Below are positions 1 through 64,000 of a stretch of 64,000 bases of DNA, piece by piece. This stretch comes from Methylocystis silviterrae (lineage in GTDB: Bacteria > Pseudomonadota > Alphaproteobacteria > Rhizobiales > Beijerinckiaceae), in NCBI RefSeq assembly GCF_013350005.1, contig NZ_JABVWW010000015.1, positions 1 through 64,000 of the forward strand, given 5' to 3'. Positions within the stretch are counted from its first letter, which is position 1; every line of letters starts with the position of its first letter. The notes beneath the pieces are model-generated. The model did no database searches and was not told the origin of the DNA. It was given only the letters and a program-made list of their open reading frames with translations. The position numbers and the translations under genes were made by a program.

Positions 1-72
1 CATTGGCGCTTCCTTTCGGAAGCTGTGAATCACGACATCGCGCCCAAGCCAACAACTTTATAGGTCCGAGCC

Positions 73-756
73 CTAGAAATCCAGTTCCGCATAGTATCGA
101 CCCGGCGTAAGTCCTGGGGCCCGATACGACAGCAGCGGACGAAACGCGGGGCGTGACTTGATGCGTTGATACCAGTGCTTCGCCGCCTCATCCTCGTCCC
201 ACGGCGCATCGCCAAGATAATCGGCGCAGGAGATATGCGCGGCCGCTGCGAAGTCGGCATACGTCAAACGATCGCCCGCGAGCCAGTTGCGCGCATTGGT
301 GAGATAGCCAATGTAGCGCATATGGTGCCGGATGTTGGCGCGCGCCACACGCACCACGTCCATATCGGGCGCGCCGCCCGGAGGCGCAAAGCGCTTGTAA
401 ACCTTCTCCGTGATCAGCCAGTTGGTGACCTCGTCGAAAAACTTGACGTTGAACCAGTCGACCAGTCGACGCGTTTCAATGCGCGCCGCCATTTCCTGCG
501 GCAGGAGCCGTTGCGCGCCGCGTTCGGCGCCATAGGTCTCGTCGATATATTCGGCGATGAGATTGGCGCCGGGCGCGACAAGGCCGTTATCGTCAACGAA
601 GACCGGCGTGCGGCCGGCGGGATCAAGCGCGAGAAATTCTGGGCGGCGGTCGCTCACGCGCTCCTCGATGAGCGTTGCGTCTATTCCATATTCGGAGAGG
701 ACGAGCCGGACAAATCGCGAATGGGGGCAGAGCGGGTGATGATAAAGCGTGGGCAT
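73..756 (-). CDS. fzlA: GST-fold cell division protein FzlA
   Basis: This 227-residue protein has a glutathione S-transferase fold: an N-terminal thioredoxin-like half (about residues 1-80) starting MPTLYHHPLCPHSR and an all-helical C-terminal half. The C-terminus (SRPAFRPLLSYRAPGL, ending YAELDF) and the overall length match FzlA, the alphaproteobacterial GST homologue that binds FtsZ and is needed for constriction in Caulobacter. The acidic residue next to the C-terminal Phe corresponds, as I recall, to the functionally important Asp near the FzlA C-terminus. If this is FzlA, it acts in the cytoplasm on FtsZ filaments rather than as a detoxifying transferase. A generic GST is the alternative. 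The ATG at 756 is the only good start. It is transcribed divergently from the SIMPL-domain gene. Confidence 0.72.
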   Translation of the reverse strand: MPTLYHHPLCPHSRFVRLVLSEYGIDATLIEERVSDRRPEFLALDPAGRTPVFVDDNGLVAPGANLIAEYIDETYGAERGAQRLLPQEMAARIETRRLVDWFNVKFFDEVTNWLITEKVYKRFAPPGGAPDMDVVRVARANIRHHMRYIGYLTNARNWLAGDRLTYADFAAAAHISCADYLGDAPWDEDEAAKHWYQRIKSRPAFRPLLSYRAPGLTPGRYYAELDF

Positions 757-890
757 GAGGCCTTTTCGAGCGGACGCGAAGCGACGATCGGGGCGCCGCC
801 TTCTGTATGCTGGTTTGAGTTAGCGCCGCTAGCCGGCGGTTTTACGGCTTTGATGAGCTTTTTAGCGCGCAGCTTTTGCTAGGATATGCC

Positions 891-1613
891 ATGATTCGTT
901 TGCTCTTAGCACTTTCGCTCGGCCTGATGCTGTTCGTGGCCGCGGGGAACGCCGATACGCTGAAGGACGGCGTTCCAAATCTCTCCGTCATTGGCGAGGC
1001 TTACGAGGATGTCGCGCCCGACTTGGCGATCTTGCGGTTCGGCGTCGTCACCGAACGGCCGCTGGCGGCCGACGCCGCGGCGGAAAATGCGCGCGCGGTA
1101 GAAGCTATTCTCGCCGAGCTCAAAAAGTTTGGCGTTCCCGACGCTGAAGTGCAGACACAAGGCGTAACGCTCGCGCCCGTCACCATCGAAGAGCGAGACC
1201 CCAAGACAGGCAAACCCAAGACATCACAAAAGTTTTTCCGCGCACGAAGCGATCTGAGCGTGCGGGTGACGCGGACCGAAAAGGCCGGCGAAATCGCTGG
1301 CAGTCTGATTGATAAGGGCGTTAACAGCTTCGAAGGCATTGATTTCGAAATCGCGCATCCGAAGCAACGGCTTGACGCATTGCGACGCGAAGCGGTCAAG
1401 GATGCGGAGCGGCAGGCGAAGATCTATGCGGAGGCGGCCGGATTGCGGCTTTCCCGCGTGATCGAAATTCGTCCGCTCGAGGAGATCGACGCGCGCCCCC
1501 GCGACTATGCGGCGAAGGCCGCCGGGGCTCCCGGAGCCGCCGAGATTCCTTTGCGTCCCGGGCTGCAGCGTCTCTCGGCGCGCGTGAACATGGTCTGGGG
1601 ACTCTCGCGCTAG
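891..1613 (+). CDS. SIMPL domain (DUF541) periplasmic protein
   Basis: A 240-residue exported protein. It begins with a hydrophobic signal peptide (MIRLLLALSLGLMLFVAAG, cleavage near residue 20) followed by a SIMPL/DUF541 domain. Family hallmarks are the opening LSVIGEAYEDVAPDLAILRFGV, the central VRVTRTEKAGEIAGSLIDKG segment and the RREAVKDAERQAKIYAEAAG helix. SIMPL proteins are oligomeric periplasmic proteins of poorly defined role, such as E. coli YggE, linked to oxidative stress. I start at the ATG at 891 because it opens directly into the signal peptide; a TTG at 876 would add five residues. No operon partner is obvious; the next gene begins 135 bp downstream. Confidence 0.85.
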   Translation: MIRLLLALSLGLMLFVAAGNADTLKDGVPNLSVIGEAYEDVAPDLAILRFGVVTERPLAADAAAENARAVEAILAELKKFGVPDAEVQTQGVTLAPVTIEERDPKTGKPKTSQKFFRARSDLSVRVTRTEKAGEIAGSLIDKGVNSFEGIDFEIAHPKQRLDALRREAVKDAERQAKIYAEAAGLRLSRVIEIRPLEEIDARPRDYAAKAAGAPGAAEIPLRPGLQRLSARVNMVWGLSR

Positions 1614-1748
1614 TTTGCGTCTGCCCGTCGAAGCGGCGAAAGCCCCCGCCGCTGCTCGCAATTTGTTCGCTTGAAGCCGTATCGCGCTGCACAATTTCAC
1701 GCTAAGCTCGTGTCTGCGACTGGTGGGCCGCAATGTGAGGGGTCGCGG

Positions 1749-2159
1749 ATGGCTCATGTGATCTTTTACGAAAAGCCAGGCTGCGCCGGCAATGCGCGGC
1801 AAAAGGCGCTGCTCGTCGCCTCTGGACATGAGGTCGAGGTTCGGGATCTTCTGACCGAATCCTGGAGCCCGTCGAGCCTGCGTCCCTATTTCGGCTCCAA
1901 GCCGTTGCCGGAATGGTTTAACGCCGCCTCGCCGCGCATCAAATCCGGCGAAATCGACATCGAGAAAGTCACGCCGCAGGAAGCATTGGTGATGATGATG
2001 CTCGATCCGGTGCTCATCCGTCGCCCGCTGATGCGCATCGGCGATCATTGCGAGGCGGGTTTCGACTCGGCAGCGGTCGACGCGTGGATCGGGTTGAAGC
2101 GGACCGATGAAACGGTCAGCGACGTGTGCGTGCGCTCCATCGCCAACGACTCCTTCTAG
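1749..2159 (+). CDS. ArsC/Spx-like nitrogenase-associated family protein
   Basis: A 136-residue cytoplasmic protein with a thioredoxin-like ArsC/Spx fold. The N-terminus MAHVIFYEKPGCAGNARQ has the single redox cysteine (Cys12) followed by G-N-x-x-Q, as in ArsC relatives. The segment ending VLIRRPLMRIGDHCEAGFD is the family's conserved LIRRPL motif. It resembles the 'nitrogenase-associated protein' subfamily found near nif genes of diazotrophs, but no nif gene is visible here, so the role is open. Methylocystis-type methanotrophs commonly fix nitrogen, which would suit the assignment. The upstream in-frame extension from 1671 lacks family similarity, so the ATG at 1749 is preferred. Confidence 0.7.
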   Translation: MAHVIFYEKPGCAGNARQKALLVASGHEVEVRDLLTESWSPSSLRPYFGSKPLPEWFNAASPRIKSGEIDIEKVTPQEALVMMMLDPVLIRRPLMRIGDHCEAGFDSAAVDAWIGLKRTDETVSDVCVRSIANDSF

Positions 2160-2300
2160 CCCGCTCAACGGCGACTCGCCGCCGCGCGCGCGGCGCTGCT
2201 AAACCTCTCCAGATAAGCCATAATGTAAAAAGGACGCCGGTTCGGCCGTCCGGCAGCCATCTGAATGGGCGCGGCCGGCGGTGACCGTGGGGGAAGCCGC

Positions 2301-2310
2301 GGAGGAGGAG
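2301..2310 (+). promoter_or_regulatory. Strong Shine-Dalgarno fixing the P-type ATPase start
   Basis: GGAGGAGGAG lies 8 bases before the ATG at 2319. This decides the start of the fused P-type ATPase against an in-frame upstream start at 2265, whose extra residues are low-complexity Gly/Arg. Confidence 0.7.
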
Positions 2311-2318
2311 CCCTAAGC

Positions 2319-5300
2319 ATGCAGCCTTCGGCGGAAGGAAAGGAATATTGGGCGATCGGCGCCGATGCGGCGCTTGAGCGCCTGGGCGTGACGCGTTTGG
2401 GCTTGAGCGAGGCTGAAGCCCAAAGACGACTCGCCGTCCATGGCCCCAATCGCCTTCCGGCCGGCAGGCGGCGCAGCGCGCTCATGCGCTTCGCGCTGCA
2501 GTTCCACAACGTATTGATTTATGTGCTGCTCGCCGCCTCCTTCGTCACGGCGCTCATGCAACACTGGATCGACACCGCGGTCATCGTCGCGGTCGTCGTC
2601 ATCAACGCCATCATCGGGTTCATTCAGGAGGGCAAGGCCGAAGAGGCCATGGAGGCTGTCCGCAACATGCTGTCGCTGCATGCGACGGTCATTCGAGACG
2701 GGCAGCGCGTCGTCATCGACGCGACCGATGTCGCGCCTGGCGACATCGTCTATGTCCAATCGGGCGACAAAATTCCGGCTGACATCCGTCTCATCCGGGT
2801 CAAATCTCTCAAAGTGCAGGAGTCGGCGCTCACCGGCGAGTCGCTGCCGGTCGACAAGGACCCGGCGCCGGTCATGGCGGATGTGCCGCTCGGAGATCGG
2901 GCTCCGATGGCCTATTCGGGGACCGTCGTGACCTACGGTCAGGGAACGGGCGTCGTCGTCGCCACGGGCGCCGCGACCGAGATCGGTCGCATCAACGCCA
3001 TGCTGTCCGAGGTGGAGACGCTTACCACTCCCTTATTGCAGCGCATGGATGAGTTTGCGCGCTGGCTCACGGTCGTCATTCTGGTCGTGTGCGCCGCCGT
3101 TTTCGCTTTTGGCGCGCTGGTCTGGAATTTCGACGCCGGCGAGATGTTCATGGCGGCGGTCGGGCTCGCGGTTTCGGCGATCCCGGAAGGATTGCCGGCG
3201 ATCATCACCATTACGCTGGCGATCGGCGTGGAGCGTATGGCGCGGCGCAAGGCGATCATCCGCCAACTGCCGGCGGTCGAGACGCTCGGCGCCGTGAGCA
3301 CGATCTGCTCGGACAAGACCGGCACGCTGACGCTCAACGAGTTGATCGTGCGCTCGATCGTCATCTCCGGCGGCGTCTACGACACGACCGGGTCGGGATA
3401 CGATCCGCATGGCGGCTTCCTGCGCAATGGCAAGGACGTCGTGGTGCGCGAGGACATTCACCTGACCGCGGCTTTGCGCCCTCTTGCGCTCTGCAACGAC
3501 GCCGTGCTGCGCGAGAAGGACGGCACCTGGAGCGTCGAGGGCGATCCGACCGAAGGCGCCTTGCTTGCCGCCGCCGTCAAAGGCGGCGTCAACCTGGAAA
3601 AACTGGCGCTGGAGCTGCCGCGCACGGATGAGATTCCTTTTGAGTCTCAGCATCGCTTCATGGCGACGCTGCATCACGACCATGAGGGCGCTGGGTACAT
3701 TTTCGTCAAGGGAGCGCCTGAGCGGCTGCTCGAAATGTGCTTCTGGGAGCAGGGCGCGCGAGGAGAGCAGCGTCCGCTCGATTGCGCCTGCTGGCTCGAC
3801 CGCATCATCGAGATGGCCACGCGCGGGCAGCGGGTTTTGGCGGTCGCCTCCAAGAAAGCCGAAGAGGGTCAGCAGCAACTCGCGTTCGGCGACGTTGAAA
3901 ACGGACTCGTCTTTGTCGGTCTCATCGGCCTGATCGATCCGCCGCGCCCCGAGGCCGTCGATGCGATCCGCGCATGCGCGATCGCCGGCATGTCCGTCAA
4001 AATGATCACGGGCGACCACGCCGCGACGGCGATCGCCATCGCCCGCGAACTCGGACTCAACCGTCCGGATTCAGTGCTCACCGGACGCGATCTCGACGCG
4101 ATAGGCGACGAGGAGCTCGGCGAGGCGGCAAGCGCCACGACGGTGTTCGCGCGCACCAGTCCCGAACATAAGCTGAGACTCGTTCAGGCGTTGCAGAAGC
4201 GCGGCGAAGTCGTCGCGATGACCGGCGACGGCGTCAACGACGCGCCTGCCTTAAAGCGCGCCGACATCGGCATAGCGATGGGCGTCAAAGGCACCGAGGC
4301 GGCGAAAGAGGCCGCGGAGATGGTGCTTGCCGACGACAATTTCGCATCGATCGTGCATGCGGTGCATGAGGGTCGCGTCGTCTACGAAAATTTGAAAAAG
4401 ACCATCCTCTACATCTTGCCGACCAATGGCGGCGAGGGCCTCACGGTGATCGCGGCGATCGCGATGGGCGAGACCCTGCCGGTGACCCCGGTGCAGATCC
4501 TGTGGATCAATTTGATCACCGCGGTCACGCTCGGCCTCGCGCTCGCGTTTGAGCCGCCGACCAAGGGCGTCATGCTGCGTCCGCCGCGCCCGTCGGGCGA
4601 ACCGATCCTGTCCCGCTATTTCGTCTGGCGTATCGTTTTCGTTTCTTTCCTGATGCTGATCGCGACCTTCGGTCTCTATGAATTAGAGAAGGCGCGCGGC
4701 ATGGGGCTCGATAGCGCTCGGACGGTCGCGGTCAATACGCTCGTCGCCTGCGAAGTCGCTTATCTCTTCAACGCGCGTTTCCTTTCCGAGTCGTCGCTCT
4801 CGTGGAAGGGTCTGTTCGGCAGCCGCGCCGTGCTGATCTCCGTCGCCATCGTCGTCGCGCTGCAGGCTTTGTTCACTTACGCGCCCTTTATGCAGGCGCT
4901 GTTCAACACCACGCCGCTCGACCTGGAGATATGGTGGCATATCGCTGGCGCGAGCGTCGTGCTGTTCCTGCTCGTCGAAGTTGAGAAAGCGATTTTCCAT
5001 TCGCGGACAAAAGCTCCCGCGGCCCGTGGCGTTCCTGCGACGACCGGCGCGGCCGCCGTCGTCGCGCCTGGCGACTGGGTCCGACCTGTCGTCGCCGGTT
5101 TATTGGGGCTGCTCATCATTGTCGTGAGCGGCGCGTTCTATCTTCACACGCGCGTCAGTCTCACGCGCGAAGAAGCGTCAGCTGGCCGAACGATCGACGT
5201 CAGCGGCGTGATCGCCCCGGTCGCGCAGACGCCGATCAATGCGCCTGCGGCGGGCGTCGTCGTGACGCTCTCTTGTGACGTCGGCGCGCAAGTGGAGAAG

Positions 5301-5972
5301 GGCGAAACCTGCGCGACGCTTGCGCCATCTTCCTCCGACGAAACTCTGGCGCGCGAGAAAAGCGCTCTGGCGGCCGCTGAGCGGCAATTGACGCGGCGCG
5401 AGCGCGCGCAGGCGAGGGCGCAGGCGAATCTCGACAGACGGGAGGCGCGGTCAGGGCGTCGCGCGGCCAGCCGCAAGGCGCTGAGCGCGGCGCGTCGCGC
5501 TCTGGCGCGGGCGCGGGCGCAAGTCGAGCGCGCCGAAGCGGAAGTCGCTCTGCGCCGGGAGGCGGTGACGAAGGCGGAGGCGGATCGAGTCGGCGCCGCG
5601 ATTGTCGCGCCGGTCGCAGGTTTCGTCATAGAGCGAAGGGCTGCTGTCGGCGCGCGCGTTGAAACGGGCGCGCCGCTGTTCATGATCGGCGACGCCAAGA
5701 CCGTTCGCCTTCGGGGGATGGCGGAGGGGGAGGGCGCCCTGACGATCGCGCCGGGCGCCAAGGCGCTGCTGACGAGCGAGTCCGTCCCTGGCCGGACATT
5801 TTCAGGGAAGGTGACCGAGGTGCGCCGCCCCGCGACGCCGCAAGCGGGCGCGAGGGTCGACGTGGTGGTTGAGTTCGAGAATTCCGACCTCGCACTTCGA
5901 CCGGGAATGGCGGCGTCGGCGCGGATCGACATCGAGGAGCGTGCCGCGACGTTAGGCGAAGAAGAAATTTGA
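2319..5972 (+). CDS. P-type cation ATPase fused to a HlyD/MFP-type periplasmic adaptor
   Basis: A single 1217-residue reading frame. Residues 1 to about 890 are a complete P2-type ATPase: N-terminal cation-ATPase domain, TGES actuator loop (172-175), PEGLP in M4 (289-293), phosphorylation motif DKTGTLT at Asp332, TGDGVNDAP hinge (635-643) and ten predicted membrane segments ending near [17 protein letters not shown] Pro/Ala linker follows, then an extra membrane helix (about 920-945). Next comes a membrane-fusion-protein module: half-lipoyl motif around INAPAAGVV, Arg/Ala-rich coiled-coil hairpin (about 1007-1090), second half-lipoyl motif around IVAPVAGFV, and a beta-barrel ending [15 protein letters not shown]. 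With a cytoplasmic ATPase C-terminus, the eleventh helix would place the adaptor in the periplasm. Usual P2 ATPases are about 850-930 residues and lack this module. The cation is unknown: in M6 the sequence NLITAVT has Ala735 where SERCA has its ligand Asp. No outer-membrane channel gene is nearby. Confidence 0.88.
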
Positions 5973-6124
5973 GCCGCGGCGCCGGGCCGGTTGACGCTGG
6001 GAGCGTCGCCGCCGGTGCGGGGCCAGCCGCCATGGCCGCCGCCCCAGTGGCGACCGCGGTCCCAGCCGCCGCCATGGCGCAAGCCGCCGCCACGGACGTC
6101 CTATCCCCCCGTTCGATGAATCCT

Positions 6125-6209
6125 TGGTGCCCCTGGCCGGAGTCGAACCAGCACTCCTTGCGGAACTCGATTTTGAGTCGAGCGCGTCTACCAATTCCGC
6201 CACAGGGGC
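6125..6209 (-). tRNA. tRNA-Leu (anticodon CAA)
   Basis: Read on the minus strand, the 85-nt gene begins GCCCCTG and ends CAGGGGCA-CCA, giving a perfect 7-bp acceptor stem and an encoded CCA. The D-arm region GGCGGAATTGGTAGACGC is typical of leucine tRNAs. The anticodon stem CTCGA/TCGAG encloses the loop CTCAAAA, giving anticodon CAA, which reads UUG. A long class II variable arm and the GGTTCGACTCC T-arm follow. Confidence 0.95.
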
Positions 6210-6340
6210 CCGGCCGGCGGGAAGCCGGCGAAGCGGCGCGGATATTAGCGGCGGCGCGGCGCCCGTCAACCCGCGAAACTTCTTTCTTCAACGCTTACGT
6301 GCTATGCGCGGGCAGCGCGTCGCGCCAACCCCGGGAACAG

Positions 6341-6919
6341 ATGAAAAAGCTCTACGACTGGACCATGTCGCTCGCCGCGAGCCGGCATGCGCCCCTGGCG
6401 CTCGGCGCAATCGCTTTCGCCGAGAGTTCCTTCTTCCCGGTGCCGCCAGACGTGATTCTCGTGCCGATGACGCTCGCCGAGCCGAAGAAGGCCTGGTATT
6501 TCGCAGGCATTTGCACGATCGCTTCCGTCGCGGGCGGGGCGCTCGGCTATGCCTTCGGCGCGCTCTTCTATGACACGATCGGCCAGTGGCTGATCAATCT
6601 CTACGGCTACGGCGAGAAGATGGAGGCGCTGCGCGCCTTCTACGCGCAGTGGGGCGCGATCTTCATTCTGGTCAAGGGCTTCACGCCCATTCCCTTTAAG
6701 CTCGTGACCATCGTCTCGGGGCTTCTCGCCTATAATTTCCCGCTGTTCATCGTATTGTCGATGGTGACGCGGGGGGCGCGGTTTTTCGTGCTGGCTGCGG
6801 CGATCAATCGCTTTGGCGACCCGATCCGCTCGAAGCTCGAGAGCCACTTCGGACTTTTCATCGCGTCGCTGGCGGTGATCGTCGTCGCCGGCTTCGCGCT
6901 TGCGGCAAAGATGTTTTAA
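6341..6919 (+). CDS. YqaA-type SNARE-associated (VTT/DedA-like) membrane protein
   Basis: A 192-residue inner-membrane protein with about four to five hydrophobic segments. It carries VTT/DedA-like features: AFAESSFFPVPPDVILVPMTL near the N-terminus and GFTPIPFKLVTIVSGLLAYN in the middle, where family members have a conserved re-entrant loop. It matches the YqaA branch. DedA relatives are implicated in lipid flipping and membrane homeostasis; the precise function here is unknown. The ATG at 6341 is chosen because the upstream reading frame overlaps the tRNA and is low complexity. dsbB follows within 20 bases, suggesting co-transcription. Confidence 0.85.
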   Translation: MKKLYDWTMSLAASRHAPLALGAIAFAESSFFPVPPDVILVPMTLAEPKKAWYFAGICTIASVAGGALGYAFGALFYDTIGQWLINLYGYGEKMEALRAFYAQWGAIFILVKGFTPIPFKLVTIVSGLLAYNFPLFIVLSMVTRGARFFVLAAAINRFGDPIRSKLESHFGLFIASLAVIVVAGFALAAKMF

Positions 6920-6936
6920 GCGTGCGAGTCTGTCGA

Positions 6937-7440
6937 ATGGAATGGCGCAGCGTCGTTCATTGCGTCTTCGAGCCGCGCAACGCATCGCTCCTCATCCTCG
7001 CCGCCGCCGTTGCGGCGATCGGCGGCGCCTTCGCCTATGAGTCGCTCGGCTATCTGCCGTGCGAACTCTGTTACAAGGAGCGCGTGCCCTATTACGCGGC
7101 GTTCGCGCTCGCGCCGCTCGCCGCCTTCGCCGCGCAAACAGGGCGGGGCGGATTCGCGCGCGGCGCCTTCTTGCTGATGGCGCTGCTCTTCGCCGGCAAC
7201 GCTATCCTTTCGATCTACCATTCGGGCGTCGAATGGAAGATTTTCGCCGGGCCGCCGGACTGTTCCGGGCCGCTTTCGACCGCGCCGTCGGTCGCCGATT
7301 TCATGAAGCAACTTCAATCCGTGAAGGTCGTGCGCTGTGACGAGCCGAATCTATGGATTTTCGGCCTGACGCTGGCGAACTGGAATGTCGCGATTTCCGC
7401 GGCGCTGGCCGCGCTCGCCGGCTATGCCGCCAGGCGCTGA
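6937..7440 (+). CDS. dsbB: DsbB-family disulfide bond formation protein
   Basis: A four-helix inner-membrane thiol oxidase of about 167 residues that would reoxidise periplasmic DsbA-like proteins and pass electrons to quinone. The first periplasmic loop has the catalytic pair in LPCELCYKERVPYYAA. A second cysteine pair is present in the second periplasmic loop (GPPDCSGPL and VVRCDEPN). Four hydrophobic segments match DsbB topology. The start is uncertain: ATG at 6937 or GTG at 6922, neither with a clear ribosome-binding site. It is directly downstream of the YqaA-like gene. Confidence 0.85.
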   Translation: MEWRSVVHCVFEPRNASLLILAAAVAAIGGAFAYESLGYLPCELCYKERVPYYAAFALAPLAAFAAQTGRGGFARGAFLLMALLFAGNAILSIYHSGVEWKIFAGPPDCSGPLSTAPSVADFMKQLQSVKVVRCDEPNLWIFGLTLANWNVAISAALAALAGYAARR

Positions 7441-7453
7441 AAGCGTCCCATAT

Positions 7454-8091
7454 TCATCCGATGACACGCGCCGAGCACCCTACGGCGGAGTCGGGCGTCA
7501 TCGCGCGCATGATGGCGGCGGCGATTTTTTCTCCGCCTTGCGACGATGGCTCGATTGGATTGGCGTAGTCGGCCGCAGAGTCGCAGACGAGCCGGAGCTC
7601 GATGACGGTCAAGCCGAATTCCACCGCGGCGCGAATGATGGCGTCACCGAATGGTGCGATCGCGATTCTCGCGCCGCGGGCAAAATCCGGCTCGAAATTG
7701 CCCCAGTAGATGGTGCAGACGATCATGCGTGGGTCAGCCTCAAGACAGGGGCGCAGCGCGGCGCGATAGGCCGCCTCAAAGCCCGAGACCGCATTGCCGA
7801 TGAGCTGAAGCGCCTGCGCGCTGCTTGATACCGGGATACCGGGGCCTTGAGAACGTCCGCCTGCCGCAAAGCGTCGTTTCCACCGACGCTGAGCACAAGC
7901 CGGTCCACGTCGCGGGGGAGCTTAGCGAGTTGCGAAACCACATTGGCCGTTGTTGCGCCGTCCTGGGCGGCGAGGGTCGCGCGCCAGCCGGAAGGGAGCT
8001 TCTCCCGCAACTGCTGAATGACGGCGGGGCCGCCCTCTGTATAAGCGCCGTTTTCGAAGATTGAATCGCCTAGAAGGGCCACATGGGCCAT
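7454..8091 (-). pseudogene. SGNH/GDSL hydrolase broken by an 8-bp tandem duplication
   Basis: The N-terminal part (from the ATG at 8091) reads MAHVALLGDSIFENGAY with the GDS nucleophile motif, then DRLVLSVGGNDALRQADVLKAPV with the family GGND block. The C-terminal part lies in another frame and carries MIVCTIYWGNFEP and DYANPIEPSSQGGEKIA, matching the end of the same GDSL family. The frame breaks at 7827-7842, where GATACCGG is repeated twice head to tail. Removing one copy joins the frames as DVLKAPVSSSAQALQL, followed by uninterrupted family-like sequence. The gene therefore looks recently inactivated, unless the duplication is a sequencing or assembly error. Confidence 0.8.
7827..7842. repeat. 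8-bp tandem duplication (GATACCGG x2)
   Basis: Two adjacent copies of GATACCGG (7827-7834 and 7835-7842). The insertion shifts the frame of the SGNH hydrolase gene, and deleting one unit restores it exactly. Confidence 0.9.
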
Positions 8092-8116
8092 GGATTCGCA
8101 CCGCCCCGCGGCGTCC

Positions 8117-9307
8117 CTACTGGACGCCTTGCGCAGCCATTCTGGCGCTTGCGCGCAGCTTTTCCGTCTCGCTCTTCAGCTGTCCGCAGGCCGCGAGAAT
8201 GTCGCGCCCGCGCGGCGTCCGCACCGGGCTGGCGTAACCGGCGTTGAAGACAATGTCCGAGAAGCGCTCGATCGTCTCCCAATCCGAACATTCGTATGGC
8301 GCGCCCGGCCAAGGATTGAAGGGGATGAGATTGATCTTCGCCGGCAGGCCTTTCAGGAGCCGCACCAGCTCCCTGGCGTCGGCGGGCGAATCATTCACGC
8401 CCTTCAGCATCACATATTCGAAGGTGATGCGCCTTGCGTTCGAGGCGCCGGGATAATCGCGGCAAGCCTGCAGCAGCTCCTTGATCGGATATTTCTTGTT
8501 CAGCGGCACAAGCTCGTTGCGCAGCTCGTCGCGCACCGCGTGCAGCGAAATCGCCAAGGCCGGCCCGCATTCGGCGCCCAGACGCTCAATCTGCGGCACG
8601 ACGCCCGAGGTCGAGACGGTGATGCGGCGCTTGGACAGCGACAGCCCGTCGCCGTCGGCCATGACCTCGACCGCCGCCATGACATTGTCGAGATTGTAGA
8701 GCGGCTCGCCCATGCCCATGAAGACGATGTTGGAGACGGCGCGCACGCCTTCGCCCGCTGGCACCAGCCCGTCGGTCGGTCGGTCGCGATCGGGAAAATC
8801 GCCGAGCCGCTGCCGGGCGACGAGCAACTGCCCCACAATCTCGGCGGTCGTCAGATTGCGCACGAGCCGCTGCGTGCCCGTGTGGCAGAAGCTGCAATTT
8901 AAAGTGCAGCCGACCTGAGAGGAGACGCAAAGCGTCCCGCGGTCGCTTTCCGGAATATAGACGCATTCGACTTCGGCGCCCTTGTCGAAGGCGTCGACCG
9001 GCTGCAGCCGCAGCAGCCATTTGCGCGTGCCGTCGACGGAAATCTGCTCCTCGATGATCTCTGGAAGGCGCAGCGCAAAGGCGTCCGCGAGCTGGGCCCG
9101 CATCGCCTTGGAGACATTCAGCATCTCGCCAAAGTCGCGCGCCCCGCGGAAATAGACCCAGTGCCAGATCTGCGACACGCGCATGCGGATCTCGCGCTCC
9201 GGCAGGCCGAAGGCGCGCAAGGCGTCGCCGATCTCGGCGCGGCTCATCCCGGCGAGCGAAGGCTTAAGCGTCATCGTGGGCGCAGCGGAAAGATCGGATA
9301 GGCTCAT
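8117..9307 (-). CDS. rlmN: Dual-specificity 23S rRNA/tRNA adenine-C2 methyltransferase RlmN
   Basis: A 396-residue cytoplasmic radical-SAM enzyme that methylates C2 of A2503 in 23S rRNA and of A37 in tRNAs. The radical SAM cluster motif C-x3-C-x2-C is present as [12 protein letters not shown]. Other family blocks are [18 protein letters not shown], the SLHA segment ([14 protein letters not shown]), [12 protein letters not shown] and the C-terminal [17 protein letters not shown], which carries the methyl-accepting cysteine. The N-terminal accessory HhH-like region includes [14 protein letters not shown]. The length is normal for alphaproteobacteria. The ATG at 9307 is the natural start. Confidence 0.96.
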
Positions 9308-9384
9308 GAAGTCCTCGGAACAGCGTCCCTTATATCATGCCTTCGCGCAATTTTTTGAGAGGCCGCCCGCGACGTCAGCGCGGA

Positions 9385-9876
9385 TCAGCCGGCGGTCGCT
9401 TCCGCGTTCTGCATCGACTGCAGGAAGCGCTTCCAGTTCTCCGGCGTCACAACCTCGCGATAGCGCGCGGTCTGCGCCGGGTCCAGGAATTCCAGCATGA
9501 ATGCGCCTTCGACCCACACTTCCGAAAGCTGGAACAATCCGCCGCCGCGGTCGCAAGCCCGCGCCGGCCAGCCGGCCCGTGTCGCGATAGCGATGATCTC
9601 CTCCGCCGGCCGAGCCACGCAAATGGCAAGGTGCGCTTCGGAAAGACGCGTTCCTTGATTTTGCGGCGTCCAATAACCTTCGTCAGGTCCGTAGGCCAGC
9701 ACATGTCCGCGCGGCGCGATCTCAAGCTCGACTTCGCCGTCGCCCGACCAAGCCATCCAGGAACTCGGCCCTGCTGGAGGGAAGGGCGTTGCTTCGCCCT
9801 GCATGATCTTCGCAAGCACTTTGGCGACGGCCTCCGGATTGTCCGCCGGTACGGAAGCGTGGGCGATGCAGGTCAT
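9385..9876 (-). CDS. Conserved hypothetical protein, possibly VOC-like
   Basis: A 163-residue cytoplasmic protein. The alternating strand-rich pattern with paired halves (IEIAPRG-like and FMLEFLDPAQ-like segments) suggests a vicinal-oxygen-chelate or related small-ligand fold, but I cannot identify a family with confidence. Its ATG overlaps the stop of the upstream tetR gene by 4 bp, so the two are translationally coupled. It may therefore be part of the same drug or metabolite response as the divergent MFS exporter. Confidence 0.6.
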   Translation of the reverse strand: MTCIAHASVPADNPEAVAKVLAKIMQGEATPFPPAGPSSWMAWSGDGEVELEIAPRGHVLAYGPDEGYWTPQNQGTRLSEAHLAICVARPAEEIIAIATRAGWPARACDRGGGLFQLSEVWVEGAFMLEFLDPAQTARYREVVTPENWKRFLQSMQNAEATAG

Positions 9877-10505
9877 TTCTCTTCTCCATGTATAAAATTG
9901 CGTTCGGGTGAAAAATTGCGTTCGTCCGCAGCCGAGTGGCGACCCAGCAGGACGGCGATCGCTTCTGACGCCGCGCGGCCAGCCTCTGCGCCGTCCAATC
10001 CCCAGAAATCCCTAAGGACCGACCAGGCGTAGGCGCTGTCAATCAGCTGGACGATCGCGGCCCGCCGGCGTTTGGCGGCGTCGTCCATCTCGGGCAACGC
10101 GTCAGCGACGCAGGCGAGCATCGCCGCCTGACGCTGCGGGTTCGAGCTTAAGCGCACTTCGCGTCCGGTTTCGGATGAGATCGACGCTCTGATCAGCCCC
10201 TCTTCTTCATCAAATCGAGGAAACAGCCGCAGCGGCGTGGCGATCAATTCATCAGCTGTCTGCGGAAATCCCGAACTGCCCACACGCGCCTGCATGCGCG
10301 GCCAGACCGACTTCAAGAGATCCTCGCGTGTCAGGAAGTGACGGTAGACGGTTCGTTCGGTCACTTTCGCCCGCTCAGCCACTTTGGCGATGGTGAGCGC
10401 GTTCAGTTTGCACTCGCGCATCTCGTCGATCGCGGCGTCGAGAATACGCGTTCGCGTATGATCCTTATGAGTCTCGCGAAGTGATGTCAGTTCATATGAT
10501 GTCAT
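9873..10505 (-). CDS. TetR-family transcriptional regulator
   Basis: A 210-residue regulator. The N-terminal helix-turn-helix spans about residues 15-60: RILDAAIDEM, then LTIAKVAERAKVTERTVYRHF, the classic TetR recognition helix. The C-terminal ligand-binding domain is family-variable. The ATG at 10505 sits inside a palindrome (10486-10520), so it probably represses its own transcription and that of the divergent MFS gene. Upstream in-frame codons run through the palindrome and lack TetR similarity, so the longer reading is rejected. It forms an operon with the VOC-like gene. Confidence 0.85.
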   Translation of the reverse strand: MTSYELTSLRETHKDHTRTRILDAAIDEMRECKLNALTIAKVAERAKVTERTVYRHFLTREDLLKSVWPRMQARVGSSGFPQTADELIATPLRLFPRFDEEEGLIRASISSETGREVRLSSNPQRQAAMLACVADALPEMDDAAKRRRAAIVQLIDSAYAWSVLRDFWGLDGAEAGRAASEAIAVLLGRHSAADERNFSPERNFIHGEEK

Positions 10506-10520
10506 GTCATATTGACTGAC
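10486..10520. promoter_or_regulatory. Palindromic operator of the tetR/MFS intergenic region
   Basis: The left arm GTCAGTTCATATG (10486-10498) and right arm CATATTGACTGAC (10508-10520) are complementary at 11 of 13 positions across a 9-bp spacer. The site covers the tetR start codon and faces the divergent exporter gene, as expected for TetR autoregulation. Confidence 0.6.
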
Positions 10521-10680
10521 ATTGCTAATCGCGCCTGTCAAGCGGCTCGTCGCGATGTTCAAGATTCGATCGTGCTTTCGTGGCTCGCTGCCACGCAGGG
10601 CGGGGGGCGTTCCTTGATGTCGCCCTTCAAAAACGATAAATGCTGCGCGCTCACGCCCAAGAGGCCGACGGAGCGACTCC

Positions 10681-12243
10681 TTGTACAGCGCCGCGCCAGA
10701 CGCATCCGATTCTCCGCTCAAGGCGACGCGCCGGGAGTGGATCGGGCTCGCCGTCCTCGCTCTGCCCTGTCTGGTCTACGCGATGGACTTCACGGTGCTC
10801 AATCTCGCCATTCCGGCGTTGACGGCGGAGCTGCGGCCGAGCGCGTCGCAACTTTTGTGGATCATCGACATCTATGGCTTCATGGTGTCCGGCTTCCTGA
10901 TGATCATGGGCGGGCTCGGCGATCGCCTCGGCCGGCGCAAGGTGCTGCTGCTGGGCGCCGCGGCGTTCGGCGCCGTATCGATCCTGGCGGCTTTCTCGAA
11001 ATCGGCGCAGATGCTGATTTTTGCGCGCGCCGCGCTTGGCGTCGCGGGAGCGACCCTCGCGCCGTCGACGCTGTCGCTGCTCGCCAACATGTTCCGCGAT
11101 CCGTCGGAACGGACCTTTGCGGTCAGCATGTGGATTTCGAGCTTCTCCGCCGGCGCCATCATCGGGCCGCTTGTTGGCGGTGCGCTCATTCAGTCTTTCG
11201 GCTGGGGCTCGGTCTTTCTCGCGGGCGTCCCGGTGATGGTCCTTCTGCTTGTGCTCGGGCCGATGCTACTGCCGGAATATCGCGATCCCGACGCGGGCCG
11301 GCTGGATCTCGCCAGCGCGCTTCTGTCGCTCACGGCGGTGCTGTCCTTCGTTTACGGATTGAAGCGCGCCGCCGAGGCGGGCTTCGGCGCCGACGCGATC
11401 GGAGCGATGGCGGCAGGCGTCGCGCTCGCGCTCCTGTTCCTGCGCCGACAGGCGCGGCTTGAAGATCCTTTGATCGATCTCGCGCTGTTTCGCTCGCGGT
11501 CGCTGAACACCGCGCTTTGCATCAACATGCTCGGCGTCTTCTTCATGTTCGGGTCGTTCATTCTGCTCGCACAGTATTTTCAGCTCGTTGCTGGTTTGAC
11601 GCCGCTCGATGCAGGGCTGTGGTCGACGCCGTCGGCGATCGTCTTCATGATCGGCTCCTTCGCCACGCCCGCGCTGGCGCGCCGCATCACGCCCGTCAAT
11701 CTTCTCGCCGGCGGACTCATCGTCGCCGCGGCTGGATTCGTCGGCCTCGCGCTTGCCGGCGGATTCTACGGGGTGCTTCTATCGTCTCTGCTTCTCGTCG
11801 GCTTCACGCCGGTGATCGCGCTGACGACGGAAATCATCGTCACATCGGCGCCGCCCGAGCGCGCGGGCGCGGCGTCAGCCTTGTCGGAAACGGCGATTGA
11901 ACTTGGCGGCGCCCTTGGCATCGCCGCGCTCGGCAGTCTCGGCACGCTGATCTATCGAGCGAAAATGGCCGGCGTCGTCGCGGGGCTTCCGGCGGACGTC
12001 GCTCGGGCTGCCGGAGCGACGCTTGGCGGCGCGGCGGATGCGGTCAAATTCTTGCCCCCGGAACAGGCGGAGCGGACGCTCTCCGCCGCGCGCGACGCCT
12101 TCTGCGCCGGTTTTCAGGCGACCGCCTTGTTGGGCGCCTTAGGGCTTGTCGGCGCGGCGTTCGCGACGAAGATTGCGCTCAAACAAGCGCGTCCTCCGTC
12201 GGCGGAGGGCTCAGGTGAAAAGCCGAGTTCGGCCCCGGCGTAG
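10681..12243 (+). CDS. MFS drug exporter, DHA2 family (14 TMS)
   Basis: A 520-residue inner-membrane transporter resembling the SmvA/QacA-type DHA2 drug:H+ antiporters. Motif D1-like sequence YAMDFTVLNLAIPAL lies in TM1. Motif A, GGLGDRLGRRKVLLLG, lies between TM2 and TM3. Motif C-like GAIIGPLVGGALIQ lies in TM5. Fourteen hydrophobic stretches are present. The start is a TTG at 10681 with GGAG about 8 bases upstream; no in-frame ATG precedes the TM1 region. It is divergent from tetR and shares its palindromic control region, so substrate-induced expression is likely. Confidence 0.88.
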   Translation: MYSAAPDASDSPLKATRREWIGLAVLALPCLVYAMDFTVLNLAIPALTAELRPSASQLLWIIDIYGFMVSGFLMIMGGLGDRLGRRKVLLLGAAAFGAVSILAAFSKSAQMLIFARAALGVAGATLAPSTLSLLANMFRDPSERTFAVSMWISSFSAGAIIGPLVGGALIQSFGWGSVFLAGVPVMVLLLVLGPMLLPEYRDPDAGRLDLASALLSLTAVLSFVYGLKRAAEAGFGADAIGAMAAGVALALLFLRRQARLEDPLIDLALFRSRSLNTALCINMLGVFFMFGSFILLAQYFQLVAGLTPLDAGLWSTPSAIVFMIGSFATPALARRITPVNLLAGGLIVAAAGFVGLALAGGFYGVLLSSLLLVGFTPVIALTTEIIVTSAPPERAGAASALSETAIELGGALGIAALGSLGTLIYRAKMAGVVAGLPADVARAAGATLGGAADAVKFLPPEQAERTLSAARDAFCAGFQATALLGALGLVGAAFATKIALKQARPPSAEGSGEKPSSAPA

Positions 12244-12329
12244 CATGTCGCCCGTCATGCGCTTGTCACGGCGCGCGTCGAGCTTTAGCCTCCAGCGCAT
12301 ACTGTAGTTTTTTGCGCACGGGGGATTTC

Positions 12330-13442
12330 ATGAGACTCGCCTCATACAACGTCGAGAATCTTTTCGATCGCGCACGCGCAATGAATCTCAAGAGCTTTTC
12401 GCAAGGCAAACCTATTCTCGAACGTTTCGCGGAACTGAGTACGTTGCTGGCGCAGCCTTCGTACAGCGCCGCCGACAAGACGCGCATGGCGAAACTTGTC
12501 ATTGAACTTGATTTGGAAAAATCCGACGTCGGCGATTTTGTCATTCTGCGGCGTAATAGGGGCGGACTGATCAAACGCCCCAAGTCGGGCGGCATTCAGA
12601 TTGTCGCGAGCGGGCGCGCCGATTGGGTCGGCTCGCTGGAATTGCGCGACGAGCCCGTTGACGAACAGGCGATGAGGAATACGGCGCGAGTGATGCGAGA
12701 TGTCGAGGCGGACGTTCTCGGCGTCGTCGAAGTCGAGAGCCGGCCGGTGCTGCGGGATTTCAACGCGGACGTCGTCGCTGCGCTCGGCGGCGAGACATTC
12801 CGCCATGCGATGGTGATCGACGGCAACGATACGCGCGGCATCGACGTCGGCCTGTTGGCCAGGCAGGGGTTTCCCATCGGCGCGCTGCGCAGCCACGTCG
12901 ACGAAATGCTGGACGAGCGGAATCCGATCTTTTCCCGGGACTGCGCCGAGTTCGAGGTGACGGCGCCGTCCGGCGCGCGCCTCCTGGTGATGCTCAATCA
13001 CTTCAAGAGCAAGGGTTTCGGCTCGCAGCAATCATCGAACGCCAAACGTCGCGCGCAGGCGAAACGCGTCGCTGAAATCTACGACGAACGCGTTGCCATG
13101 GGGATCAGGAACATCGTCGTGATGGGCGACTTCAACGACACGCCGGACAGCGAACCTTTGAGTCCTCTCATCGAAGGGGCGGATCTGAAGGACATCTTTT
13201 TGCATCCGAAATTTGACGACGGCGGTTTCCCAGGCACTTACGGCAGTTGCGCCGCGGACAACAAGATCGACTTCATTCTGCTGTCGCCGGCGCTGTTCGA
13301 CAGAGTCACGAGCGGCGGCGTGTTTCGCAAAGGCATGTGGCCTGGCGCGCGGGCCAAACGCTGGGAGGCCTATCCGGAAGTCACCCGCAAGGAGGATGCA
13401 GCGTCGGATCATGCGGCGATATGGGTGGACATAGACCTTTAG
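12330..13442 (+). CDS. Endonuclease/exonuclease/phosphatase (EEP) family protein
   Basis: A 370-residue metal-dependent phosphoesterase. EEP hallmarks are the opening LASYNVENLFDRA, the catalytic Glu region VLGVVEVESRPVL, the DNase I-like VMGDFNDTPDSEP and the C-terminal SDHAAIWVDI. No signal peptide is seen, so it is probably cytoplasmic. The substrate (DNA, RNA, phospholipid or other phosphoester) cannot be read from the sequence. An insertion between residues 40 and 90 is longer than in minimal EEP domains. The ATG at 12330, preceded by GGGGGA, is preferred to a TTG at 12312. Confidence 0.85.
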   Translation: MRLASYNVENLFDRARAMNLKSFSQGKPILERFAELSTLLAQPSYSAADKTRMAKLVIELDLEKSDVGDFVILRRNRGGLIKRPKSGGIQIVASGRADWVGSLELRDEPVDEQAMRNTARVMRDVEADVLGVVEVESRPVLRDFNADVVAALGGETFRHAMVIDGNDTRGIDVGLLARQGFPIGALRSHVDEMLDERNPIFSRDCAEFEVTAPSGARLLVMLNHFKSKGFGSQQSSNAKRRAQAKRVAEIYDERVAMGIRNIVVMGDFNDTPDSEPLSPLIEGADLKDIFLHPKFDDGGFPGTYGSCAADNKIDFILLSPALFDRVTSGGVFRKGMWPGARAKRWEAYPEVTRKEDAASDHAAIWVDIDL

Positions 13443-13459
13443 AGCGGTTCCACCCTGCC

Positions 13460-14269
13460 TTAGCGGGAGAGTCGCTCGATCAGCGCCAGGGCGGCGGCCG
13501 GATTGCGTTCCTTAGCGCCGCTGATGACATAGAGAAACACGTCTCGCGGCGTCGCCGCCTTCCGTTGTGTTTCCGCAATATAGTTGAACTCGCTCGGCGC
13601 AGCGCCGCTCGCCCAACGCCGCGCGCGCTGCGCCCATTCGTCGAGAGCGGCGGCGTCATAACCCTTCGGCTCAGCCTCCAGCGTTCCCATGATGCGCGCA
13701 TAGACGAAGGGCGCCGTCAGATCGGCGATAAGCGGATATTTTGCATCGCCAGCGATGACGATGGCGACGCCATGTCGGCGCGCCAGCGCGATGAACTCGG
13801 CCGTCTTGAAGCTCTCATGGCGCGGCTCAATGGCGTGCATCAGCGACCGTCCGCCAATGTTCCTCGGCAGCAGCGAAAGAAAGGCTTCGAAGAACGCCGC
13901 GTCGAATTTCTTCGTGGGGAGAAACTGCCACAAGATGGGTCCGAGCTTGTCTCCAAGCTCCATAACCCCGCTCTTAAAGAAGCGCTCGATCGATTCGCTC
14001 GCCTCCTTTGGCGCCTTTCGCATCACCGCAAAGCGCGGCGCCTTGACGCTGAAGATGAAACCTTCGGGCGTTTCATCACGCCATTTGGCGAAGCTCGCGG
14101 CGCTCTGCGTGCGATAATATGTGGCGTTGATTTCAATGGAGGTGAGCCTACGGCTGGCATATTCGAGTTCCCGCTTATGCGGCAGGTCGGCGGGATAAAA
14201 GGATTCGCGCCAAGGGGCGTAATTCCAGCCGCCGACGCCGACATAGACGCGTCCCGTCTTTTGACTCAT
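13460..14269 (-). CDS. DUF72 domain protein
   Basis: A 269-residue TIM-barrel-like DUF72 protein (YecE family). Diagnostic blocks are VYVGVGGWNYAPWRESFYP at the N-terminus, LTSIEINATYY, FIFSVKAPRF, LGPILWQFLP and the C-terminal YIAETQRKAATPRDVFLYVI. Its biochemical role is unknown. It is convergent with the EEP gene, with only 17 bp between stops. The ATG at 14269 is chosen because the family begins just there; the upstream extension has no similarity. Confidence 0.85.
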   Translation of the reverse strand: MSQKTGRVYVGVGGWNYAPWRESFYPADLPHKRELEYASRRLTSIEINATYYRTQSAASFAKWRDETPEGFIFSVKAPRFAVMRKAPKEASESIERFFKSGVMELGDKLGPILWQFLPTKKFDAAFFEAFLSLLPRNIGGRSLMHAIEPRHESFKTAEFIALARRHGVAIVIAGDAKYPLIADLTAPFVYARIMGTLEAEPKGYDAAALDEWAQRARRWASGAAPSEFNYIAETQRKAATPRDVFLYVISGAKERNPAAALALIERLSR

Positions 14270-14434
14270 TTGCGCTGCAGCCTCGCGTGTCGACTGGCGA
14301 GGGCTTGAGACTTGTCCCCGCTGCGCCATTTTTAGCGGCGTCATCGACAACATATTTGTCTTCGTCGCCGGCTGTCGATCGTGAGAAGCTGCGGCTTCTC
14401 GTGTTTGCCGGGATTCGTTTGGGGAGGAGGCGCC

Positions 14435-15766
14435 ATGGCGGCGAATTTTTTCGGGAGATTTCTATTCGCGCTGACCGCAATCGCGCTCGCGGCCTGCGAT
14501 CGCGGCCCCGAAATGCCGGAGAGCGCTGGCTACGGACCCAATCCGACGCTGCCGGAGCCGCATCCGACCGGCGCCTTTCCTTACGTGAATATCGCGCGCG
14601 CCGTGGGCTGGCCAAGCGCTGAAAAACCCACGCCCGCCGAGGGGCTGGGCGTTGAAGCTTTTGCGACGGGGCTCGATCATCCGCGCTGGCTGTATGAATT
14701 GCCAAACGGCGACATCCTTGTCGCGGAAACCGATGCGCCGCCAAAATCCGAAAACGAAGGCGGCGGCGTTCGCGGCTTCTTCATGGGCCTTTATATGCGC
14801 CAGGCCGGGTCCGATAAGCCGAGCGCCAACCGCATCACGCTGCTACGCGACGCAGACGGCGATGGCGTGGCCGAGACGAAGGAGGTCTTTCTGGAGAATC
14901 TAAATTCGCCTTTCGGCATGGCGCTGGTGGGCGATCAGCTTTATGTCGCCAACGCCGATTCGCTTGTGCGCTTTCCATATAAGGAAGGCGATACGCGCAT
15001 CGAAGCGGCGCCCGAAAAGGTCGCGGATCTGCCCGCGGGACGCAATCATCACTGGACCAAGAGCCTTGTCGCCGATCCTGTGGGTTCGCGTCTCTACGTC
15101 GGCGTCGGGTCCAACTCCAATGTCGCCGAGAATGGCATGGAGGAAGAGCATAACCGCGCCGACATTCTGGAGATTGATCCGGCGACCGGCGACACGCGGG
15201 TTTTCGCCTCGGGACTGCGCAACCCCGTCGGGATGGATTGGAATCCCGCGACAGGCGACCTCTGGGTCGCGGTGAACGAACGCGACGAGATTGGCGACAA
15301 TCTCGTGCCCGACTACATGACGAAGGTCCAGGAGGGAGCCTTTTACGGCTGGCCCTACAGCTACTACGGACAGCATGTCGACGAGCGCGTGCAGCCGCAA
15401 GATCCGGAACTCGTCAAACAGGCGATCCGGCCGGATTACGCGCTCGGCTCGCATACCGCTTCGCTCGGATTCACCTTCGTCGGCGACGCGAACCTCGGGC
15501 CGTTCCAGAACGGCGCCATCATCGGCCAGCACGGATCGTGGAATCGCAGTCCCCGCGTGGGTTACCGCGTCATTTTCGTAAAGTTTGAGAATGGCGCGCC
15601 GGTCGGCGCCCCCAAAGAGGTGCTGACCGGCTTTCTGAACGAGCGCGGCGAAGCGCGGGGCAGACCGGTCGGCGTCATCGTCGATAAGCGCGGCGGACTG
15701 CTGGTGGCCGACGACGTCGGCGGCGTCGTGTGGCGGGCGAGCGCCGCCAAGAAGCAAGCGGAATAG
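14435..15766 (+). CDS. Sorbosone dehydrogenase-like beta-propeller lipoprotein
   Basis: A 443-residue lipoprotein. The signal sequence ends in a lipobox, ALAACDRG, around residue 24. The rest is a six-bladed beta-propeller of the L-sorbosone/GDH-B (PQQ-dependent soluble aldose dehydrogenase) family: [68 protein letters not shown] and the late [24 protein letters not shown]. Members oxidise sugars or aldehydes in the periplasm using PQQ, though many homologues have no assigned substrate. It is preceded by a strong GGGGAGGAGG ribosome-binding site. Methanotrophs make PQQ for methanol dehydrogenase, which is consistent. Confidence 0.85.
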
Positions 15767-15852
15767 CCGGCTTCGCTCGCATTTGGCCGCCGCCTGTGCT
15801 AACGGCTGCGGTCAGTCCGGTTTTCTCGGGCGGAGTCAAGGGTCTGGCGCAC

Positions 15853-16638
15853 ATGTCCGATATTTTCCATGAGGTCGATGAAGACGTCCGGCGCGACAAG
15901 GCGGCGGAGCTTTGGCGGCGCTATCACACGCCGATCCTGATCTTCGCCGTGCTGATCGTCGCTGCGACCGGCGCTTGGAGCTATTATCAGACCAACCGTC
16001 AGAAATTGGCGGAAGCCGCGAATGCTCGCTTTGAAGCTGCGGTCGCGCTGGCCAACGAAGGCAAGGCTCAAGAGGCTGCGGCCGCTTTCGAGGCGCTCGC
16101 CAAGGACGGTCCCAAAGGCTATGCGACGCTCGCGCGCATCCGGGCTGCGGAACTGCGCGAGGACAGGGCGCGCGCGCTCCAAGAATTGGAGGCGATCGCC
16201 GACGACAAGAATGTCGACAAACTGAATCAGGAAGTCGCTCTGCTGCGCGCCGCGCTGATCATCCTCGAGAGCGGAGACCGCCAGAAAATGGAACGCGCGC
16301 TCGGACCCATGATGACGTCGAAGGGCGCTTTCCGCTTCTCGGCGCAAGAATGGAATGGTCTCGACGCGCTGGCCAATGACGATTTCGAAGAGGCCGAAAG
16401 GGACTTCAACATTCTGCTCAGCGATCGCGACGCTCCGCAATCCATGCGACAGCGGGCCGCGGCCTATCAGGGGTTGCTGCACGCGAAACGCGGACCCAAG
16501 CCGGCGGCGGCGCCGACGGCGGGGGCCGGGGGAGCCGCGAGCGGCGGCAATGTCACCGTGACGCCGGTGATCGAGCCGGAACAGGAAGGCGCCGCATCGT
16601 CCGGCGAGGCGCCGTTCGAGGTGAAGCCCTCGAAATAG
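15853..16638 (+). CDS. YfgM-like membrane-anchored TPR protein
   Basis: A 261-residue bitopic protein. The cytoplasmic N-terminus ([24 protein letters not shown]) is followed by one TM helix ([18 protein letters not shown]) and a periplasmic Ala-rich TPR domain ([19 protein letters not shown], then repeats). A low-complexity Pro/Ala/Gly tail ends the protein. This is the YfgM family, a periplasmic chaperone network partner of the Sec translocon in E. coli. It lies 38 bp before der, the conserved context, although the bamB gene that often sits between them is absent here. The start is the ATG at 15853. Confidence 0.8.
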
Positions 16639-16676
16639 TTGGCGTAGGGGCGCGGCAGCGCAGCGAGAAACGAGTC

Positions 16677-18077
16677 ATGTCCTTTTCGCTCGCGATCATC
16701 GGCCGGCCGAACGTCGGCAAATCGACGCTGTTCAACCGGCTGACCGGCAAGAAGCTGGCGCTTGTCGACGATCGTCCCGGCGTCACCCGCGATCGCCGGG
16801 AGGGCGACGCCAAGCTCGCCGATCTGCGCTTTACCATCGTTGACACGGCCGGGTTGGAGGAAGGCTCCGGCCCGACGTTGGAAGGGCGGATGCGCGCCCA
16901 GACCGAGAGCGCGATCCTCGCCGCCGACGCAATTCTCTTTCTCATTGACGCGCGCGCCGGCGTCACGCCCGACGACAAATATTTCGCCGATCTCGTCCGT
17001 CGCGCCGGCAAGCCGGTTATCCTGATCGCCAATAAGGCGGAAGGAAAGGCCGGCGGTCCAGGCGTCTACGAGGCCTTTTCGCTGGGTCTTGGCGATCCCG
17101 TGCCGTTTTCCGCCGAGCATGGCGAAGGCATGGGCGCGCTCTATGACGCGCTGCGCGAGGCTCTGCCCGAGGAGACCGCCGAGCCTTTCGAAGACGACGT
17201 CGCCATTGAAGAAAATCTGCGCAACGACGAAGAGGACGGCAGCGACCTCGATGTCACGAAGCCGCTGCGGATCGCGGTCGTTGGTCGGCCCAACGCCGGA
17301 AAATCGACGCTCATCAACCGAATTCTCGGCGAGGATCGCCTGCTGACGGGACCCGAAGCGGGAATCACGCGCGATTCGATCTCCGTCGATTTCGTGTGGC
17401 GCGACCGGAAGATGAAGCTCTTCGACACGGCCGGTCTGCGCAAGCGCGCCCGCGTCGTCGACAAGCTGGAAAAGCTGTCGGCCGCCGACGCGCTGCGCGC
17501 CGTGCGGTTCTCGGAAGTCGTCGTGCTGCTCGTCGATTCGACGATCCCCTTCGAGAAGCAGGATCTCTCCATCGCCGACCTCGCGGCCCGCGAGGGGCGC
17601 GCCGTCGTCATCGCGCTCGGCAAATGGGACCTCGTCGAGGACCGCGGCGCGACGCTGATCAAGTTGCGCGAAGACGCAGAACGCCTGCTGGCGCAGCTGC
17701 GCGGCTGTCCGGTGGTTCCGGTGTCAGGCGCGACGGGGCAGGGGCTGGACAAGCTCATGCAAGCGATCCTCGCGGTTCATGAAATTTGGAACAAGCGCAT
17801 CGGCACGGGGCGCCTCAATCGATGGCTGCTGACGCAAATCGAGGAGACGCCGCCGCCGGCGGTTTCCGGGCGGCGCATCAAGATACGCTACATGACGCAA
17901 GCCAAATCGCGGCCGCCGCATTTCGTGCTTTTCGGCAATCAGCTCGACGAGCTGCCGACGAGTTACGAGCGCTTCCTGATCAACGGTCTGCGCAAGACCT
18001 TCGACCTGCCCGGCGTGCCAATCAGGATTTCAAAAAAGGCGGGGGAGAACCCCTTCGAAGGACGTCACAAGGGCTGA
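16677..18077 (+). CDS. der: Ribosome biogenesis GTPase Der (EngA)
   Basis: A 466-residue essential double GTPase for 50S subunit maturation. G-domain 1 begins [19 protein letters not shown] with DTAGLEEG and NKAEG. G-domain 2 begins [19 protein letters not shown] with [11 protein letters not shown] and KWDLVED. The C-terminal KH-like domain includes [23 protein letters not shown]. The acidic linker between the G domains ([15 protein letters not shown]) is typical of alphaproteobacteria. It follows the YfgM-like gene in the same direction. Confidence 0.97.
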
Positions 18078-18119
18078 GCGACTCTTGTGTCATGACGCCG
18101 CTCACGAGATTGTGGCGCC

Positions 18120-19130
18120 ATGCTCAAGCCTTCTCCTGAAAAACTTCTCGCTCTCGGCATGTCGTTCTGGAACGCCAAGGCGCTGCTCTCGGCAGTGGAG
18201 CTCGGCGTCTTCGACGCTCTCGCCGACGGCCCCGCCGACCTTGCGACGCTGACGACGAAGCTCGGGTTGCACCAACGCTCCGCGCGCGATTTTTTCGACG
18301 CGCTCGTGGCGATGAAAGTGTTGGAGCGCGACGCCAACGGGCGTTACGCCAATACGCCCGAGACGGATTTTTTTCTTGTGCGCGGTCGGCCGAGCTATGT
18401 CGGCGGGCTGCTGGAGATGGCCAATGCGCGTCTCTATGAGAGCTGGGGGCGCCTGTCGGAGGCGCTGAAAACGGGTCGCCGACAGAGCGAAGATCAGGAC
18501 GCCAGCGATCTTTTCGCGGCCCTCTACGCCGATCCGCAACGTCTGCGTGGCTTCCTCTCCGCGATGAGCGGCGTGAGCGCCGGCGCCGCCCAGGCGATCG
18601 CCGACAAATTCTCCTGGCGGGACTATCGGACCTTCGTCGACGTCGGCGCCGCGCAGGGCATGGTCCCCGTCACAATCGCGCGGGCGCATCTACATCTTTC
18701 GGGCGGCGGCTTCGACCTTCCCCAAGTCGGACCGATATTCGAGGAATTTTTCGCCGCCAATGGGCTCGCGGAGCGACTACGGTTCTACCCCGGCGACTTT
18801 TTCAAGGACGATCTGCCCAAGGCCGACGTCATCATCATGGGGCACATCCTTCATGACTGGGATCTTGAGCAAAAGCGGCTGCTGTTGAAGAAGGCCTATG
18901 ACGCCCTCCCAGAAGGCGGCGCGCTCATCGTCTATGAAGCCATGATCGATAATGATCGTCGCGAGAACGCTTTCGGCCTGCTGATGAGCCTCAATATGCT
19001 GATCGAGACCGATGGCGGCTTCGACTTTACGGGGGCCGACTGCGAGGGCTGGATGAAGGAAGCCGGGTTCTCCAGCTCCCGAGTCGAGCATCTGACGGGG
19101 CCGGATTCCATGGTGGTCGGCGTCAAATAG
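18120..19130 (+). CDS. SAM-dependent O-methyltransferase (plant-type OMT fold)
   Basis: A 336-residue cytoplasmic methyltransferase. The N-terminal winged-helix dimerisation domain (about 1-100) includes [20 protein letters not shown]. The Rossmann SAM domain has motif [18 protein letters not shown], the FDLPQV strand, and the [20 protein letters not shown] block, where the His of HDWD is the usual catalytic base. The C-terminal [19 protein letters not shown] block completes the family. Bacterial homologues methylate hydroxyls of small aromatic or polyketide-like molecules; the substrate here is unknown. It stands alone after der. Confidence 0.85.
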
Positions 19131-19214
19131 AGCCGCCGCGCGCGCGAACGCGTCCACGGCGCCTGCGACGAATCCCCGCGCCGCCGCGCTGGATTTTGGT
19201 TGGACAGAAGCTAG

Positions 19215-19231
19215 TTTTGAATTATTCTAAT
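19215..19231. promoter_or_regulatory. Candidate Irr box (ICE) upstream of rubrerythrin
   Basis: The 17-bp site TTTTGAATTATTCTAAT matches 12 of 14 specified positions of the alphaproteobacterial Irr/ICE consensus TTTAGAANNNTTCTAAA, as I recall it. It lies 54 bp before the rubrerythrin ATG. Irr is the haem-linked iron regulator of Rhizobiales, so iron-dependent control of the rubrerythrin operon is plausible. Confidence 0.5.
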
Positions 19232-19284
19232 TCCTGTGTCGCGGCCTGACGGCCGCGCCGACTCGAATACTCGGAGGCAAGAAA

Positions 19285-19704
19285 ATGGCTATGCTCAAGG
19301 GCAGCAAGACCGAAGAAAATTTGAAAGCCGCCTTCGCCGGCGAATCGCAGGCGAATCGCCGTTATCTCTATTTCGCTCAAAAGGCCGACGTTGAGGGCTA
19401 CAATGACGTGGCCACCGTGTTCCGCTCCACCGCCGAAGGCGAGACCGGCCACGCCCATGGCCATCTGGAGTTCCTGGAGACCGTCGGCGATCCTGCGACC
19501 GGCCTGCCGATCGGCAAGACCGCCGATAACCTCAAGGCCGCGGTCGCCGGGGAGACGCACGAATACACGGACATGTATCCCGGCATGGCGCGCTCGGCCC
19601 GCGACGAGGGCTTCGAGGAGATCGCCGACTGGTTCGAGACGCTCGCCAAGGCTGAGCGTTCGCATGCCGGCCGCTTCCAGCGCGCCTTGGACGAGCTGAA
19701 GTAA
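19285..19704 (+). CDS. Rubrerythrin family protein (diiron only)
   Basis: A 139-residue four-helix-bundle diiron protein. Helix ligands are visible in [19 protein letters not shown] (Glu), [15 protein letters not shown] (E-x2-H type), [16 protein letters not shown] and [16 protein letters not shown]. It lacks the C-terminal rubredoxin domain of full rubrerythrins, so it must receive electrons from a partner, plausibly the downstream Fe-S protein. The expected role is peroxide reduction or iron/oxygen stress defence in the cytoplasm. It is the first gene of a rubrerythrin / Fe-S / DUF3501 cluster with an Irr-box-like site upstream. Confidence 0.93.
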
Positions 19705-19707
19705 GGG

Positions 19708-19840
19708 CGTGTTGAGTCCTTCTCCCGCGGAGCGGGAGAAGGTGGCCCTTGCGTAGCAAGGGTCGGATGAGGGCTGCCCTCACCCGGCTTGCTTCGCAAG
19801 CCACCCTCTCCCGCAAGCGGGAGAGGGGCGTCCGGCGTTC
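19708..19840. repeat. Palindromic intergenic repeat (CTCCCGC type)
   Basis: Nested inverted repeats between rubrerythrin and the Fe-S gene: CTTCTCCCGCGGAGCGGGAGAAG, CCCTTGCGTAGCAAGGG and CTCTCCCGCAAGCGGGAGAG. This is a REP-like element. Related CTCCC/GGGAG palindromes occur near 30246-30322 and 32790-32862. Confidence 0.65.
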
Positions 19841-19856
19841 CCACCACAGGACCATC

Positions 19857-21203
19857 ATGAGAGAAGGCAGTCTCGAGGCTCCGATCCGGCATCCGCTGGA
19901 TTGGCGCAGCGCCGATTTCTATGACGATGCGAAGCTCGACGCGGAAATGCGGCGGGTTTTCGATATTTGTCATACGTGCCGGCGCTGTTTCAATCTGTGC
20001 GACTCGTTCCCGCGGCTCTTCGATCTCATCGACGAGTCGAAAAGCGGCGAGCTCGACACGGTCGCGAGCGCGGATTTCAAACAGGTCGTGGACGCCTGCA
20101 CCCTCTGCGACATGTGCTTCATGTCGAAGTGCCCCTATGTGCCGCCACATGAGTTCAACATCGACTTTCCGCATCTGATCCTGCGCTACCGCGCGGTCGA
20201 AGCGAAGAAGAACGGCGTGCCCGCCGTCGATCGCGCGCTTGCCGACACTGACCGCTACGGCAAATGGGCGACGCTGATCTCAGGCGCGGCCAATTGGGCG
20301 ACGCGCCGCGACAATACAACGATGCGCGGCCTCGAGGAGAAAGTCGCGGGCGTCGATCGCAACGCCGAGCTGCCAAAATACGCCAGCAAGACACTTGAAG
20401 CGCAGGCCGCGTCGCATCCGCCGATGCGCGACGAGTCGGCGCCGGCCAAGGCGCGCAAGGCCGTGCTCTACGCCACCTGCTACGGCGACTATAACGACAC
20501 GTCGATCGGCATGTCGGCGCTCGCCGTGCTCGCAAAGAACGGCGTCGAGACGAAAGTCGTGCATCCCGCCTGCTGCGGCATGCCGAAACTCGAACAGGGG
20601 ATGCTCGACGAAGTGGCGGAGGCGGCGCGCAAGGTCGCCGCGGCTTTCGCGCCCTATATCGACGAGGGCTACGACATTGTCGCGCCGGTGCCGTCCTGCG
20701 CGCTGATGCTGAAATTCGAATGGCCGCTGATTCTGCCGGAGGACGAAAGCGTCAAGCGTCTGGCTGAGGCGACATTCGACCTTTCCGAATATGTCGTCGA
20801 CATCGCGCGCAAAGAGGGGCTGGCCGAAGGCATGGCGCCACTCGATGGCGGCGTCGCCTTCCATGTCTCCTGTCATTCGCGCGCCCAGAATATCGGCCAG
20901 AAAGGGGCGGAGCTGCTTGCGCTGATCCCGCAAGCCGATGTCGCCGTGGTCGAGCGCTGCTCGGGTCATGGCGGCGCCTGGGGCTACAAGAAGGGCAATT
21001 TCGAAACGGCGATGAAGGTGGGCAAGCCCGCCGCGCGGCAGCTGCAGAACGCCGACAAGAAGCACGTCGTTTCCGAATGCCCGCTCGCCGGACTGCATAT
21101 CGAACAGGAGATCGAGACGCTTGGCGGCGAGACGCCGAGACCGGAACGCGTCGGCCATCCGATCGTGCTGATGGCGAGAGCTTATGGACTTACGGGCGCG
21201 TAA
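19857..21203 (+). CDS. Heterodisulfide reductase-like dicluster Fe-S/CCG protein
   Basis: A 448-residue Fe-S oxidoreductase. The N-terminal ferredoxin-like domain has two cysteine clusters, [15 protein letters not shown] and [16 protein letters not shown], each suited to a [4Fe-4S] centre. The C-terminal half carries two CCG-like segments, [14 protein letters not shown] and [13 protein letters not shown], with further conserved cysteines in [11 protein letters not shown] and [11 protein letters not shown], as in HdrB/GlpC-type proteins. It probably passes electrons between an unknown donor and the adjacent rubrerythrin; that is inference from gene order. I start at the ATG at 19857; the longer frame would run through the palindromic repeat. 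Confidence 0.88.
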
Positions 21204-21213
21204 ACGTCGGGTT

Positions 21214-21346
21214 TTTTCCTCATCCTGAGGAGCGAGCGAAGCTCGCGTCTCGAAGGGCGAGGAAAAATTTGCATAGGATGCCTCGCCCTCGTGCTTCGGA
21301 GACGCATCCCCCGGATGCTCCTCAGCATGAGCGCTCAGGTTGATGG
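21214..21346. repeat. Palindromic intergenic repeat (CTGAGGAGCGAGCGAAGC type)
   Basis: Between the Fe-S and DUF3501 genes. The 31 bases at 21225-21255 occur identically at 33915-33945. Both copies sit in larger inverted structures with GCCTCGCCCTC and CTCCTCAGCATGAG arms. Confidence 0.75.
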
Positions 21347-21358
21347 AGCATCAAAAAG

Positions 21359-21949
21359 ATGACGACACGTCACGAACTGACCCGCGCCGATATCCTCCCC
21401 TGGGCGGAATACGCCAAGGACCGGGCGGAACATCGAAAGCGCATCACGGCGCTCAAGCGGCATCGCCGGGTTGAGGTCGGCCCTTACGTCACCTTCTACT
21501 TCGAGAATTTCGATACGATGTGGCTGCAGGTGCAGGAGATGCTGCATATCGAAAAAGGCGGCGAGGCGCAGATCGCCGACGAACTTGCAGCCTATAATCC
21601 GCTCATCCCCAAGGGCAAAGAGCTTGTCGCGACCTTCATGATCGAGATCGACGACGCGCTGCGGCGGGCGCGCGTATTGGCGCAACTCGGCGGCGTGGAG
21701 GAGACGGCCTCCATCGAAGTCGGCGGCGAGCGCGTTGCCGGCAAAGCCGAGCAGGATCAGGATCGCACCACGGCTGAAGGCAAGGCGAGCAGCGTGCAAT
21801 TCGTGCACTTTCCCTTTACGGAGGCGCAGATTGCGGCGTTCAGGGAGCCGAACACGCGCGTGATTTTGGGCTTGTCGCATCCCAACTACAGCCATATGGC
21901 CGTGTTGTCGGAAGCGACGCGGGCATCGCTGGCGGAGGATTTCAGTTAG
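21359..21949 (+). CDS. DUF3501 family protein
   Basis: A 196-residue cytoplasmic protein beginning MTTRHELTRADILPWAEYAKDRAEHRKR, followed by VEVGPYVTFYFENFDTMWLQVQEML, both typical of DUF3501. The function is unknown. DUF3501 genes are regularly found next to rubrerythrin and the CCG Fe-S protein, as here, implying a shared oxidative-stress or iron-linked task. The C-terminal half (VQFVHFPFTEAQIAAFREPN and VILGLSHPNYSHMAVL) is also conserved in the family. No metal-binding cluster is evident. Confidence 0.85.
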   Translation: MTTRHELTRADILPWAEYAKDRAEHRKRITALKRHRRVEVGPYVTFYFENFDTMWLQVQEMLHIEKGGEAQIADELAAYNPLIPKGKELVATFMIEIDDALRRARVLAQLGGVEETASIEVGGERVAGKAEQDQDRTTAEGKASSVQFVHFPFTEAQIAAFREPNTRVILGLSHPNYSHMAVLSEATRASLAEDFS

Positions 21950-21974
21950 TTCGAAGATCCTGCGCTTCAGCGCT

Positions 21975-22514
21975 TCATTGCTCTACTTCGGGCGCCTTGC
22001 GCTTCAAATGCGGGTCTGCGGCCGCTCGTGGCCCAGTCGACTCTGAGCGTTGCGGCGGTTCATCCTCGAGCCCACCCAGGAGCCGCTGATGAACGAGCGG
22101 AAAGGCGACCCCGAGCGTCAGGCCCCAAATCAATTGCCCCAGCAGCAGTCCCATTGCCGGGTAACCGCTCAAGACCGGCCGCTCCGGGAGCCATTGCAGC
22201 AGAGGTATTGGGCCCAACATCCACAACAGGAACCCGAACGCCAAACCAAACAACCAGCCCCCGCGCTGGTCGTTGGCGGCTCTCCGAAAGAGCGATCCAT
22301 AGAGCAGGCCGCCAAGCGCCAAGCAGGCGACAACGGCCAGGACCGCAGAAGCGGCTGAGATGTTGGCCGCATCGGTCAAGGCGCCGAGCGTGCCGAAGGC
22401 GTGCAACGTCGCGATAGCCGGAACGTCGGCGGGCAGGCTCGTCAAAAAGCCGGTCAAGAGCGGGCGCTGCGTTGGGCCGGCGTCCAGTCCATGCGCACGC
22501 AGCATGCTAAGCAT
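21975..22514 (-). CDS. Small polytopic membrane protein paired with the GH1 fusion
   Basis: A 179-residue membrane protein with three to four hydrophobic segments (for example SAVLAVVACLALGGLLYGSLF and GGWLFGLAFGFLLWMLGPIPLL). The segment GQLIWGLTLGVAFPLVH closely resembles GHLIWGATLGLIYVRPV in the membrane domain of the preceding glycosidase-like protein, so the two are probably paralogous domains. Its ATG at 22514 overlaps the stop of that gene (ATGCTTAG), indicating translational coupling. The function is unknown; it probably forms a complex with the upstream product. Confidence 0.65.
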   Translation of the reverse strand: MLSMLRAHGLDAGPTQRPLLTGFLTSLPADVPAIATLHAFGTLGALTDAANISAASAVLAVVACLALGGLLYGSLFRRAANDQRGGWLFGLAFGFLLWMLGPIPLLQWLPERPVLSGYPAMGLLLGQLIWGLTLGVAFPLVHQRLLGGLEDEPPQRSESTGPRAAADPHLKRKAPEVEQ

Positions 22515-24315
22515 GACGCCGCCTCTCGGTTGAGCGTTCACGCTGCTGGCGGCAGTCGTCGATGACCGTCTCGATCGGAGGCGCCTCGCTCAGCTCCTGT
22601 GAGAACAGACTGATCAAATAGCGATAGGCCTGTCCCACAGGACGAGGATCGCGGTTGAGATCGAAAAGCCCGACCGGATTGACATTGCCGAGCGGCTCGC
22701 GAAGCGCGATGTCCCAGTCCACCTGATCAGTAAGCGAGTACCAGGTGAAGCCAACGATCGGCACGCCGCTTTGCCGCATGAGCTGGACATTGTGCCATTG
22801 CCGCCAGAGCCAGCGCGGAGCGTCACGGGCGTCCAGACAATTGGTCTCGGTATGCATCATCGGCCGCCGATAGCGCTGGTAATATTGATCGACGATGACA
22901 TGCCAACCGAACAATTCGCCGAGCGCCTGAATGCGCCCCTCGGAGTCGACGAGCTTCTCGTTCCATTCGTAATAGTCGACGCCCAGAATAGCGCGCTTGC
23001 CGACGTCCTGTCGCATGAACCAGGCGTATTCCTCGGGCGGCATGCCGTGTTCGAAGAGATAGTCGCGCATGTCCTCGCGCACCGGATGCGCGTAAAGCAG
23101 GTCGAGGGCGAGAAAGCGACGCTGGTTTTCGAAGTCGGCGATCTTGCAAAGCCTCGGATCGGGACAGCACGACTGGAAAAATTCGCCGCTTTCGCTGTTC
23201 ACGAAGATCGCGTCGGGTCGCTCAGTCGCAATGGCGCGCATCATGAGCACATTGGCCTTTGCGAGGTGACGGACGGCGGTGACGAAGGCGTGTTCGTCAT
23301 GCGCTTGCTCGTTCCACAATCCTAAAAGCGCGCTGAGTTTCGCGCAGACGTACATTTCGTTGACCGGCGTATAGAAGCGCACCCAGTCATAACGCTGGGC
23401 GAAAGCCCGGGCGTAATCGGCGAGCGCCTGCGGCGTCTCCGGATTCTGGAAGTTTTCGAGCCAGTTCGGCAGGCCAAAATGGCAAAGATCCATGATCGGA
23501 ATGATCCCCAGCCGTCGCATCTCGGCGGCGACCTCGTCCAGAAAGGCCCAGTCGTAGCAGCCCCGGCGCGGGTTGGTCAGATGAAGCGGCGGGCCATAGC
23601 GGAGATAGCGAAGGCCGAGCTGCCGCACCAGCTCGAGATCTTTGCGCCAGTAGCGATAGTGACTGCAGGCGGCCATCTCGTCCATGCGCCAGCGTCCGCG
23701 ATCGAGCGTCGGATAGCTGCATTCGACGCCTGTTGCGAACATGAACCTGTCTGCAGGAGGAGGATCGGGGAGTTTCGCTTGAAGGGTTGTTCTACGGCGA
23801 CGCTCAGACCCGAGGTTTGGCCGTTGTTCGACAGGATAGCCGACCGGCCGCACGTAAATGAGACCGAGCGTCGCGCCCCAGATCAGATGTCCAGCCGCGA
23901 TGGAGATCGGCCCGCTCACGCCTCCCGCTAACCCAAACTGACCCGAGTGGGGCAACGCGCCGCTGACGAGGAAGGGATTCATCAGCTCGAACTGCGGGCG
24001 CATGATGAATATGGCCAGGAGCATAGGGATGAATGAAAATAGAAGGCCCTGAAACATCGGCCGAACGCGCAAGTTGGACCAGAAAAAATAGGCGTAGAAG
24101 ACGGCGAAGATCGCACCGACCGTGAGATGCAGCGCCAATCCCACCGCCCAAGGCGCCCATCCGCTGGCATAAGGCTGCGCGAGAGCGCCAAGCGTGCCGA
24201 CGATGTCGAAAACCGGCGCGCCCGACAGGATCAGCAGCCTGGCGATGGTTTCCCAGGCGACGGCTCCGGCCATGCCAGCCAAAACCGCCTTACCGTATGC
24301 GACTCGGCGGATCAT
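22507..24315 (-). CDS. Membrane-anchored family 1 glycosidase-like protein
   Basis: A 602-residue two-part protein. Residues 1 to about 165 contain four hydrophobic helices (AVLAGMAGAVAWETIARLLI, WAVGLALHLTVGAIFAVFYAYFF, MFQGLLFSFIPMLLAIFIM, SIAAGHLIWGATLGLIYV). From about residue 195 a TIM-barrel glycosidase region follows: FATGVECSYPTLDRGRWRMDE, LRQ/LRYLRYGPPLH and FLDEVAAEMRRLGIIPIMDL. The acid/base candidate is Glu320 in YTPVNEMY; the nucleophile candidate is Glu490 in MHTETNC. The last part, GFTWYSLTDQVDWD, is GH1-like. With four helices and a basic N-terminus the barrel would lie in the cytoplasm. It is preceded by GAGGAG upstream of the ATG at 24315. The substrate is unknown. Confidence 0.75.
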   Translation of the reverse strand: MIRRVAYGKAVLAGMAGAVAWETIARLLILSGAPVFDIVGTLGALAQPYASGWAPWAVGLALHLTVGAIFAVFYAYFFWSNLRVRPMFQGLLFSFIPMLLAIFIMRPQFELMNPFLVSGALPHSGQFGLAGGVSGPISIAAGHLIWGATLGLIYVRPVGYPVEQRPNLGSERRRRTTLQAKLPDPPPADRFMFATGVECSYPTLDRGRWRMDEMAACSHYRYWRKDLELVRQLGLRYLRYGPPLHLTNPRRGCYDWAFLDEVAAEMRRLGIIPIMDLCHFGLPNWLENFQNPETPQALADYARAFAQRYDWVRFYTPVNEMYVCAKLSALLGLWNEQAHDEHAFVTAVRHLAKANVLMMRAIATERPDAIFVNSESGEFFQSCCPDPRLCKIADFENQRRFLALDLLYAHPVREDMRDYLFEHGMPPEEYAWFMRQDVGKRAILGVDYYEWNEKLVDSEGRIQALGELFGWHVIVDQYYQRYRRPMMHTETNCLDARDAPRWLWRQWHNVQLMRQSGVPIVGFTWYSLTDQVDWDIALREPLGNVNPVGLFDLNRDPRPVGQAYRYLISLFSQELSEAPPIETVIDDCRQQRERSTERRRHA

Positions 24316-24541
24316 GCTTTGCTCCTCGAGCTGACATCTGGAGCTAGCCCCCTGAGCGCAACCCCGCGCGACGCGTGAGGTTCCGGCATTGCGGAAGGAT
24401 CGGCGCGCTGCGCGCCCCGACACAGCGGCGGCTCAGCTGCGTGCGAGCCGAGCCTCACGGCGCTGAATAATTACGGGATTGCGGCTGGACGCGCTTGCCG
24501 CTAAGTCGTCTCCAGCATTTCCCTCTTAAACGACCAGGGCC

Positions 24542-26122
24542 TTGAACAACGCCACCAACGACCCCGTCTCGCGGCGGCGAACTTTCGCGATCATCTCGCA
24601 TCCCGACGCCGGCAAAACGACGCTCACCGAAAAGCTGCTGCTGTTCGGGGGCGCGATCCAGCTTGCCGGCGCCGTCAAGGCCAAGCGCAACGCCCAGCAG
24701 ACGCGCTCGGACTGGATGAGCATCGAGCGCGAGCGCGGAATCTCGGTCGTCACCTCGGTGATGACCTTCGAATACGGTGGTTGCGTCTTCAATCTGCTCG
24801 ATACGCCAGGCCACGAGGACTTTTCGGAAGACACCTACCGCACGCTGTCCGCTGTCGACGCCGCGGTGATGGTGATCGACGCCGCCAAGGGCATCGAGGC
24901 GCGCACGCGCAAGCTCTTTGAAGTCTGCCGCCTGCGCGACATTCCGATCGTCACCTTCATCAACAAGCTCGATCGCGAGGCGCGCGATCCTTTCGATCTC
25001 ATCGATGAAATCGAGAAGACTCTCGCGCTCGACGCGACGCCGATCACCTGGCCGATCGGTTCGGGAAAAGGCTTTGCCGGCACCTACCGCTTCGCGACGA
25101 AAACTGTGCGCCGGATCGACGAGGACGCCGAGCTGCTGCAAACCAGTGGCCTCGATGATCCGCTGTTCGACACGCTCCTGCCAAACGGCGCGGATGCATG
25201 GCGCGAGGAGGCGATGCTCGCCGAAGAAGGCAACAAGCCTTTCGACATTGCCGCCTTCCGCGAAGGCCATCTGACGCCCGTCTTCTTCGGCAGCGCGCTG
25301 CGCAACTTCGGCGTCCGCGATCTGATCGACGCGATGGCGGAATATGCGCCAAGCCCGCGCGCGCAGGAGGCCGACAAGCGTCTGGTCGAGGCGAAGGAGC
25401 CGAAGATGACCGGCTTCGTCTTCAAGATCCAGGCGAATATGGACCCCAACCATCGCGATCGCATCGCCTTCATGCGCGTCTGCTCGGGTCGGCTCACGCG
25501 CGGCATGAAGGCGAAACTCATTCGCACGGGCAAGAATATCCCGATCAATGCGCCGCAGTTCTTCTTCGCGCGCGACCGCTCGATCGCCGACGAAGCATAC
25601 GCCGGCGACGTTGTGGGCCTGCCCAATCACGGACAACTGCGCATCGGCGACACGCTGACCGAGGGCGAAGAGATCGTCTTTCGCGGCGTGCCGAGCTTCG
25701 CGCCGGAAATCCTGCGCCGCATTCTCATCGGCGACGCCATGAAGGCCAAGAAGCTGCGCGAAGCCTTGCAGCAGCTTGCGGAAGAGGGCGTCGTGCAGGT
25801 CTTCACGCCGCATGATGGCTCGGGCGCGATCGTTGGCGTCGTGGGCGCGCTTCAGCTCGACGTGCTGGCGACGCGGCTCGAGGGGGAATATGGATTGCAG
25901 ACGCGCTATGAACAGCCGCGCTTCGCCATCTGCCGCTGGATCGCATCTGACGACCCAGCGAAGCTGAAAGGCTTCATCGATTCGAACGGCTCCAGCATCG
26001 CCGAAGATCTCGACGGGTCGCCGGTGTTCATGAGCTCGTCGGCGTTCCAACTCAACTATGACGCCGAGCGCAATCCGGCGATCATATTCTCGGATGTGAA
26101 GGACTATCAGAAAGGCGCCTGA
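24542..26122 (+). CDS. prfC: Peptide chain release factor 3
   Basis: A 526-residue translational GTPase that removes RF1/RF2 from the ribosome after peptide release. The G-domain shows FAIISHPDAGKTTLTEKLLLFGG, RGISVVTSVMTFEY, LLDTPGHEDFSEDTYRTL and FINKLDREARDP. Domain II contains PVFFGSALRNFGVRDLID and NMDPNHRDRIAFMRVCSGR, characteristic of RF3. The predicted start is a TTG at 24542; no upstream ATG fits and the family begins at the same place. It is transcribed away from the GH1-like gene. Confidence 0.96.
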   Translation: MNNATNDPVSRRRTFAIISHPDAGKTTLTEKLLLFGGAIQLAGAVKAKRNAQQTRSDWMSIERERGISVVTSVMTFEYGGCVFNLLDTPGHEDFSEDTYRTLSAVDAAVMVIDAAKGIEARTRKLFEVCRLRDIPIVTFINKLDREARDPFDLIDEIEKTLALDATPITWPIGSGKGFAGTYRFATKTVRRIDEDAELLQTSGLDDPLFDTLLPNGADAWREEAMLAEEGNKPFDIAAFREGHLTPVFFGSALRNFGVRDLIDAMAEYAPSPRAQEADKRLVEAKEPKMTGFVFKIQANMDPNHRDRIAFMRVCSGRLTRGMKAKLIRTGKNIPINAPQFFFARDRSIADEAYAGDVVGLPNHGQLRIGDTLTEGEEIVFRGVPSFAPEILRRILIGDAMKAKKLREALQQLAEEGVVQVFTPHDGSGAIVGVVGALQLDVLATRLEGEYGLQTRYEQPRFAICRWIASDDPAKLKGFIDSNGSSIAEDLDGSPVFMSSSAFQLNYDAERNPAIIFSDVKDYQKGA

Positions 26123-26141
26123 CGGGGCGCTTGAAATCCAC

Positions 26142-26167
26142 AAAAGGCGAAAAGCCTATGCGCCTTT
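26142..26167 (-). terminator. Hairpin between prfC and the 47-residue ORF
   Basis: AAAGGCG (26143-26149) pairs with CGCCTTT (26161-26167) across an 11-base loop. On the minus strand the stem is followed by T-rich sequence (CGCCTTTTG), so it could end the small membrane ORF. It could also serve prfC on the plus strand. Confidence 0.4.
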
Positions 26168-26299
26168 GACAAGCGCCCAGAGGGCGATGACGAGCGCGAT
26201 CGTCGTCGCAATGATGAAGAGATTCTGGGTCAGCTCCACATATCGTTGAGCCTCGACCAGAACAGCCTCATAATATCTACTATACCATAAACTCTGCAT
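26156..26299 (-). CDS. 47-residue single-TM membrane protein
   Basis: A small reading frame starting at the ATG at 26299 with GAGGA five to six bases upstream. The N-terminus MQSLWYSRYYEAVLVEAQRY is aromatic and precedes one strong TM helix, LFIIATTIALVIALWALV, then the basic end KGA. No family recognised. The good ribosome-binding site, clean TM helix and position between convergently placed genes argue that it is real; there is no homology evidence available from the sequence alone. Confidence 0.5.
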   Translation of the reverse strand: MQSLWYSRYYEAVLVEAQRYVELTQNLFIIATTIALVIALWALVKGA

Positions 26300-26344
26300 T
26301 TCAGTCCTCGATTGCTCAACGGCGGCGAACTTCGACAGGGCGCG

Positions 26345-27178
26345 TCAGTCGATTCCCGGAACGAGCGGCGAAACGCGCTTTGGGTCGCGGAGAGGCGGCG
26401 CGCCGGACGGCGGCGGCCCAAGTCCTTCCGGGGGTCTGCTCGCCGACGCCTTCGATCGGGCGGCGGGGTCGACGCCAATGACGAGCGTGACGAGGTAGCG
26501 CTGGTCTTCCTCGGTGACGCTCGCGAAGGAGCCAAGGCCGGCGCCAATCGCGATGAAATCATCCTTATTCATTGTGTCGCGCTTGGCCGTCCGCTCCGAA
26601 TAGGGACGAATGTCGCGATAGATGAATTCGCTCAGCGCGTCCGGGAAGAAGAGTTGTCCAGTCAATACGTTGGCGTCGTTAAGGAACGCCTTGAAGTGGA
26701 TATGCGGCGTGCGTCCTGGATACCAGCCGGGATAGATGGACTTGAAGCTCGCGACGCCGGCATTGTCCGCGAGCTGAGAGCCGCGCAGGAAGGTTTCGCC
26801 TTTCGTGCTGATGGGTTGCGCGCGGTCGTCGCCCTGTCCCTGATAGTTCGAATAGAGGCCCGCCGCGTCGCAATGCCAGACGTCGACTCGCGCGCCGGCG
26901 ATCGGCCGGCACGCCTGATCGACAATCTGAAGGCGCAACATGATCGGAACGCCCGTCTTGTTCTCGCGAATGTCAAAGCGAACCAGTTTGGGATCATAGT
27001 AATAGGGGCCCTGCACCGCTTCCGGCGTCAAAAGGCACGCCCGCGCCCCAAGCAGGGGGGGCCCCGAGTCCTCGGTCGGCGTCTGAGCGAAGCTCTCGCG
27101 CGTCGTTCCTCCGGCGGTCAAAGCGGCGACCATTGCCAGAACGTCGCGCCGATCCGGCCATCCTCTTTCGTCATTCAT
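26345..27178 (-). CDS. Secreted intradiol ring-cleavage dioxygenase-like protein
   Basis: A 277-residue protein of the intradiol dioxygenase fold. Blocks include CLLTPEAVQGPYYYDPKLVR, ARVDVWHCDAAGLYSNY and YPGWYPGRTPHIHFKAF, in which the Tyr and two His are the expected Fe(III) ligands. The N-terminus has twin arginines (DRRDVLAMVAALTAGG), suggesting Tat export, so it belongs to the extracytoplasmic 'protocatechuate dioxygenase-like' group rather than cytoplasmic catechol dioxygenases. The C-terminal 40 residues are Pro-rich and disordered. The aromatic substrate is unknown. No other aromatic degradation genes lie nearby. Confidence 0.85.
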   Translation of the reverse strand: MNDERGWPDRRDVLAMVAALTAGGTTRESFAQTPTEDSGPPLLGARACLLTPEAVQGPYYYDPKLVRFDIRENKTGVPIMLRLQIVDQACRPIAGARVDVWHCDAAGLYSNYQGQGDDRAQPISTKGETFLRGSQLADNAGVASFKSIYPGWYPGRTPHIHFKAFLNDANVLTGQLFFPDALSEFIYRDIRPYSERTAKRDTMNKDDFIAIGAGLGSFASVTEEDQRYLVTLVIGVDPAARSKASASRPPEGLGPPPSGAPPLRDPKRVSPLVPGID

Positions 27179-27292
27179 GCCTGAGCCTGTCGTTTGGACA
27201 TTTTCCGTCGAAGCGGACGCCGCCTCGCGTCAGAAATTGCGTCGGTTCAAGAATTTGAGCGGCTTCATCATTAAAAGACGCGCGCAAACGAG

Positions 27293-27940
27293 CTACGGGT
27301 TTCCGAGTCCGCGAAGACTGAAGCTCGCAAGTGTATCGACCAGTCGTTCGAGCGACGATTCGTCGAATTTCAGCGCGAATGGGGCGCGCGCCAGCCGTTC
27401 CGCGTCGCGCACGAAGAACATCGGTTGATGCGCGAGCCACAGCGTTGCGAAAGTGACGGTTTCCGCGGGCGCCTCTTCGGGCAGGAAACGTTTCACGACG
27501 CGCTCCGCCAGTTGAAAGATGCGCGGCGGCGACGCCACGATGAAGGCGTTGAACGCTTCGCTCGGCCGCACGCTTTCCCAAGCGAAAATGCGCAAGTACA
27601 TGCTGACGCGATCGCGCTTGACGAGCGGTAGCAGAAATTGACGCAGATAGAGCCGCAGCGCCTCTTCGGGAGAACGCGCGTCTAGTTCTTCCGGGCACAG
27701 AAAACTGCTCTGCTCGAGGGTCTTGGTCGCAGCAATCAGCACTTCGCGATAAAGTCCGTCCTTGCCGCCGAAGTGGTAATTGACGGCCGCCTGGTTGGCC
27801 ATCGCCCTTTGGGTGATGAGCCGCACCGAGCCGCCGTCATACCCATATTCCGCGAAGACCGACGTGGCCGCTTTGATGAGCGCGGCGCGCGTCGTCTCTG
27901 TCGAGCGAGATGCAACGCGCGCCTGATCCAGATTACTCAA
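27293..27940 (-). CDS. TetR-family regulator (CecR/DUF1956-like)
   Basis: A 215-residue repressor. The HTH lies near the N-terminus: ALIKAATSVFAEYGYDGGSVRLITQRAMANQAAVNYHF. The C-terminal domain, with LRLYLRQFLLPLVKRDRVSMYLRIFAWE, resembles the CecR (YbiH) group. A TTG at 27940 with GAGGAT upstream is the likely start; longer readings run into the preceding gene. It lies 10 bp after the one-TM protein gene, so both are probably one operon repressed through the palindrome at 28592-28609. Confidence 0.82.
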   Translation of the reverse strand: MSNLDQARVASRSTETTRAALIKAATSVFAEYGYDGGSVRLITQRAMANQAAVNYHFGGKDGLYREVLIAATKTLEQSSFLCPEELDARSPEEALRLYLRQFLLPLVKRDRVSMYLRIFAWESVRPSEAFNAFIVASPPRIFQLAERVVKRFLPEEAPAETVTFATLWLAHQPMFFVRDAERLARAPFALKFDESSLERLVDTLASFSLRGLGNP

Positions 27941-27950
27941 GGCGCCATCC

Positions 27951-28559
27951 TCAAAAAGGATATATGTTGACGAGGCTCGACACTGCGCCGCCAAGCGACG
28001 TCGCGCTATTCCAGGCCTTGCGGCCGAGCGGAGCCAATTTGGATGAGAGCCTTGTTGGGTCGAGCTTGGCCCACAAACTCCGTTCCTGGTGCTCCGCGTT
28101 CTCGCCCATTGTCCCAAGAGAGGCGGGCGGCTCGGCGTTGGTTGTCGGGGGCGCCGGCGGCGTCGACTCGACAGGAGTTCTCTTTTCCGGAGACGACTTG
28201 CGCAAGGCGACGACTTTCGTCGACCTGACGGTGATCGTCTCCGTCTTTTCAACGACGGCTTCGTTCGACCAATCCGAGATGTGCACCTGCGGATAGACGG
28301 CGAACAGCGCCGGAGCCGGCGGAGCGTTTTTCAACTTCGAGGATGGGCGCTCCGACTCCGCGGACTCGATCCGGTCGATGATTTTGCCGCTCACCGGGTC
28401 GGTCGTGAAAGCGATTTCCTTCAGCGCTTCGCCATTCTTCCATTGCGGGGGCAGGAATGCGATGAGCCAGGTCGCGACGAAACAGACTGCGGCATCGATG
28501 AGCAGTCTGCGTGACTTGGCGCTAAGCGCGGCAAATTTTATTTCCAGATGGTCGCTCAT
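27951..28559 (-). CDS. Single-TM protein of unknown function
   Basis: A 202-residue bitopic protein. It has a cytoplasmic N-terminus (MSDHLEIKFAALSAKSRRLL), one TM helix (IDAAVCFVATWLIAFLPP), then a charged, Pro-rich, probably disordered extracytoplasmic stretch and a helical end (SLWAKLDPTRLSSKLAPLG). I recognise no family. It is the first gene of an operon with a TetR regulator. In many genomes CecR-like regulators sit with an HlyD/ABC exporter, but none is present here. Confidence 0.65.
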   Translation of the reverse strand: MSDHLEIKFAALSAKSRRLLIDAAVCFVATWLIAFLPPQWKNGEALKEIAFTTDPVSGKIIDRIESAESERPSSKLKNAPPAPALFAVYPQVHISDWSNEAVVEKTETITVRSTKVVALRKSSPEKRTPVESTPPAPPTTNAEPPASLGTMGENAEHQERSLWAKLDPTRLSSKLAPLGRKAWNSATSLGGAVSSLVNIYPF

Positions 28560-28591
28560 GACGAACCTCCGTTTTAAACGACTGATTGAAA

Positions 28592-28609
28592 TTCAAACGC
28601 TCGTTTGAA
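28592..28609. promoter_or_regulatory. Perfect palindromic operator for the TetR regulator
   Basis: TTCAAACG (28592-28599) and CGTTTGAA (28602-28609) are exactly complementary around a 2-bp spacer. The site is 33 bp before the first gene of the TetR operon. It is the kind of arm/spacer geometry expected for TetR dimers and suggests autoregulation. Confidence 0.6.
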
Positions 28610-28839
28610 GCGAAAATATGGCGCGTTGGTGACGCGGTTTTTCGCCCATCGGTCGAGGGCGACATGCGTCATTTTGGCGCTTGAGGAAACGAAGACGCTG
28701 GCGAGCGAAGCGCGGCCGCGTCGCAAAAGCGGATTTCGTTGGCGCTGGCGCAAAAATCGCCTCCACAAAGGAAAGGCGACTGGCGAAACCGGGCGCGAGA
28801 CTTGATTTGGCCTCAGTCTGCGACCGAGCCTGCTCTTCC

Positions 28840-28935
28840 CGTCGCGTCTTCGCCGTGATAAGCGACGCGTCTCACGATGCGCGTCCTAAGGACCGGCTTC
28901 GCCGATTAAGACCGGGAGCCGGTTTTTGTTTTCGT
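28840..28935 (+). promoter_or_regulatory. Structured leader with attenuator-like hairpin before glyA
   Basis: The glyA 5' region holds three possible hairpins in a row: GTCGC...GCGAC (about 28841-28865), GACGCG...CGCGTC (about 28863-28885), and ACCGGCT (28892-28898) with AGCCGGT (28917-28923). The last is followed by TTTTTGTTTT, a rho-independent terminator shape on the glyA strand. The first two share bases, so alternative folds are possible. I do not recognise a named riboswitch class. It could instead end an upstream short transcript. Confidence 0.4.
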
Positions 28936-28966
28936 TCAGCGCCGTTAGGCATAGAGGTCCATTCCA

Positions 28967-30241
28967 ATGAGCCAATCCGGTTTCTTCACCGCCTCCCTCA
29001 GCGCTTCCGATCCGGAAATCGCGAAGGCGATCGAACTCGAACTCGGCCGCCAGAGGCACGAGATCGAACTGATTGCCTCGGAGAACATTGTCTCCAAGGC
29101 GGTGTTGGAGGCCCAGGGCTCGGTTCTCACCAACAAATATGCCGAGGGCTATCCCGGCAAGCGCTATTACGGCGGCTGCCAATTTGTCGACATCGCGGAG
29201 AATCTCGCGATCGACCGCGCCAAGAAGCTGTTTGACTGCGGTTTCGCGAATGTGCAGCCCAACTCCGGCTCGCAGGCCAATCAGGCGGTGTTCCTTGCGC
29301 TGCTTCAGCCGGGCGACGTCTTCATGGGGCTGGATCTCGCCGCCGGCGGTCACCTGACGCATGGGTCGCCGGTCAATGTCTCCGGCCGCTGGTTCAAGCC
29401 GGTGAGCTATACGGTGCGCAAGGACGATCAGCGCATCGACATGGAGCAGGTCGCCGCGCTCGCCAAGGAGCATAAGCCGAAGCTCATCATCGCGGGCGGC
29501 TCCGGCTATTCCCGCATCTGGGACTTCGAAGGCTTCCGCAAGATCGCCGACAGCGTCGGCGCCTATTTCATGGTGGACATGGCGCATTTCGCCGGTCTGG
29601 TCGCTGCGGGACTTCATCCGTCGCCGCTGCCGCATGCGCATGTCGTCACCACCACCACGCATAAGACGCTGCGCGGTCCGCGCGGCGGCATGGTGCTGAC
29701 GAACGACGAGGCAATCGCCAAGAAGATCAACTCGGCGGTCTTCCCGGGCCTGCAGGGCGGTCCGCTGATGCATGTCATCGCCGGAAAGGCCGTGGCGTTC
29801 GGCGAGGCGCTGACCCCGCAGTTCAAGACCTATCAGCAGCAGGTCAAGGACAATGCGCAAATGCTCGCGCAGACGCTTGTCGACGCCGGTCTCGCGATCG
29901 TCTCGGGCGGCACCGACAACCATCTCATGCTCGTCGATCTGCGCCCCAAGAAGATCACCGGCAAGGCGGCCGAGGCCGCGCTGGGCCGCGCCCACATCAC
30001 CTGCAACAAGAACGGCATTCCCTTCGATCCGGAAAAGCCCTTCGTCACCTCCGGCATTCGTCTCGGCTCGCCGGCGGCGACCTCGCGCGGCTTCGGCCAG
30101 AACGAGTTCAAAGAGGTCGGGCAGATGATCGTCGAGGTGCTCGACGGCCTCTCCTCGAAGGGCGAAGAAGGCAACGCCGGCACGGAAGCCGCGGTGAAGG
30201 AAAAGGTTCACGCGCTCACCGCGAAGTTCCCGATCTACTAG
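28967..30241 (+). CDS. glyA: Serine hydroxymethyltransferase
   Basis: A 424-residue PLP enzyme interconverting serine and glycine with tetrahydrofolate. In type II methanotrophs it is also the entry point of formaldehyde-derived carbon into the serine cycle. Conserved blocks are [57 protein letters not shown] and the PLP-lysine motif [16 protein letters not shown]. The C-terminal [17 protein letters not shown] is also intact. Length is normal. nrdR follows after a short palindromic repeat. Confidence 0.97.
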
Positions 30242-30245
30242 TAAT

Positions 30246-30322
30246 CTGCTCCCTTCTCTCGCTTGCGGGAGAAGGGAACCCCCGACCCCGCGCTGCGGGG
30301 CCGCCTCTCCGAGCGAGAGGAA
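30246..30322. repeat. Palindromic intergenic repeat (CTCCC type)
   Basis: Contains CCCTTCTC-TCGCTTGCG-GGAGAAGGG and CCCCGCGCTGCGGGG, then CCTCTCCGAGCGAGAGG. It lies between glyA and nrdR and resembles the element at 19708-19840. Confidence 0.5.
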
Positions 30323-30334
30323 AAGGCGCCCAAC

Positions 30335-30829
30335 ATGCGCTGTCCCTATTGCGGCTCCGTCGACACGCAGGTGAAGGACTCCCGTCCGGCTGAGGACTCG
30401 TCCTGCATTCGGCGGCGCCGCGTCTGTCCAACCTGCGGCGGCCGCTTCACGACCTTTGAGCGCGTGCAGCTGCGCGAAATCATCGTCGTGAAAAAATCGG
30501 GTCGCCGTGCGCCGTTCAATCGCGACAAGCTGACGCGCTCGGTGGAGATCGCCTTGCGCAAGCGTCCGGTCGAAGCGGAACGCGTCGAGCAGATGATTTC
30601 CGGAATCGTTCGTCAGGTAGAGAGCCTCGGCGAAGTCGAGGTGGAAAGTCAGCGGATCGGCGAATTGGTCATCGAAGGCCTGCGTTCGCTGGACCCCGTC
30701 GCCTATGTGCGTTTCGCCTCGGTGTATCGCGACTTCCGCGAGGTTCGTGACTTCTCAGCGGTGATCGACGAATTGGAGAGCGACGGTGCGGCTTTGGCGC
30801 CGGACGCCGACGACCCAGAGAAGGCATGA
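30335..30829 (+). CDS. nrdR: Transcriptional repressor NrdR
   Basis: A 164-residue regulator of ribonucleotide reductase genes. The N-terminal zinc ribbon has CPYC (residues 3-6) and CPTC, and binds NrdR boxes. The ATP-cone domain (about 49-139) begins [28 protein letters not shown] and senses ATP/dATP. The sequence [20 protein letters not shown] ends the cone. It overlaps ribD by 4 bp (ATGA) and follows glyA, the usual alphaproteobacterial order. Start at the ATG at 30335. Confidence 0.96.
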
Positions 30830-31956
30830 CGATCCACGAAGCCTTTCCGCAGACCGCGACCGACGACGCCTATATGGCGGCGGCGCTTGCGCTCGGCCGG
30901 CGCAATCTGGGCCGCACGGCGCCCAATCCCGCGGTCGGCGCGCTGCTTGTGCGCGACGGGGTCGTCATCGCCCGTGGCTGGACCGCGCCGGGCGGGCGTC
31001 CGCATGCCGAAGCGATCGCCATGGCTGCGGCGGGCGAGGCGGCGCGCGGCGCGACGCTTTACGTCACTTTGGAGCCCTGCGCGCATCATGGGGCGACGCC
31101 GCCTTGCGTTGACTCCATCATCGCCGGCGGCGTCGCGCGCGTCGTCACCGCCCTCGAGGACCCCGACCCGCGCGTATCGGGCGACGGCTTCGCCCGGCTG
31201 CGTGAAGCGGGAATCGACGTCCTCATCGGTCCCGGCGCTGCGGCGGCGCGCGCCGATCATCTCGGGCACATTTTGCGCGTCACCCGTCGCCGCCCGATGA
31301 TTACGCTCAAGCTCGCGCGGACGGCGGACGGCTACGCCGCTGGCGCCGCGCATGATCCGCGCCTGCATATCACCGGACCCGTCACTGACGCTTTCACTCA
31401 TGTGCAGCGATCGCTGCATGACGCGATCATGGTCGGCGGCGGCACGGCGCGCGACGACGATCCGCTGATGACCGTGCGCTTGCCGGGGATGCAACAATAT
31501 AAGCCGCTCCGCGTCGTGCTCGACGAGAAGTTGTCACTGTCGCCGCGTTCGCGCCTGGCGTCGACGGCGCGCGAAACGCCGCTGCTCGTGATCGCCGGAG
31601 CGGCCGTCGCCGATGAAGCGGCCAAAGCGTTTGAAGACGCCACTGGCGCGGAGGTTGTCCGCATCGCGACGCGGGACGGCGTTATCGATCTTATGAGCGC
31701 GCTCAGATTTCTCGCCGATCGCGGCATCACTCGCGTCTTCAGCGAAGGCGGACCGCGCGTCGCCGAAAGTCTGCTCGCCGCCGATCTTGCCGATGAGGTC
31801 ATCCTGCACACCGCCATCAAGCCGCTCGGGAGGGCAGGGCGTCCCGCGCTGACCCCTGCGGCGCGCGCCGCCCTCGATGACGACTCGCGCTACCGTCTGA
31901 TCGAAACGCGCGCGCTCGGCGCCGACACGATGACACGATACGCGCGGGTCGACTGA
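30826..31956 (+). CDS. ribD: Bifunctional pyrimidine deaminase/reductase RibD
   Basis: A 376-residue enzyme for steps two and three of riboflavin synthesis. The deaminase domain (about 1-150) has the zinc/catalytic motifs PHAEAIAM and [16 protein letters not shown]. The reductase domain (about 160-376) begins [17 protein letters not shown] and contains [19 protein letters not shown] and [14 protein letters not shown] for NADPH and substrate binding. It overlaps nrdR by 4 bp and touches ribE (TGATG), so all three are translationally coupled. Confidence 0.96.
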
Positions 31957-32558
31957 TGTTCACAGGCATCGTCACCGATGTGGGCGAAGTTATTGCGATG
32001 ACGCCGCGCGGCGAACTGCGCCGCCTGCGCATCGCCTGTTCATACGATTCCGACGGCATCGCCCTCGGCGCCTCCATCGCGTGCTCTGGCGTGTGCCTGA
32101 CGGTCGTCGCCGTCGCGCGCGAGGACGCGCGAACGATCTTCGAGATCGACGCCGCCGCCGAGACGCTCGCCGTCACGACGGTCGGAATATGGGCCTGCGG
32201 AACGCGCGTCAATCTCGAACGCGCGTTGAAGATCGGCGATGAACTTGGCGGCCATATCGTCACCGGCCATGTCGATGGCGTCGCGCGCATCATCTCGCGC
32301 GACGACTTTGACGACATGTCCAGATTCTGGGTCGAGGCGCCGCGCGCGCTGTCGCGCTTCATCGCCAAGAAGGGCTCCGTGGCGCTCGACGGCGTTTCGC
32401 TCACGGTGAACGAGGTCGACGGCGATCGCTTTTCCGTGCTGCTCATTCCGCATACGCTTAGCGTTACGACGCTCGGCGCGCGCAGGGCAGGGGATGCGCT
32501 CAATATCGAAGTCGATCTGATGGCGCGCTATGCGGCGCGGCTGAGCGACGCGCGGTAG
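31956..32558 (+). CDS. ribE: Riboflavin synthase alpha chain
   Basis: A 200-residue enzyme that dismutates two lumazine molecules into riboflavin. It has the two-fold lumazine-binding repeat: [15 protein letters not shown] with CSGVCLTVV in the first half, and LGGHIVTGHVDGVARI with SVALDGVSLTVNEVDGD in the second. Its ATG overlaps the ribD stop by one base. A 327-bp repeat-rich gap separates it from ribH. Confidence 0.96.
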   Translation: MFTGIVTDVGEVIAMTPRGELRRLRIACSYDSDGIALGASIACSGVCLTVVAVAREDARTIFEIDAAAETLAVTTVGIWACGTRVNLERALKIGDELGGHIVTGHVDGVARIISRDDFDDMSRFWVEAPRALSRFIAKKGSVALDGVSLTVNEVDGDRFSVLLIPHTLSVTTLGARRAGDALNIEVDLMARYAARLSDAR

Positions 32559-32885
32559 GCTGAGTTTGGCGCGAGGATGTGTATAACGGCCATGCCGGCT
32601 GACAGAGCGCCGCTCGTGTGACATAACGCGCCCAGAAATTGGTTCGCGGATTTCCCTCCCATAAGGAGAGGGTGTTTCGGCCAAGGGCGTCCGTAAGGAC
32701 TCCCATTGTAAACGACGGGCTTTTGGCCGGGTCGGGTGAGGGGTTTGCGCCTCAGCGATAATGCGTTCGCTGCGGCGGCGCGTCCCGCACCTTTGCAATT
32801 GAGAACGCTAACCCTCGCTTGGCTGCTTCGCAGCCCAACCCTCTCCCGGCGGGAGAGGGTTGCGTGCATTCATGGAGTCGCCTGA
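32559..32885. repeat. Repeat-rich gap between ribE and ribH
   Basis: This 327-bp stretch holds no convincing gene. The first part, 32655-32755, carries CCTCCCATAAGGAGAGG and a GGCCAAGGGCG...TTTTGGCC inverted arrangement. The second, 32790-32862, has GGCTGCTTCGCAGCC and CCCTCTCCCGGCGGGAGAGGG palindromes. I looked for an FMN riboswitch and found none of its conserved blocks. Confidence 0.5.
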
Positions 32886-33368
32886 ATGGCTGGTTTTGCA
32901 CCCGACGACGCTGACGTCGCGCCCGTGCCGGGCGCGCATATTCTCGTCGTCACGACGAAGTTCAACGGCGAAATCGTCGCGCTGCTGCGCAGCGGCGCGC
33001 TTGACGCCTTGCGCGCGCTCCAGGCGCAGGCGACCGTGATCGAAGTCCCCGGCGCGCTGGAGATCGCCACAGCGGCCGCGATCGCGCTGGATGACGCCGA
33101 GCTTGCCGGCGCGCCCTATGATGGAGTCGTTGCGCTCGGCTGCGTCATTCGCGGTAAGACCTATCATTTCGAACTCGTCGCCAATGAAAGCACGCGCGCG
33201 CTGATGAATCTTTCCGTCTCGCGCCGCCTGCCGCTCGGCAATGGCGTGCTCACCGTGGAGAATGAGGCGCAGGCGATCGTGCGCGCCGATCCCAAGCAGG
33301 GCGACAAGGGCGCCGACGCTGCGCGCGCGGCGCTTGCGCTCGTGCGTCTCAAACGGGGCGTCGTATGA
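32886..33368 (+). CDS. ribH: 6,7-dimethyl-8-ribityllumazine synthase
   Basis: A 160-residue enzyme condensing the ribityl-pyrimidine with dihydroxybutanone phosphate. Key blocks are ILVVTTKFNGEIVALL, VIEVPGALEIATAA, VVALGCVIRGKTYHFELVANES (with the catalytic His of the TYHFE motif) and PLGNGVLTVENEAQA. The nusB ATG overlaps its stop by 4 bp. ribBA, sometimes found between ribE and ribH, is absent here. Confidence 0.95.
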   Translation: MAGFAPDDADVAPVPGAHILVVTTKFNGEIVALLRSGALDALRALQAQATVIEVPGALEIATAAAIALDDAELAGAPYDGVVALGCVIRGKTYHFELVANESTRALMNLSVSRRLPLGNGVLTVENEAQAIVRADPKQGDKGADAARAALALVRLKRGVV

Positions 33369-33817
33369 GCGTCGATCAACGCTCGGCGTCGCGTCTGGCG
33401 ATCGTGCAGGCGCTTTACCAAATGGAAGTCGCCGGCAAAGGGCTCAACGAAATTTTTGCCGAGTTCGAGTCTCACTGGATTGGGCGCGAGATCGAAGGCG
33501 CGCAATATAAGCCGGCGGACGCCGCCTTTTTTCGCGACGTGCTGCAAGGCGTGCTCACCGATCAGGTCGCCATCGACCGGCAGATCGATCGCGCGCTTTC
33601 CGGCGGCTGGCCGCTGTCGCGACTGGAGTCCGTCATGCGCGCCGCGCTGCGCGCCGGCGTCTATGAACTGCGGTCGCGTAAGGACGTTCCGGCGCGCGTC
33701 GTCATCAAGGAATATGTCGACGTCGCCGGCGCCTTTTTCGGGCCGACCGAGTCGGGGATGGTGAACGCCGTGCTCGACAGGATCGCGCGTGAGCAGCGCG
33801 CCGAGGAGTTGAGTTGA
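33365..33817 (+). CDS. nusB: Transcription antitermination factor NusB
   Basis: A 150-residue all-helical RNA-binding protein that joins NusE (S10) on boxA RNA in rRNA antitermination. It begins QRSASRLAIVQALYQMEVAGK and ends with SVMRAALRAGVYELRSRKDVPARVVIKEYVDVAGAF, the conserved C-terminal helices, then GMVNAVLDRIA. It is coupled to ribH by a 4-bp overlap. Confidence 0.95.
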   Translation: MSVDQRSASRLAIVQALYQMEVAGKGLNEIFAEFESHWIGREIEGAQYKPADAAFFRDVLQGVLTDQVAIDRQIDRALSGGWPLSRLESVMRAALRAGVYELRSRKDVPARVVIKEYVDVAGAFFGPTESGMVNAVLDRIAREQRAEELS

Positions 33818-33832
33818 CAGGAACAGAGCCGC

Positions 33833-33958
33833 CGGCTTCCTGGTCCTTCGAGACGCGTGCTGCGCACGCTCCTCAGGATGAGGAAGCCGGCGGCGCGCAT
33901 CCCTCGCCCTCATGCTGAGGAGCGAGCGAAGCTCGCGTCTCGAAGCACGAGGGCGAAG
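33833..33958. repeat. Palindromic intergenic repeat (CTGAGGAGCGAGCGAAGC type)
   Basis: Between nusB and thiL. The 31 bases at 33915-33945 are identical to 21225-21255. The left part (CCTTCGAGACGCG...CTCCTCAGGATGAGG) is the inverted counterpart, so the whole can fold on itself. Confidence 0.75.
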
Positions 33959-33960
33959 CC

Positions 33961-34908
33961 ATGCCGCGTTATAGCGAAGACGACATCATCGCCCGCGTTT
34001 TCGCGCCGATCGCGGGCGCGGCCGCGCTCGGCCTTAAGGACGACGCGGCGCTTCTCGCGCCGGAAAGCGCGCCGCTCGTCGTCACGACCGACATGGTCGT
34101 CGCAGGCGTGCATTTTTTCGCCGACGACGATCCGTCGCTGATCGCCAAGAAGGCGCTGCGCGTCAATCTCTCCGATCTTGCCGCCAAGGGCGCCGAGCCG
34201 ATCGGCTTTCTGTTGGCCTTGGCGCTCCCCCATGACTGGACCAACGCTTGGCTGGACGCTTTCGCAGCCGGGCTCGCCGAGGATGCGCGCGCCTATGGCG
34301 CGCCGCTGATCGGCGGCGATACGGGCGCGACTCCCGGCCCGCTGACCATCTCGATCACGGCGCTCGGCCGCGCCCGGCGCTTCGTGCCCCGCACCGGCGC
34401 AAAGCCAGGAGACGCCATCTTCGTCTCGGGCCCGATCGGCGACGCCGCGCTGGGACTTGCCGTTCGACGCGACCCAGCGCTCGCGAAGCGCCTCTCGGCT
34501 AGCGCGCGTGACCATCTCATCGGCCGTTATCTGCTGCCGCAGCCGCGTCTCGATATCGCGCCGTGGCTAGCCGCCAGCGCCAGCGCCGCGATGGACATTT
34601 CCGACGGCCTTGCAGGCGATCTCGCCAAGCTTTGCCGCGCCTCTGGCGTGAGCGCCGCCGTCGATCTCGCCTCCGTGCCGCTTTCAGCGGCGGCGCGAGA
34701 GGCGATGGCCATCGATCCCGCGCTCTTCGAAACCGCTATAACCGGCGGAGACGACTACGAAATTCTCATAGCTGCGGGGAGCGAGGCGCCGCCTGCCGCG
34801 CCCATCTGTCGTATCGGCGAGATCGTGGAGGGAAGCGCGCCGCCGGTTTTTCTCGACGGACACAAAAAGCCCGTCTTTTTCAAAAAATTGTCCTTCCAGC
34901 ACTTCTGA
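33961..34908 (+). CDS. thiL: Thiamine-monophosphate kinase
   Basis: A 315-residue kinase that makes thiamine diphosphate from the monophosphate. Family motifs are [59 protein letters not shown] and the C-terminal [21 protein letters not shown] and GGDDYEIL. It follows nusB after a palindromic repeat; the nusB-thiL order is common in proteobacteria. The ATG at 33961 directly abuts the repeat. Confidence 0.95.
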
Positions 34909-35095
34909 AAAATACGGGCCGGCGCAGCATTGCCGCGCGGCCACGTTTCTGGCAGAAAGCCCGCCGGAAAGCCGCTGTCCTCGCCCGATTCGCTCGGCGG
35001 GGCCGCTACTCCTTTTTTCGTTGCGCGACATCCGTTCGCGGCGACGCGACCAATTCGGCCAATTCGCGGTCGAAGAACGAAAAGGCGAAGCCAAA

Positions 35096-37276
<2,181 letters not shown>

Positions 37277-37301
37277 GGCGTCGCGCAAAGCAATTTTGAG
37301 A

Positions 37302-37325
37302 GGGCGGGGGAGACCCCGCCCTTTT
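37302..37325 (+). terminator. Rho-independent terminator of hppA
   Basis: GGGCGGGG and CCCCGCCC form a perfect 8-bp stem with a GAGA loop, followed by TTTT. It lies 25 bp after the hppA stop. Confidence 0.9.
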
Positions 37326-37355
37326 GCTTTGGGAAAGGTCCGCTCTCCCCTTCAT

Positions 37356-37739
37356 TCACCTCCGGGATGTTTCAAAATCCGCCCGAAGATGCGCCGTGTC
37401 GTAAATGATCACGATCTTCGTGAACTGATTTCTGTCTTCCGAAAGCTCGAAAACATCTACGCATTCGAAGGCGACCGCCTTGCCGCTCTTCAATGTCCAG
37501 ACATAGCGAAAATGGAGCGCCACCGCAGACCCGTTGGAGGAGCTGTCAAAGACGTTCAGGAGCGTGGTTTCGGAACGGTTCGTGTCTGCGAACAGCTCGG
37601 CGTAGAACTCCCTGGCGGGTCGGACGCCATAAAGCGGAGAGTGAGCAACAGCGTCGGCGGTGAAAAGGCTGCACACGGCCGATAGATCGCTCCTGTCCAG
37701 CGCGTTCAAGTAGCTTTTGCAGAGGGCTTCCGCGGCCAT
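37356..37739 (-). CDS. NTF2/SnoaL-like fold protein
   Basis: A 127-residue protein with the cone-shaped NTF2-like fold signature: an N-terminal helix (EALCKSYLNALDRSDLSAVCSLFTADAVAHSPLYG) and strands such as GSAVALHFRYVWTLKSGKAVAFECVDVFELSEDRNQ. Such proteins are small-molecule isomerases, hydrolases or ligand binders, and the ligand is not predictable here. The ATG at 37739, preceded by GGAG, is preferred; another ATG at 37751 would add four residues. It is convergent with hppA. Confidence 0.7.
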   Translation of the reverse strand: MAAEALCKSYLNALDRSDLSAVCSLFTADAVAHSPLYGVRPAREFYAELFADTNRSETTLLNVFDSSSNGSAVALHFRYVWTLKSGKAVAFECVDVFELSEDRNQFTKIVIIYDTAHLRADFETSRR

Positions 37740-37970
37740 TCCGGTCTCCATCGCCAGAGGCGATAATAGACTGCTTGCTCTATAAAACGGACGGGTCGGT
37801 AACGCCCCTGTCTCGCCGTTCCGAATGGAATGTTTCGGCCGCTTGCAGAGCGGAGCTTCCGCATTCCGTCCCTGGGGAATTTAGACCGATCCTGCCACAT
37901 CTTGACATTTCTTGATGTAACAAGATACGTATTTCATACGAATTTCGGCCGATCGGTTCGTGTGGGCCGT

Positions 37971-38078
37971 GTCATTCCCGGCAGGCCGAGGGCCTGACCG
38001 GGAATCCAGGGCAAATCCAAGAGCGCTGTTTTTTGCTCTGGATTCCCGATTGCGCGCGTTGCGCGCGTCGGGAATGAC
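37971..38078. repeat. MITE-like element with GTCATTCCCG terminal inverted repeats
   Basis: A 108-bp element starting GTCATTCCCG and ending CGGGAATGAC, with internal matching arms (GGGAATCCAG near 38000 and CTGGATTCCC near 38038) and GCGCGCGTTGCGCGCG. Such small palindromes are common mobile or REP-type repeats in Rhizobiales. It sits just upstream of the toxin-antitoxin pair. The rest of 37740-38122 shows no gene. Confidence 0.6.
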
Positions 38079-38122
38079 ATCCGAGAGATCAAACGGAATC
38101 CGTATCAGTCTGCTGGAAGACG

Positions 38123-38350
38123 ATGGCCGCCATGCGCGAAAAATTCGCCACTCAGGTCGATAAGGATCTGCTCGCCGAGATCCGAAGGATCGCGAAGGAT
38201 GAGGGGCGGCAGCTTCAGTCCGTCATCGAGGACGCGCTGCGGGCGCATGTCGAGGAACGCAGCAAGGCAAAGCCGCGGCGTCACGTCATGGACGCCTATC
38301 GTTCGAGCGTGCCGCGCTACGGCGGGCTTTACGAAAAACTCGCCAAGTGA
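38123..38350 (+). CDS. Ribbon-helix-helix-like antitoxin
   Basis: A 75-residue protein with an N-terminal ribbon-helix-helix pattern: FATQVDKDLLAEIRRIAKDEGRQLQSVIEDALRAHVEE. A basic, flexible C-terminus (RSKAKPRRHVMDAYRSSVPRYGGLYEKLAK) probably wraps the toxin. Its stop overlaps the GTG start of the downstream Doc toxin (GTGA), the typical coupling of type II toxin-antitoxin operons. It likely neutralises Doc and represses the operon. It is not the usual Phd antitoxin. Confidence 0.8.
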   Translation: MAAMREKFATQVDKDLLAEIRRIAKDEGRQLQSVIEDALRAHVEERSKAKPRRHVMDAYRSSVPRYGGLYEKLAK

Positions 38351-38727
38351 GCGGCAGGCGAACCGACTATCTGACAGTCGCCGAGATACTCACCATTCAC
38401 AATGATCTGATCGAACGATACGGCGGCGCGGCGGGCGTGCGCGATCTTGGTCAGCTCGAAGCGGCGTTGTTTCGCCCGCAAACGGGCTATTACGCCGACG
38501 AGATCGGGCAAGCGGCTGCGTTGTGGGAAAGTCTTTCACAGAACCATGCCTTCGTCGACGGCAACAAGCGTGTCGCCTTCGCGGCGATGTTCGCCTTTAT
38601 CACCATCAACGGAATTTCACTTATCGCGAATGCGGACGAAGCGTGGACCTTCGCTTCTGCGCTCTACGAGAAAGACGCATTTCGCTTCGAGACGCTGGAG
38701 GCGTGGTTGCGCCAGAACTGCCGATGA
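38347..38727 (+). CDS. doc: Doc (Fic/death-on-curing) family toxin
   Basis: A 126-residue Fic-fold toxin. It opens YLTVAEILTIHNDLIERYGGAAGVRDLGQLEAAL, standard for Doc, and carries the catalytic loop NHAFVDGNKRVAF matching H-x-F-x-D-G-N-K-R. Doc of phage P1 phosphorylates EF-Tu and blocks translation; the same activity is expected but not shown. It starts at a GTG overlapping the antitoxin stop. Its motif is intact, so the system is probably functional. Confidence 0.88.
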   Translation: MSGRRTDYLTVAEILTIHNDLIERYGGAAGVRDLGQLEAALFRPQTGYYADEIGQAAALWESLSQNHAFVDGNKRVAFAAMFAFITINGISLIANADEAWTFASALYEKDAFRFETLEAWLRQNCR

Positions 38728-38872
38728 AAGCATTCAGCTTACGTCTTAACTTCCTGCGCCTCTCGACGACTGGCGCGGGCCAGTCCGCGCCATGTGACTT
38801 TCCCGCGGGCGTCTTGCATTATCACGATGGACAAGCGCTCCAGTCGAACCTGCGGCCGCCCGGGCGGACTTC

Positions 38873-40906
38873 ATGACCCATCCTTTCTATTGTCTGCACA
38901 CGCATGGCTTCATCCGAGTCGCCGTCGCGACGCCGAACGTGCGAGTCGCCGATCCGGCTTTCAACGTCGGTCGGACGATCGAACTGGCGCGTGAGGCCGA
39001 TCACCACGGCGCTTCGCTGGCGCTGTTTCCCGAGTTGGGGATCTCCTCTTACGCGATCGACGATCTCTTGCAGCAGGAGGCGTTGCTTGACGCCGTCGAT
39101 GCGGCGATCGTCGAACTCGTCGAGGCCTCTTGCGGCATTCATCCGCTGATCGTCGTCGGCGCGCCGCTGCGCCATCGTGGCCGTCTCTATAACTGCGCCG
39201 TGGCGATCCTGCGTGGCCGGGTGCTCGCCGTGACGCCCAAGGTCTATCTACCGAACTATCGCGAGTTTTACGAACAGCGCCATTTCGCCTCGGGCGCTTT
39301 CATCTTTGGCGAGGACATCGCGGTCGCCCGACAACGCGCGCCCTTCGGCTCCGATACGCTGCTTGAAGCGACGGATTTTCCCGGACTCGTGATCCACACC
39401 GAGATTTGCGAGGACGTATGGGTGCCCATTCCCCCTTCGGCGCGCGCCGCGCTGGCGGGCGCGACCGTGCTGCTCAATCTCTCGGCGTCGAACGCGATCA
39501 TCGGCAAATCCGACTATCGCGAGACGCTATGCAGCGCACATTCGGCGCGCTGCCTTTCGGCCTATCTTTATTCGGCGGCGGGGCAGGGCGAGTCGACGAC
39601 GGACCTCGCGTGGGACGGAGAAGCGCTGATCTGCGAGAAGGGCGACGTTCTCGCCAAGGCTCCGCGCTTTTCCGACGAACCGCAGTTGGCGCTCGCCGAT
39701 GTTGATATCGGCCGCCTGATGGCAGAAAGGATGCGGCAGGGCACGTTTGGCGCCTGCGCCGACGTGGAGCAGGGCGCGACGAATTACCGTCGCATTCCTT
39801 TCGAACTCGCCGCGCCTTGCGACCGCGATCTTGGATTTCTGCGCGAGGTCGGACGCTTTCCCTTTGTCCCGGCGGATGAAACGCGGCTCGCCGAGCTTTG
39901 TTTCGAGGCGTTCAACATACAATCGCACGGTCTCGAACAACGATTGCGCGCGACGAACATCAAGAAAGTCGTGATCGGCGTCTCCGGCGGACTCGACTCC
40001 ACTCAGGCGCTGCTCGTCGCGGTGACGGCGATGGATGCGCTCGGTCTGCCGCGCGAAAATGTGCTCGGCTTCACTCTGCCGGCCTTCGCCACGAGCGAAA
40101 GCACCAAGGCCAACGCCTGGCGGTTGATGCGCGCTCTCGGCGTCACCGCGCAAGAAATTGATGTCACTGCGGCTTGCAAGCAAATGCTCGCCGACATCGA
40201 TCACCCAGCTGCGCGCGGAGAGGCGGTTTACGACACGACTTACGAGAATGTGCAGGCGGGCGCGCGCACATCGCTGCTGTTTCGTCTTGCCAACCGCCAG
40301 GGCGCGCTCGTCATTGGCACTGGCGACCTTTCCGAGCTCGCCCTCGGTTGGTCCACCTATGGCGTTGGCGATCAGATGTCGCATTACAACGTCAACGCCT
40401 CGGTCCCTAAGACGCTCATTCAGCACCTCATCCGCTGGTGCGCTCGAGACGCGCGATTTGGCGCGGCAACGGCGGCGGTGCTTGAGGACGTTCTCGCGAC
40501 GGAAATCTCCCCCGAGCTTGTGCCCGGAGAAGCGAGACAGCGGACCGAGGAAACGGTCGGGCCATATGCGCTGCAGGACTTCAATCTCTATTATGCGACG
40601 CGCTACGGATTTGCGCCCGCGAAGATCGCCTTTCTCGCTTGGCGCGCTTGGCGGCATGCGGCTGCGGGATCATGGCCTGTAGGCGTCGCTGAAGAGGACA
40701 AGGTCGCCTATGACCTGTCGACGATCAAACATTGGCTCGGCGTTTTCGTGAAGCGATTCTTTGAGGGAAGCCAGTTCAAGCGATCGGCGCTGCCCAATGG
40801 CCCCAAAGTCAGTTCCGGAGGGTCGCTGTCTCCGCGCGGCGATTGGCGCGCGCCATCGGATTCGGTCGCGGACGCGTGGCTGAGTTCGCTCGACGACATT
40901 CCCTGA
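38873..40906 (+). CDS. nadE: Glutamine-dependent NAD(+) synthetase
   Basis: A 677-residue two-domain enzyme that amidates nicotinate adenine dinucleotide. The N-terminal nitrilase-type glutaminase domain (about 10-290) has the catalytic Glu in [12 protein letters not shown], a Lys in [19 protein letters not shown] and the nucleophile Cys in [12 protein letters not shown]. The synthetase domain has the P-loop [17 protein letters not shown] and later [16 protein letters not shown]. The size and domain order match the glutamine-using long form. It is downstream of the toxin pair but not coupled to it. Confidence 0.95.
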
Positions 40907-40914
40907 CAACGACA

Positions 40915-40943
40915 AGCCGGCCGCTCACGAAAAGCGGTCGGCT
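40915..40943. terminator. Hairpin between nadE and DUF1328 gene
   Basis: AGCCGGCCGCT (40915-40925) and AGCGGTCGGCT (40933-40943) pair with one G-T mismatch around a short loop. No long T-tract follows, so it may be a bidirectional hairpin between converging genes. Confidence 0.45.
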
Positions 40944-40970
40944 CATAGCGTATGGACGAGCGACGATCGC

Positions 40971-41144
40971 TCAGGCGCGCCGGATCAGGCCGAGAACGAC
41001 CGACACGACCAGCAGAATCAGCGCCAGCCAGAACAATATCCGCGCGCCATCCACCGCGACGCCGGCGACGCCGCCAAAGCCCAGAAAGCCGGCGATGAGA
41101 GCGACGACCAGAAACACGACGGCCCAATACAGAAGGTTGCCCAT
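40971..41144 (-). CDS. DUF1328 (YtjA-type) small membrane protein
   Basis: A 57-residue protein of two TM helices: MGNLLYWAVVFLVVALIAGF and ARILFWLALILLVVSVVLGL, joined by GFGGVAGVAVDG, ending IRRA. This is the DUF1328/YtjA signature. The function is unknown; it is often stress-associated. A strong GGAGG lies 6-7 bases before the ATG. Confidence 0.88.
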   Translation of the reverse strand: MGNLLYWAVVFLVVALIAGFLGFGGVAGVAVDGARILFWLALILLVVSVVLGLIRRA

Positions 41145-41298
41145 TTTTGACCTCCGCTTGTGAACTCACGTTCTAGAACGCGTCTGCTCCTCACATGTTC
41201 CGCCGCGAACTCAGCTCGCTATTGCTCAGGTCTCGACGCAGGCGCAATCCGCAAATAGAATAGTTCGAAGCGTTACCGTCCGTTTGGGCTGAAATGCT

Positions 41299-41964
41299 AT
41301 GTGCTATTCGCTTGAGGCAAGCATTACGGCTGGGCTCGGCCTGGGGTTGGCGGGCTACGGCATGGTTGCAAAAGCGCTGCGCTACGACCAGCGCATGTTG
41401 CTGTTCGCCGCATTCCCGCTGGTGTTTTCTGCGCATCAGTTCGTTGAGGCTGCGGTGTGGCTCACGCGCGACGATCCGGTCGCCGGTCAGCCCTTTCGCT
41501 ATCTCTACACGTTAATCGCCTTCACGATGTGGCCCGTGCTGACGCCAGCGGCCGCCGCCTCTGCAGAGTCGGATCCTGAACGAAGGCGTCTATGGCGAAC
41601 CATGGGCGGCGTAGGCTTTGTCCTGGCAGCCTATCTTATCGCCAAACTCGCCGGCGCCGACGGCATCGACCTGTCGGTCTATCGGCACTCGCTCGCTTAT
41701 GATCCGTTGTTCGAGCGCCCGCCGCTGGCGACGGACTTTCTCTATCTCTTGTTGACGGTCGCGCCGCTCATCTTGAGCGAGCGCAGGGCGATCAAAATTT
41801 TCGGCGTCGCGGTATTCTTGACGTTCGTTTTCGCGCTCGCAGCAAATCGTCCGGCTTGGTATTCCGTGTGGTGTCTCGCTGCAGCGGTGTTCAGTTTTGT
41901 CATTGCCTTCGCGATCGAGGAAGAGCGCAGCTCTGACTACGATGAGCTGGAAATGCAGCGCTAG
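41299..41964 (+). CDS. DUF6629-like polytopic membrane protein
   Basis: A 221-residue membrane protein with about six to seven hydrophobic segments. It begins MCYSLEASITAGLGLGLAGYG and continues LLFAAFPLVFSAHQFVEAAVWL, a pattern I associate with DUF6629. A short conserved-looking exterior part reads DLSVYRHSLAYD. The function is unknown. Its stop overlaps that of the convergent aminotransferase gene (CTAG at 41961-41964). Confidence 0.65.
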   Translation: MCYSLEASITAGLGLGLAGYGMVAKALRYDQRMLLFAAFPLVFSAHQFVEAAVWLTRDDPVAGQPFRYLYTLIAFTMWPVLTPAAAASAESDPERRRLWRTMGGVGFVLAAYLIAKLAGADGIDLSVYRHSLAYDPLFERPPLATDFLYLLLTVAPLILSERRAIKIFGVAVFLTFVFALAANRPAWYSVWCLAAAVFSFVIAFAIEEERSSDYDELEMQR

Positions 41965-42827
41965 TCGGTCCGGGACGTGTTCGTCGCCCATTCGATGTAG
42001 CGCCGGCGCAGCAGGCGGCTCGTGTCGCCCGGCGCGCCAGATCCTATGGGGCGGCCATCGAGCGAGACGACCGGCAGCACAAGATTGGAGGCGCTCGTGA
42101 GGAAGGCTTCCTTCGCCTCATAGGCCTCGGCGAGCGAGAAACTGCGCTCCTCGACGGTCAATCCTTCCCGCTCCGCGAGCAACTGCACGGCTTTTCGTGT
42201 ACAGCCGGGAAGAACTGCGGAGGAGTTTAGACGCGTCACGAGCACGTTCGCGCCGGTGAGGATGAAGGCGGTCGAGGATGAGCCTTCGGTCACGAAACCA
42301 TCCTGATCGACCATCCAAGCCTCCTGGCAGCCGCCCTCGAGCGCCGCTTGCTTCGCCAGAACCTGCGCGAGCAGCGCCGTGCTCTTGATGTCGCGTCGCG
42401 CCCAGCGCAAATCCGGAACAGTAAGCGCCTTCACGCCCGTTTCGGCGGCGGGCGAGGCGATGATGTTTTTCTTCTGAGCGAAGGCGACGAACGTCGGCGC
42501 CGCTTCCGTGGGAAACCCGAACTCGCGTTCGGCGGCGGCGCCTCTGGTGATCTGCAGATAGACGAGGCCTTCGCTCAAGCCGTTTCTTGCGATGAGCTCG
42601 GCCTCGATTTCCGCGATGCGCGACACTGGAATCGGACTTCCGATACGCAGTTCGCGTAGGGAGCGCTCGAGGCGTGAAAGGTGCGATTCATTATCGATCA
42701 GCCTTCCGCCGATGACGGCCGCAACCTCATAGACGCCGTCGGCGAACAGGAAGCCGCGGTCGAGAATCGACACGCGCGCCTCGCCGATGGGGATGTAAGC
42801 TCCGTTCACGTAAGCGATATCAGACAC
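41961..42827 (-). CDS. D-amino-acid aminotransferase-like PLP enzyme
   Basis: A 288-residue class IV aminotransferase. It opens AYVNGAYIPIGEARVSILDRGFLFADGVYEV, the D-alanine aminotransferase/ADC lyase signature. The PLP lysine lies in WARRDIKSTALLAQ, and the C-terminal SNLVLPVVSLDGRPIGSG fits DAAT. It would exchange amino groups between D-amino acids and keto acids; 4-amino-4-deoxychorismate lyase and branched-chain aminotransferase are less likely. The GTG at 42827 has GGAG 6-7 bases upstream and matches the family N-terminus; a TTG at 42854 is less likely. It is divergent from the GCS2-like ligase gene. Confidence 0.85.
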   Translation of the reverse strand: MSDIAYVNGAYIPIGEARVSILDRGFLFADGVYEVAAVIGGRLIDNESHLSRLERSLRELRIGSPIPVSRIAEIEAELIARNGLSEGLVYLQITRGAAAEREFGFPTEAAPTFVAFAQKKNIIASPAAETGVKALTVPDLRWARRDIKSTALLAQVLAKQAALEGGCQEAWMVDQDGFVTEGSSSTAFILTGANVLVTRLNSSAVLPGCTRKAVQLLAEREGLTVEERSFSLAEAYEAKEAFLTSASNLVLPVVSLDGRPIGSGAPGDTSRLLRRRYIEWATNTSRTD

Positions 42828-43036
42828 GGTCGGCTCCGGGTGAGGGGAGCGCAATTTACAGCAGCGCTCGCGGCTTGTCCTGCCGACGCTTCGGGCTCTA
42901 TCGATAGGGCGGGTGATGCTTAAATAGAATGATCTGCGGCGGATCGCCCATGCGGGCTCCTCGCGACCTCGATCGCGGACGCTGGTGCGCGTCAGAAGAA
43001 GCGAAAACTGCGCTCACACTCGGGAAGGGGGATCCT

Positions 43037-44437
43037 TTGGGCGAGGAAATCAAGACCACGGGCTTCACGCCCGCCGACAAGGCGCGCTTCGCCGGCCGGC
43101 TCGCGCAGGAAACGCATCTCGCCCGCGCCCTGTTTGAACAGGACAAATTTTCGCGTGACGGCCACATGGTCGGCTTCGAAATCGAAACCTGGATCGTCGA
43201 TCACAATTATGCGCCGTCCTCGATCAACCAAAATCTCCTGGAAACCCTCAATCATCCGCTCGTCGTGCCGGAGCTGTCGCGGTTTAACGTCGAATTGAAT
43301 TGCGCGCCCTTCCGCCTCAAAGGCGACGCGCTGACGCAGGCGCACAATTCGCTGACGGACCTATGGACGAAATGCAACGACGTGGCCCATCAGCTCGACG
43401 CCAATCTTGTGATGATCGGCACGCTGCCCACGATCCGCGACGCCGATCTGACGCTCGCCAATATGTCGCCGCTCAACCGCTACTACGCGCTCAACCAGGA
43501 AGTGCTTCGTCTGCGCGGCGGACAGCCGTTGCACGTCAACATCGCCGGTCGCGACCGCCTTGCGTCCCAGCACAAAGATGTGATGCTCGAAGCTGCGACG
43601 ACCTCGTTTCAGATCCATCTCAAAGCCCCGGCCGATCTGGCGCATCTTTATTACAACGCCTCGGTGGCGGCGTCGGGCCCGATCCTGGCGGCCTGCGGCA
43701 ACGCGCCTTTTCTCTTCGGCAAGGCGCTATGGGAGGAAACGCGCATTCCGCTGTTCGAACAGGCGGTGAAGGTGCCGGGCCCGGCCAGGGTCAGCATGGG
43801 TTCAGGCTATGCGACGGATTCTCTCATCGAAATCTTCGAGGAGAATTTGCGCGACTATGACTCGCTGCTTCCTGTGGCCTTTGACGATCCGCCCGAGGCT
43901 ATGCGCCACCTGCGGTTGCATAATGGCGTCATCTGGCGCTGGAATCGTCCGCTGATCGGCTTCGACGAAAGCGGGGCGCCGCATCTGCGCGTCGAACACC
44001 GCATTCTGCCCTCGGGACCGACCTTCATCGACATGATGGCGAATGCCGCGCTTTACCTGGGCCTCGCGCGCGCCATCGCGATGAGCGGGGACTGTGGCGC
44101 GGGCGGCCTCGCCTTCGCTGACGCCAAGCGAAATTTTTACGCCGCGGCGCGTTTTGGCCTCGACGCGAAGCTCGAATGGCCGGGAAAAGGGGAGATCGCC
44201 GTCGATCGTCTGCTGCTCCAACGGCTCATTCCCGACGCCCGGGCGGGGCTGCGCGATTTGGGCGTCGCCGAAGCCGATTTCCTCGATATTATCGAAGCTC
44301 GGGTGCAGACCCGGCAGACGGGGGCGGCTTGGCAGCGAAAAGCTCTTGAGGCGCGCGGCGGGGACCTTTATGGCCTGATGGCGGCCTATTGCGAGCGCCA
44401 GCGGAGCGGCGCGCCCGTCCATCAGTGGGAAACATGA
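43037..44437 (+). CDS. GCS2-like carboxylate-amine ligase
   Basis: A 466-residue protein of the glutamine-synthetase-like glutamate-cysteine ligase 2 superfamily. Blocks include MVGFEIETWIVDHNYAPSS, FNVELNCAPFRLKGD, VSMGSGYATDS and LRVEHRILPSGPTFIDMMAN, matching the acidic metal/ATP-binding strands. Members join a carboxylate to an amine using ATP. True glutathione synthesis is possible but the family also makes other amides. The TTG at 43037 follows a GGGGGA site; an ATG at 42929 would add 36 unrelated residues. The next gene overlaps by 4 bp. Confidence 0.8.
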   Translation: MGEEIKTTGFTPADKARFAGRLAQETHLARALFEQDKFSRDGHMVGFEIETWIVDHNYAPSSINQNLLETLNHPLVVPELSRFNVELNCAPFRLKGDALTQAHNSLTDLWTKCNDVAHQLDANLVMIGTLPTIRDADLTLANMSPLNRYYALNQEVLRLRGGQPLHVNIAGRDRLASQHKDVMLEAATTSFQIHLKAPADLAHLYYNASVAASGPILAACGNAPFLFGKALWEETRIPLFEQAVKVPGPARVSMGSGYATDSLIEIFEENLRDYDSLLPVAFDDPPEAMRHLRLHNGVIWRWNRPLIGFDESGAPHLRVEHRILPSGPTFIDMMANAALYLGLARAIAMSGDCGAGGLAFADAKRNFYAAARFGLDAKLEWPGKGEIAVDRLLLQRLIPDARAGLRDLGVAEADFLDIIEARVQTRQTGAAWQRKALEARGGDLYGLMAAYCERQRSGAPVHQWET

Positions 44438-45501
44438 GGAGAACAGTGACCGACGCGCCTTGCGCCCTGCTCGACCGGCTGCCTGACGGATTTCTCGACT
44501 GCCCCGCCAATCGCCTGAAGGACATCCTTCCCCGACCGACCCTGTTCGACCTTCCGGGCCGCGACCCGAAACCGCTGTTCGTGTCTACGCTGCTGCACGG
44601 AAACGAGACGAGCGGGCTCGCCGCCGTGCAGGAGATTCTGCGCCGTCACGCCGCGCGCGGGCTCAATCGGTCGCTCATTCTGTTCATTGGCAATGTCGAC
44701 GCCGCGGCGGCGAATGTGCGCACGCTCCCGAGTCAGCGCGACTTCAACCGTGTGTGGCGCGGCACGGCCTTTCCCGATGATCCGCTCGCGTATATGGCGC
44801 GCTGGATTTACGAATACGTCGAGAAGCGGCGGGCTTTCGCCGCCGTCGACATCCACAACAACACCGGCTTCAATCCTCACTATAGCTGCATCAGCAAGCT
44901 TGAGCCGAAATATGTCGCGCTTGCGCAGCTTTTCTCCCGCATTGTCGTGCATTTTCAGCGCCCGCGCGGCACCAGCGCAGCGGCCTTCGCCGAATTGTGC
45001 CCGGCGATCACGGTCGAATGCGGCAAGTCGGGCGCCGATGTGGGCGTGGCGCATGCCGTCGAATTGCTCGAGGCCTGCCTCTCGATCGCAGAGCTTCCCG
45101 ACCATGCGCCGGCCCCGCAGGACATCGAGTTGCTGCGCACATGCGCCATCGTGAGGCCGCCCGCCGGCGCAAGCTTTTCTTTCGACGGAACGCCGGCGGA
45201 TTTTGTCTTCCGCCCCGATATCGATCATCTGAACTTCAGCGAATTGGGTGCTGGCGCCTCTTTCGGCGCGTTGGGCCACGAAGACGCGCGCCTCGAAGTC
45301 CTCTCCGGCGAAGGGTTCGACACGCAGCCGATCAACTATTTCGATTACGCGGGCGGCGAAATCAGGCTCGCGCGCCCCGCCATCCCGGCCATGCTGACTG
45401 TCGATCGCCGTGCGGTGCAGCAGGATTGTCTATGCTATCTGATGCACCGCATCGGCATGGACGGTCTGGGATATAGACACACTGACGCGAACGCGCATTA
45501 G
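44434..45501 (+). CDS. AstE/AspA-like zinc carboxypeptidase/amidohydrolase
   Basis: A 355-residue M14-fold enzyme related to succinylglutamate desuccinylase and aspartoacylase. The zinc motif is TLLHGNETSGLAAVQE, followed by RDFNRVWRG and the DIHNNTGFNPHYSC segment (third ligand region). The catalytic Glu is probably in AITVECGKSG. It would remove an N-acyl or amide-linked group. It overlaps the GCS2-like gene by 4 bp, so ligase and hydrolase form a coupled pair acting on the same product or precursor. Confidence 0.82.
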   Translation: MRRTVTDAPCALLDRLPDGFLDCPANRLKDILPRPTLFDLPGRDPKPLFVSTLLHGNETSGLAAVQEILRRHAARGLNRSLILFIGNVDAAAANVRTLPSQRDFNRVWRGTAFPDDPLAYMARWIYEYVEKRRAFAAVDIHNNTGFNPHYSCISKLEPKYVALAQLFSRIVVHFQRPRGTSAAAFAELCPAITVECGKSGADVGVAHAVELLEACLSIAELPDHAPAPQDIELLRTCAIVRPPAGASFSFDGTPADFVFRPDIDHLNFSELGAGASFGALGHEDARLEVLSGEGFDTQPINYFDYAGGEIRLARPAIPAMLTVDRRAVQQDCLCYLMHRIGMDGLGYRHTDANAH

Positions 45502-45866
45502 GGTTTCTCGGGCCGCACGTCCTCGATGACATAGAGGCCCTTCGTGTCGCGACTGATCGTGAATTTGATCTTCATGCCTTTCGACAGGCTGGACAGGTCG
45601 ACGTTCGGCGCCACGCGAAACGCCATTGTCATAGGCGACATTTCCAAGGGACCCGAGACCGGACCATGCGTGATCATGATCCGTCGCTCGTCTGCGTCGA
45701 CCGCCCGGACAACGCCCTCGCCTTGCCCCGTCGTCTTCTCCGCCTTTTCCGTCGCCTGGGCGAGCGTGTAGCGCGGCGCGCCTTGGACCGTCGCGTTGGC
45801 CGCGGCGCCGCCAATCCCGACAGAGATGGCGGCGCACACAGCGACGCGCGCAAATCGCGTCTTCAT
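45498..45866 (-). CDS. CusF-like periplasmic copper-binding protein
   Basis: A 122-residue exported protein with a signal peptide (about 1-25, ending AAANA). It has a CusF-type OB-fold: MITHGPVSGPLEMSPMTMAFRV gives the H-x-n-M-x-M copper site. The conserved tryptophan that caps copper in CusF is replaced (LEMS instead of a Trp-containing loop). It probably shuttles or scavenges Cu(I) in the periplasm. It lies 30 bp after the csp1-like gene, so both are likely co-transcribed. Confidence 0.78.
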   Translation of the reverse strand: MKTRFARVAVCAAISVGIGGAAANATVQGAPRYTLAQATEKAEKTTGQGEGVVRAVDADERRIMITHGPVSGPLEMSPMTMAFRVAPNVDLSSLSKGMKIKFTISRDTKGLYVIEDVRPEKP

Positions 45867-45896
45867 TGAAACTCCCGATCTTGCTGCTGAGGTCGG

Positions 45897-46340
45897 CTAG
45901 GCTTTACGGCATTCGTCGGCGCATTTCTGGCACGCTTTGCCGCAGGCCACGCATTCGGCGATCTTCGGAAACTTGTCGCATTGCTTCTTGCAGTCCTCGC
46001 AAATCAAGGCGACCGTTTTCGCCAGCGCGACGGCATGCGACGAGTTGAGCGCCGCCAGCGATGCGAGCGCATTGCACGCAGCGACAAGCTGCAGCGAGGC
46101 GTCCGCACATTCGGCCATGCTCGTGTCTTTCATCGCAAACATGCCAAGACAGTGCCGAAGGCAGTCATTGCCCGTGGAGACACATTCGATGCTCGCATTT
46201 TGCAGGTTTTTATAGAGCGGCGGATGCATATCCTCCATTTTGGCCGCGCTGTCCTTTTGGCCGGTCGCCTGAGCAAACGCTTGTGTGGCCGACACGACGG
46301 CGGCGGCGGTTCCGACTGCAATGAATTCGCGACGTTCCAT
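45897..46340 (-). CDS. csp1: Tat-exported copper storage protein (Csp1 type)
   Basis: A 147-residue four-helix-bundle copper-binding protein. The signal MERREFIAVGTAAAVVSATQAFA has the twin-arginine motif RREF, so it is exported folded. The mature chain has exactly 13 Cys, as in Methylosinus Csp1, spaced on helices: ECVSTGNDCLRHC, ECADASLQLVAAC, LICEDCKKQC and ECVACGKACQKCADEC. Csp1 stores many Cu(I) ions in the bundle core for pMMO supply. The ATG at 46340 is chosen since the Tat motif follows directly. A CusF-like gene lies downstream. Confidence 0.88.
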   Translation of the reverse strand: MERREFIAVGTAAAVVSATQAFAQATGQKDSAAKMEDMHPPLYKNLQNASIECVSTGNDCLRHCLGMFAMKDTSMAECADASLQLVAACNALASLAALNSSHAVALAKTVALICEDCKKQCDKFPKIAECVACGKACQKCADECRKA

Positions 46341-46485
46341 GGTTTTTCTCCAGGTGGGCTTCACTATACTTACCGAGGGGCCCCGCTCGCGGGTTCCATC
46401 GGGATGGCTGCGCTCATATCATCTTCGAGGAATTCATTTGTGACCGTGACGCTCGTGTCGAAGGCGGTTGTGCATCGACGTCTCG

Positions 46486-46968
46486 TCATGTGCGGTGAAA
46501 GATGATGCTGAGATTGCTGGCGGGCATGTACACGATTTGAGGCTCTCCAAACCTTTCTCGCGCGCGCGGGCCGCGACATCTTCCAGATCGCGGACGCCCC
46601 ACGCGGCGTTGCGAGCGCGAAGGCTCGCATCAAATTCGGCGCGGCTCGACGCTATGCGCGCCGCCGCGCCTGTATGGACCGTATAAATAGAGCGGTGCTC
46701 CCGCGGACAAGGTCCTGACTCCGCACTCGAACAAAGCCTCTGTCGCGCTCCAGGGGGAAATGTGCGTCATGTTTATGCAGATGATGGCGTCCGCCGCACG
46801 GATCGGCCAGGGGATTTGCTCTACCTTCAGCGCAAGCGGCGCATCCACATTGCCAAGTTTCATGGAGCTAGTCCAGGCGGAAATGCTCTCGCGCGCTTCA
46901 CAGCTCGGTTCCGACGGACAGAATGTCAGCCCGGGCGGATGCTGCGCGAAGAGCCGCTCGTCATTCAT
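46486..46968 (-). pseudogene. Decayed DUF938 SAM-methyltransferase
   Basis: The piece from 46968 reads LTFCPSEPSCEARESISAW, WPIRAADAIICINMTHISPW and GAPLYLYGPYRRGGAH, which match the middle of DUF938 methyltransferases. The expected continuation FDASLRARNAAWGVRDLEDV occurs in another frame, starting near 46627, and the end VYMPASNLSIIFHRT in yet another, up to a stop at 46486. At least two frameshifts are therefore present, and the family's N-terminal SAM-binding part is missing upstream. This is a degraded remnant. Confidence 0.75.
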
Positions 46969-47235
46969 ATTTTTCTCTCAGTTGCAGGAGCAACGCGAAA
47001 GAAGCTCTACGGTGTTCAAATTGCACACTCATGACGTGGGCTAAAGCTAAGTCGATTCGCAGCGATTGACATACAGTCATCCTCTCAAAGCGAAGCCCTT
47101 GGCTGTTCGTAGGCATGAAATTTGATGCCTCATGTTCGAAAGGCGGGAGCCTGACAGTTCCTGTCAAGAAGGGCGCCTGCGCGAGGCGTGCAAAAACTCG
47201 TCGCTTGCTGTGTTGAACTGCCGTGGGTCTTGAAA
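46969..47235. other. Non-coding gap upstream of the 106-residue ORF
   Basis: 267 bp without a supported gene. It may hold the remains of the missing DUF938 N-terminus, but I could not find a matching segment. Confidence 0.3.
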
Positions 47236-47556
47236 ATGTCTCAGCGCTTCGAACTTGTCGCCTCAACGCATCGATCGTTTGTCGCATTGGCGACGCTCCG
47301 TCTTCCCGGTCACCCCCTGCGGCGCTTTACCAAAGAAGAGGCGGCGATCCTTTCGCGGGCCCTCGACTCCGTCGCGAAGGGCGACCGCGGCGAACAGCAG
47401 ATCTATATGAGCCCCATCGCCAGCGATCATGACTTCGACGCGAGAGTCGAAGAGAGCGGCGTTGTCCTCTCCTCCGAAGGTCACGGCGACGTCAAACTGG
47501 ACTGGAGCGAAGCGCGCGCCCTGGCCGAAGAGTTGAGATCGTTTGCGTTCGGGTAG
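47236..47556 (+). CDS. Hypothetical protein, 106 residues
   Basis: A small soluble protein starting MSQRFELVASTHRSFVALATLRLPGHPLRRFTKEEAAIL and ending LDWSEARALAEELRSFAFG. No family is recognised. It has no signal peptide or TM helix and has ordinary codon usage. The ATG at 47236 is chosen because an upstream alternative adds Cys-rich unlikely residues. It is convergent with the EEP gene; 55 bp separate the stops. Confidence 0.5.
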   Translation: MSQRFELVASTHRSFVALATLRLPGHPLRRFTKEEAAILSRALDSVAKGDRGEQQIYMSPIASDHDFDARVEESGVVLSSEGHGDVKLDWSEARALAEELRSFAFG

Positions 47557-47611
47557 CAGGGAACGGTTTACGCTTGAGCGGCGCGTTGGGGTTCACAAGC
47601 GGCGCCGCGGA

Positions 47612-48577
47612 TCATTTTGCGACGAACTCAAACCGCGCGACCACGGGCGCGTGAAGCGATCCCTCGACAGGTTCTTTCGCGTAGACTTCGTCCTGCAGCC
47701 CTTCGTTCAAGATCGTGGTCTCACGCCAATTGGCGGCCAATGCGCGTGAGGCAAGGAGGTGGTCGATCAGCGTTGGACGTCCCGCATGCACCACGGTGAA
47801 GCGCCGCGACGGCTCGACGCGCTCTTCCAAGGCGACGAGGGTCCGGTCCCCTTCCGCCGCTTCGTCTCGACCGCCCCGCAAGAGTCTCGTCGGCGCGTCA
47901 TGCTCGTCGGCGTTGAAGTCGCCGGCAATCGCGATCTGCGCCTCCGGCTCCGCGTCAAAGAGAGTCTCGGCGAACAGCCGGGCCTCCAGGGCTTGCCCTT
48001 CGCGCTTGAGCGCGGCCACGAACTGGCCCTCGATTTGCGCGCGGCTCGACCCGAAGCCGCGCGCCGTCGCGATCGGAATGGCGCGCGGCGCGCGTAGATG
48101 CAGATTGACGACGTGGAGCGCGCCTCCATTGGGAAGCGCGACAGCAGCGTAGAGCAGGGGCCTGTCCCAAGCGATCTCGACCGGCTCCGGCTGGGAGCCG
48201 TCGGCGTCGCGCGGCGGCGGCCAGACCCATCGCGCCACAATATCGTGGTGGATCTGCCGTTGCGCGCGCATCGGCCATCGCGAAAGGATTGCGAGATTAT
48301 GCACGTCGGCGGGGGCGTCGCCGCCCGGCCTGACGGTCGTCGCCCGATGAAAGTTCGCGTATCTGGTCGTCGCCAGCAACTGATCGAGCGCGATATATTG
48401 CCGGGCGCCGTGCTTATGAAGCCTCTGCGCATGGATTTCCTGCAGGCACAATATATCGGCGTCAAGCGCCTCCAGCAGTGGGCGTAGCGCGTCGCTTCGG
48501 CGCGCAAACGCCTCTGGTTTAGTCCCCGACCAATCGAGATTTTCGAGATTGAAGGTCGCGAGTCGGAACGCTTGCAT
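47612..48577 (-). CDS. Endonuclease/exonuclease/phosphatase family protein
   Basis: A 321-residue EEP-fold phosphoesterase. It begins MQAFRLATFNLENLDWSG and carries ADILCLQEIHAQRL, ALHVVNLHLRAPRA, IAIAGDFNADEHDAPT and TLIDHLLASR, the expected metal and phosphate-binding blocks. No export signal. It is a second, distant EEP protein in the window (the first is at 12330-13442). The ATG at 48577 is used because the longer frame, from 48667, lacks similarity. Confidence 0.85.
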   Translation of the reverse strand: MQAFRLATFNLENLDWSGTKPEAFARRSDALRPLLEALDADILCLQEIHAQRLHKHGARQYIALDQLLATTRYANFHRATTVRPGGDAPADVHNLAILSRWPMRAQRQIHHDIVARWVWPPPRDADGSQPEPVEIAWDRPLLYAAVALPNGGALHVVNLHLRAPRAIPIATARGFGSSRAQIEGQFVAALKREGQALEARLFAETLFDAEPEAQIAIAGDFNADEHDAPTRLLRGGRDEAAEGDRTLVALEERVEPSRRFTVVHAGRPTLIDHLLASRALAANWRETTILNEGLQDEVYAKEPVEGSLHAPVVARFEFVAK

Positions 48578-48681
48578 CGTCAATCTTCGCCCGAAGAGTC
48601 GGCGTCCGCCAGCAGATTGCGGCTCGACGAGGTCGACATTTAGCGGCAATATCGGCGCTATTTCCAATCCAGGAGCGCAAT

Positions 48682-49371
48682 GTGTCCCTATTTGACGGGA
48701 TTCCTTTCTTTGTTGGCCTAGACCCCACGCGCGGCGAACAGCTCGCGCGCCAATGCGTGCGTAGGCGCTACGCCGAGCATGAGCTGGTCCTCGATTTCGA
48801 CGATCCTTCGACCGATGTGTATTTCATCGTCAGCGGCGACGTTCGGGTGCTGATCCGGACCGCCGCCGGCAAGGAGATGATCTTCGGGGACTTCGGACCA
48901 GGCAAATTCTTCGGCGAGATGGCGGCGGTCGACGGGGCGAAGCGTTCCGCCAATGTGACGGCGCTCACCAACGCGGAACTTTTGCTGGTGCCGCCAGCGG
49001 TCTTCAAGGAGATCCTGTTCGGCGAGCCGGAGATTTGCGAACGGCTGTTGCGTCTGCTGACGGCGCGGGTGCGGGAGCTGAATACGCGCCTGTTCGAGCG
49101 CTCGGTGCTCGACCTCAGGCATCGGCTCTATTCCGAATTGTTGCGCATGTCGGCGCCGCGCAAGGGATCGACGGGGCAATCGATCGTATCGCCGCCGCCG
49201 TTTCAGCACGATCTCGCCGCCCGTATCGGTTGCCGGCGCGAACAGGTCAGCCGTGAACTCTCGGCCATGATCGACGAAGGCCTCGCCGAAAAAATTCGCG
49301 GCGGTCTCGTGTTGTTGCGCCCGTCGGTCCTGGAGAAGCGGGTTCAAGAGGCGCTCAACGAAGCCGAATGA
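48682..49371 (+). CDS. Crp/Fnr-family transcriptional regulator
   Basis: A 229-residue regulator. The cyclic-nucleotide-binding fold (about 5-120) includes STDVYFIVSGDVRVLI and FGPGKFFGEMAAVDGAKRSANVTA, where the GE-A-R pattern resembles a phosphate-binding cassette. The C-terminal winged HTH reads FQHDLAARIGCRREQVSRELSAMIDEGL. It lacks the N-terminal cysteine cluster of Fnr, so it is more likely cAMP-responsive than oxygen-sensing. The start is a GTG at 48682 with AGGAG upstream. An adenylate cyclase lies 4 kb downstream, which may be coincidental. Confidence 0.88.
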   Translation: MSLFDGIPFFVGLDPTRGEQLARQCVRRRYAEHELVLDFDDPSTDVYFIVSGDVRVLIRTAAGKEMIFGDFGPGKFFGEMAAVDGAKRSANVTALTNAELLLVPPAVFKEILFGEPEICERLLRLLTARVRELNTRLFERSVLDLRHRLYSELLRMSAPRKGSTGQSIVSPPPFQHDLAARIGCRREQVSRELSAMIDEGLAEKIRGGLVLLRPSVLEKRVQEALNEAE

Positions 49372-49479
49372 CCCGTGTGCGTTCTCGCACAAACAGATGA
49401 AGGACAGGGCGTTACCGTCGCTATGCTGCCGACAAGAGGCAAAGGACCCGCGGCAGAGCAAGCGACTGGGAGAACCCGA

Positions 49480-49881
49480 ATGATTCCCGAATTGACGCCG
49501 ATCGAGCGTTGCGCCGAAGTGGCGGGTCTGCGCGGTCATGAACTCATCCTGGGCGTGAGCCCCAGCGACAAGCACCATCGCATGCTGGCGCGATACCGCC
49601 GGGCCGTGTCGCTCGACGCCGCGCGCGGGCGGGTCGTCGCCGACATCCGCAACGCGGTGGAGATCGGCGCGTCGCGTCGCGCCGCCGACTTGCTGATCGT
49701 GCTGCGCTGGCTCCTCGCGCCAGGCGCGTCTTGCGACGATTCACGCGCCATCGCGCGTCCGCGCCGCCGCTCGTTCTTGGCGCGCTGGCGCAAGGCCGTC
49801 GTTCCGTCGCCGGCCGCCGAGCGGTCGTCGCGTGAAAGCGGCGAAGTCGTCTCTCTCTTCGATGGCGGGCGCCGGCGCTAG
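49480..49881 (+). CDS. Hypothetical protein, 133 residues
   Basis: A basic, helix-rich protein opening MIPELTPIERCAEVAGLRGHELILGVSPSDKHHRMLARYRRA. It ends in an Arg/Ser-rich tail. The segment RRAADLLIVLRWLLAPGA is amphipathic. No family recognised. GGGAG lies 10 bases before the ATG at 49480; a longer frame from 49375 looks non-coding. It follows the Crp-family gene in the same direction and may be its target. Confidence 0.5.
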   Translation: MIPELTPIERCAEVAGLRGHELILGVSPSDKHHRMLARYRRAVSLDAARGRVVADIRNAVEIGASRRAADLLIVLRWLLAPGASCDDSRAIARPRRRSFLARWRKAVVPSPAAERSSRESGEVVSLFDGGRRR

Positions 49882-50147
49882 CCGCGCGTCGCGCCTGTGG
49901 TTTCAAGGCAACACCGGGCAAATTGTTGTGTCCGCCGTGTGCGCGCGAAGGCAGAACGGAAATGCCCATAAGCTGTTGCTGCAAAAAGTTAATTCGCAGC
50001 AGATGCATTGCGCCGTAGCTTCGTTCTCTTGGGCGCATCGTCCGGCGCTAGCTTGCTACTCCAGGCGACATGAGTCAGCTTCCGGTCCAGCGGACGGTCA
50101 GGGCCTGGGGCCGCCGTTTTTCGATTTTTTACGGGGGCTTGCCATTT

Positions 50148-51506
50148 ATGTTCGCATTTAGAGCGGCGCCGAGGCTTTTGGGCGCATTGTTTGCCGCATT
50201 CGCACTTTTCAGTCCGGCTCTGGCGCAGGAGGATCCGCGCGCCGAACAGGAGCGCCTGGCAGCCTATATTCAGCATAATCCAACCGACTATGACGCGACC
50301 TATCGTTACGTCCTGCTGTCGACGGAGCTGCGCGACTATGAAGCGGGAATCGGCGCGCTTGAACGCCTGCTGATGTTCAACCCGAACTTGTCCCGCGCCC
50401 GAAAGGAGCTTGGTTTCCTTTATGCGCGGCTCGGCGCCTATGAACTCTCGGCGCAGCATTTGCGCAACGCGCTCGCCGAAGGCGGCCTCGATCCGGTTCA
50501 GGTGGCTCAGGTCGAAGCGCAGCTGCCCGATATCGAGAAGCGCACGCAAGCCAACCGGCTTTATCTGCGGATGCATGTCGGCCTGCGGGCGCAATCGAAC
50601 GCCAATTTCTTCCCGACCAATAATCTCTTCCAGGTCGGCGGCGTCGGCGTCGCGTCGGCCGCCTCGCGCAAAGGCGATGTCAACAGCTTCCAATTGGTGC
50701 AGGCCGCGCACGATCTCGATTTTCAGAATGGGCGCGGCGACCAGCTCGAGACGCGCGTGACGGGCTACGCCACCGAACAGTTTCGCCTGCCGCAGTACAG
50801 CGTCGCGCTGTTCGCCGGCTCCATCGGGCCGCGCATCCATATCGCGCCCGATCTTTATCCGGGCCTCTCCATCAAGCCATATCTGACCGGCGCGGTGGCG
50901 CTGCTCGGCGGCAGCAATTATCTGAACGCCGGCGGCGCCGGCATGAGTTTCGGCGCGGAACTCAGTCGCGACCTGTGGTTCGAGCCGGGCGCCGAATGGC
51001 GGTCGATCTGGGTCGATCCCTCGCCGGGCTATCTCGGCTCTCTCGGTTTTTCGCCCTATTCGACAGTATCGACGTTGGCGACCGGCGACGTCGTCACCGG
51101 CTACGTGAGTAGCTCATACAGGCTGACCAACGACTTGAGGCTTGAAGGTCGCGTCGCCTATACGCGCGCCTTTGCGGGCAATCCGCAGCAATCTTCCGAT
51201 CAGGTTGACGTTCAGGCGATGCTGCGGCTCGAGGTCGACCCGCCATTTCCGATCATTCCGCGCAGATGGACCTTCGCGCCTTATGGCCGCTTTACGCATC
51301 TTGCGTTCGACGCCGCCAATCCGGTGATCAATCCCTTTGTCGCGCGTCGAGACACCGTCTGGATCGGCGGCCTGATGGTGGACTTGCCGATCACCCCGTA
51401 TCTCGGTTTCGCCGGCAACGTCGAGTATGCGCGTAACGATTCAAATTTGCCGAATTTCAAGACTGACAACGTGTCCGTCAGTTTCGGGCCAACGGCAAAG
51501 TTCTGA
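50148..51506 (+). CDS. Outer-membrane TPR + beta-barrel protein (Slam-like)
   Basis: A 452-residue exported protein. After a signal peptide ending SPALAQ there is an N-terminal TPR region (YIQHNPTDYDATYRYV to AQHLRNALAEGG) and then a strand-rich, aromatic-terminated region of about 300 residues ending NVSVSFGPTAKF, consistent with an outer-membrane beta-barrel. This is the layout of surface lipoprotein assembly modulator (Slam)/DUF560 proteins and relatives. It precedes the FecR gene by 12 bp. I see no lipoprotein substrate gene next to it, so Slam function is only a possibility. Confidence 0.72.
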   Translation: MFAFRAAPRLLGALFAAFALFSPALAQEDPRAEQERLAAYIQHNPTDYDATYRYVLLSTELRDYEAGIGALERLLMFNPNLSRARKELGFLYARLGAYELSAQHLRNALAEGGLDPVQVAQVEAQLPDIEKRTQANRLYLRMHVGLRAQSNANFFPTNNLFQVGGVGVASAASRKGDVNSFQLVQAAHDLDFQNGRGDQLETRVTGYATEQFRLPQYSVALFAGSIGPRIHIAPDLYPGLSIKPYLTGAVALLGGSNYLNAGGAGMSFGAELSRDLWFEPGAEWRSIWVDPSPGYLGSLGFSPYSTVSTLATGDVVTGYVSSSYRLTNDLRLEGRVAYTRAFAGNPQQSSDQVDVQAMLRLEVDPPFPIIPRRWTFAPYGRFTHLAFDAANPVINPFVARRDTVWIGGLMVDLPITPYLGFAGNVEYARNDSNLPNFKTDNVSVSFGPTAKF

Positions 51507-51518
51507 CGGAGACGACAA

Positions 51519-52421
51519 ATGAAAAAGTTCTCCGCGGCCGCCACAACCGCTCTCGCGCTCGTCGCAGGCCCCGCGCTCGCAGATAACGTCGGGAACGTCG
51601 GCGCGGTCAATCAGAGCGCCCACGGCACGCCGCCGGGCGCCGCGAAGCGCTCGCTGTCGGTCGGTCTTGGCGTGCAGCGGCGCGAACGCATCGAGACGAG
51701 TCCAAACGGCAGCGCCCAGATCGTCTTTAACGACACATCGACGATGACCGTCGGACGCAATAGCGCCGTCACCGTTGACGACTTCGTCTATTCACGAGGC
51801 GGAGGCGGTCAGCAGGGCGTGTCGATGGCGAAGGGCGTCATGCGCTTCGTCGGCGGCGGCGTCAGCCACGAAGGCGGGACAAGGCTGCGGACCCCGACCG
51901 CGTCGATCGGCGTGCGCGGCGGGACAGCGCTGGTGCGTATTGGCGGCTCCTGCGGCACGCTCATCGTGCACCAATATGGCTTCATCGACGTTGGCGGCCA
52001 GGAGCTCACGCGCCCGGGCTATGGCGTTTGCGCGCCAAGCGGCGGGCCGGTGTCGGAGCCGTTCCTCGTGCCGCCTGAGACGATCGCGGAAATCATCGCC
52101 GCGTTGGAGAGCGGCAAAAGGCAGCGTGGCGGCGCCAAGCGCGAGCCGACGAACGAAGAGGCGAATCTTGCGCTCGGCAATGATCGTCCGCCGGACGTCG
52201 TCAGCCCGCCGGGGCTCGACGCGCTGGGTCCGGTTTGGTTCGGCAATGCGCTGGCGCAGAGCCGCGCCAATGTCGACAATCAGCCTGCTCCGCTGCCGAC
52301 GCCAGCGAGCCAAGGCGGAAATGACGACCACTACGACGATTATGGTTACGGCGGTCATGGAGGCCATGGCGAGGGTTGGTATGGCGGCGAGCCTGTTGCG
52401 ATTGACGGTCCGGGCGACTAG
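51519..52421 (+). CDS. Secreted FecR-domain protein
   Basis: A 300-residue exported protein with a 21-residue signal peptide (ending GPALA). A FecR-type beta-rich domain spans about residues 30-180: GLGVQRRERIETSPNGSAQIVFNDTSTMTVGRNSAVTVDDFVY and TPTASIGVRGGTALVRI. The C-terminus is disordered, Gly/His/Tyr rich (DDYGYGGHGGHGEGW). FecR domains sense or bind envelope ligands. It lies between the barrel gene and the CHASE2 cyclase, a recurrent FecR/cyclase pairing. Confidence 0.85.
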   Translation: MKKFSAAATTALALVAGPALADNVGNVGAVNQSAHGTPPGAAKRSLSVGLGVQRRERIETSPNGSAQIVFNDTSTMTVGRNSAVTVDDFVYSRGGGGQQGVSMAKGVMRFVGGGVSHEGGTRLRTPTASIGVRGGTALVRIGGSCGTLIVHQYGFIDVGGQELTRPGYGVCAPSGGPVSEPFLVPPETIAEIIAALESGKRQRGGAKREPTNEEANLALGNDRPPDVVSPPGLDALGPVWFGNALAQSRANVDNQPAPLPTPASQGGNDDHYDDYGYGGHGGHGEGWYGGEPVAIDGPGD

Positions 52422-52485
52422 TTCTGCGGTGGCGTCAGCCTCGCCGGTCGCCGCGGCGACGGCCTGACCGTCATGCGAGGTGGAG

Positions 52486-54702
52486 ATGTTGAAGCGGCGC
52501 CGCGCCTACCTTCTCGCGCTTGTCGTCGCTGCGGCTCTCATTTTTCCCTGGGGCGTCATTCAACCCCGGGCGCTCGACGACCTTCGCAACTTCGTCTTCG
52601 ACACGTTTCAGCGTCTGGCTCCTCGCGCCTATGATCCCGAGGCGCCGACGCGGGTCGTCGGCGTCGACGAAAAAAGTCTCAGCGCCTATGGGCAATGGCC
52701 TTGGCCGCGAGTCCGGCTCGCCGAACTTCTTGACCGCCTACGCGAACTCGGCGCGGCGTCCATTGCATTCGACTTTATCTTCGCGGAGGCGGATCGCGCC
52801 GGAGCGTCCCAGCTCATCGAGGCGATTCCTGACCCCCGCGCCCGCGCCGAGGTGGCGAAGCTCGTCGCAAAAGCGCCGAGCGGCGATCAAATCTTGGCTC
52901 AGGCGCTCTCGAAGGCGCCCGCCACGCTTGGAGTCACGCTGACCGACGCCGTTTCCGCGCCGCTGTTGGCGAAGTCGGGACTGGTCACCACCGGCGACGA
53001 TCCCGCCCCGTTTCTCGCCGCATTCGCCGGCGCGGTCGGCCCGGAACGAAAGCTTGCGGAAGCGGCGCGAGGGCTCGGCGCGACAAACTGGCTGCCCGAT
53101 CACGACCAGATCGTTCGTCGGGTGCCCCTGGTGACGCGCGCCGGCGATGTTCTCATGCCCTCCCTGGCGCTCGAAGCCCTGCGCATCGCGCAAGGCGAGC
53201 CGGCCATCATCATTCGGTCTTCAAACGCCAGCGGACAGACGGCTTTCGGCAAGCAGACGGGCGTCAATGCGATAAAGGTCAGCGCCTTCGAAATTGCAAC
53301 CGGTCCCAACGCAGAAGTCCGGCCACGCTATTCGCATAGCGACGCTGTGCGAGACATTTCAGCCAAGGACGTGCTCGAGGGCCGCGTTGCGCGCGAGGAA
53401 ATCGAGGGGCGCATCATCTTCGTCGGCGCGTTGGCGACGGGTCTTGGCGACGTCCGCGCGACGCCCCTGGAGCCGGTCGTTCCCGGCGTCGACGTGCATG
53501 CTCAGATCGTCGAATCGATCGCATCGGGCTCGCTGCTCGCGCGCCCGGACTGGGCGCCCGGACTGGAGTTCGTCGTCGCCGCCTTCGCGTTTTTGCTGAT
53601 CATGAGCCTGCTCTTCGTCGCGCCGCCGCTTGTCTCGGCGGCGGCCGCGCCGCTCGCCGTCGCGGGGCTATTCGCCGGCGCCTTTTATCTGTTCGATCGC
53701 CGCGGCGTGCTGCTCGATCCCTCTTATCCGAGTCTCGCGATCATTGGCGGCTATCTCTTCGGCGCAGTGACTCTCTGGCGGGCCGAAACGTCCGCGCGAC
53801 GCCACGTGCGTCAGGCCTTCGGCAAATTCGTCGCGCCTGCCGTCGTTGATCGCCTCGCCGAACATCCGGAGCGGCTGGTGCTCGGCGGCGAGACGCGCGA
53901 ATTGACCGTGCTGTTTTCCGATCTGCGCAATTTCTCGGGGATTTCGGAAGGTTTGAGCGCGCGCGAACTCACGCAGTTCATGAATGAATATTTGACCCCG
54001 ATGACCGACGCCATCCTCGAAGAGGAGGGCACGATCGACAAATATATGGGCGACGCGGTGCTCGCCTTCTGGAACGCGCCGCTCGACATCGAGGACCATC
54101 CGCGCAAGGCCGTTCGGGCCGCCCTGACGATGCGCGAGGCTCTCGTCAGCCTCAACAAAAGGCGCGCCGAGGCCGCTGCGTCGTCGGGCAATGATGCGCA
54201 GCCCGCGGCGATGGGGCTTGGCCTCAATCTCGGGCCTTGCAGCGTCGGCAACATGGGATCCATCCGCCGCTTCGATTATTCGATTCTCGGCGACACGGTG
54301 AATCTCGCGTCGCGGCTCGAAGGGGCGAGCAAGGCCTTTCAGACGGACATTGTGGCCTCTGGCGCGGTGCGCGACGCCGCGCCCGACTTCTCCTGGCTTG
54401 ATCTTGGGCGTGTCCGCGTCGTCGGAAAGAGCGAACCGACAAGGGTTTTCGCCCTCGCCGGCGACCGCAGCATGGCGGTCTCCGACTCGTATGTGCGCTG
54501 GCGCAAGTCGCACGACCTCATGCGCCAGGAATATGAGTCGGGCCGATTCGAGGCCGCCGCCGAGGGCGCCTCGGCGTTGGCGCGATCGGTTCCCGAGCCC
54601 TGGCCCGCGCTCTATGTCGTTTTGGAGCAGCGGTATCGCGGTCTCGCCAGGGAAGGGTCGCAGGATAACTGGTCTTCGGTATGGAATCTTTCGAGCAAGT
54701 GA
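52486..54702 (+). CDS. CHASE2-domain adenylate/guanylate cyclase
   Basis: A 738-residue membrane sensor. TM1 (YLLALVVAAALIFPWGVI) is followed by an extracytoplasmic CHASE2 domain (about 25-345; TRVVGVDEKSLSAYGQWPWPR, GAASIAFDFIFAEADR). Three TM helices follow, then a class III cyclase domain: ELTVLFSDLRNFSGISEGLS, KYMGDAVLAFWNAP and FDYSILGDTVNLASRLEGA. Both metal Asp residues and the ILGDTVN core are intact, so it should be active, making cAMP or cGMP. The ATG at 52486 with GAGGTGGAG upstream is favoured over GTG at 52480. It lies 64 bp after the FecR gene. Confidence 0.9.
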   Translation: MLKRRRAYLLALVVAAALIFPWGVIQPRALDDLRNFVFDTFQRLAPRAYDPEAPTRVVGVDEKSLSAYGQWPWPRVRLAELLDRLRELGAASIAFDFIFAEADRAGASQLIEAIPDPRARAEVAKLVAKAPSGDQILAQALSKAPATLGVTLTDAVSAPLLAKSGLVTTGDDPAPFLAAFAGAVGPERKLAEAARGLGATNWLPDHDQIVRRVPLVTRAGDVLMPSLALEALRIAQGEPAIIIRSSNASGQTAFGKQTGVNAIKVSAFEIATGPNAEVRPRYSHSDAVRDISAKDVLEGRVAREEIEGRIIFVGALATGLGDVRATPLEPVVPGVDVHAQIVESIASGSLLARPDWAPGLEFVVAAFAFLLIMSLLFVAPPLVSAAAAPLAVAGLFAGAFYLFDRRGVLLDPSYPSLAIIGGYLFGAVTLWRAETSARRHVRQAFGKFVAPAVVDRLAEHPERLVLGGETRELTVLFSDLRNFSGISEGLSARELTQFMNEYLTPMTDAILEEEGTIDKYMGDAVLAFWNAPLDIEDHPRKAVRAALTMREALVSLNKRRAEAAASSGNDAQPAAMGLGLNLGPCSVGNMGSIRRFDYSILGDTVNLASRLEGASKAFQTDIVASGAVRDAAPDFSWLDLGRVRVVGKSEPTRVFALAGDRSMAVSDSYVRWRKSHDLMRQEYESGRFEAAAEGASALARSVPEPWPALYVVLEQRYRGLAREGSQDNWSSVWNLSSK

Positions 54703-54742
54703 CGTCTTCGTCCGAGCGCGACTGCTGCCCAGCCATCGCCTT

Positions 54743-55459
54743 ATGGGTTTCTCTTATGATCGCTACTCGCGCATGATCTCAAATCCGGTGCAGAATTATT
54801 GGGCCCTGATCTCAGGGCGTCACGACGCGGATGCTTTTTCGGTCATCGACGCCGCCTATCGCGAACCGCAACGCGGGTATCATGACTGGCGCCATATCGT
54901 CGATTTGCTGACGAAGCTCGACTCCTTGAAGGCGCTCGCCGTCCGGCCCGATCTGATCGCCGCCGCGATCTTCTGGCATGACGCTGTGTATGTGACACGC
55001 GAGCCCGACGGTCTGCTTCGTCCCGACGCCGAAAATGTTCGCGCCAGCGCGGCGCTCTTCGAACGTCACTCGAAATTCGACGAAACAGATGCGCAGGCCA
55101 TCCATGATCTGATCATGGCGACGGCGAATCACCTCAATGCGCGCGCTCCAGCTGAGCATTATCCCGGCTTTTCGCGCGATCTGGACCTCTTCCTCGACCT
55201 CGATCTTTCCTCGCTCGGCGCGTCCTGGTCCGAGTTCGAGCAAAATCTGGCGCGGCTTCGTTTCGAATACGCCTGGGTGCCCGAGCCGCTCTTTTGCCTT
55301 GGGCGGCTCCAGATGATCGACACATTCTTCGCGCATGGAGACGCGCTCTACCGTCGCGACGAATCGCGCAAGCTCTGGGCCGCACGGGCGCATCAAAATC
55401 TCGCGCGCGCGCAGCAGGAATTGCGCCTGCAGGTGGCGCGGCTCGCCTCGTCCGCGTAG
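54743..55459 (+). CDS. HD-like predicted metal-dependent phosphohydrolase
   Basis: A 238-residue protein of the COG4339-type HD superfamily. Key blocks are YREPQRGYHDWRHIVDLL, AAIFWHDAVYVT (HD pair) and DETDAQAIHDLIMATANH, then LDLDLSSLGASWSEFEQN. The fold suggests a metal-dependent phosphohydrolase; the substrate is unknown. The start is uncertain: ATG at 54743 or 54773. It is downstream of the cyclase by 40 bp, but a functional link is not shown. Confidence 0.75.
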   Translation: MGFSYDRYSRMISNPVQNYWALISGRHDADAFSVIDAAYREPQRGYHDWRHIVDLLTKLDSLKALAVRPDLIAAAIFWHDAVYVTREPDGLLRPDAENVRASAALFERHSKFDETDAQAIHDLIMATANHLNARAPAEHYPGFSRDLDLFLDLDLSSLGASWSEFEQNLARLRFEYAWVPEPLFCLGRLQMIDTFFAHGDALYRRDESRKLWAARAHQNLARAQQELRLQVARLASSA

Positions 55460-57043
55460 TTACAAAGCGAGCGCCGAGCGCACCTTCGCCGAATAGCCGT
55501 AGATGTCGTCGTAAAGCTTCAGCGCGCCCTCGTCGTTGACTACGGCCGTGAAATATTCGATGTGCACCGGAATGGGCTTCGCGAGATTGATGCGGTGCTC
55601 CTTCTTGCCGATCAGAGCCTTCAGGCGCTTTTCGTCATAGCCAGGACGCCCGATGACTTCTTCCGCGAGCTTGAACGGATTTTGCACTCGTACGCATCCG
55701 TGACTGAATGCGCGCTTGGCGCGGGCGAAGAGTTTCTTCTGCGGCGTGTCGTGCATGTAGATCAAGAGGTCGTTCGGAAACACGAATTTCAGCCGGCCGA
55801 GCGCATTCTTCTCGCCTGGCTCCTGCTGAACGATCGCACGGCCATTCCGAAAGGTTACCTTATATCCGCGCTTGCGAAGCTTGGAGAGCTTGCCGCCGGT
55901 TTTGGGCTCCAGCTCCTTCTCGATGATCGACTCCGGAACGGTCCAGGTCGGATTGATGATGATATATGGCATCACGTCGGAAAACACCGGCGTCGGCGAC
56001 GTCTTCTTGCCCACGACAACGCGTGCGCGCAGCACAAGTTGATTGTCGCGCGTGAATGTCGTCTCGAATTGCGGAATATTGACTTCAAGGCGCGTCGCGC
56101 CCATTTCGCGCGGCTCCCAACGCCACCGCTCCATATTGGCGATGATTTCCGCCTCGACGCGCTTTGCTTTGGCGTCGGAAAGCGACGCGAAATTTGTGAT
56201 GGGCTTGGCATCCGACTCGTGAGACGCAGCGGCCTCGCGGCGCGGATGGCCGCGCGCGGCGCGCAGTTCGGCGAGTTTCTCGCGCAAGGCGGCATAGGCC
56301 GGGTGCGGCGGATTGAAGGCGGCAAGCCGCGCGCCGGCCTCGTCTCCAGCCTCGGCGACGGCGTCGAGCGCTTGGGGCGACTTTACGACAGACGGCCGCT
56401 CCTCGATGTCAGGCGAAATCGTTGCGGGATTGACCCGGGCGCCGCTCGCTTGCGCTGCATATTCGGCGACGCCCTCCGATAGCGCCAGTTCGGCCGCGGC
56501 GCTCCAGGACGACTCTTGCGCAGGAGCCTTTACGCGCAGGCCGTCGCGGCCGGCGTGGCGCAAAGTGTCCAGCGCGCTTTTCGCCGATTTGGTGAAGCCG
56601 TCCGCATCGCGCCAGATCGGCGCATAATCGCGTTTCTTGTAATAAGCGGCGATTTCCGCACGCTGGACGCTTTCGTCGACGCGGGGCTCCTCATTCGACC
56701 AGTCGCGCAGCGCGCGGGCGAGGCTTTCGCGCGCATCGGTAGCTTGTCGCTCATCGACCCTCTGCTGTTCATCGACGCCTTGCGGCGCGTCGGCTCCCTG
56801 CTGCTTTTCGAGCTCCTGGCGCTCATCGGTCTTCCGCTGCTCACCGGCTTCGCGCGGCGCGTCGGCCGTCGGCCGGTCGGAGGTCTCGCGCTCTAGCGCC
56901 GGCCTCGCCCCGCGCTCGGCGGCGGCCGGCGATTCGGGCGCGTCGCTTGGCGCGCTCGACATTTGCGCCATGGCCGGGGCGGCGAGCAGGGCGCCTGCGA
57001 TGACGAAAGGAGCAGCCTGCGGGAGGAGCGAAACGCGAAACAT
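55460..57043 (-). CDS. L,D-transpeptidase (YkuD domain, LdtD/YcbB-like)
   Basis: A 527-residue exported enzyme. A signal peptide (ending AAPAMA, about residue 26) precedes a charged low-complexity Gln/Glu/Arg region (about 40-110) and a helical scaffold/PG-binding region. The YkuD domain has IYMHDTPQKKLFARAKRAFS and HGCVRVQNP, with the catalytic His and Cys, as in L,D-transpeptidases forming 3-3 crosslinks or lipoprotein links. Preceding YIIINPTWTVPESIIEKE is a hallmark of the YcbB type. Alphaproteobacteria of this group use many Ldts. Confidence 0.93.
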   Translation of the reverse strand: MFRVSLLPQAAPFVIAGALLAAPAMAQMSSAPSDAPESPAAAERGARPALERETSDRPTADAPREAGEQRKTDERQELEKQQGADAPQGVDEQQRVDERQATDARESLARALRDWSNEEPRVDESVQRAEIAAYYKKRDYAPIWRDADGFTKSAKSALDTLRHAGRDGLRVKAPAQESSWSAAAELALSEGVAEYAAQASGARVNPATISPDIEERPSVVKSPQALDAVAEAGDEAGARLAAFNPPHPAYAALREKLAELRAARGHPRREAAASHESDAKPITNFASLSDAKAKRVEAEIIANMERWRWEPREMGATRLEVNIPQFETTFTRDNQLVLRARVVVGKKTSPTPVFSDVMPYIIINPTWTVPESIIEKELEPKTGGKLSKLRKRGYKVTFRNGRAIVQQEPGEKNALGRLKFVFPNDLLIYMHDTPQKKLFARAKRAFSHGCVRVQNPFKLAEEVIGRPGYDEKRLKALIGKKEHRINLAKPIPVHIEYFTAVVNDEGALKLYDDIYGYSAKVRSALAL

Positions 57044-57064
57044 GCTCGAACTCCTGTGCGCCTC

Positions 57065-57415
57065 TTACAAGGCCTTGCGGCAAACGAAACGGATCGTCTG
57101 TCCGCGCACGCCATAGCCCTCGTCCGTCTCGACGGTGACGCCATGGCAATTCTGCGTCGGATCTGAGTGCGCGACGGCGGTCGACTCCTGCCAGTCGATG
57201 GGGAGGATGAAAGGCCGCACCGACGAGGCGTCGGCGGCGACGCGAGCGGGCTGCGAGTCGGGCGCCTTGACGAGGAGCGCCTTGGCGGCGGCGAAGCTGA
57301 CATTGGCGGCGAGGATCGCGAAGGCGATCTTCATGGCCAGCGCGATGCGAATCGGTCGCGAAGCGAAGCTGGTCTTGGTCGTGTGGTTCGTCGTGTTGTT
57401 CATCGAACGGTTCAT
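57065..57415 (-). CDS. Secreted hypothetical protein, 116 residues
   Basis: A small exported protein. A polar N-terminus (MNRSMNNTTNHTTKTSF) precedes a signal-anchor-like helix (IALAMKIAFAILAANVSFAAAKA). The mature part has two cysteines (NCHGVTVETDEG and RFVCRKAL) that could form a disulfide. No family recognised. The ATG at 57415 has GGGGAAC upstream. It lies directly upstream of the L,D-transpeptidase gene (21 bp), so co-transcription is likely. Confidence 0.65.
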   Translation of the reverse strand: MNRSMNNTTNHTTKTSFASRPIRIALAMKIAFAILAANVSFAAAKALLVKAPDSQPARVAADASSVRPFILPIDWQESTAVAHSDPTQNCHGVTVETDEGYGVRGQTIRFVCRKAL

Positions 57416-57520
57416 GGCGAGTTCCCCGTGGTCCGTCCGCTCGATCAGCGGATGGTCAGACCCTAGAACGCCACTCGGGGAGTCGCGGTGCGCTGGCGCA
57501 CAGGGCGTCAGATACAAGAA

Positions 57521-57544
57521 CTCCCGGCCTTGTTGGGCCGGGAG
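57521..57544 (-). terminator. Rho-independent terminator of the DUF2076 gene
   Basis: Read on the minus strand: CTCCCGGCC, loop CAACAA, GGCCGGGAG, then TTCTTGT. It is 10 bp past the DUF2076 stop. Confidence 0.8.
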
Positions 57545-57554
57545 CCAAACTTCA

Positions 57555-58298
57555 TCAGACGTCAAAGCCGCCGTCGCCGCCGCTATCGAAGCCGCCGCCG
57601 TCATCGAAGCCGGCGTCGGCGCCATAGTCGGCGTCCTCCACACCGCCTGCGTTGTCATAGCCGGAGTCGTAACCGGCGTCGGTGGCGGCCGAGCCCGACT
57701 GATCGCCGTAGTAGTTGTTGATCACCGTATCGCCGCCGGCCGGCGTAAAGCCGGAGCCGATGCCGAGATTCCCCATCCCGCCATAGCCGGCGCCATGCGA
57801 GAACAGGCTGCGGATGCCGTCGGCGAGCAGCACGCCGCCCGCGACGCCCGCCGCGGTGCCGAGCGCGCCCTTCAGAAATCCGCCGCTTTCAGGCGCAGGC
57901 GGCTGCTGCTGGCCCCAGCCCTGCGGCGCGTAGCCGCCGGCCACGGGATTCATGCCGCCCTGCTGGGCGCCGCCCCAAGGTCCGCTCGGACGAGCCTGCT
58001 GGGGAGGACGCGGCGGCGCCGGACGGGGACCACCTCCGAACAGGCCGCCAAGGAAACCGCCGGCGGGCTTCGACTCAAGCTCCTGCACGCGGGCTTCGAG
58101 CTCCTCGATGCGCGCATTGGCGCCTTGCAGCGCCTGATCCTGCACGATTACGGTCTGCGCCAGGAGATAGGGTGCCGCCGGCTGAGCCTTGATCTGTTCG
58201 CTGATGAAAGCCTCCGCCGCCTGGTCGCGCGGCGTCGAGGCGGCGCTCTTGGTGCGCTCGAACAATCCAGCGATGAGTTGGCGTTCTTCCGGTGACAT
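57555..58298 (-). CDS. DUF2076 family protein
   Basis: A 247-residue protein that starts MSPEERQLIAGLFERTKSAA, the DUF2076 signature, with a coiled-coil stretch (ALQGANARIEELEARVQELE). The rest is Gly/Pro/Asp rich and disordered, apart from a Gly/Ala-rich hydrophobic stretch GALGTAAGVAGGVLLADGI that could be a weak membrane segment. It may be a periplasmic ligand-binding protein, as proposed for the family, but no signal peptide is evident. The ATG at 58298 with GGAG upstream is preferred to one at 58310. Confidence 0.75.
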   Translation of the reverse strand: MSPEERQLIAGLFERTKSAASTPRDQAAEAFISEQIKAQPAAPYLLAQTVIVQDQALQGANARIEELEARVQELESKPAGGFLGGLFGGGPRPAPPRPPQQARPSGPWGGAQQGGMNPVAGGYAPQGWGQQQPPAPESGGFLKGALGTAAGVAGGVLLADGIRSLFSHGAGYGGMGNLGIGSGFTPAGGDTVINNYYGDQSGSAATDAGYDSGYDNAGGVEDADYGADAGFDDGGGFDSGGDGGFDV

Positions 58299-58443
58299 AG
58301 GGTTCTCCATCGTTGCCGCCCTCGAAGGCGCGGCGCAGGAAGATATGGCCCCGCTGCAAAACGCCGCCAAGCCCCAAGCGCGAACGCGGCCGATTAAACT
58401 TTCGAAATCTGGCGGCAAGGTGGGCGCGCGCTAGATCTCCGCG

Positions 58444-60444
58444 CTATGCATGCGGCCAGTGGCGTTCGCGGAACCAGTTACGATAGTCCGTCATCTTCGC
58501 GCGCTGCGCGGCCGGCGCGCGCCGGCTGCATGTCGCCGCCTCGGCGCTCCCGTCCGAAGCGCCCCACCGCAGTTCGACGCAGTCGTTGGGATTGTAGCCC
58601 ATCTCGAGGTCCGCCGCGCGGTCCATGACGTCTTTGAGCGAGAGCGTCCAGGCGGAGCCGTCGCTGCGGGTGTAGGAAAATGTGCGGGCCGCGAGTTCGC
58701 TCGCGAGCGCGCTTTGCAGTTGGGCCTGAACGCCCGCCGGACCTCTGCCAAACGGCATGGCGTAGCGATCGCTGCGCCGCGCGACGCGATCGGGAAATCC
58801 GCGCACAACATCGATCGCGATGAGGAGGCGCAGATCGCGCGCCGGCGTCGAGAAGTCCTCCCATGCGCCCGAGGTCGCGAAGATCGCCGGACCGTCGGGC
58901 ATCGATGCCTCGCCGCGCCCGCCGTTCTGGAACTTTCGACCGTTTTCGACCGCCGTCGCGCGCGTCTTCACCTGCTCCTCAAGCGCCGTGATGGCCGCCA
59001 TCATCGCGCGCGTCGGATCGAGCGGCTCAGGCGACATCACCTCATCCATGCGATCGTAGAATTCCTCGGCGCCGAACTGCGACTGCTCCAGGGAGAAATC
59101 GCCGTAATCCGGGTTCTTGGCGATCTCGGCATTGGTGAGCGCCCGCAATCCGCCGTTCTCCCGAACGATCGGCCGGAAGCGCTTGAAGCCCGGGCTGCCG
59201 AGGGAAGCTCCGTTCGCGAAAAGGAAATTGCCGCGCCAGAACCGCTTGCGCGTGACGGTGCCATCCGGCTCGGCGTCGACGGCAAGAAACACGCCCGCGG
59301 CGTCCGCCGTCTGCGGGACGCGTTGCACGAGCATCATGACGTGCCCGTACGGATCAGCGTAGGCGGTTCCGGGACGCAGCGTCTCCTGCGTCAGTGGAAT
59401 CGTATAAAAGTCGGACTTGTCGCTGTTTGCCGACGCTCGCACCGAACCGGAATGAACGACGTCGCCCACAGCCCGAAAATATCCGGCGACGCCGGCCGGC
59501 CGCTTCGGGGCAGGCGGTTTCGCGGGAGCGACCGGCGCAGTCGTCGGCGCCGCGGCCGGCTGGACCTGCTGAGGCTGTGCAAATAGCTGCTGTAAAAAGT
59601 TCGTGGGAGGAGCCGCTATGCGGGTAGGGGCCGGCGGAGCGGCGGCCGACGCCACGGCTTGTTCGGGCGGCGGCGCGGGTCGGGTCAGTTGGGGATGCAG
59701 AATATCGAATCGTTCATTGCAGCGCGGCGGCGCGCCGCCGCCTCCGCGCGAGCAATTCGAATAGGCGAAAGGCAAGCCCATCTTGAAGGCGAAATAGGCG
59801 CGCAAGAAGTAGACGAAATCGGCGCAGTCGGGTTTCAGCGATAGGGTGAGGCTGTCTTCGCCTTTTCCGAGATGATTGAACAAGACATTGCGCGACGGAT
59901 TGCGCAGCACCTCATGCCACGTCTTCCATGACTGCTCCGCTTCGAGCGGCGCGTCAAAAAGTTTGGCGACCCACGCCGAATACAAATTCTCCGTCGCGCG
60001 GTTCCATGAATTGTGCACCCGCCAGACGCTGCCTTCGGCCGCGTGCGAGGCGGACGATTTGCGCGCGCTCACGGCGATGTCCTTCGTAATCGTGCCGCAA
60101 GTGAACGAAGACGTGTCGAGCGTGGCGCGCCACGCGCCGGCGGCCGGCGACGCAACCTCGGCGAACCAGACATAGGGCGGTCCGCCACGCTGTCCGCGCG
60201 ATCTGGCCGCGACCCTTCCATCAGGCGCAATCAGCGAAAGCTCGCCGTCGAGCGGCTTTTCGGCGGCGACGAGGATGCGCAAGGGCGCGCCTGCCCAAGG
60301 CGATTCGGGCGAGGTCATAACCGCGACCTCAGCCGATTCCTCGCAGGGCGAATCTTGAGCCTGGGCGTTCGACAAGGGGAAAAGGGAGGCAAAAAAAGCG
60401 CCTGCGACAGGCAAGAATGCAGCGAATCGGCGCGCTGGAAACAT
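58444..60444 (-). CDS. Large secreted protein, possibly NlpC/P60-like
   Basis: A 666-residue exported protein with a signal peptide (ending SNAQAQ, about 30). An N-terminal beta domain (about 40-140) is followed by SVWRVHNSWNRATENLYSAWV and KPDCADFVYFLRAYFAFKMGLPF. The latter has a DCADF Cys motif like the N-terminal Cys of NlpC/P60 or papain-like peptidases. A Pro/Ala linker (about 250-340) follows, then a DPYGHVMMLVQRV segment that could give the His. The C-terminal part is helical, with RAADLEMGYNPNDCVELRWG. The catalytic pairing is inference; I know no named family. The ATG at 60444 is preceded by GAGAGGG. Confidence 0.6.
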   Translation of the reverse strand: MFPARRFAAFLPVAGAFFASLFPLSNAQAQDSPCEESAEVAVMTSPESPWAGAPLRILVAAEKPLDGELSLIAPDGRVAARSRGQRGGPPYVWFAEVASPAAGAWRATLDTSSFTCGTITKDIAVSARKSSASHAAEGSVWRVHNSWNRATENLYSAWVAKLFDAPLEAEQSWKTWHEVLRNPSRNVLFNHLGKGEDSLTLSLKPDCADFVYFLRAYFAFKMGLPFAYSNCSRGGGGAPPRCNERFDILHPQLTRPAPPPEQAVASAAAPPAPTRIAAPPTNFLQQLFAQPQQVQPAAAPTTAPVAPAKPPAPKRPAGVAGYFRAVGDVVHSGSVRASANSDKSDFYTIPLTQETLRPGTAYADPYGHVMMLVQRVPQTADAAGVFLAVDAEPDGTVTRKRFWRGNFLFANGASLGSPGFKRFRPIVRENGGLRALTNAEIAKNPDYGDFSLEQSQFGAEEFYDRMDEVMSPEPLDPTRAMMAAITALEEQVKTRATAVENGRKFQNGGRGEASMPDGPAIFATSGAWEDFSTPARDLRLLIAIDVVRGFPDRVARRSDRYAMPFGRGPAGVQAQLQSALASELAARTFSYTRSDGSAWTLSLKDVMDRAADLEMGYNPNDCVELRWGASDGSAEAATCSRRAPAAQRAKMTDYRNWFRERHWPHA

Positions 60445-60793
60445 TTGTGACCCTCTCTTGGACCGCCTTCGGTGGTTTTCTTCGTCAGAGGCCGGTTCGC
60501 AGGACACGGCGTTGGCGGCGATCCGGCTGGGGACTTGCGGCGCGACTTTCGCACGGCGGCCCATTGCGCCGGCTCATTGTTTGAAAGAAATGGGTCAAAA
60601 TGGCGACGTCCGCCCGCCACGCTCACGACGTCGCGCTTGTCCGGTCCAGCGGACGGCGCAGGGAGCTAAAGCTTCGTCGACAGGCTGGCGACGCCCGCCA
60701 CTTCGGCCCGGCAGCTGAGGCAGTTTCTCACGCTATATCCAGCGGCGCCTCAACCTTGCACGACAGCGGCTATCGTCAGGACGTCACCTTTCA
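60445..60793. other. Gap upstream of the secreted protein
   Basis: I see no supported gene. It must contain the promoter of the 666-residue protein and the 3' flank of the reductase gene. Reading frames here lack coding character. Confidence 0.4.
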
Positions 60794-60903
60794 GCGTCAT
60801 GCCTGCGCTTGTCGCGGGCATCCACGCGGCGCCGCTGCGCAGGACTTTCAGCATTGGCGCAATGTCCCGCCGTGGATGGCGGGGACAAGCCCGGCCATGA
60901 CGC
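60794..60903. repeat. Palindromic intergenic repeat (GCGTCATG type)
   Basis: The left arm GCGTCATG...GGGCATCCACG is matched by CGTGGATGGC...CCGGCCATGACGC. The right part (GGCGGGGACAAGCCCGGCCATGACG) is a common REP-like sequence in Rhizobiales. Confidence 0.6.
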
Positions 60904-60929
60904 GGAGGCATTAGCGGTCAGAGCTCCCC

Positions 60930-61958
60930 TCACGCCGCCGTGAATTTCTCGCTGAAGATACGATCATGCGGGACGCCGGCGGATTGGCCAGCCTCCTCAG
61001 TCGCGGCGATCAACGCCGGCGGGCCGCAGGCGTAAATGTCCGGCCTCTCGGGCGCGCTCGACAGCGCTTGCGCAAGCGCTTCGACCGGCGTGCCGACGAA
61101 CCCGCGCCATTCCTGTTCCGGCTTCCACACGCAGAGCGGCACGACGAGCTGCGGCAATGCAGCTTTCAGCGCGTCGAGCGCGTCAAGCGCGAAAAGCTCG
61201 TCGACTTTGTTGACCCCGAAGAACAGCCGGCAGGGGCGCTGATCGGCGAATTCCGCCATTTGCCGCAGCATCGAGAGCGCCGGCGCGAGTCCCGTGCCGC
61301 CGACGACAAACCAGCGCGGCGCCGCGCTCGACTCATCGAGGGTGAACTGACCCTGTGGACCACGGACAAGCAGCGTATCGCTGATGGCGGCGCGATCGCG
61401 GAGATAATCCGAAAAGGCGCCGTGCGGCTGAAGGCGGATGAACAGCTCGAGCGTTCCGTCCCAATTGGGCGCATTGGCGAGCGAATAGGAACGCTTCGCC
61501 GAGCCGTCGGGAAGCGTGAGTTCGATGAATTGGCCGGCGGTAAACTGCGCCGCGCGCCCGAATATCGGATCGTCTTCATATTGAAGCTGCAGGCGCACGG
61601 CGCCCGAGCCTGCTGGTTCAATCGCCACAAGCGTCGCGCGCCGTTCGGGAACCGGCGCAAAGCCGACCGCCGCCTCGTCGAAGGGTGCGCGCAGAGCGAG
61701 ATCGCTGCGCGCCTGCGCGCGGCACAGCAATATGTCACCCGCCATGCGCTCGTCCTCGCTCAGCGCTACGCTGCTGTAGGACATAAGTTCGACCTCTCCG
61801 CTTGCGCGAGCGACGCGGCACGCGCCGCAGCCGCCCTCCCGGCAGGAGGAGGGGAGATAAATGCTCGCGCGTTCGGCGGCGTCCAGTAGCGTGTCGGATG
61901 GATCGGCGTCGAAGGCGATCGTCGCGCCGTCGCGCGTGAGAAGGCTGACCTTGTACAT
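60930..61958 (-). CDS. FAD/[2Fe-2S] oxidoreductase, MmoC-like, partner of Hcp
   Basis: A 342-residue three-domain reductase. The N-terminal plant-type [2Fe-2S] ferredoxin has C39, C44 and C47 in LPSSCREGGCGACRVA and the fourth Cys in ILLCRAQ. The FAD domain has the RSYSLANAP motif, and the NAD domain GGTGLAPALSML and IYACGPPALI. This order is that of MmoC/benzoate-dioxygenase reductases. No methane monooxygenase gene is nearby. It lies 53 bp downstream of hcp, so it probably takes the role of Hcr, the NADH:Hcp reductase. Confidence 0.85.
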   Translation of the reverse strand: MYKVSLLTRDGATIAFDADPSDTLLDAAERASIYLPSSCREGGCGACRVARASGEVELMSYSSVALSEDERMAGDILLCRAQARSDLALRAPFDEAAVGFAPVPERRATLVAIEPAGSGAVRLQLQYEDDPIFGRAAQFTAGQFIELTLPDGSAKRSYSLANAPNWDGTLELFIRLQPHGAFSDYLRDRAAISDTLLVRGPQGQFTLDESSAAPRWFVVGGTGLAPALSMLRQMAEFADQRPCRLFFGVNKVDELFALDALDALKAALPQLVVPLCVWKPEQEWRGFVGTPVEALAQALSSAPERPDIYACGPPALIAATEEAGQSAGVPHDRIFSEKFTAA

Positions 61959-62011
61959 GGCGGATTCCGGCGAAGGGCGGACGCCCGAGGTGGGCGTCCG
62001 CTGCATGATGG

Positions 62012-63676
62012 CTAGGCGGCGCGGGCGAGCGAAGCTGCGATGTCGGCCTTGGCGTCGCCGATCGGCTGGACGCCGAACTTCTCGACCAGCACGTCAACGA
62101 GCGCGGGGGTGAGGAAGGCGGGCAGCGTTGGGCCGATGCGCACATTGCGCACGCCGAGCGCGAGCAACGTCAGAAGAACGGCCGCCGCCTTCTGCTCGAA
62201 CCAGGAGACGATGAGCGACAGCGGCAGTTCATTGACGCCGACGCCGAAGGCTTCCGCCAGTTTGGTCGCAACAACGAGCGCCGAATAGGCGTCGTTGCAC
62301 TGACCCATGTCGAGAAGGCGCGGCAGCCCGCCGATCGTCCCGAAGTCATTCTTGTTGAAGCAATATTTGCCGCAGCCGAGCGTCAGGATCACCGTATCCT
62401 TCGGCGCCTCGTCGGCGAAATCGCTGTAGTAGTTGCGGCCCGGCGCGGCGCCGTCGCAGCCGCCAACGAGGAAAAAGTGGCGGATGGTGCCGCTCTTCAC
62501 GGCGTCGATCACCTTGTCGGCGACGCCAAGCACGGCCTCGCGCCCAAAGCCGATGGTGATGGTCTTCTCCGGCGCGTCCTCAGTGAATCCGGGCAGGGCC
62601 TGCGCCGCCTGCGCGACAATCGCGAAATTCTCGTCGGCGATGTGGCGAACGCCCGCCCATCCAACCGGCCCCGCCGTAAAAATGCGTCCGCGATAACGCG
62701 GCTGCGGCTCGATCAGGCAATTGGAGGTCATGACGATCGGGCCGGGGAATTCGGCGAATTCCTTCTGCTGATCCTGCCAGGCGCCGCCGTAATTGCCGGC
62801 GAGATGCGGATAGGCCTTGAGCTTGGGATAGGAATGCGCCGGCAGCAGTTCGCCATGCGTATAGACGTTGATCCCCTTGTCCTTGGTCGCTTCGAGGATC
62901 GCGTGCAGATCCTTCAGATCATGGCCGGAGACGAGGATCGCTTTTCCCTTGATCGGCGTTACGCGCACATTCGTCGGCGTCGGCGCGCCGAATGCGCCGG
63001 TGTTCGCGGCGTCGAGCGCCTCCATGGCGAGGAAGTTGGCGCGGCCAAGCGCCAGCGCCTCGTCCAGCAGCGTCGCGACGTCGCGCTCTTCGCGCGCCAG
63101 CATATCGAGCGCATGTTCGACCGTCGCATAGATCGCGTCGCGCTCTTCGCCCAAAACGCGCGCGTGATGCGCATAGGCGCAAACGCCCTTGAGACCATAA
63201 AGGATGAGCGCGCGGGCGCCGACCGCGTCCTCGCCGAGGATCGCTGCGTCCTTGCGCACCGCCGCCTCAGACGCCTGTGCGGAAAGTCCGGCCATGTTGT
63301 CGGCTGGCGCGAAAGCGGCGGGGCCGGAGAGAGTCTCGGGCGTCTTGCCGGCGGCGCGCGCGGCGTCTTCGTACAGCGCTTTGGCGCGATCGCGGATCTG
63401 CGAGGCCTGCTGGATCAGCTCGACGAATTTCGCCGCGTTGAAATTGACGTTGGTGAGGGTCGTGAAGAAGGCGAAGAGAATGAAGCGGTCTGCTTCGATG
63501 TCCGTCGCGCCAAGCTGGCGCGCGCGATGGAGATATTGGCCGACGCCTTCGCAGACATAGAGCAGAATGTCCTGCAGATCGGCGGTCGTCGCGTCCTTGC
63601 CGCACATGCCCTTCGCGCCGGCGCAGCCCGCGCCTTCGTCAGATCGGTAGGTCTGCTCGCATTGGTAACAGAACAT
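62012..63676 (-). CDS. hcp: Hybrid cluster protein (hydroxylamine reductase)
   Basis: A 554-residue Fe-S enzyme acting in nitric oxide/nitrosative stress (NO reductase activity in E. coli; hydroxylamine reduction in vitro). The N-terminus is [20 protein letters not shown] with Cys at 3, 6, 18 and 25. This C-x2-C-x11-C-x6-C spacing is that of the class II, [2Fe-2S]-type Hcp. Hybrid-cluster ligand blocks are also present: [18 protein letters not shown] and [12 protein letters not shown]. The ATG at 63676 has GGAGGGAG upstream. It is downstream of nsrR, with a palindrome between. Confidence 0.95.
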
Positions 63677-63698
63677 GTCGCTCCCTCCTGGCTCTCTT

Positions 63699-63721
63699 AA
63701 TAGGTATTTAGAATGCGTATT
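63699..63721. promoter_or_regulatory. Candidate NsrR box upstream of hcp
   Basis: On the hcp strand the arms AATACGCAT and ATACCTATT are separated by TCTAA; 7 of 9 arm positions are complementary. It is 23 bp long, the length of an NsrR site, and lies 23 bp before the hcp ATG. Confidence 0.55.
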
Positions 63722-63769
63722 AAAAAAGACGGAAGTCAAGCGATGGCGAGCGATGCTCGCGGCGCATGT

Positions 63770-64000
63770 TCAGGCGGAGAGATCGGCGAGGGGAAAGGCG
63801 GCGGTTTTTTCGAGGCAGTCGTGCAGGGTGTAGCGATCGAGTTCGCGCATAAATCCCTGTTCGGCGCGCGCTAACATGCCCTTCAGTCGGCAGCGCGGCA
63901 AAAGCGCGCAGTTGCTGCCTTGCGGGCTAAAACATTCGACCAGCGGCTGGTCGTCAAGCCTGCGGACCACCTCGCCGATTCGAATGTCGCGCGGATCGCG
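63770..64000 (-). CDS. nsrR: Rrf2-family NO-sensing repressor NsrR (partial)
   Basis: The C-terminal 76 residues of an Rrf2 regulator; the N-terminal HTH part runs off the right edge. The cluster-binding region is VECFSPQGSNCALLPRCRLKG with three cysteines, matching NsrR, followed by MRELDRYTLHDCL. NsrR holds a [4Fe-4S] or [2Fe-2S] cluster that NO destroys, releasing repression. It is on the same strand as and directly upstream of hcp. Confidence 0.8.
   Translation of the reverse strand, partial: RDPRDIRIGEVVRRLDDQPLVECFSPQGSNCALLPRCRLKGMLARAEQGFMRELDRYTLHDCLEKTAAFPLADLSA

Follow-up and report, generated by a model that had tools for sequence, protein, structure and literature searches.

The window analysed here, a 64-kb stretch of Methylocystis silviterrae DNA, carries on its + strand a gene (2319..5972, 1217 aa) that encodes a P2A-type cation ATPase, an additional transmembrane helix (TM11) and a MacA-like periplasmic adaptor module. 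The open reading frame is uninterrupted from 2265 to 5972 (+); the 1217 residues are counted from the ATG at 2319, and a second in-frame ATG lies at 2265. The P2A-type ATPase part ([23 protein letters not shown]) occupies residues 1-890 (2319..4988, +), TM11 residues about 921-953 (5079..5177, +), and the periplasmic adaptor (MFP) module residues 954-1217 (5178..5969, +). Within the module, the first half-lipoyl motif contains a pair of cysteines, C986 and C998 (C-x11-C, 5274..5312, +), and is followed by an alpha-hairpin of 42+42 residues (1006-1091, 5334..5591, +, tip [12 protein letters not shown]), a second half-lipoyl motif and, in the AlphaFold2 model, a beta-barrel (residues about 1119-1204, 5673..5930, +). 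ArsC-like and DUF541-like genes lie upstream, and a tRNA-Leu followed by DedA-like and DsbB-like genes downstream (protein names assigned by reading).

The Pfam domains recognised were Cation_ATPase_N (10-76), E1-E2_ATPase (117-310), Cation_ATPase (390-474) and Cation_ATPase_C (720-892) in the ATPase part, and HlyD_D23 (970-1199) in the C-terminal part. The P2A motifs [18 protein letters not shown] and PEGLP were present, as were the N, A, P and C-terminal TM domains, and no stop or frameshift interrupts the assembled sequence between residues 890 and 950. These results confirm a single open frame in which a complete P2A-type ATPase is followed by an extra TM helix and an adaptor module; the initial annotation had proposed such an uninterrupted frame, with a complete P2-type ATPase.

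All catalytic motifs are common to this protein and to P2A ATPases (SPCA/PMR1, SERCA, LMCA1); it is 32-34% identical to SERCA, SPCA and LMCA1 in Foldseek alignments, and in a low-confidence model its helices fit the ten TMs of these pumps. It differs from them by carrying TM11 and the adaptor, and in M6, where the Asp of SPCA1 (INIIMDG) is an Ala (INLITAV). The canonical Ca site is formed by the M4 Glu and the M6 Asp. The M4 PEGLP is kept, and because the M6 Asp is replaced by Ala the protein was not classed as a Ca2+ pump; its scores were also below the NCBIfam equivalog cut-offs for PMR1 (645 vs 798 bits) and SERCA (626 vs 703 bits). The ATPase presumably resembles mycobacterial CtpF.

The AlphaFold2 model of residues 878-1217 (58 aligned rows, 7 of them free MacA-like adaptors; mean pLDDT 86) contains, in order, a TM helix (about 921-953), a barrel strand, a half-lipoyl motif, two helices of 42 residues each (1006-1047 and 1050-1091), a half-lipoyl motif and the barrel, after which the protein ends. 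Some other fusions extend beyond the barrel. The top two Foldseek matches of the module model were MacA chains (TM-score by query length 0.57-0.58), with EmrA, AcrA and other proteins ranking next, and the protein scored above the NCBIfam RND_mfp cut-off (TIGR01730, 98.5 vs 94.9 bits). The claim of a full adaptor module was thus borne out by profile and by predicted fold. The full-length model (residues 18-1217, 26 rows) was weak (pLDDT 65.5); its best matches were SERCA and SPCA, and the eleventh helix claimed earlier appears in the models as a separate helix after the ATPase part.

The module shares its fold, domain order and hairpin with MacA of the MacAB-TolC ABC efflux pump, and its nearest free relatives (L028, L143) adjoin MacB-like genes (neighbours identified by reading) and have the Cys pair. 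It differs from MacA in that it is fused in cis to a pump, has no MacB gene among its neighbours, lacks, in the AlphaFold2 model, the membrane-proximal domain by which adaptors contact the transporter, and has a degenerate tip motif; its score with the NCBIfam MacA model was far below the cut-off (45 vs 342 bits).

Adaptors work alongside ABC, RND and MFS pumps as proteins of their own, and to our knowledge P-type ATPases, F1 and bo3 oxidase are machines without adaptors; the pairing of a pump with an adaptor tail goes against the usual rules for both parts. As far as titles and abstract openings tell, this fusion has no published description, in agreement with the view that a P-type ATPase with its own adaptor is undescribed. 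Fused modules are nevertheless joined to no fewer than seven types of partner: P1B-5-like, P2A and P3A ATPases, the N-ATPase (F-type) alpha subunit, cytochrome bo3 subunit IV (CyoD), AHSA1 proteins and an unclassified membrane protein. Examples scored above curated cut-offs for N-ATPase alpha (TIGR03324, 863 bits, 1 of 3 scanned), CyoD (TIGR02847, 92.8 bits, 1 of 8 scanned) and P3A (TIGR01647, 964 bits), and above cut-offs for AHSA1 (PF08327, 77.5 bits) and P1B (L107, TIGR01525, 491 bits, with Pfam Hemerythrin, tested in this row only). RND_mfp was above its cut-off in each partner example scanned. The labels P2A, P1B5 and P3A in the row comparisons and the tree described below come from motif patterns.

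The N-ATPase alpha and CyoD fusions have their usual partner genes adjoining: N-ATPase genes, recognised by reading, surround all three alpha fusions, and the CyoB HPEVY motif is found about 2 kb upstream of the CyoD-module in 8/8 loci. Unlike ordinary members of these families (the alternate F1F0, for alpha), they continue past the end of the family models into a MacA-like module at the C-terminus. Similarly, L107 has the TPC motif and the hemerythrin domain behind the ATPase of P1B-5 hemerythrin ATPases, which we take to be the Nia type, and adds a TM helix and a MacA-like module behind the hemerythrin domain. Plasmid pGW6_1 encodes three fused proteins, each annotated as a single coding sequence named only HAD-IC family P-type ATPase, so that the architecture is invisible in product names there; the three genes lie among metal and efflux genes. 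The genome of the standard methanotroph Methylosinus trichosporium OB3b (G747, recognised through a plasmid match) carries P2A, CyoD and AHSA1 fusions.

In 68 of the 76 non-CyoD rows the module comes after a hydrophobic helix, a hydropathy count that may include the pump's own last helix in some of them. In all eight CyoD rows, CyoD's own TM3 is the only helix before the module. The C-terminus of CyoD is periplasmic by established topology; since the module directly follows TM3 in these proteins, it is placed in the periplasm, where the initial annotation had put it.

The fused modules keep the half-lipoyl Cys pair and have mostly lost the strict TolC-docking motif. The pair was present in 84/84 fused rows compared and in 8 intact free MacA-like rows; it was absent from outgroup rows and from two other free rows (L186 and L187, of the same family as the Cys-bearing free rows). 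Three long-frame rows (L139, L140, L141) are unfused MacA-like genes and stand outside the 84, and L142 and L145 were below the score limit of this comparison. The pair was rejected as a mark of fusion and is regarded as inherited, because the 8 intact free rows carry it too.

In MacA, the hairpin tip carries the TolC-docking motif RxxxLxxxxxxS. Published substitutions of the R and the L affect both efflux and the binding of TolC, as do those of the S, a more permissive position (PMC3391258). The strict motif, R...L......S/T, was found in 6/81 fused rows compared with 6/8 free MacA-like rows. The Leu is lost in most fused rows and is an Arg in the group that includes the window's protein, which consequently lacks the MacA docking motif; the first-position Arg is frequent (38/47 P2A rows). 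The mean tip charge was +3.7 in the 81 fused and +0.4 in the 8 free rows (p = 1.1e-5, uncorrected for kinship, the rows being related and mostly best matches). Hairpin length, measured by pattern, was 97 in 8/8 free rows and in 37/81 fused rows, which ranged from 52 to 136 with extremes that may be mis-parsed. L089 and L144, labelled free, were left out of the tip analysis because they are pieces of broken fusions, and the pattern skipped the fused rows L086, L166 and L167 and the free rows L186 and L187, whose aligned columns read R, L, S. Eight P2A fusions apparently lack the barrel (read in sequence for four, deduced from match length for four).

The fused modules group together beside the free Cys-bearing MacA-like adaptors. 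In a quick tree of 86 rows (21 open forks; near-identical, fragment and long-frame rows that fall under 19 named prefixes were left out), fused versus free amounts to one change and partner labels to 16; the branch that holds 72 of the 73 fused rows has an SH-aLRT of 96, and the 73rd, L101, is unplaced beside it. This pattern fits a single origin of the fused module, which would then have been shuffled among partners. Copying of the module between two genes of one genome is seen in G819, a single contig, where a P1B-type and a P2A-type pump share a 1,162-bp block of 98.2% identity that starts shortly ahead of the TM and runs up to the stop of one pump, the copies being 1.66 Mb apart.

Methylocystis, Methylosinus and a Methylocella-containing genus were the only genera found to have fusions; they are also the three pmoA-bearing genera of the sampled family. 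A single odd fusion was rejected in view of the many partners and the three genera. As to the conservation among Methylocystis genomes that the annotation had asked about, an orthologue was present at E < 1e-90 in 16/37 sampled genus genomes, source genome included; because it was missing from 21/37, and no fusion was found in 5/31 pmoA+ genomes, the tail is not essential to the lifestyle. A widespread architecture was not found outside the three genera in the genomes sampled. Among the matches listed for 297 order genomes (122 genera), only G201 outside g1 had an A1-matching frame of >1000 aa, and it was rejected as a fusion: the frame has no ATPase match and overlaps what looks like an ordinary MacA with a MacB-like gene next to it. 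No other frame exceeded 750 aa in 289 class genomes (E 1e-40 or better), and none exceeded 550 aa in 120 genomes of G916's family (outside the class, one member with PF02461; E 1e-30 or better). Fusion counts are lower bounds, because the best 7-9 candidates per genome were scored and the E-value limits hide diverged modules.

Pooled dN/dS was 0.10 for the ATPase part, 0.07 for residues 913-945 (TM11 region), the most constrained stretch of the added segment, and 0.27-0.48 for the module parts, 2.7 to 4.8 times the ATPase value; selection therefore acts on both TM and module. The open frame was intact in 14/15 orthologous loci fetched, the module of L089 (genome G016) being split by a frameshift, and interrupted or partial copies were found in L144 and L072.

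We propose tentatively, with a probability of about 40%, that the C-terminal third is a portable MacA-like periplasmic tail that methanotrophs of the Alphaproteobacteria put on inner-membrane machines; tethering or clustering is the function that we infer for it. TM11 would take the chain across the membrane and pack on the pump, and the lipoyl and hairpin part would reach, by estimate, several nanometres into the periplasm. The Arg-rich tip may touch an anionic or proteinaceous envelope component, and the tail may self-associate or join other tailed proteins; MacA, AcrA and MexA are described as funnel-like hexamers (PMC3391258). Instead of conducting ions, the tail would thus tether energy-transducing complexes in the envelope or gather them into clusters; the ATPase would go on moving its cation out of the cytoplasm into the periplasm, as P-type pumps normally do. 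Against this, the Arg-rich tip may be coiled-coil drift only, selection on the module is weaker than on the pump, and some copies of the module are broken or truncated. If the proposal is correct, one adaptor-derived tail moving among such machines in one guild points to an unrecognised envelope organisation.

A possible, less probable explanation is an auxiliary subunit in cis, in which TM11 and the ectodomain would act like Na,K-ATPase beta, FXYD or a sarcolipin-type partner: they would make the pump more stable or adjust its affinity for the cation, and the periplasmic fold would matter mainly as a folded cap, perhaps disulfide-locked. The constraint on TM11, similar to that of the ATPase and stronger than that of the module, agrees with such a role, as does retention of the Cys pair while tip and barrel erode. 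However, the module serves structurally unrelated partners, AHSA1 domain included, and CyoD without an added TM, which makes a pump-specific interface unlikely as a general function.

Another reading, unlikely though it would account for one tail on unrelated machines and for the restriction to pmoA-bearing genera of the sampled family, is that in cells packed with intracytoplasmic membranes (ICM) the tail serves as an address tag for membrane domains. The module would span the periplasm to the outer envelope and keep machines in the peripheral membrane or at ICM contacts, so that cation pumps, the Na+-type F-ATPase and bo3 oxidase stay out of dead-end ICM lumens. We also consider improbable that the tail is a passenger, a recombinogenic 3' cassette spread through gene conversion and fusion, which is tolerated rather than selected for function. 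The recent cassette copying in G819, the weaker constraint, the broken copies and the barrel loss are all expected of a passenger, but dN/dS is below 1 in every part, the frame is open in nearly all orthologous loci, the Cys pair is invariant in the fused rows, and the module is present in three genera.

The initial annotation suggested that the pump hands its cation across the periplasm to an outer-membrane channel, that is, a tripartite conduit in which the ATPase expels the cation into an adaptor funnel docked on a TolC-like channel and thus to the medium. The complete adaptor fold with its 42-residue hairpin helices, the match to MacA, the six strict motifs and the frequent first-position Arg are compatible with docking, as is the setting of the pGW6_1 fusions. 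As to the TolC-like partner that the annotation had asked for, the source genome encodes outer-membrane factors (OMFs; 16 OEP matches in 8 frames), which are candidates; in the 64-kb window a profile of 7 OMFs detected none. OMF genes lie 129 bp from the L060 fusion and 556 bp from that of L157; in total 8/83 flanks fetched contained an OMF, although none of the 8 free MacA-like loci did either. Through L093 this search covered the pGW6_1 OMF region and detected an OMF there; the two annotated loci of that plasmid are no positive control, because they were absent from the sequences searched. A P-type ATPase lets its ions out of a single monomer rather than into a ring. The same tail is carried by F1 alpha, bo3 subunit IV and AHSA1 fusions, which have no cation exit at the module site. 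With these partners, the loss of a motif whose substitution affects TolC binding, the window in which no OMF gene was detected, the apparently barrel-less P2A fusions and the relaxed constraint on the module, the cation hand-off is weakened and we regard it as improbable.

An assembly or gene-calling artefact is practically negligible as an explanation: the fusion recurs in independent genomes (G021 is a single contig), the pGW6_1 proteins are annotated as single coding sequences, and DUF541 and ArsC-like genes are kept upstream in 15/15 orthologous loci fetched, with a GST gene too in 14. A module remnant was observed on contig C24 of the source genome.

The P-type ATPase-adaptor frame of the query is real: the ORF at 2265-5972 (+) is free of stops and encodes 1217 aa counted from the ATG at 2319. 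Residues 10-892 are a whole P2A-type ATPase and residues about 951-1210 an MFP adaptor module (Pfam, NCBIfam), which scored above the NCBIfam RND_mfp cut-off (98.5 versus 94.9 bits). Residues 878-1217 were modelled confidently (pLDDT 86, 58-row alignment), with a TM helix, a barrel strand, a half-lipoyl motif, two 42-residue helices, a second half-lipoyl motif and a barrel predicted in that order; among solved structures, two MacA chains come closest. The query has no membrane-proximal domain. The full-length model, although weak (pLDDT 65.5), matched SERCA and SPCA and also contained a separate helix between the ATPase part and the module. The uninterrupted frame, complete P2-type ATPase, eleventh helix and lipoyl/hairpin/barrel module described in the initial annotation were thus all recovered. 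A tRNA-Leu(caa), the sole tRNA found in the window, lies downstream of the gene (6125-6209, -).

The ATPase part can be aligned to SPCA1 (query residues 26-879) and to LMCA1 (residues 18-888). The PEGLP of M4 is kept, whereas the M6 Asp of SPCA1 is replaced by Ala (INLITAV). Because of this replacement, and because the query scores under the PMR1 and SERCA equivalog cut-offs, its assignment as a Ca2+ pump was rejected and it is named here a P2A-type cation ATPase.

Relatives were searched with the module alone and the fetched loci were then read; the query is one of many fusions with the same module. Among 84 fused rows compared (identical segments collapsed, partner classes assigned by motif), the partner was a P2A ATPase in 48, a P1B ATPase (TPC motif) in 13, a P3A ATPase in 6 and a P-type ATPase of unclear class, in partial frames, in 2; the others were CyoD (8), N-ATPase alpha (3), AHSA1 (3) and an unclassified membrane protein (1). 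For each main class a representative was verified against curated models, which gave 863 bits for N-ATPase alpha (TIGR03324), 92.8 for CyoD (TIGR02847), 964 for the proton ATPase (TIGR01647), 491 for the heavy-metal ATPase (TIGR01525), where hemerythrin was also matched, and 77.5 for AHSA1 (PF08327). RND_mfp was above cut-off in every one. The parts are known; neither their combination nor the sharing of a single adaptor tail by several unrelated machines is, as far as can be told, of a known kind. In the openly accessible literature searched, none of these fusions was found described, and within the same bounds the earlier remark that a P-type ATPase with its own adaptor is undescribed still stands.

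Of the 76 non-CyoD rows, 68 have a hydrophobic helix ahead of the module and the other 8 fall under a simple hydropathy cut. The three helices of CyoD all lie within the TIGR02847 match, and no additional helix was found before the module in any of the eight CyoD rows. As the C-terminus of CyoD is periplasmic, these rows support a periplasmic module independently of P-type ATPases. CyoD (cytochrome bo3 subunit IV) is joined directly to the module at L109, L157, L158, L163, L173, L174, L176 and L178, with the HPEVY motif of CyoB about 2 kb before the fusion at all eight loci; genome G796 has two CyoD-module copies.

The free proteins nearest to the fused modules are MacA-like, and MacB-like genes adjoin L028, L143 and the outgroup rows L113, L114 and L127. 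A quick tree built from 86 modules required one change for the fused versus free state and 16 for partner labels, a pattern that fits a single origin of the fused module followed by partner shuffling; the fused branch (72 rows) had an SH-aLRT of 96, and one fused row (L101) had no firm placement. In the single-contig genome G819, a P1B-type and a P2A-type pump gene have in common a 1,162-bp block (L161:7338-8499 and L162:7446-8607; 98.2% identity) that begins just ahead of the TM helix and runs as far as the P2A copy's stop, with its mismatches at the 5' end. Here the module alone was copied recently, a snapshot of module copying. All 84 fused rows and the 8 intact free rows have a C-x11-C pair in their first half-lipoyl motif; L186 and L187, which are also free rows, lack it. 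The pair in the fused modules is inherited.

Of 37 genomes in the window's genus (g1), 16 have a query orthologue (E < 1e-90), the window's own included. DUF541 and ArsC-like genes lie upstream in all 15 orthologous loci fetched, and a GST gene in 14; the frame is split in one (L089). L091 and L092, also tested, contain a second paralogue located elsewhere. On contig C24 of the window's genome (L008, about 6283-6879), a leftover of a second module copy was observed without its ATPase. Between the query and seven orthologues, pooled dN/dS was low in the TM helix (0.07) and the ATPase (0.10) and higher, at 0.27 to 0.48, in the module parts: constraint on the TM helix matches that on the pump, and the module is under less.

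The RLS motif binds TolC in MacA and AcrA, according to PMC3391258. The strict motif was present in 6/8 free rows versus 6/81 fused rows; Arg occupies the Leu position in the query and in most orthologues, and the tips of fused rows are Arg-rich (mean charge +3.7 versus +0.4 in free rows). Hairpin length was 97 in 8/8 free rows; it ranged from 52 to 136 in fused rows, with 37/81 at 97. Outer-membrane factor (OMF) genes were found near 8 of 83 fusion loci (within 600 bp in two) and near none of the 8 free MacA-like loci; none was detected in the window. With RLS mostly lost, partners unrelated, eight P2A fusions apparently ending after the second half-lipoyl motif, without a barrel, and OMF genes near few loci, the cation conduit to the outer membrane proposed in the initial annotation is weakened. 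Partner range, motif loss and OMF scarcity instead argue for a general periplasmic tail. We tentatively infer (probability about 0.4) that this tail serves in tethering or clustering. The rival readings are less probable: first a module acting in cis as an auxiliary subunit, then a passenger cassette, and last the conduit.

In a sample of 248 genomes (43 genera) of the family, fusions were scored as module matches of E 1e-45 or better in frames over 1000 aa. At least 24 genomes had such frames, all, among the matches listed, in g1, g377 (which includes Methylocella tundrae) and g379 (which includes G747, identified by DNA matches as M. trichosporium OB3b, and G685, identified likewise as Methylosinus sp. 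C49). PF02461 (AMO/pMMO) occurred in 31 genomes, every one in these genera, and in 23 of the 24 fusion genomes (exception G016); M. tundrae (G759) had neither a PF02461 match nor a fusion frame. A deeper census covered 33 genomes, the 31 pmoA+ ones together with G018 and G759. Of these, 27 had fusions, among them 26/31 of the pmoA+ genomes, the calls for G030 and G776 being based on frame length only; none was found in G002, G710, G729, G771, G809 (fragmented assembly) or G759. Beyond the family, the matches listed for samples of the order and the class contained no fusion, and none was seen in 120 genomes from a PF02461-bearing family that belongs to a different class. The association of fusions with pmoA genera hints at a possible role where cells contain intracytoplasmic membranes.

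The alpha fusions of the N-ATPase (alternate F1F0) at L056, L057 and L070 carry a TM helix and a MacA-like module and are surrounded by other N-ATPase genes, recognised by reading; an F1 bearing up to three periplasmic tails would be odd in itself. L175, L177 and L179 encode AHSA1/SRPBCC domain proteins with TM and module (AHSA1 by Pfam for L175 only). At L172:4859-6430 a short hydrophobic protein is fused to the module, and its N-terminal part had no match in Pfam (E 0.001) or NCBIfam (E 1e-10). Two long frames join a P2A ATPase to the module, L100:13169-17968 (1600 aa) and L103:8120-13015 (1632 aa), the latter with an AI-2E family permease at the N-terminus, before the ATPase. Three P-type fusions lie on plasmid pGW6_1 of M. 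rosea GW6, in stretches whose genes include smbP, PepSY, CDF, CusA and mgtA; their annotation reads only HAD-IC family P-type ATPase.
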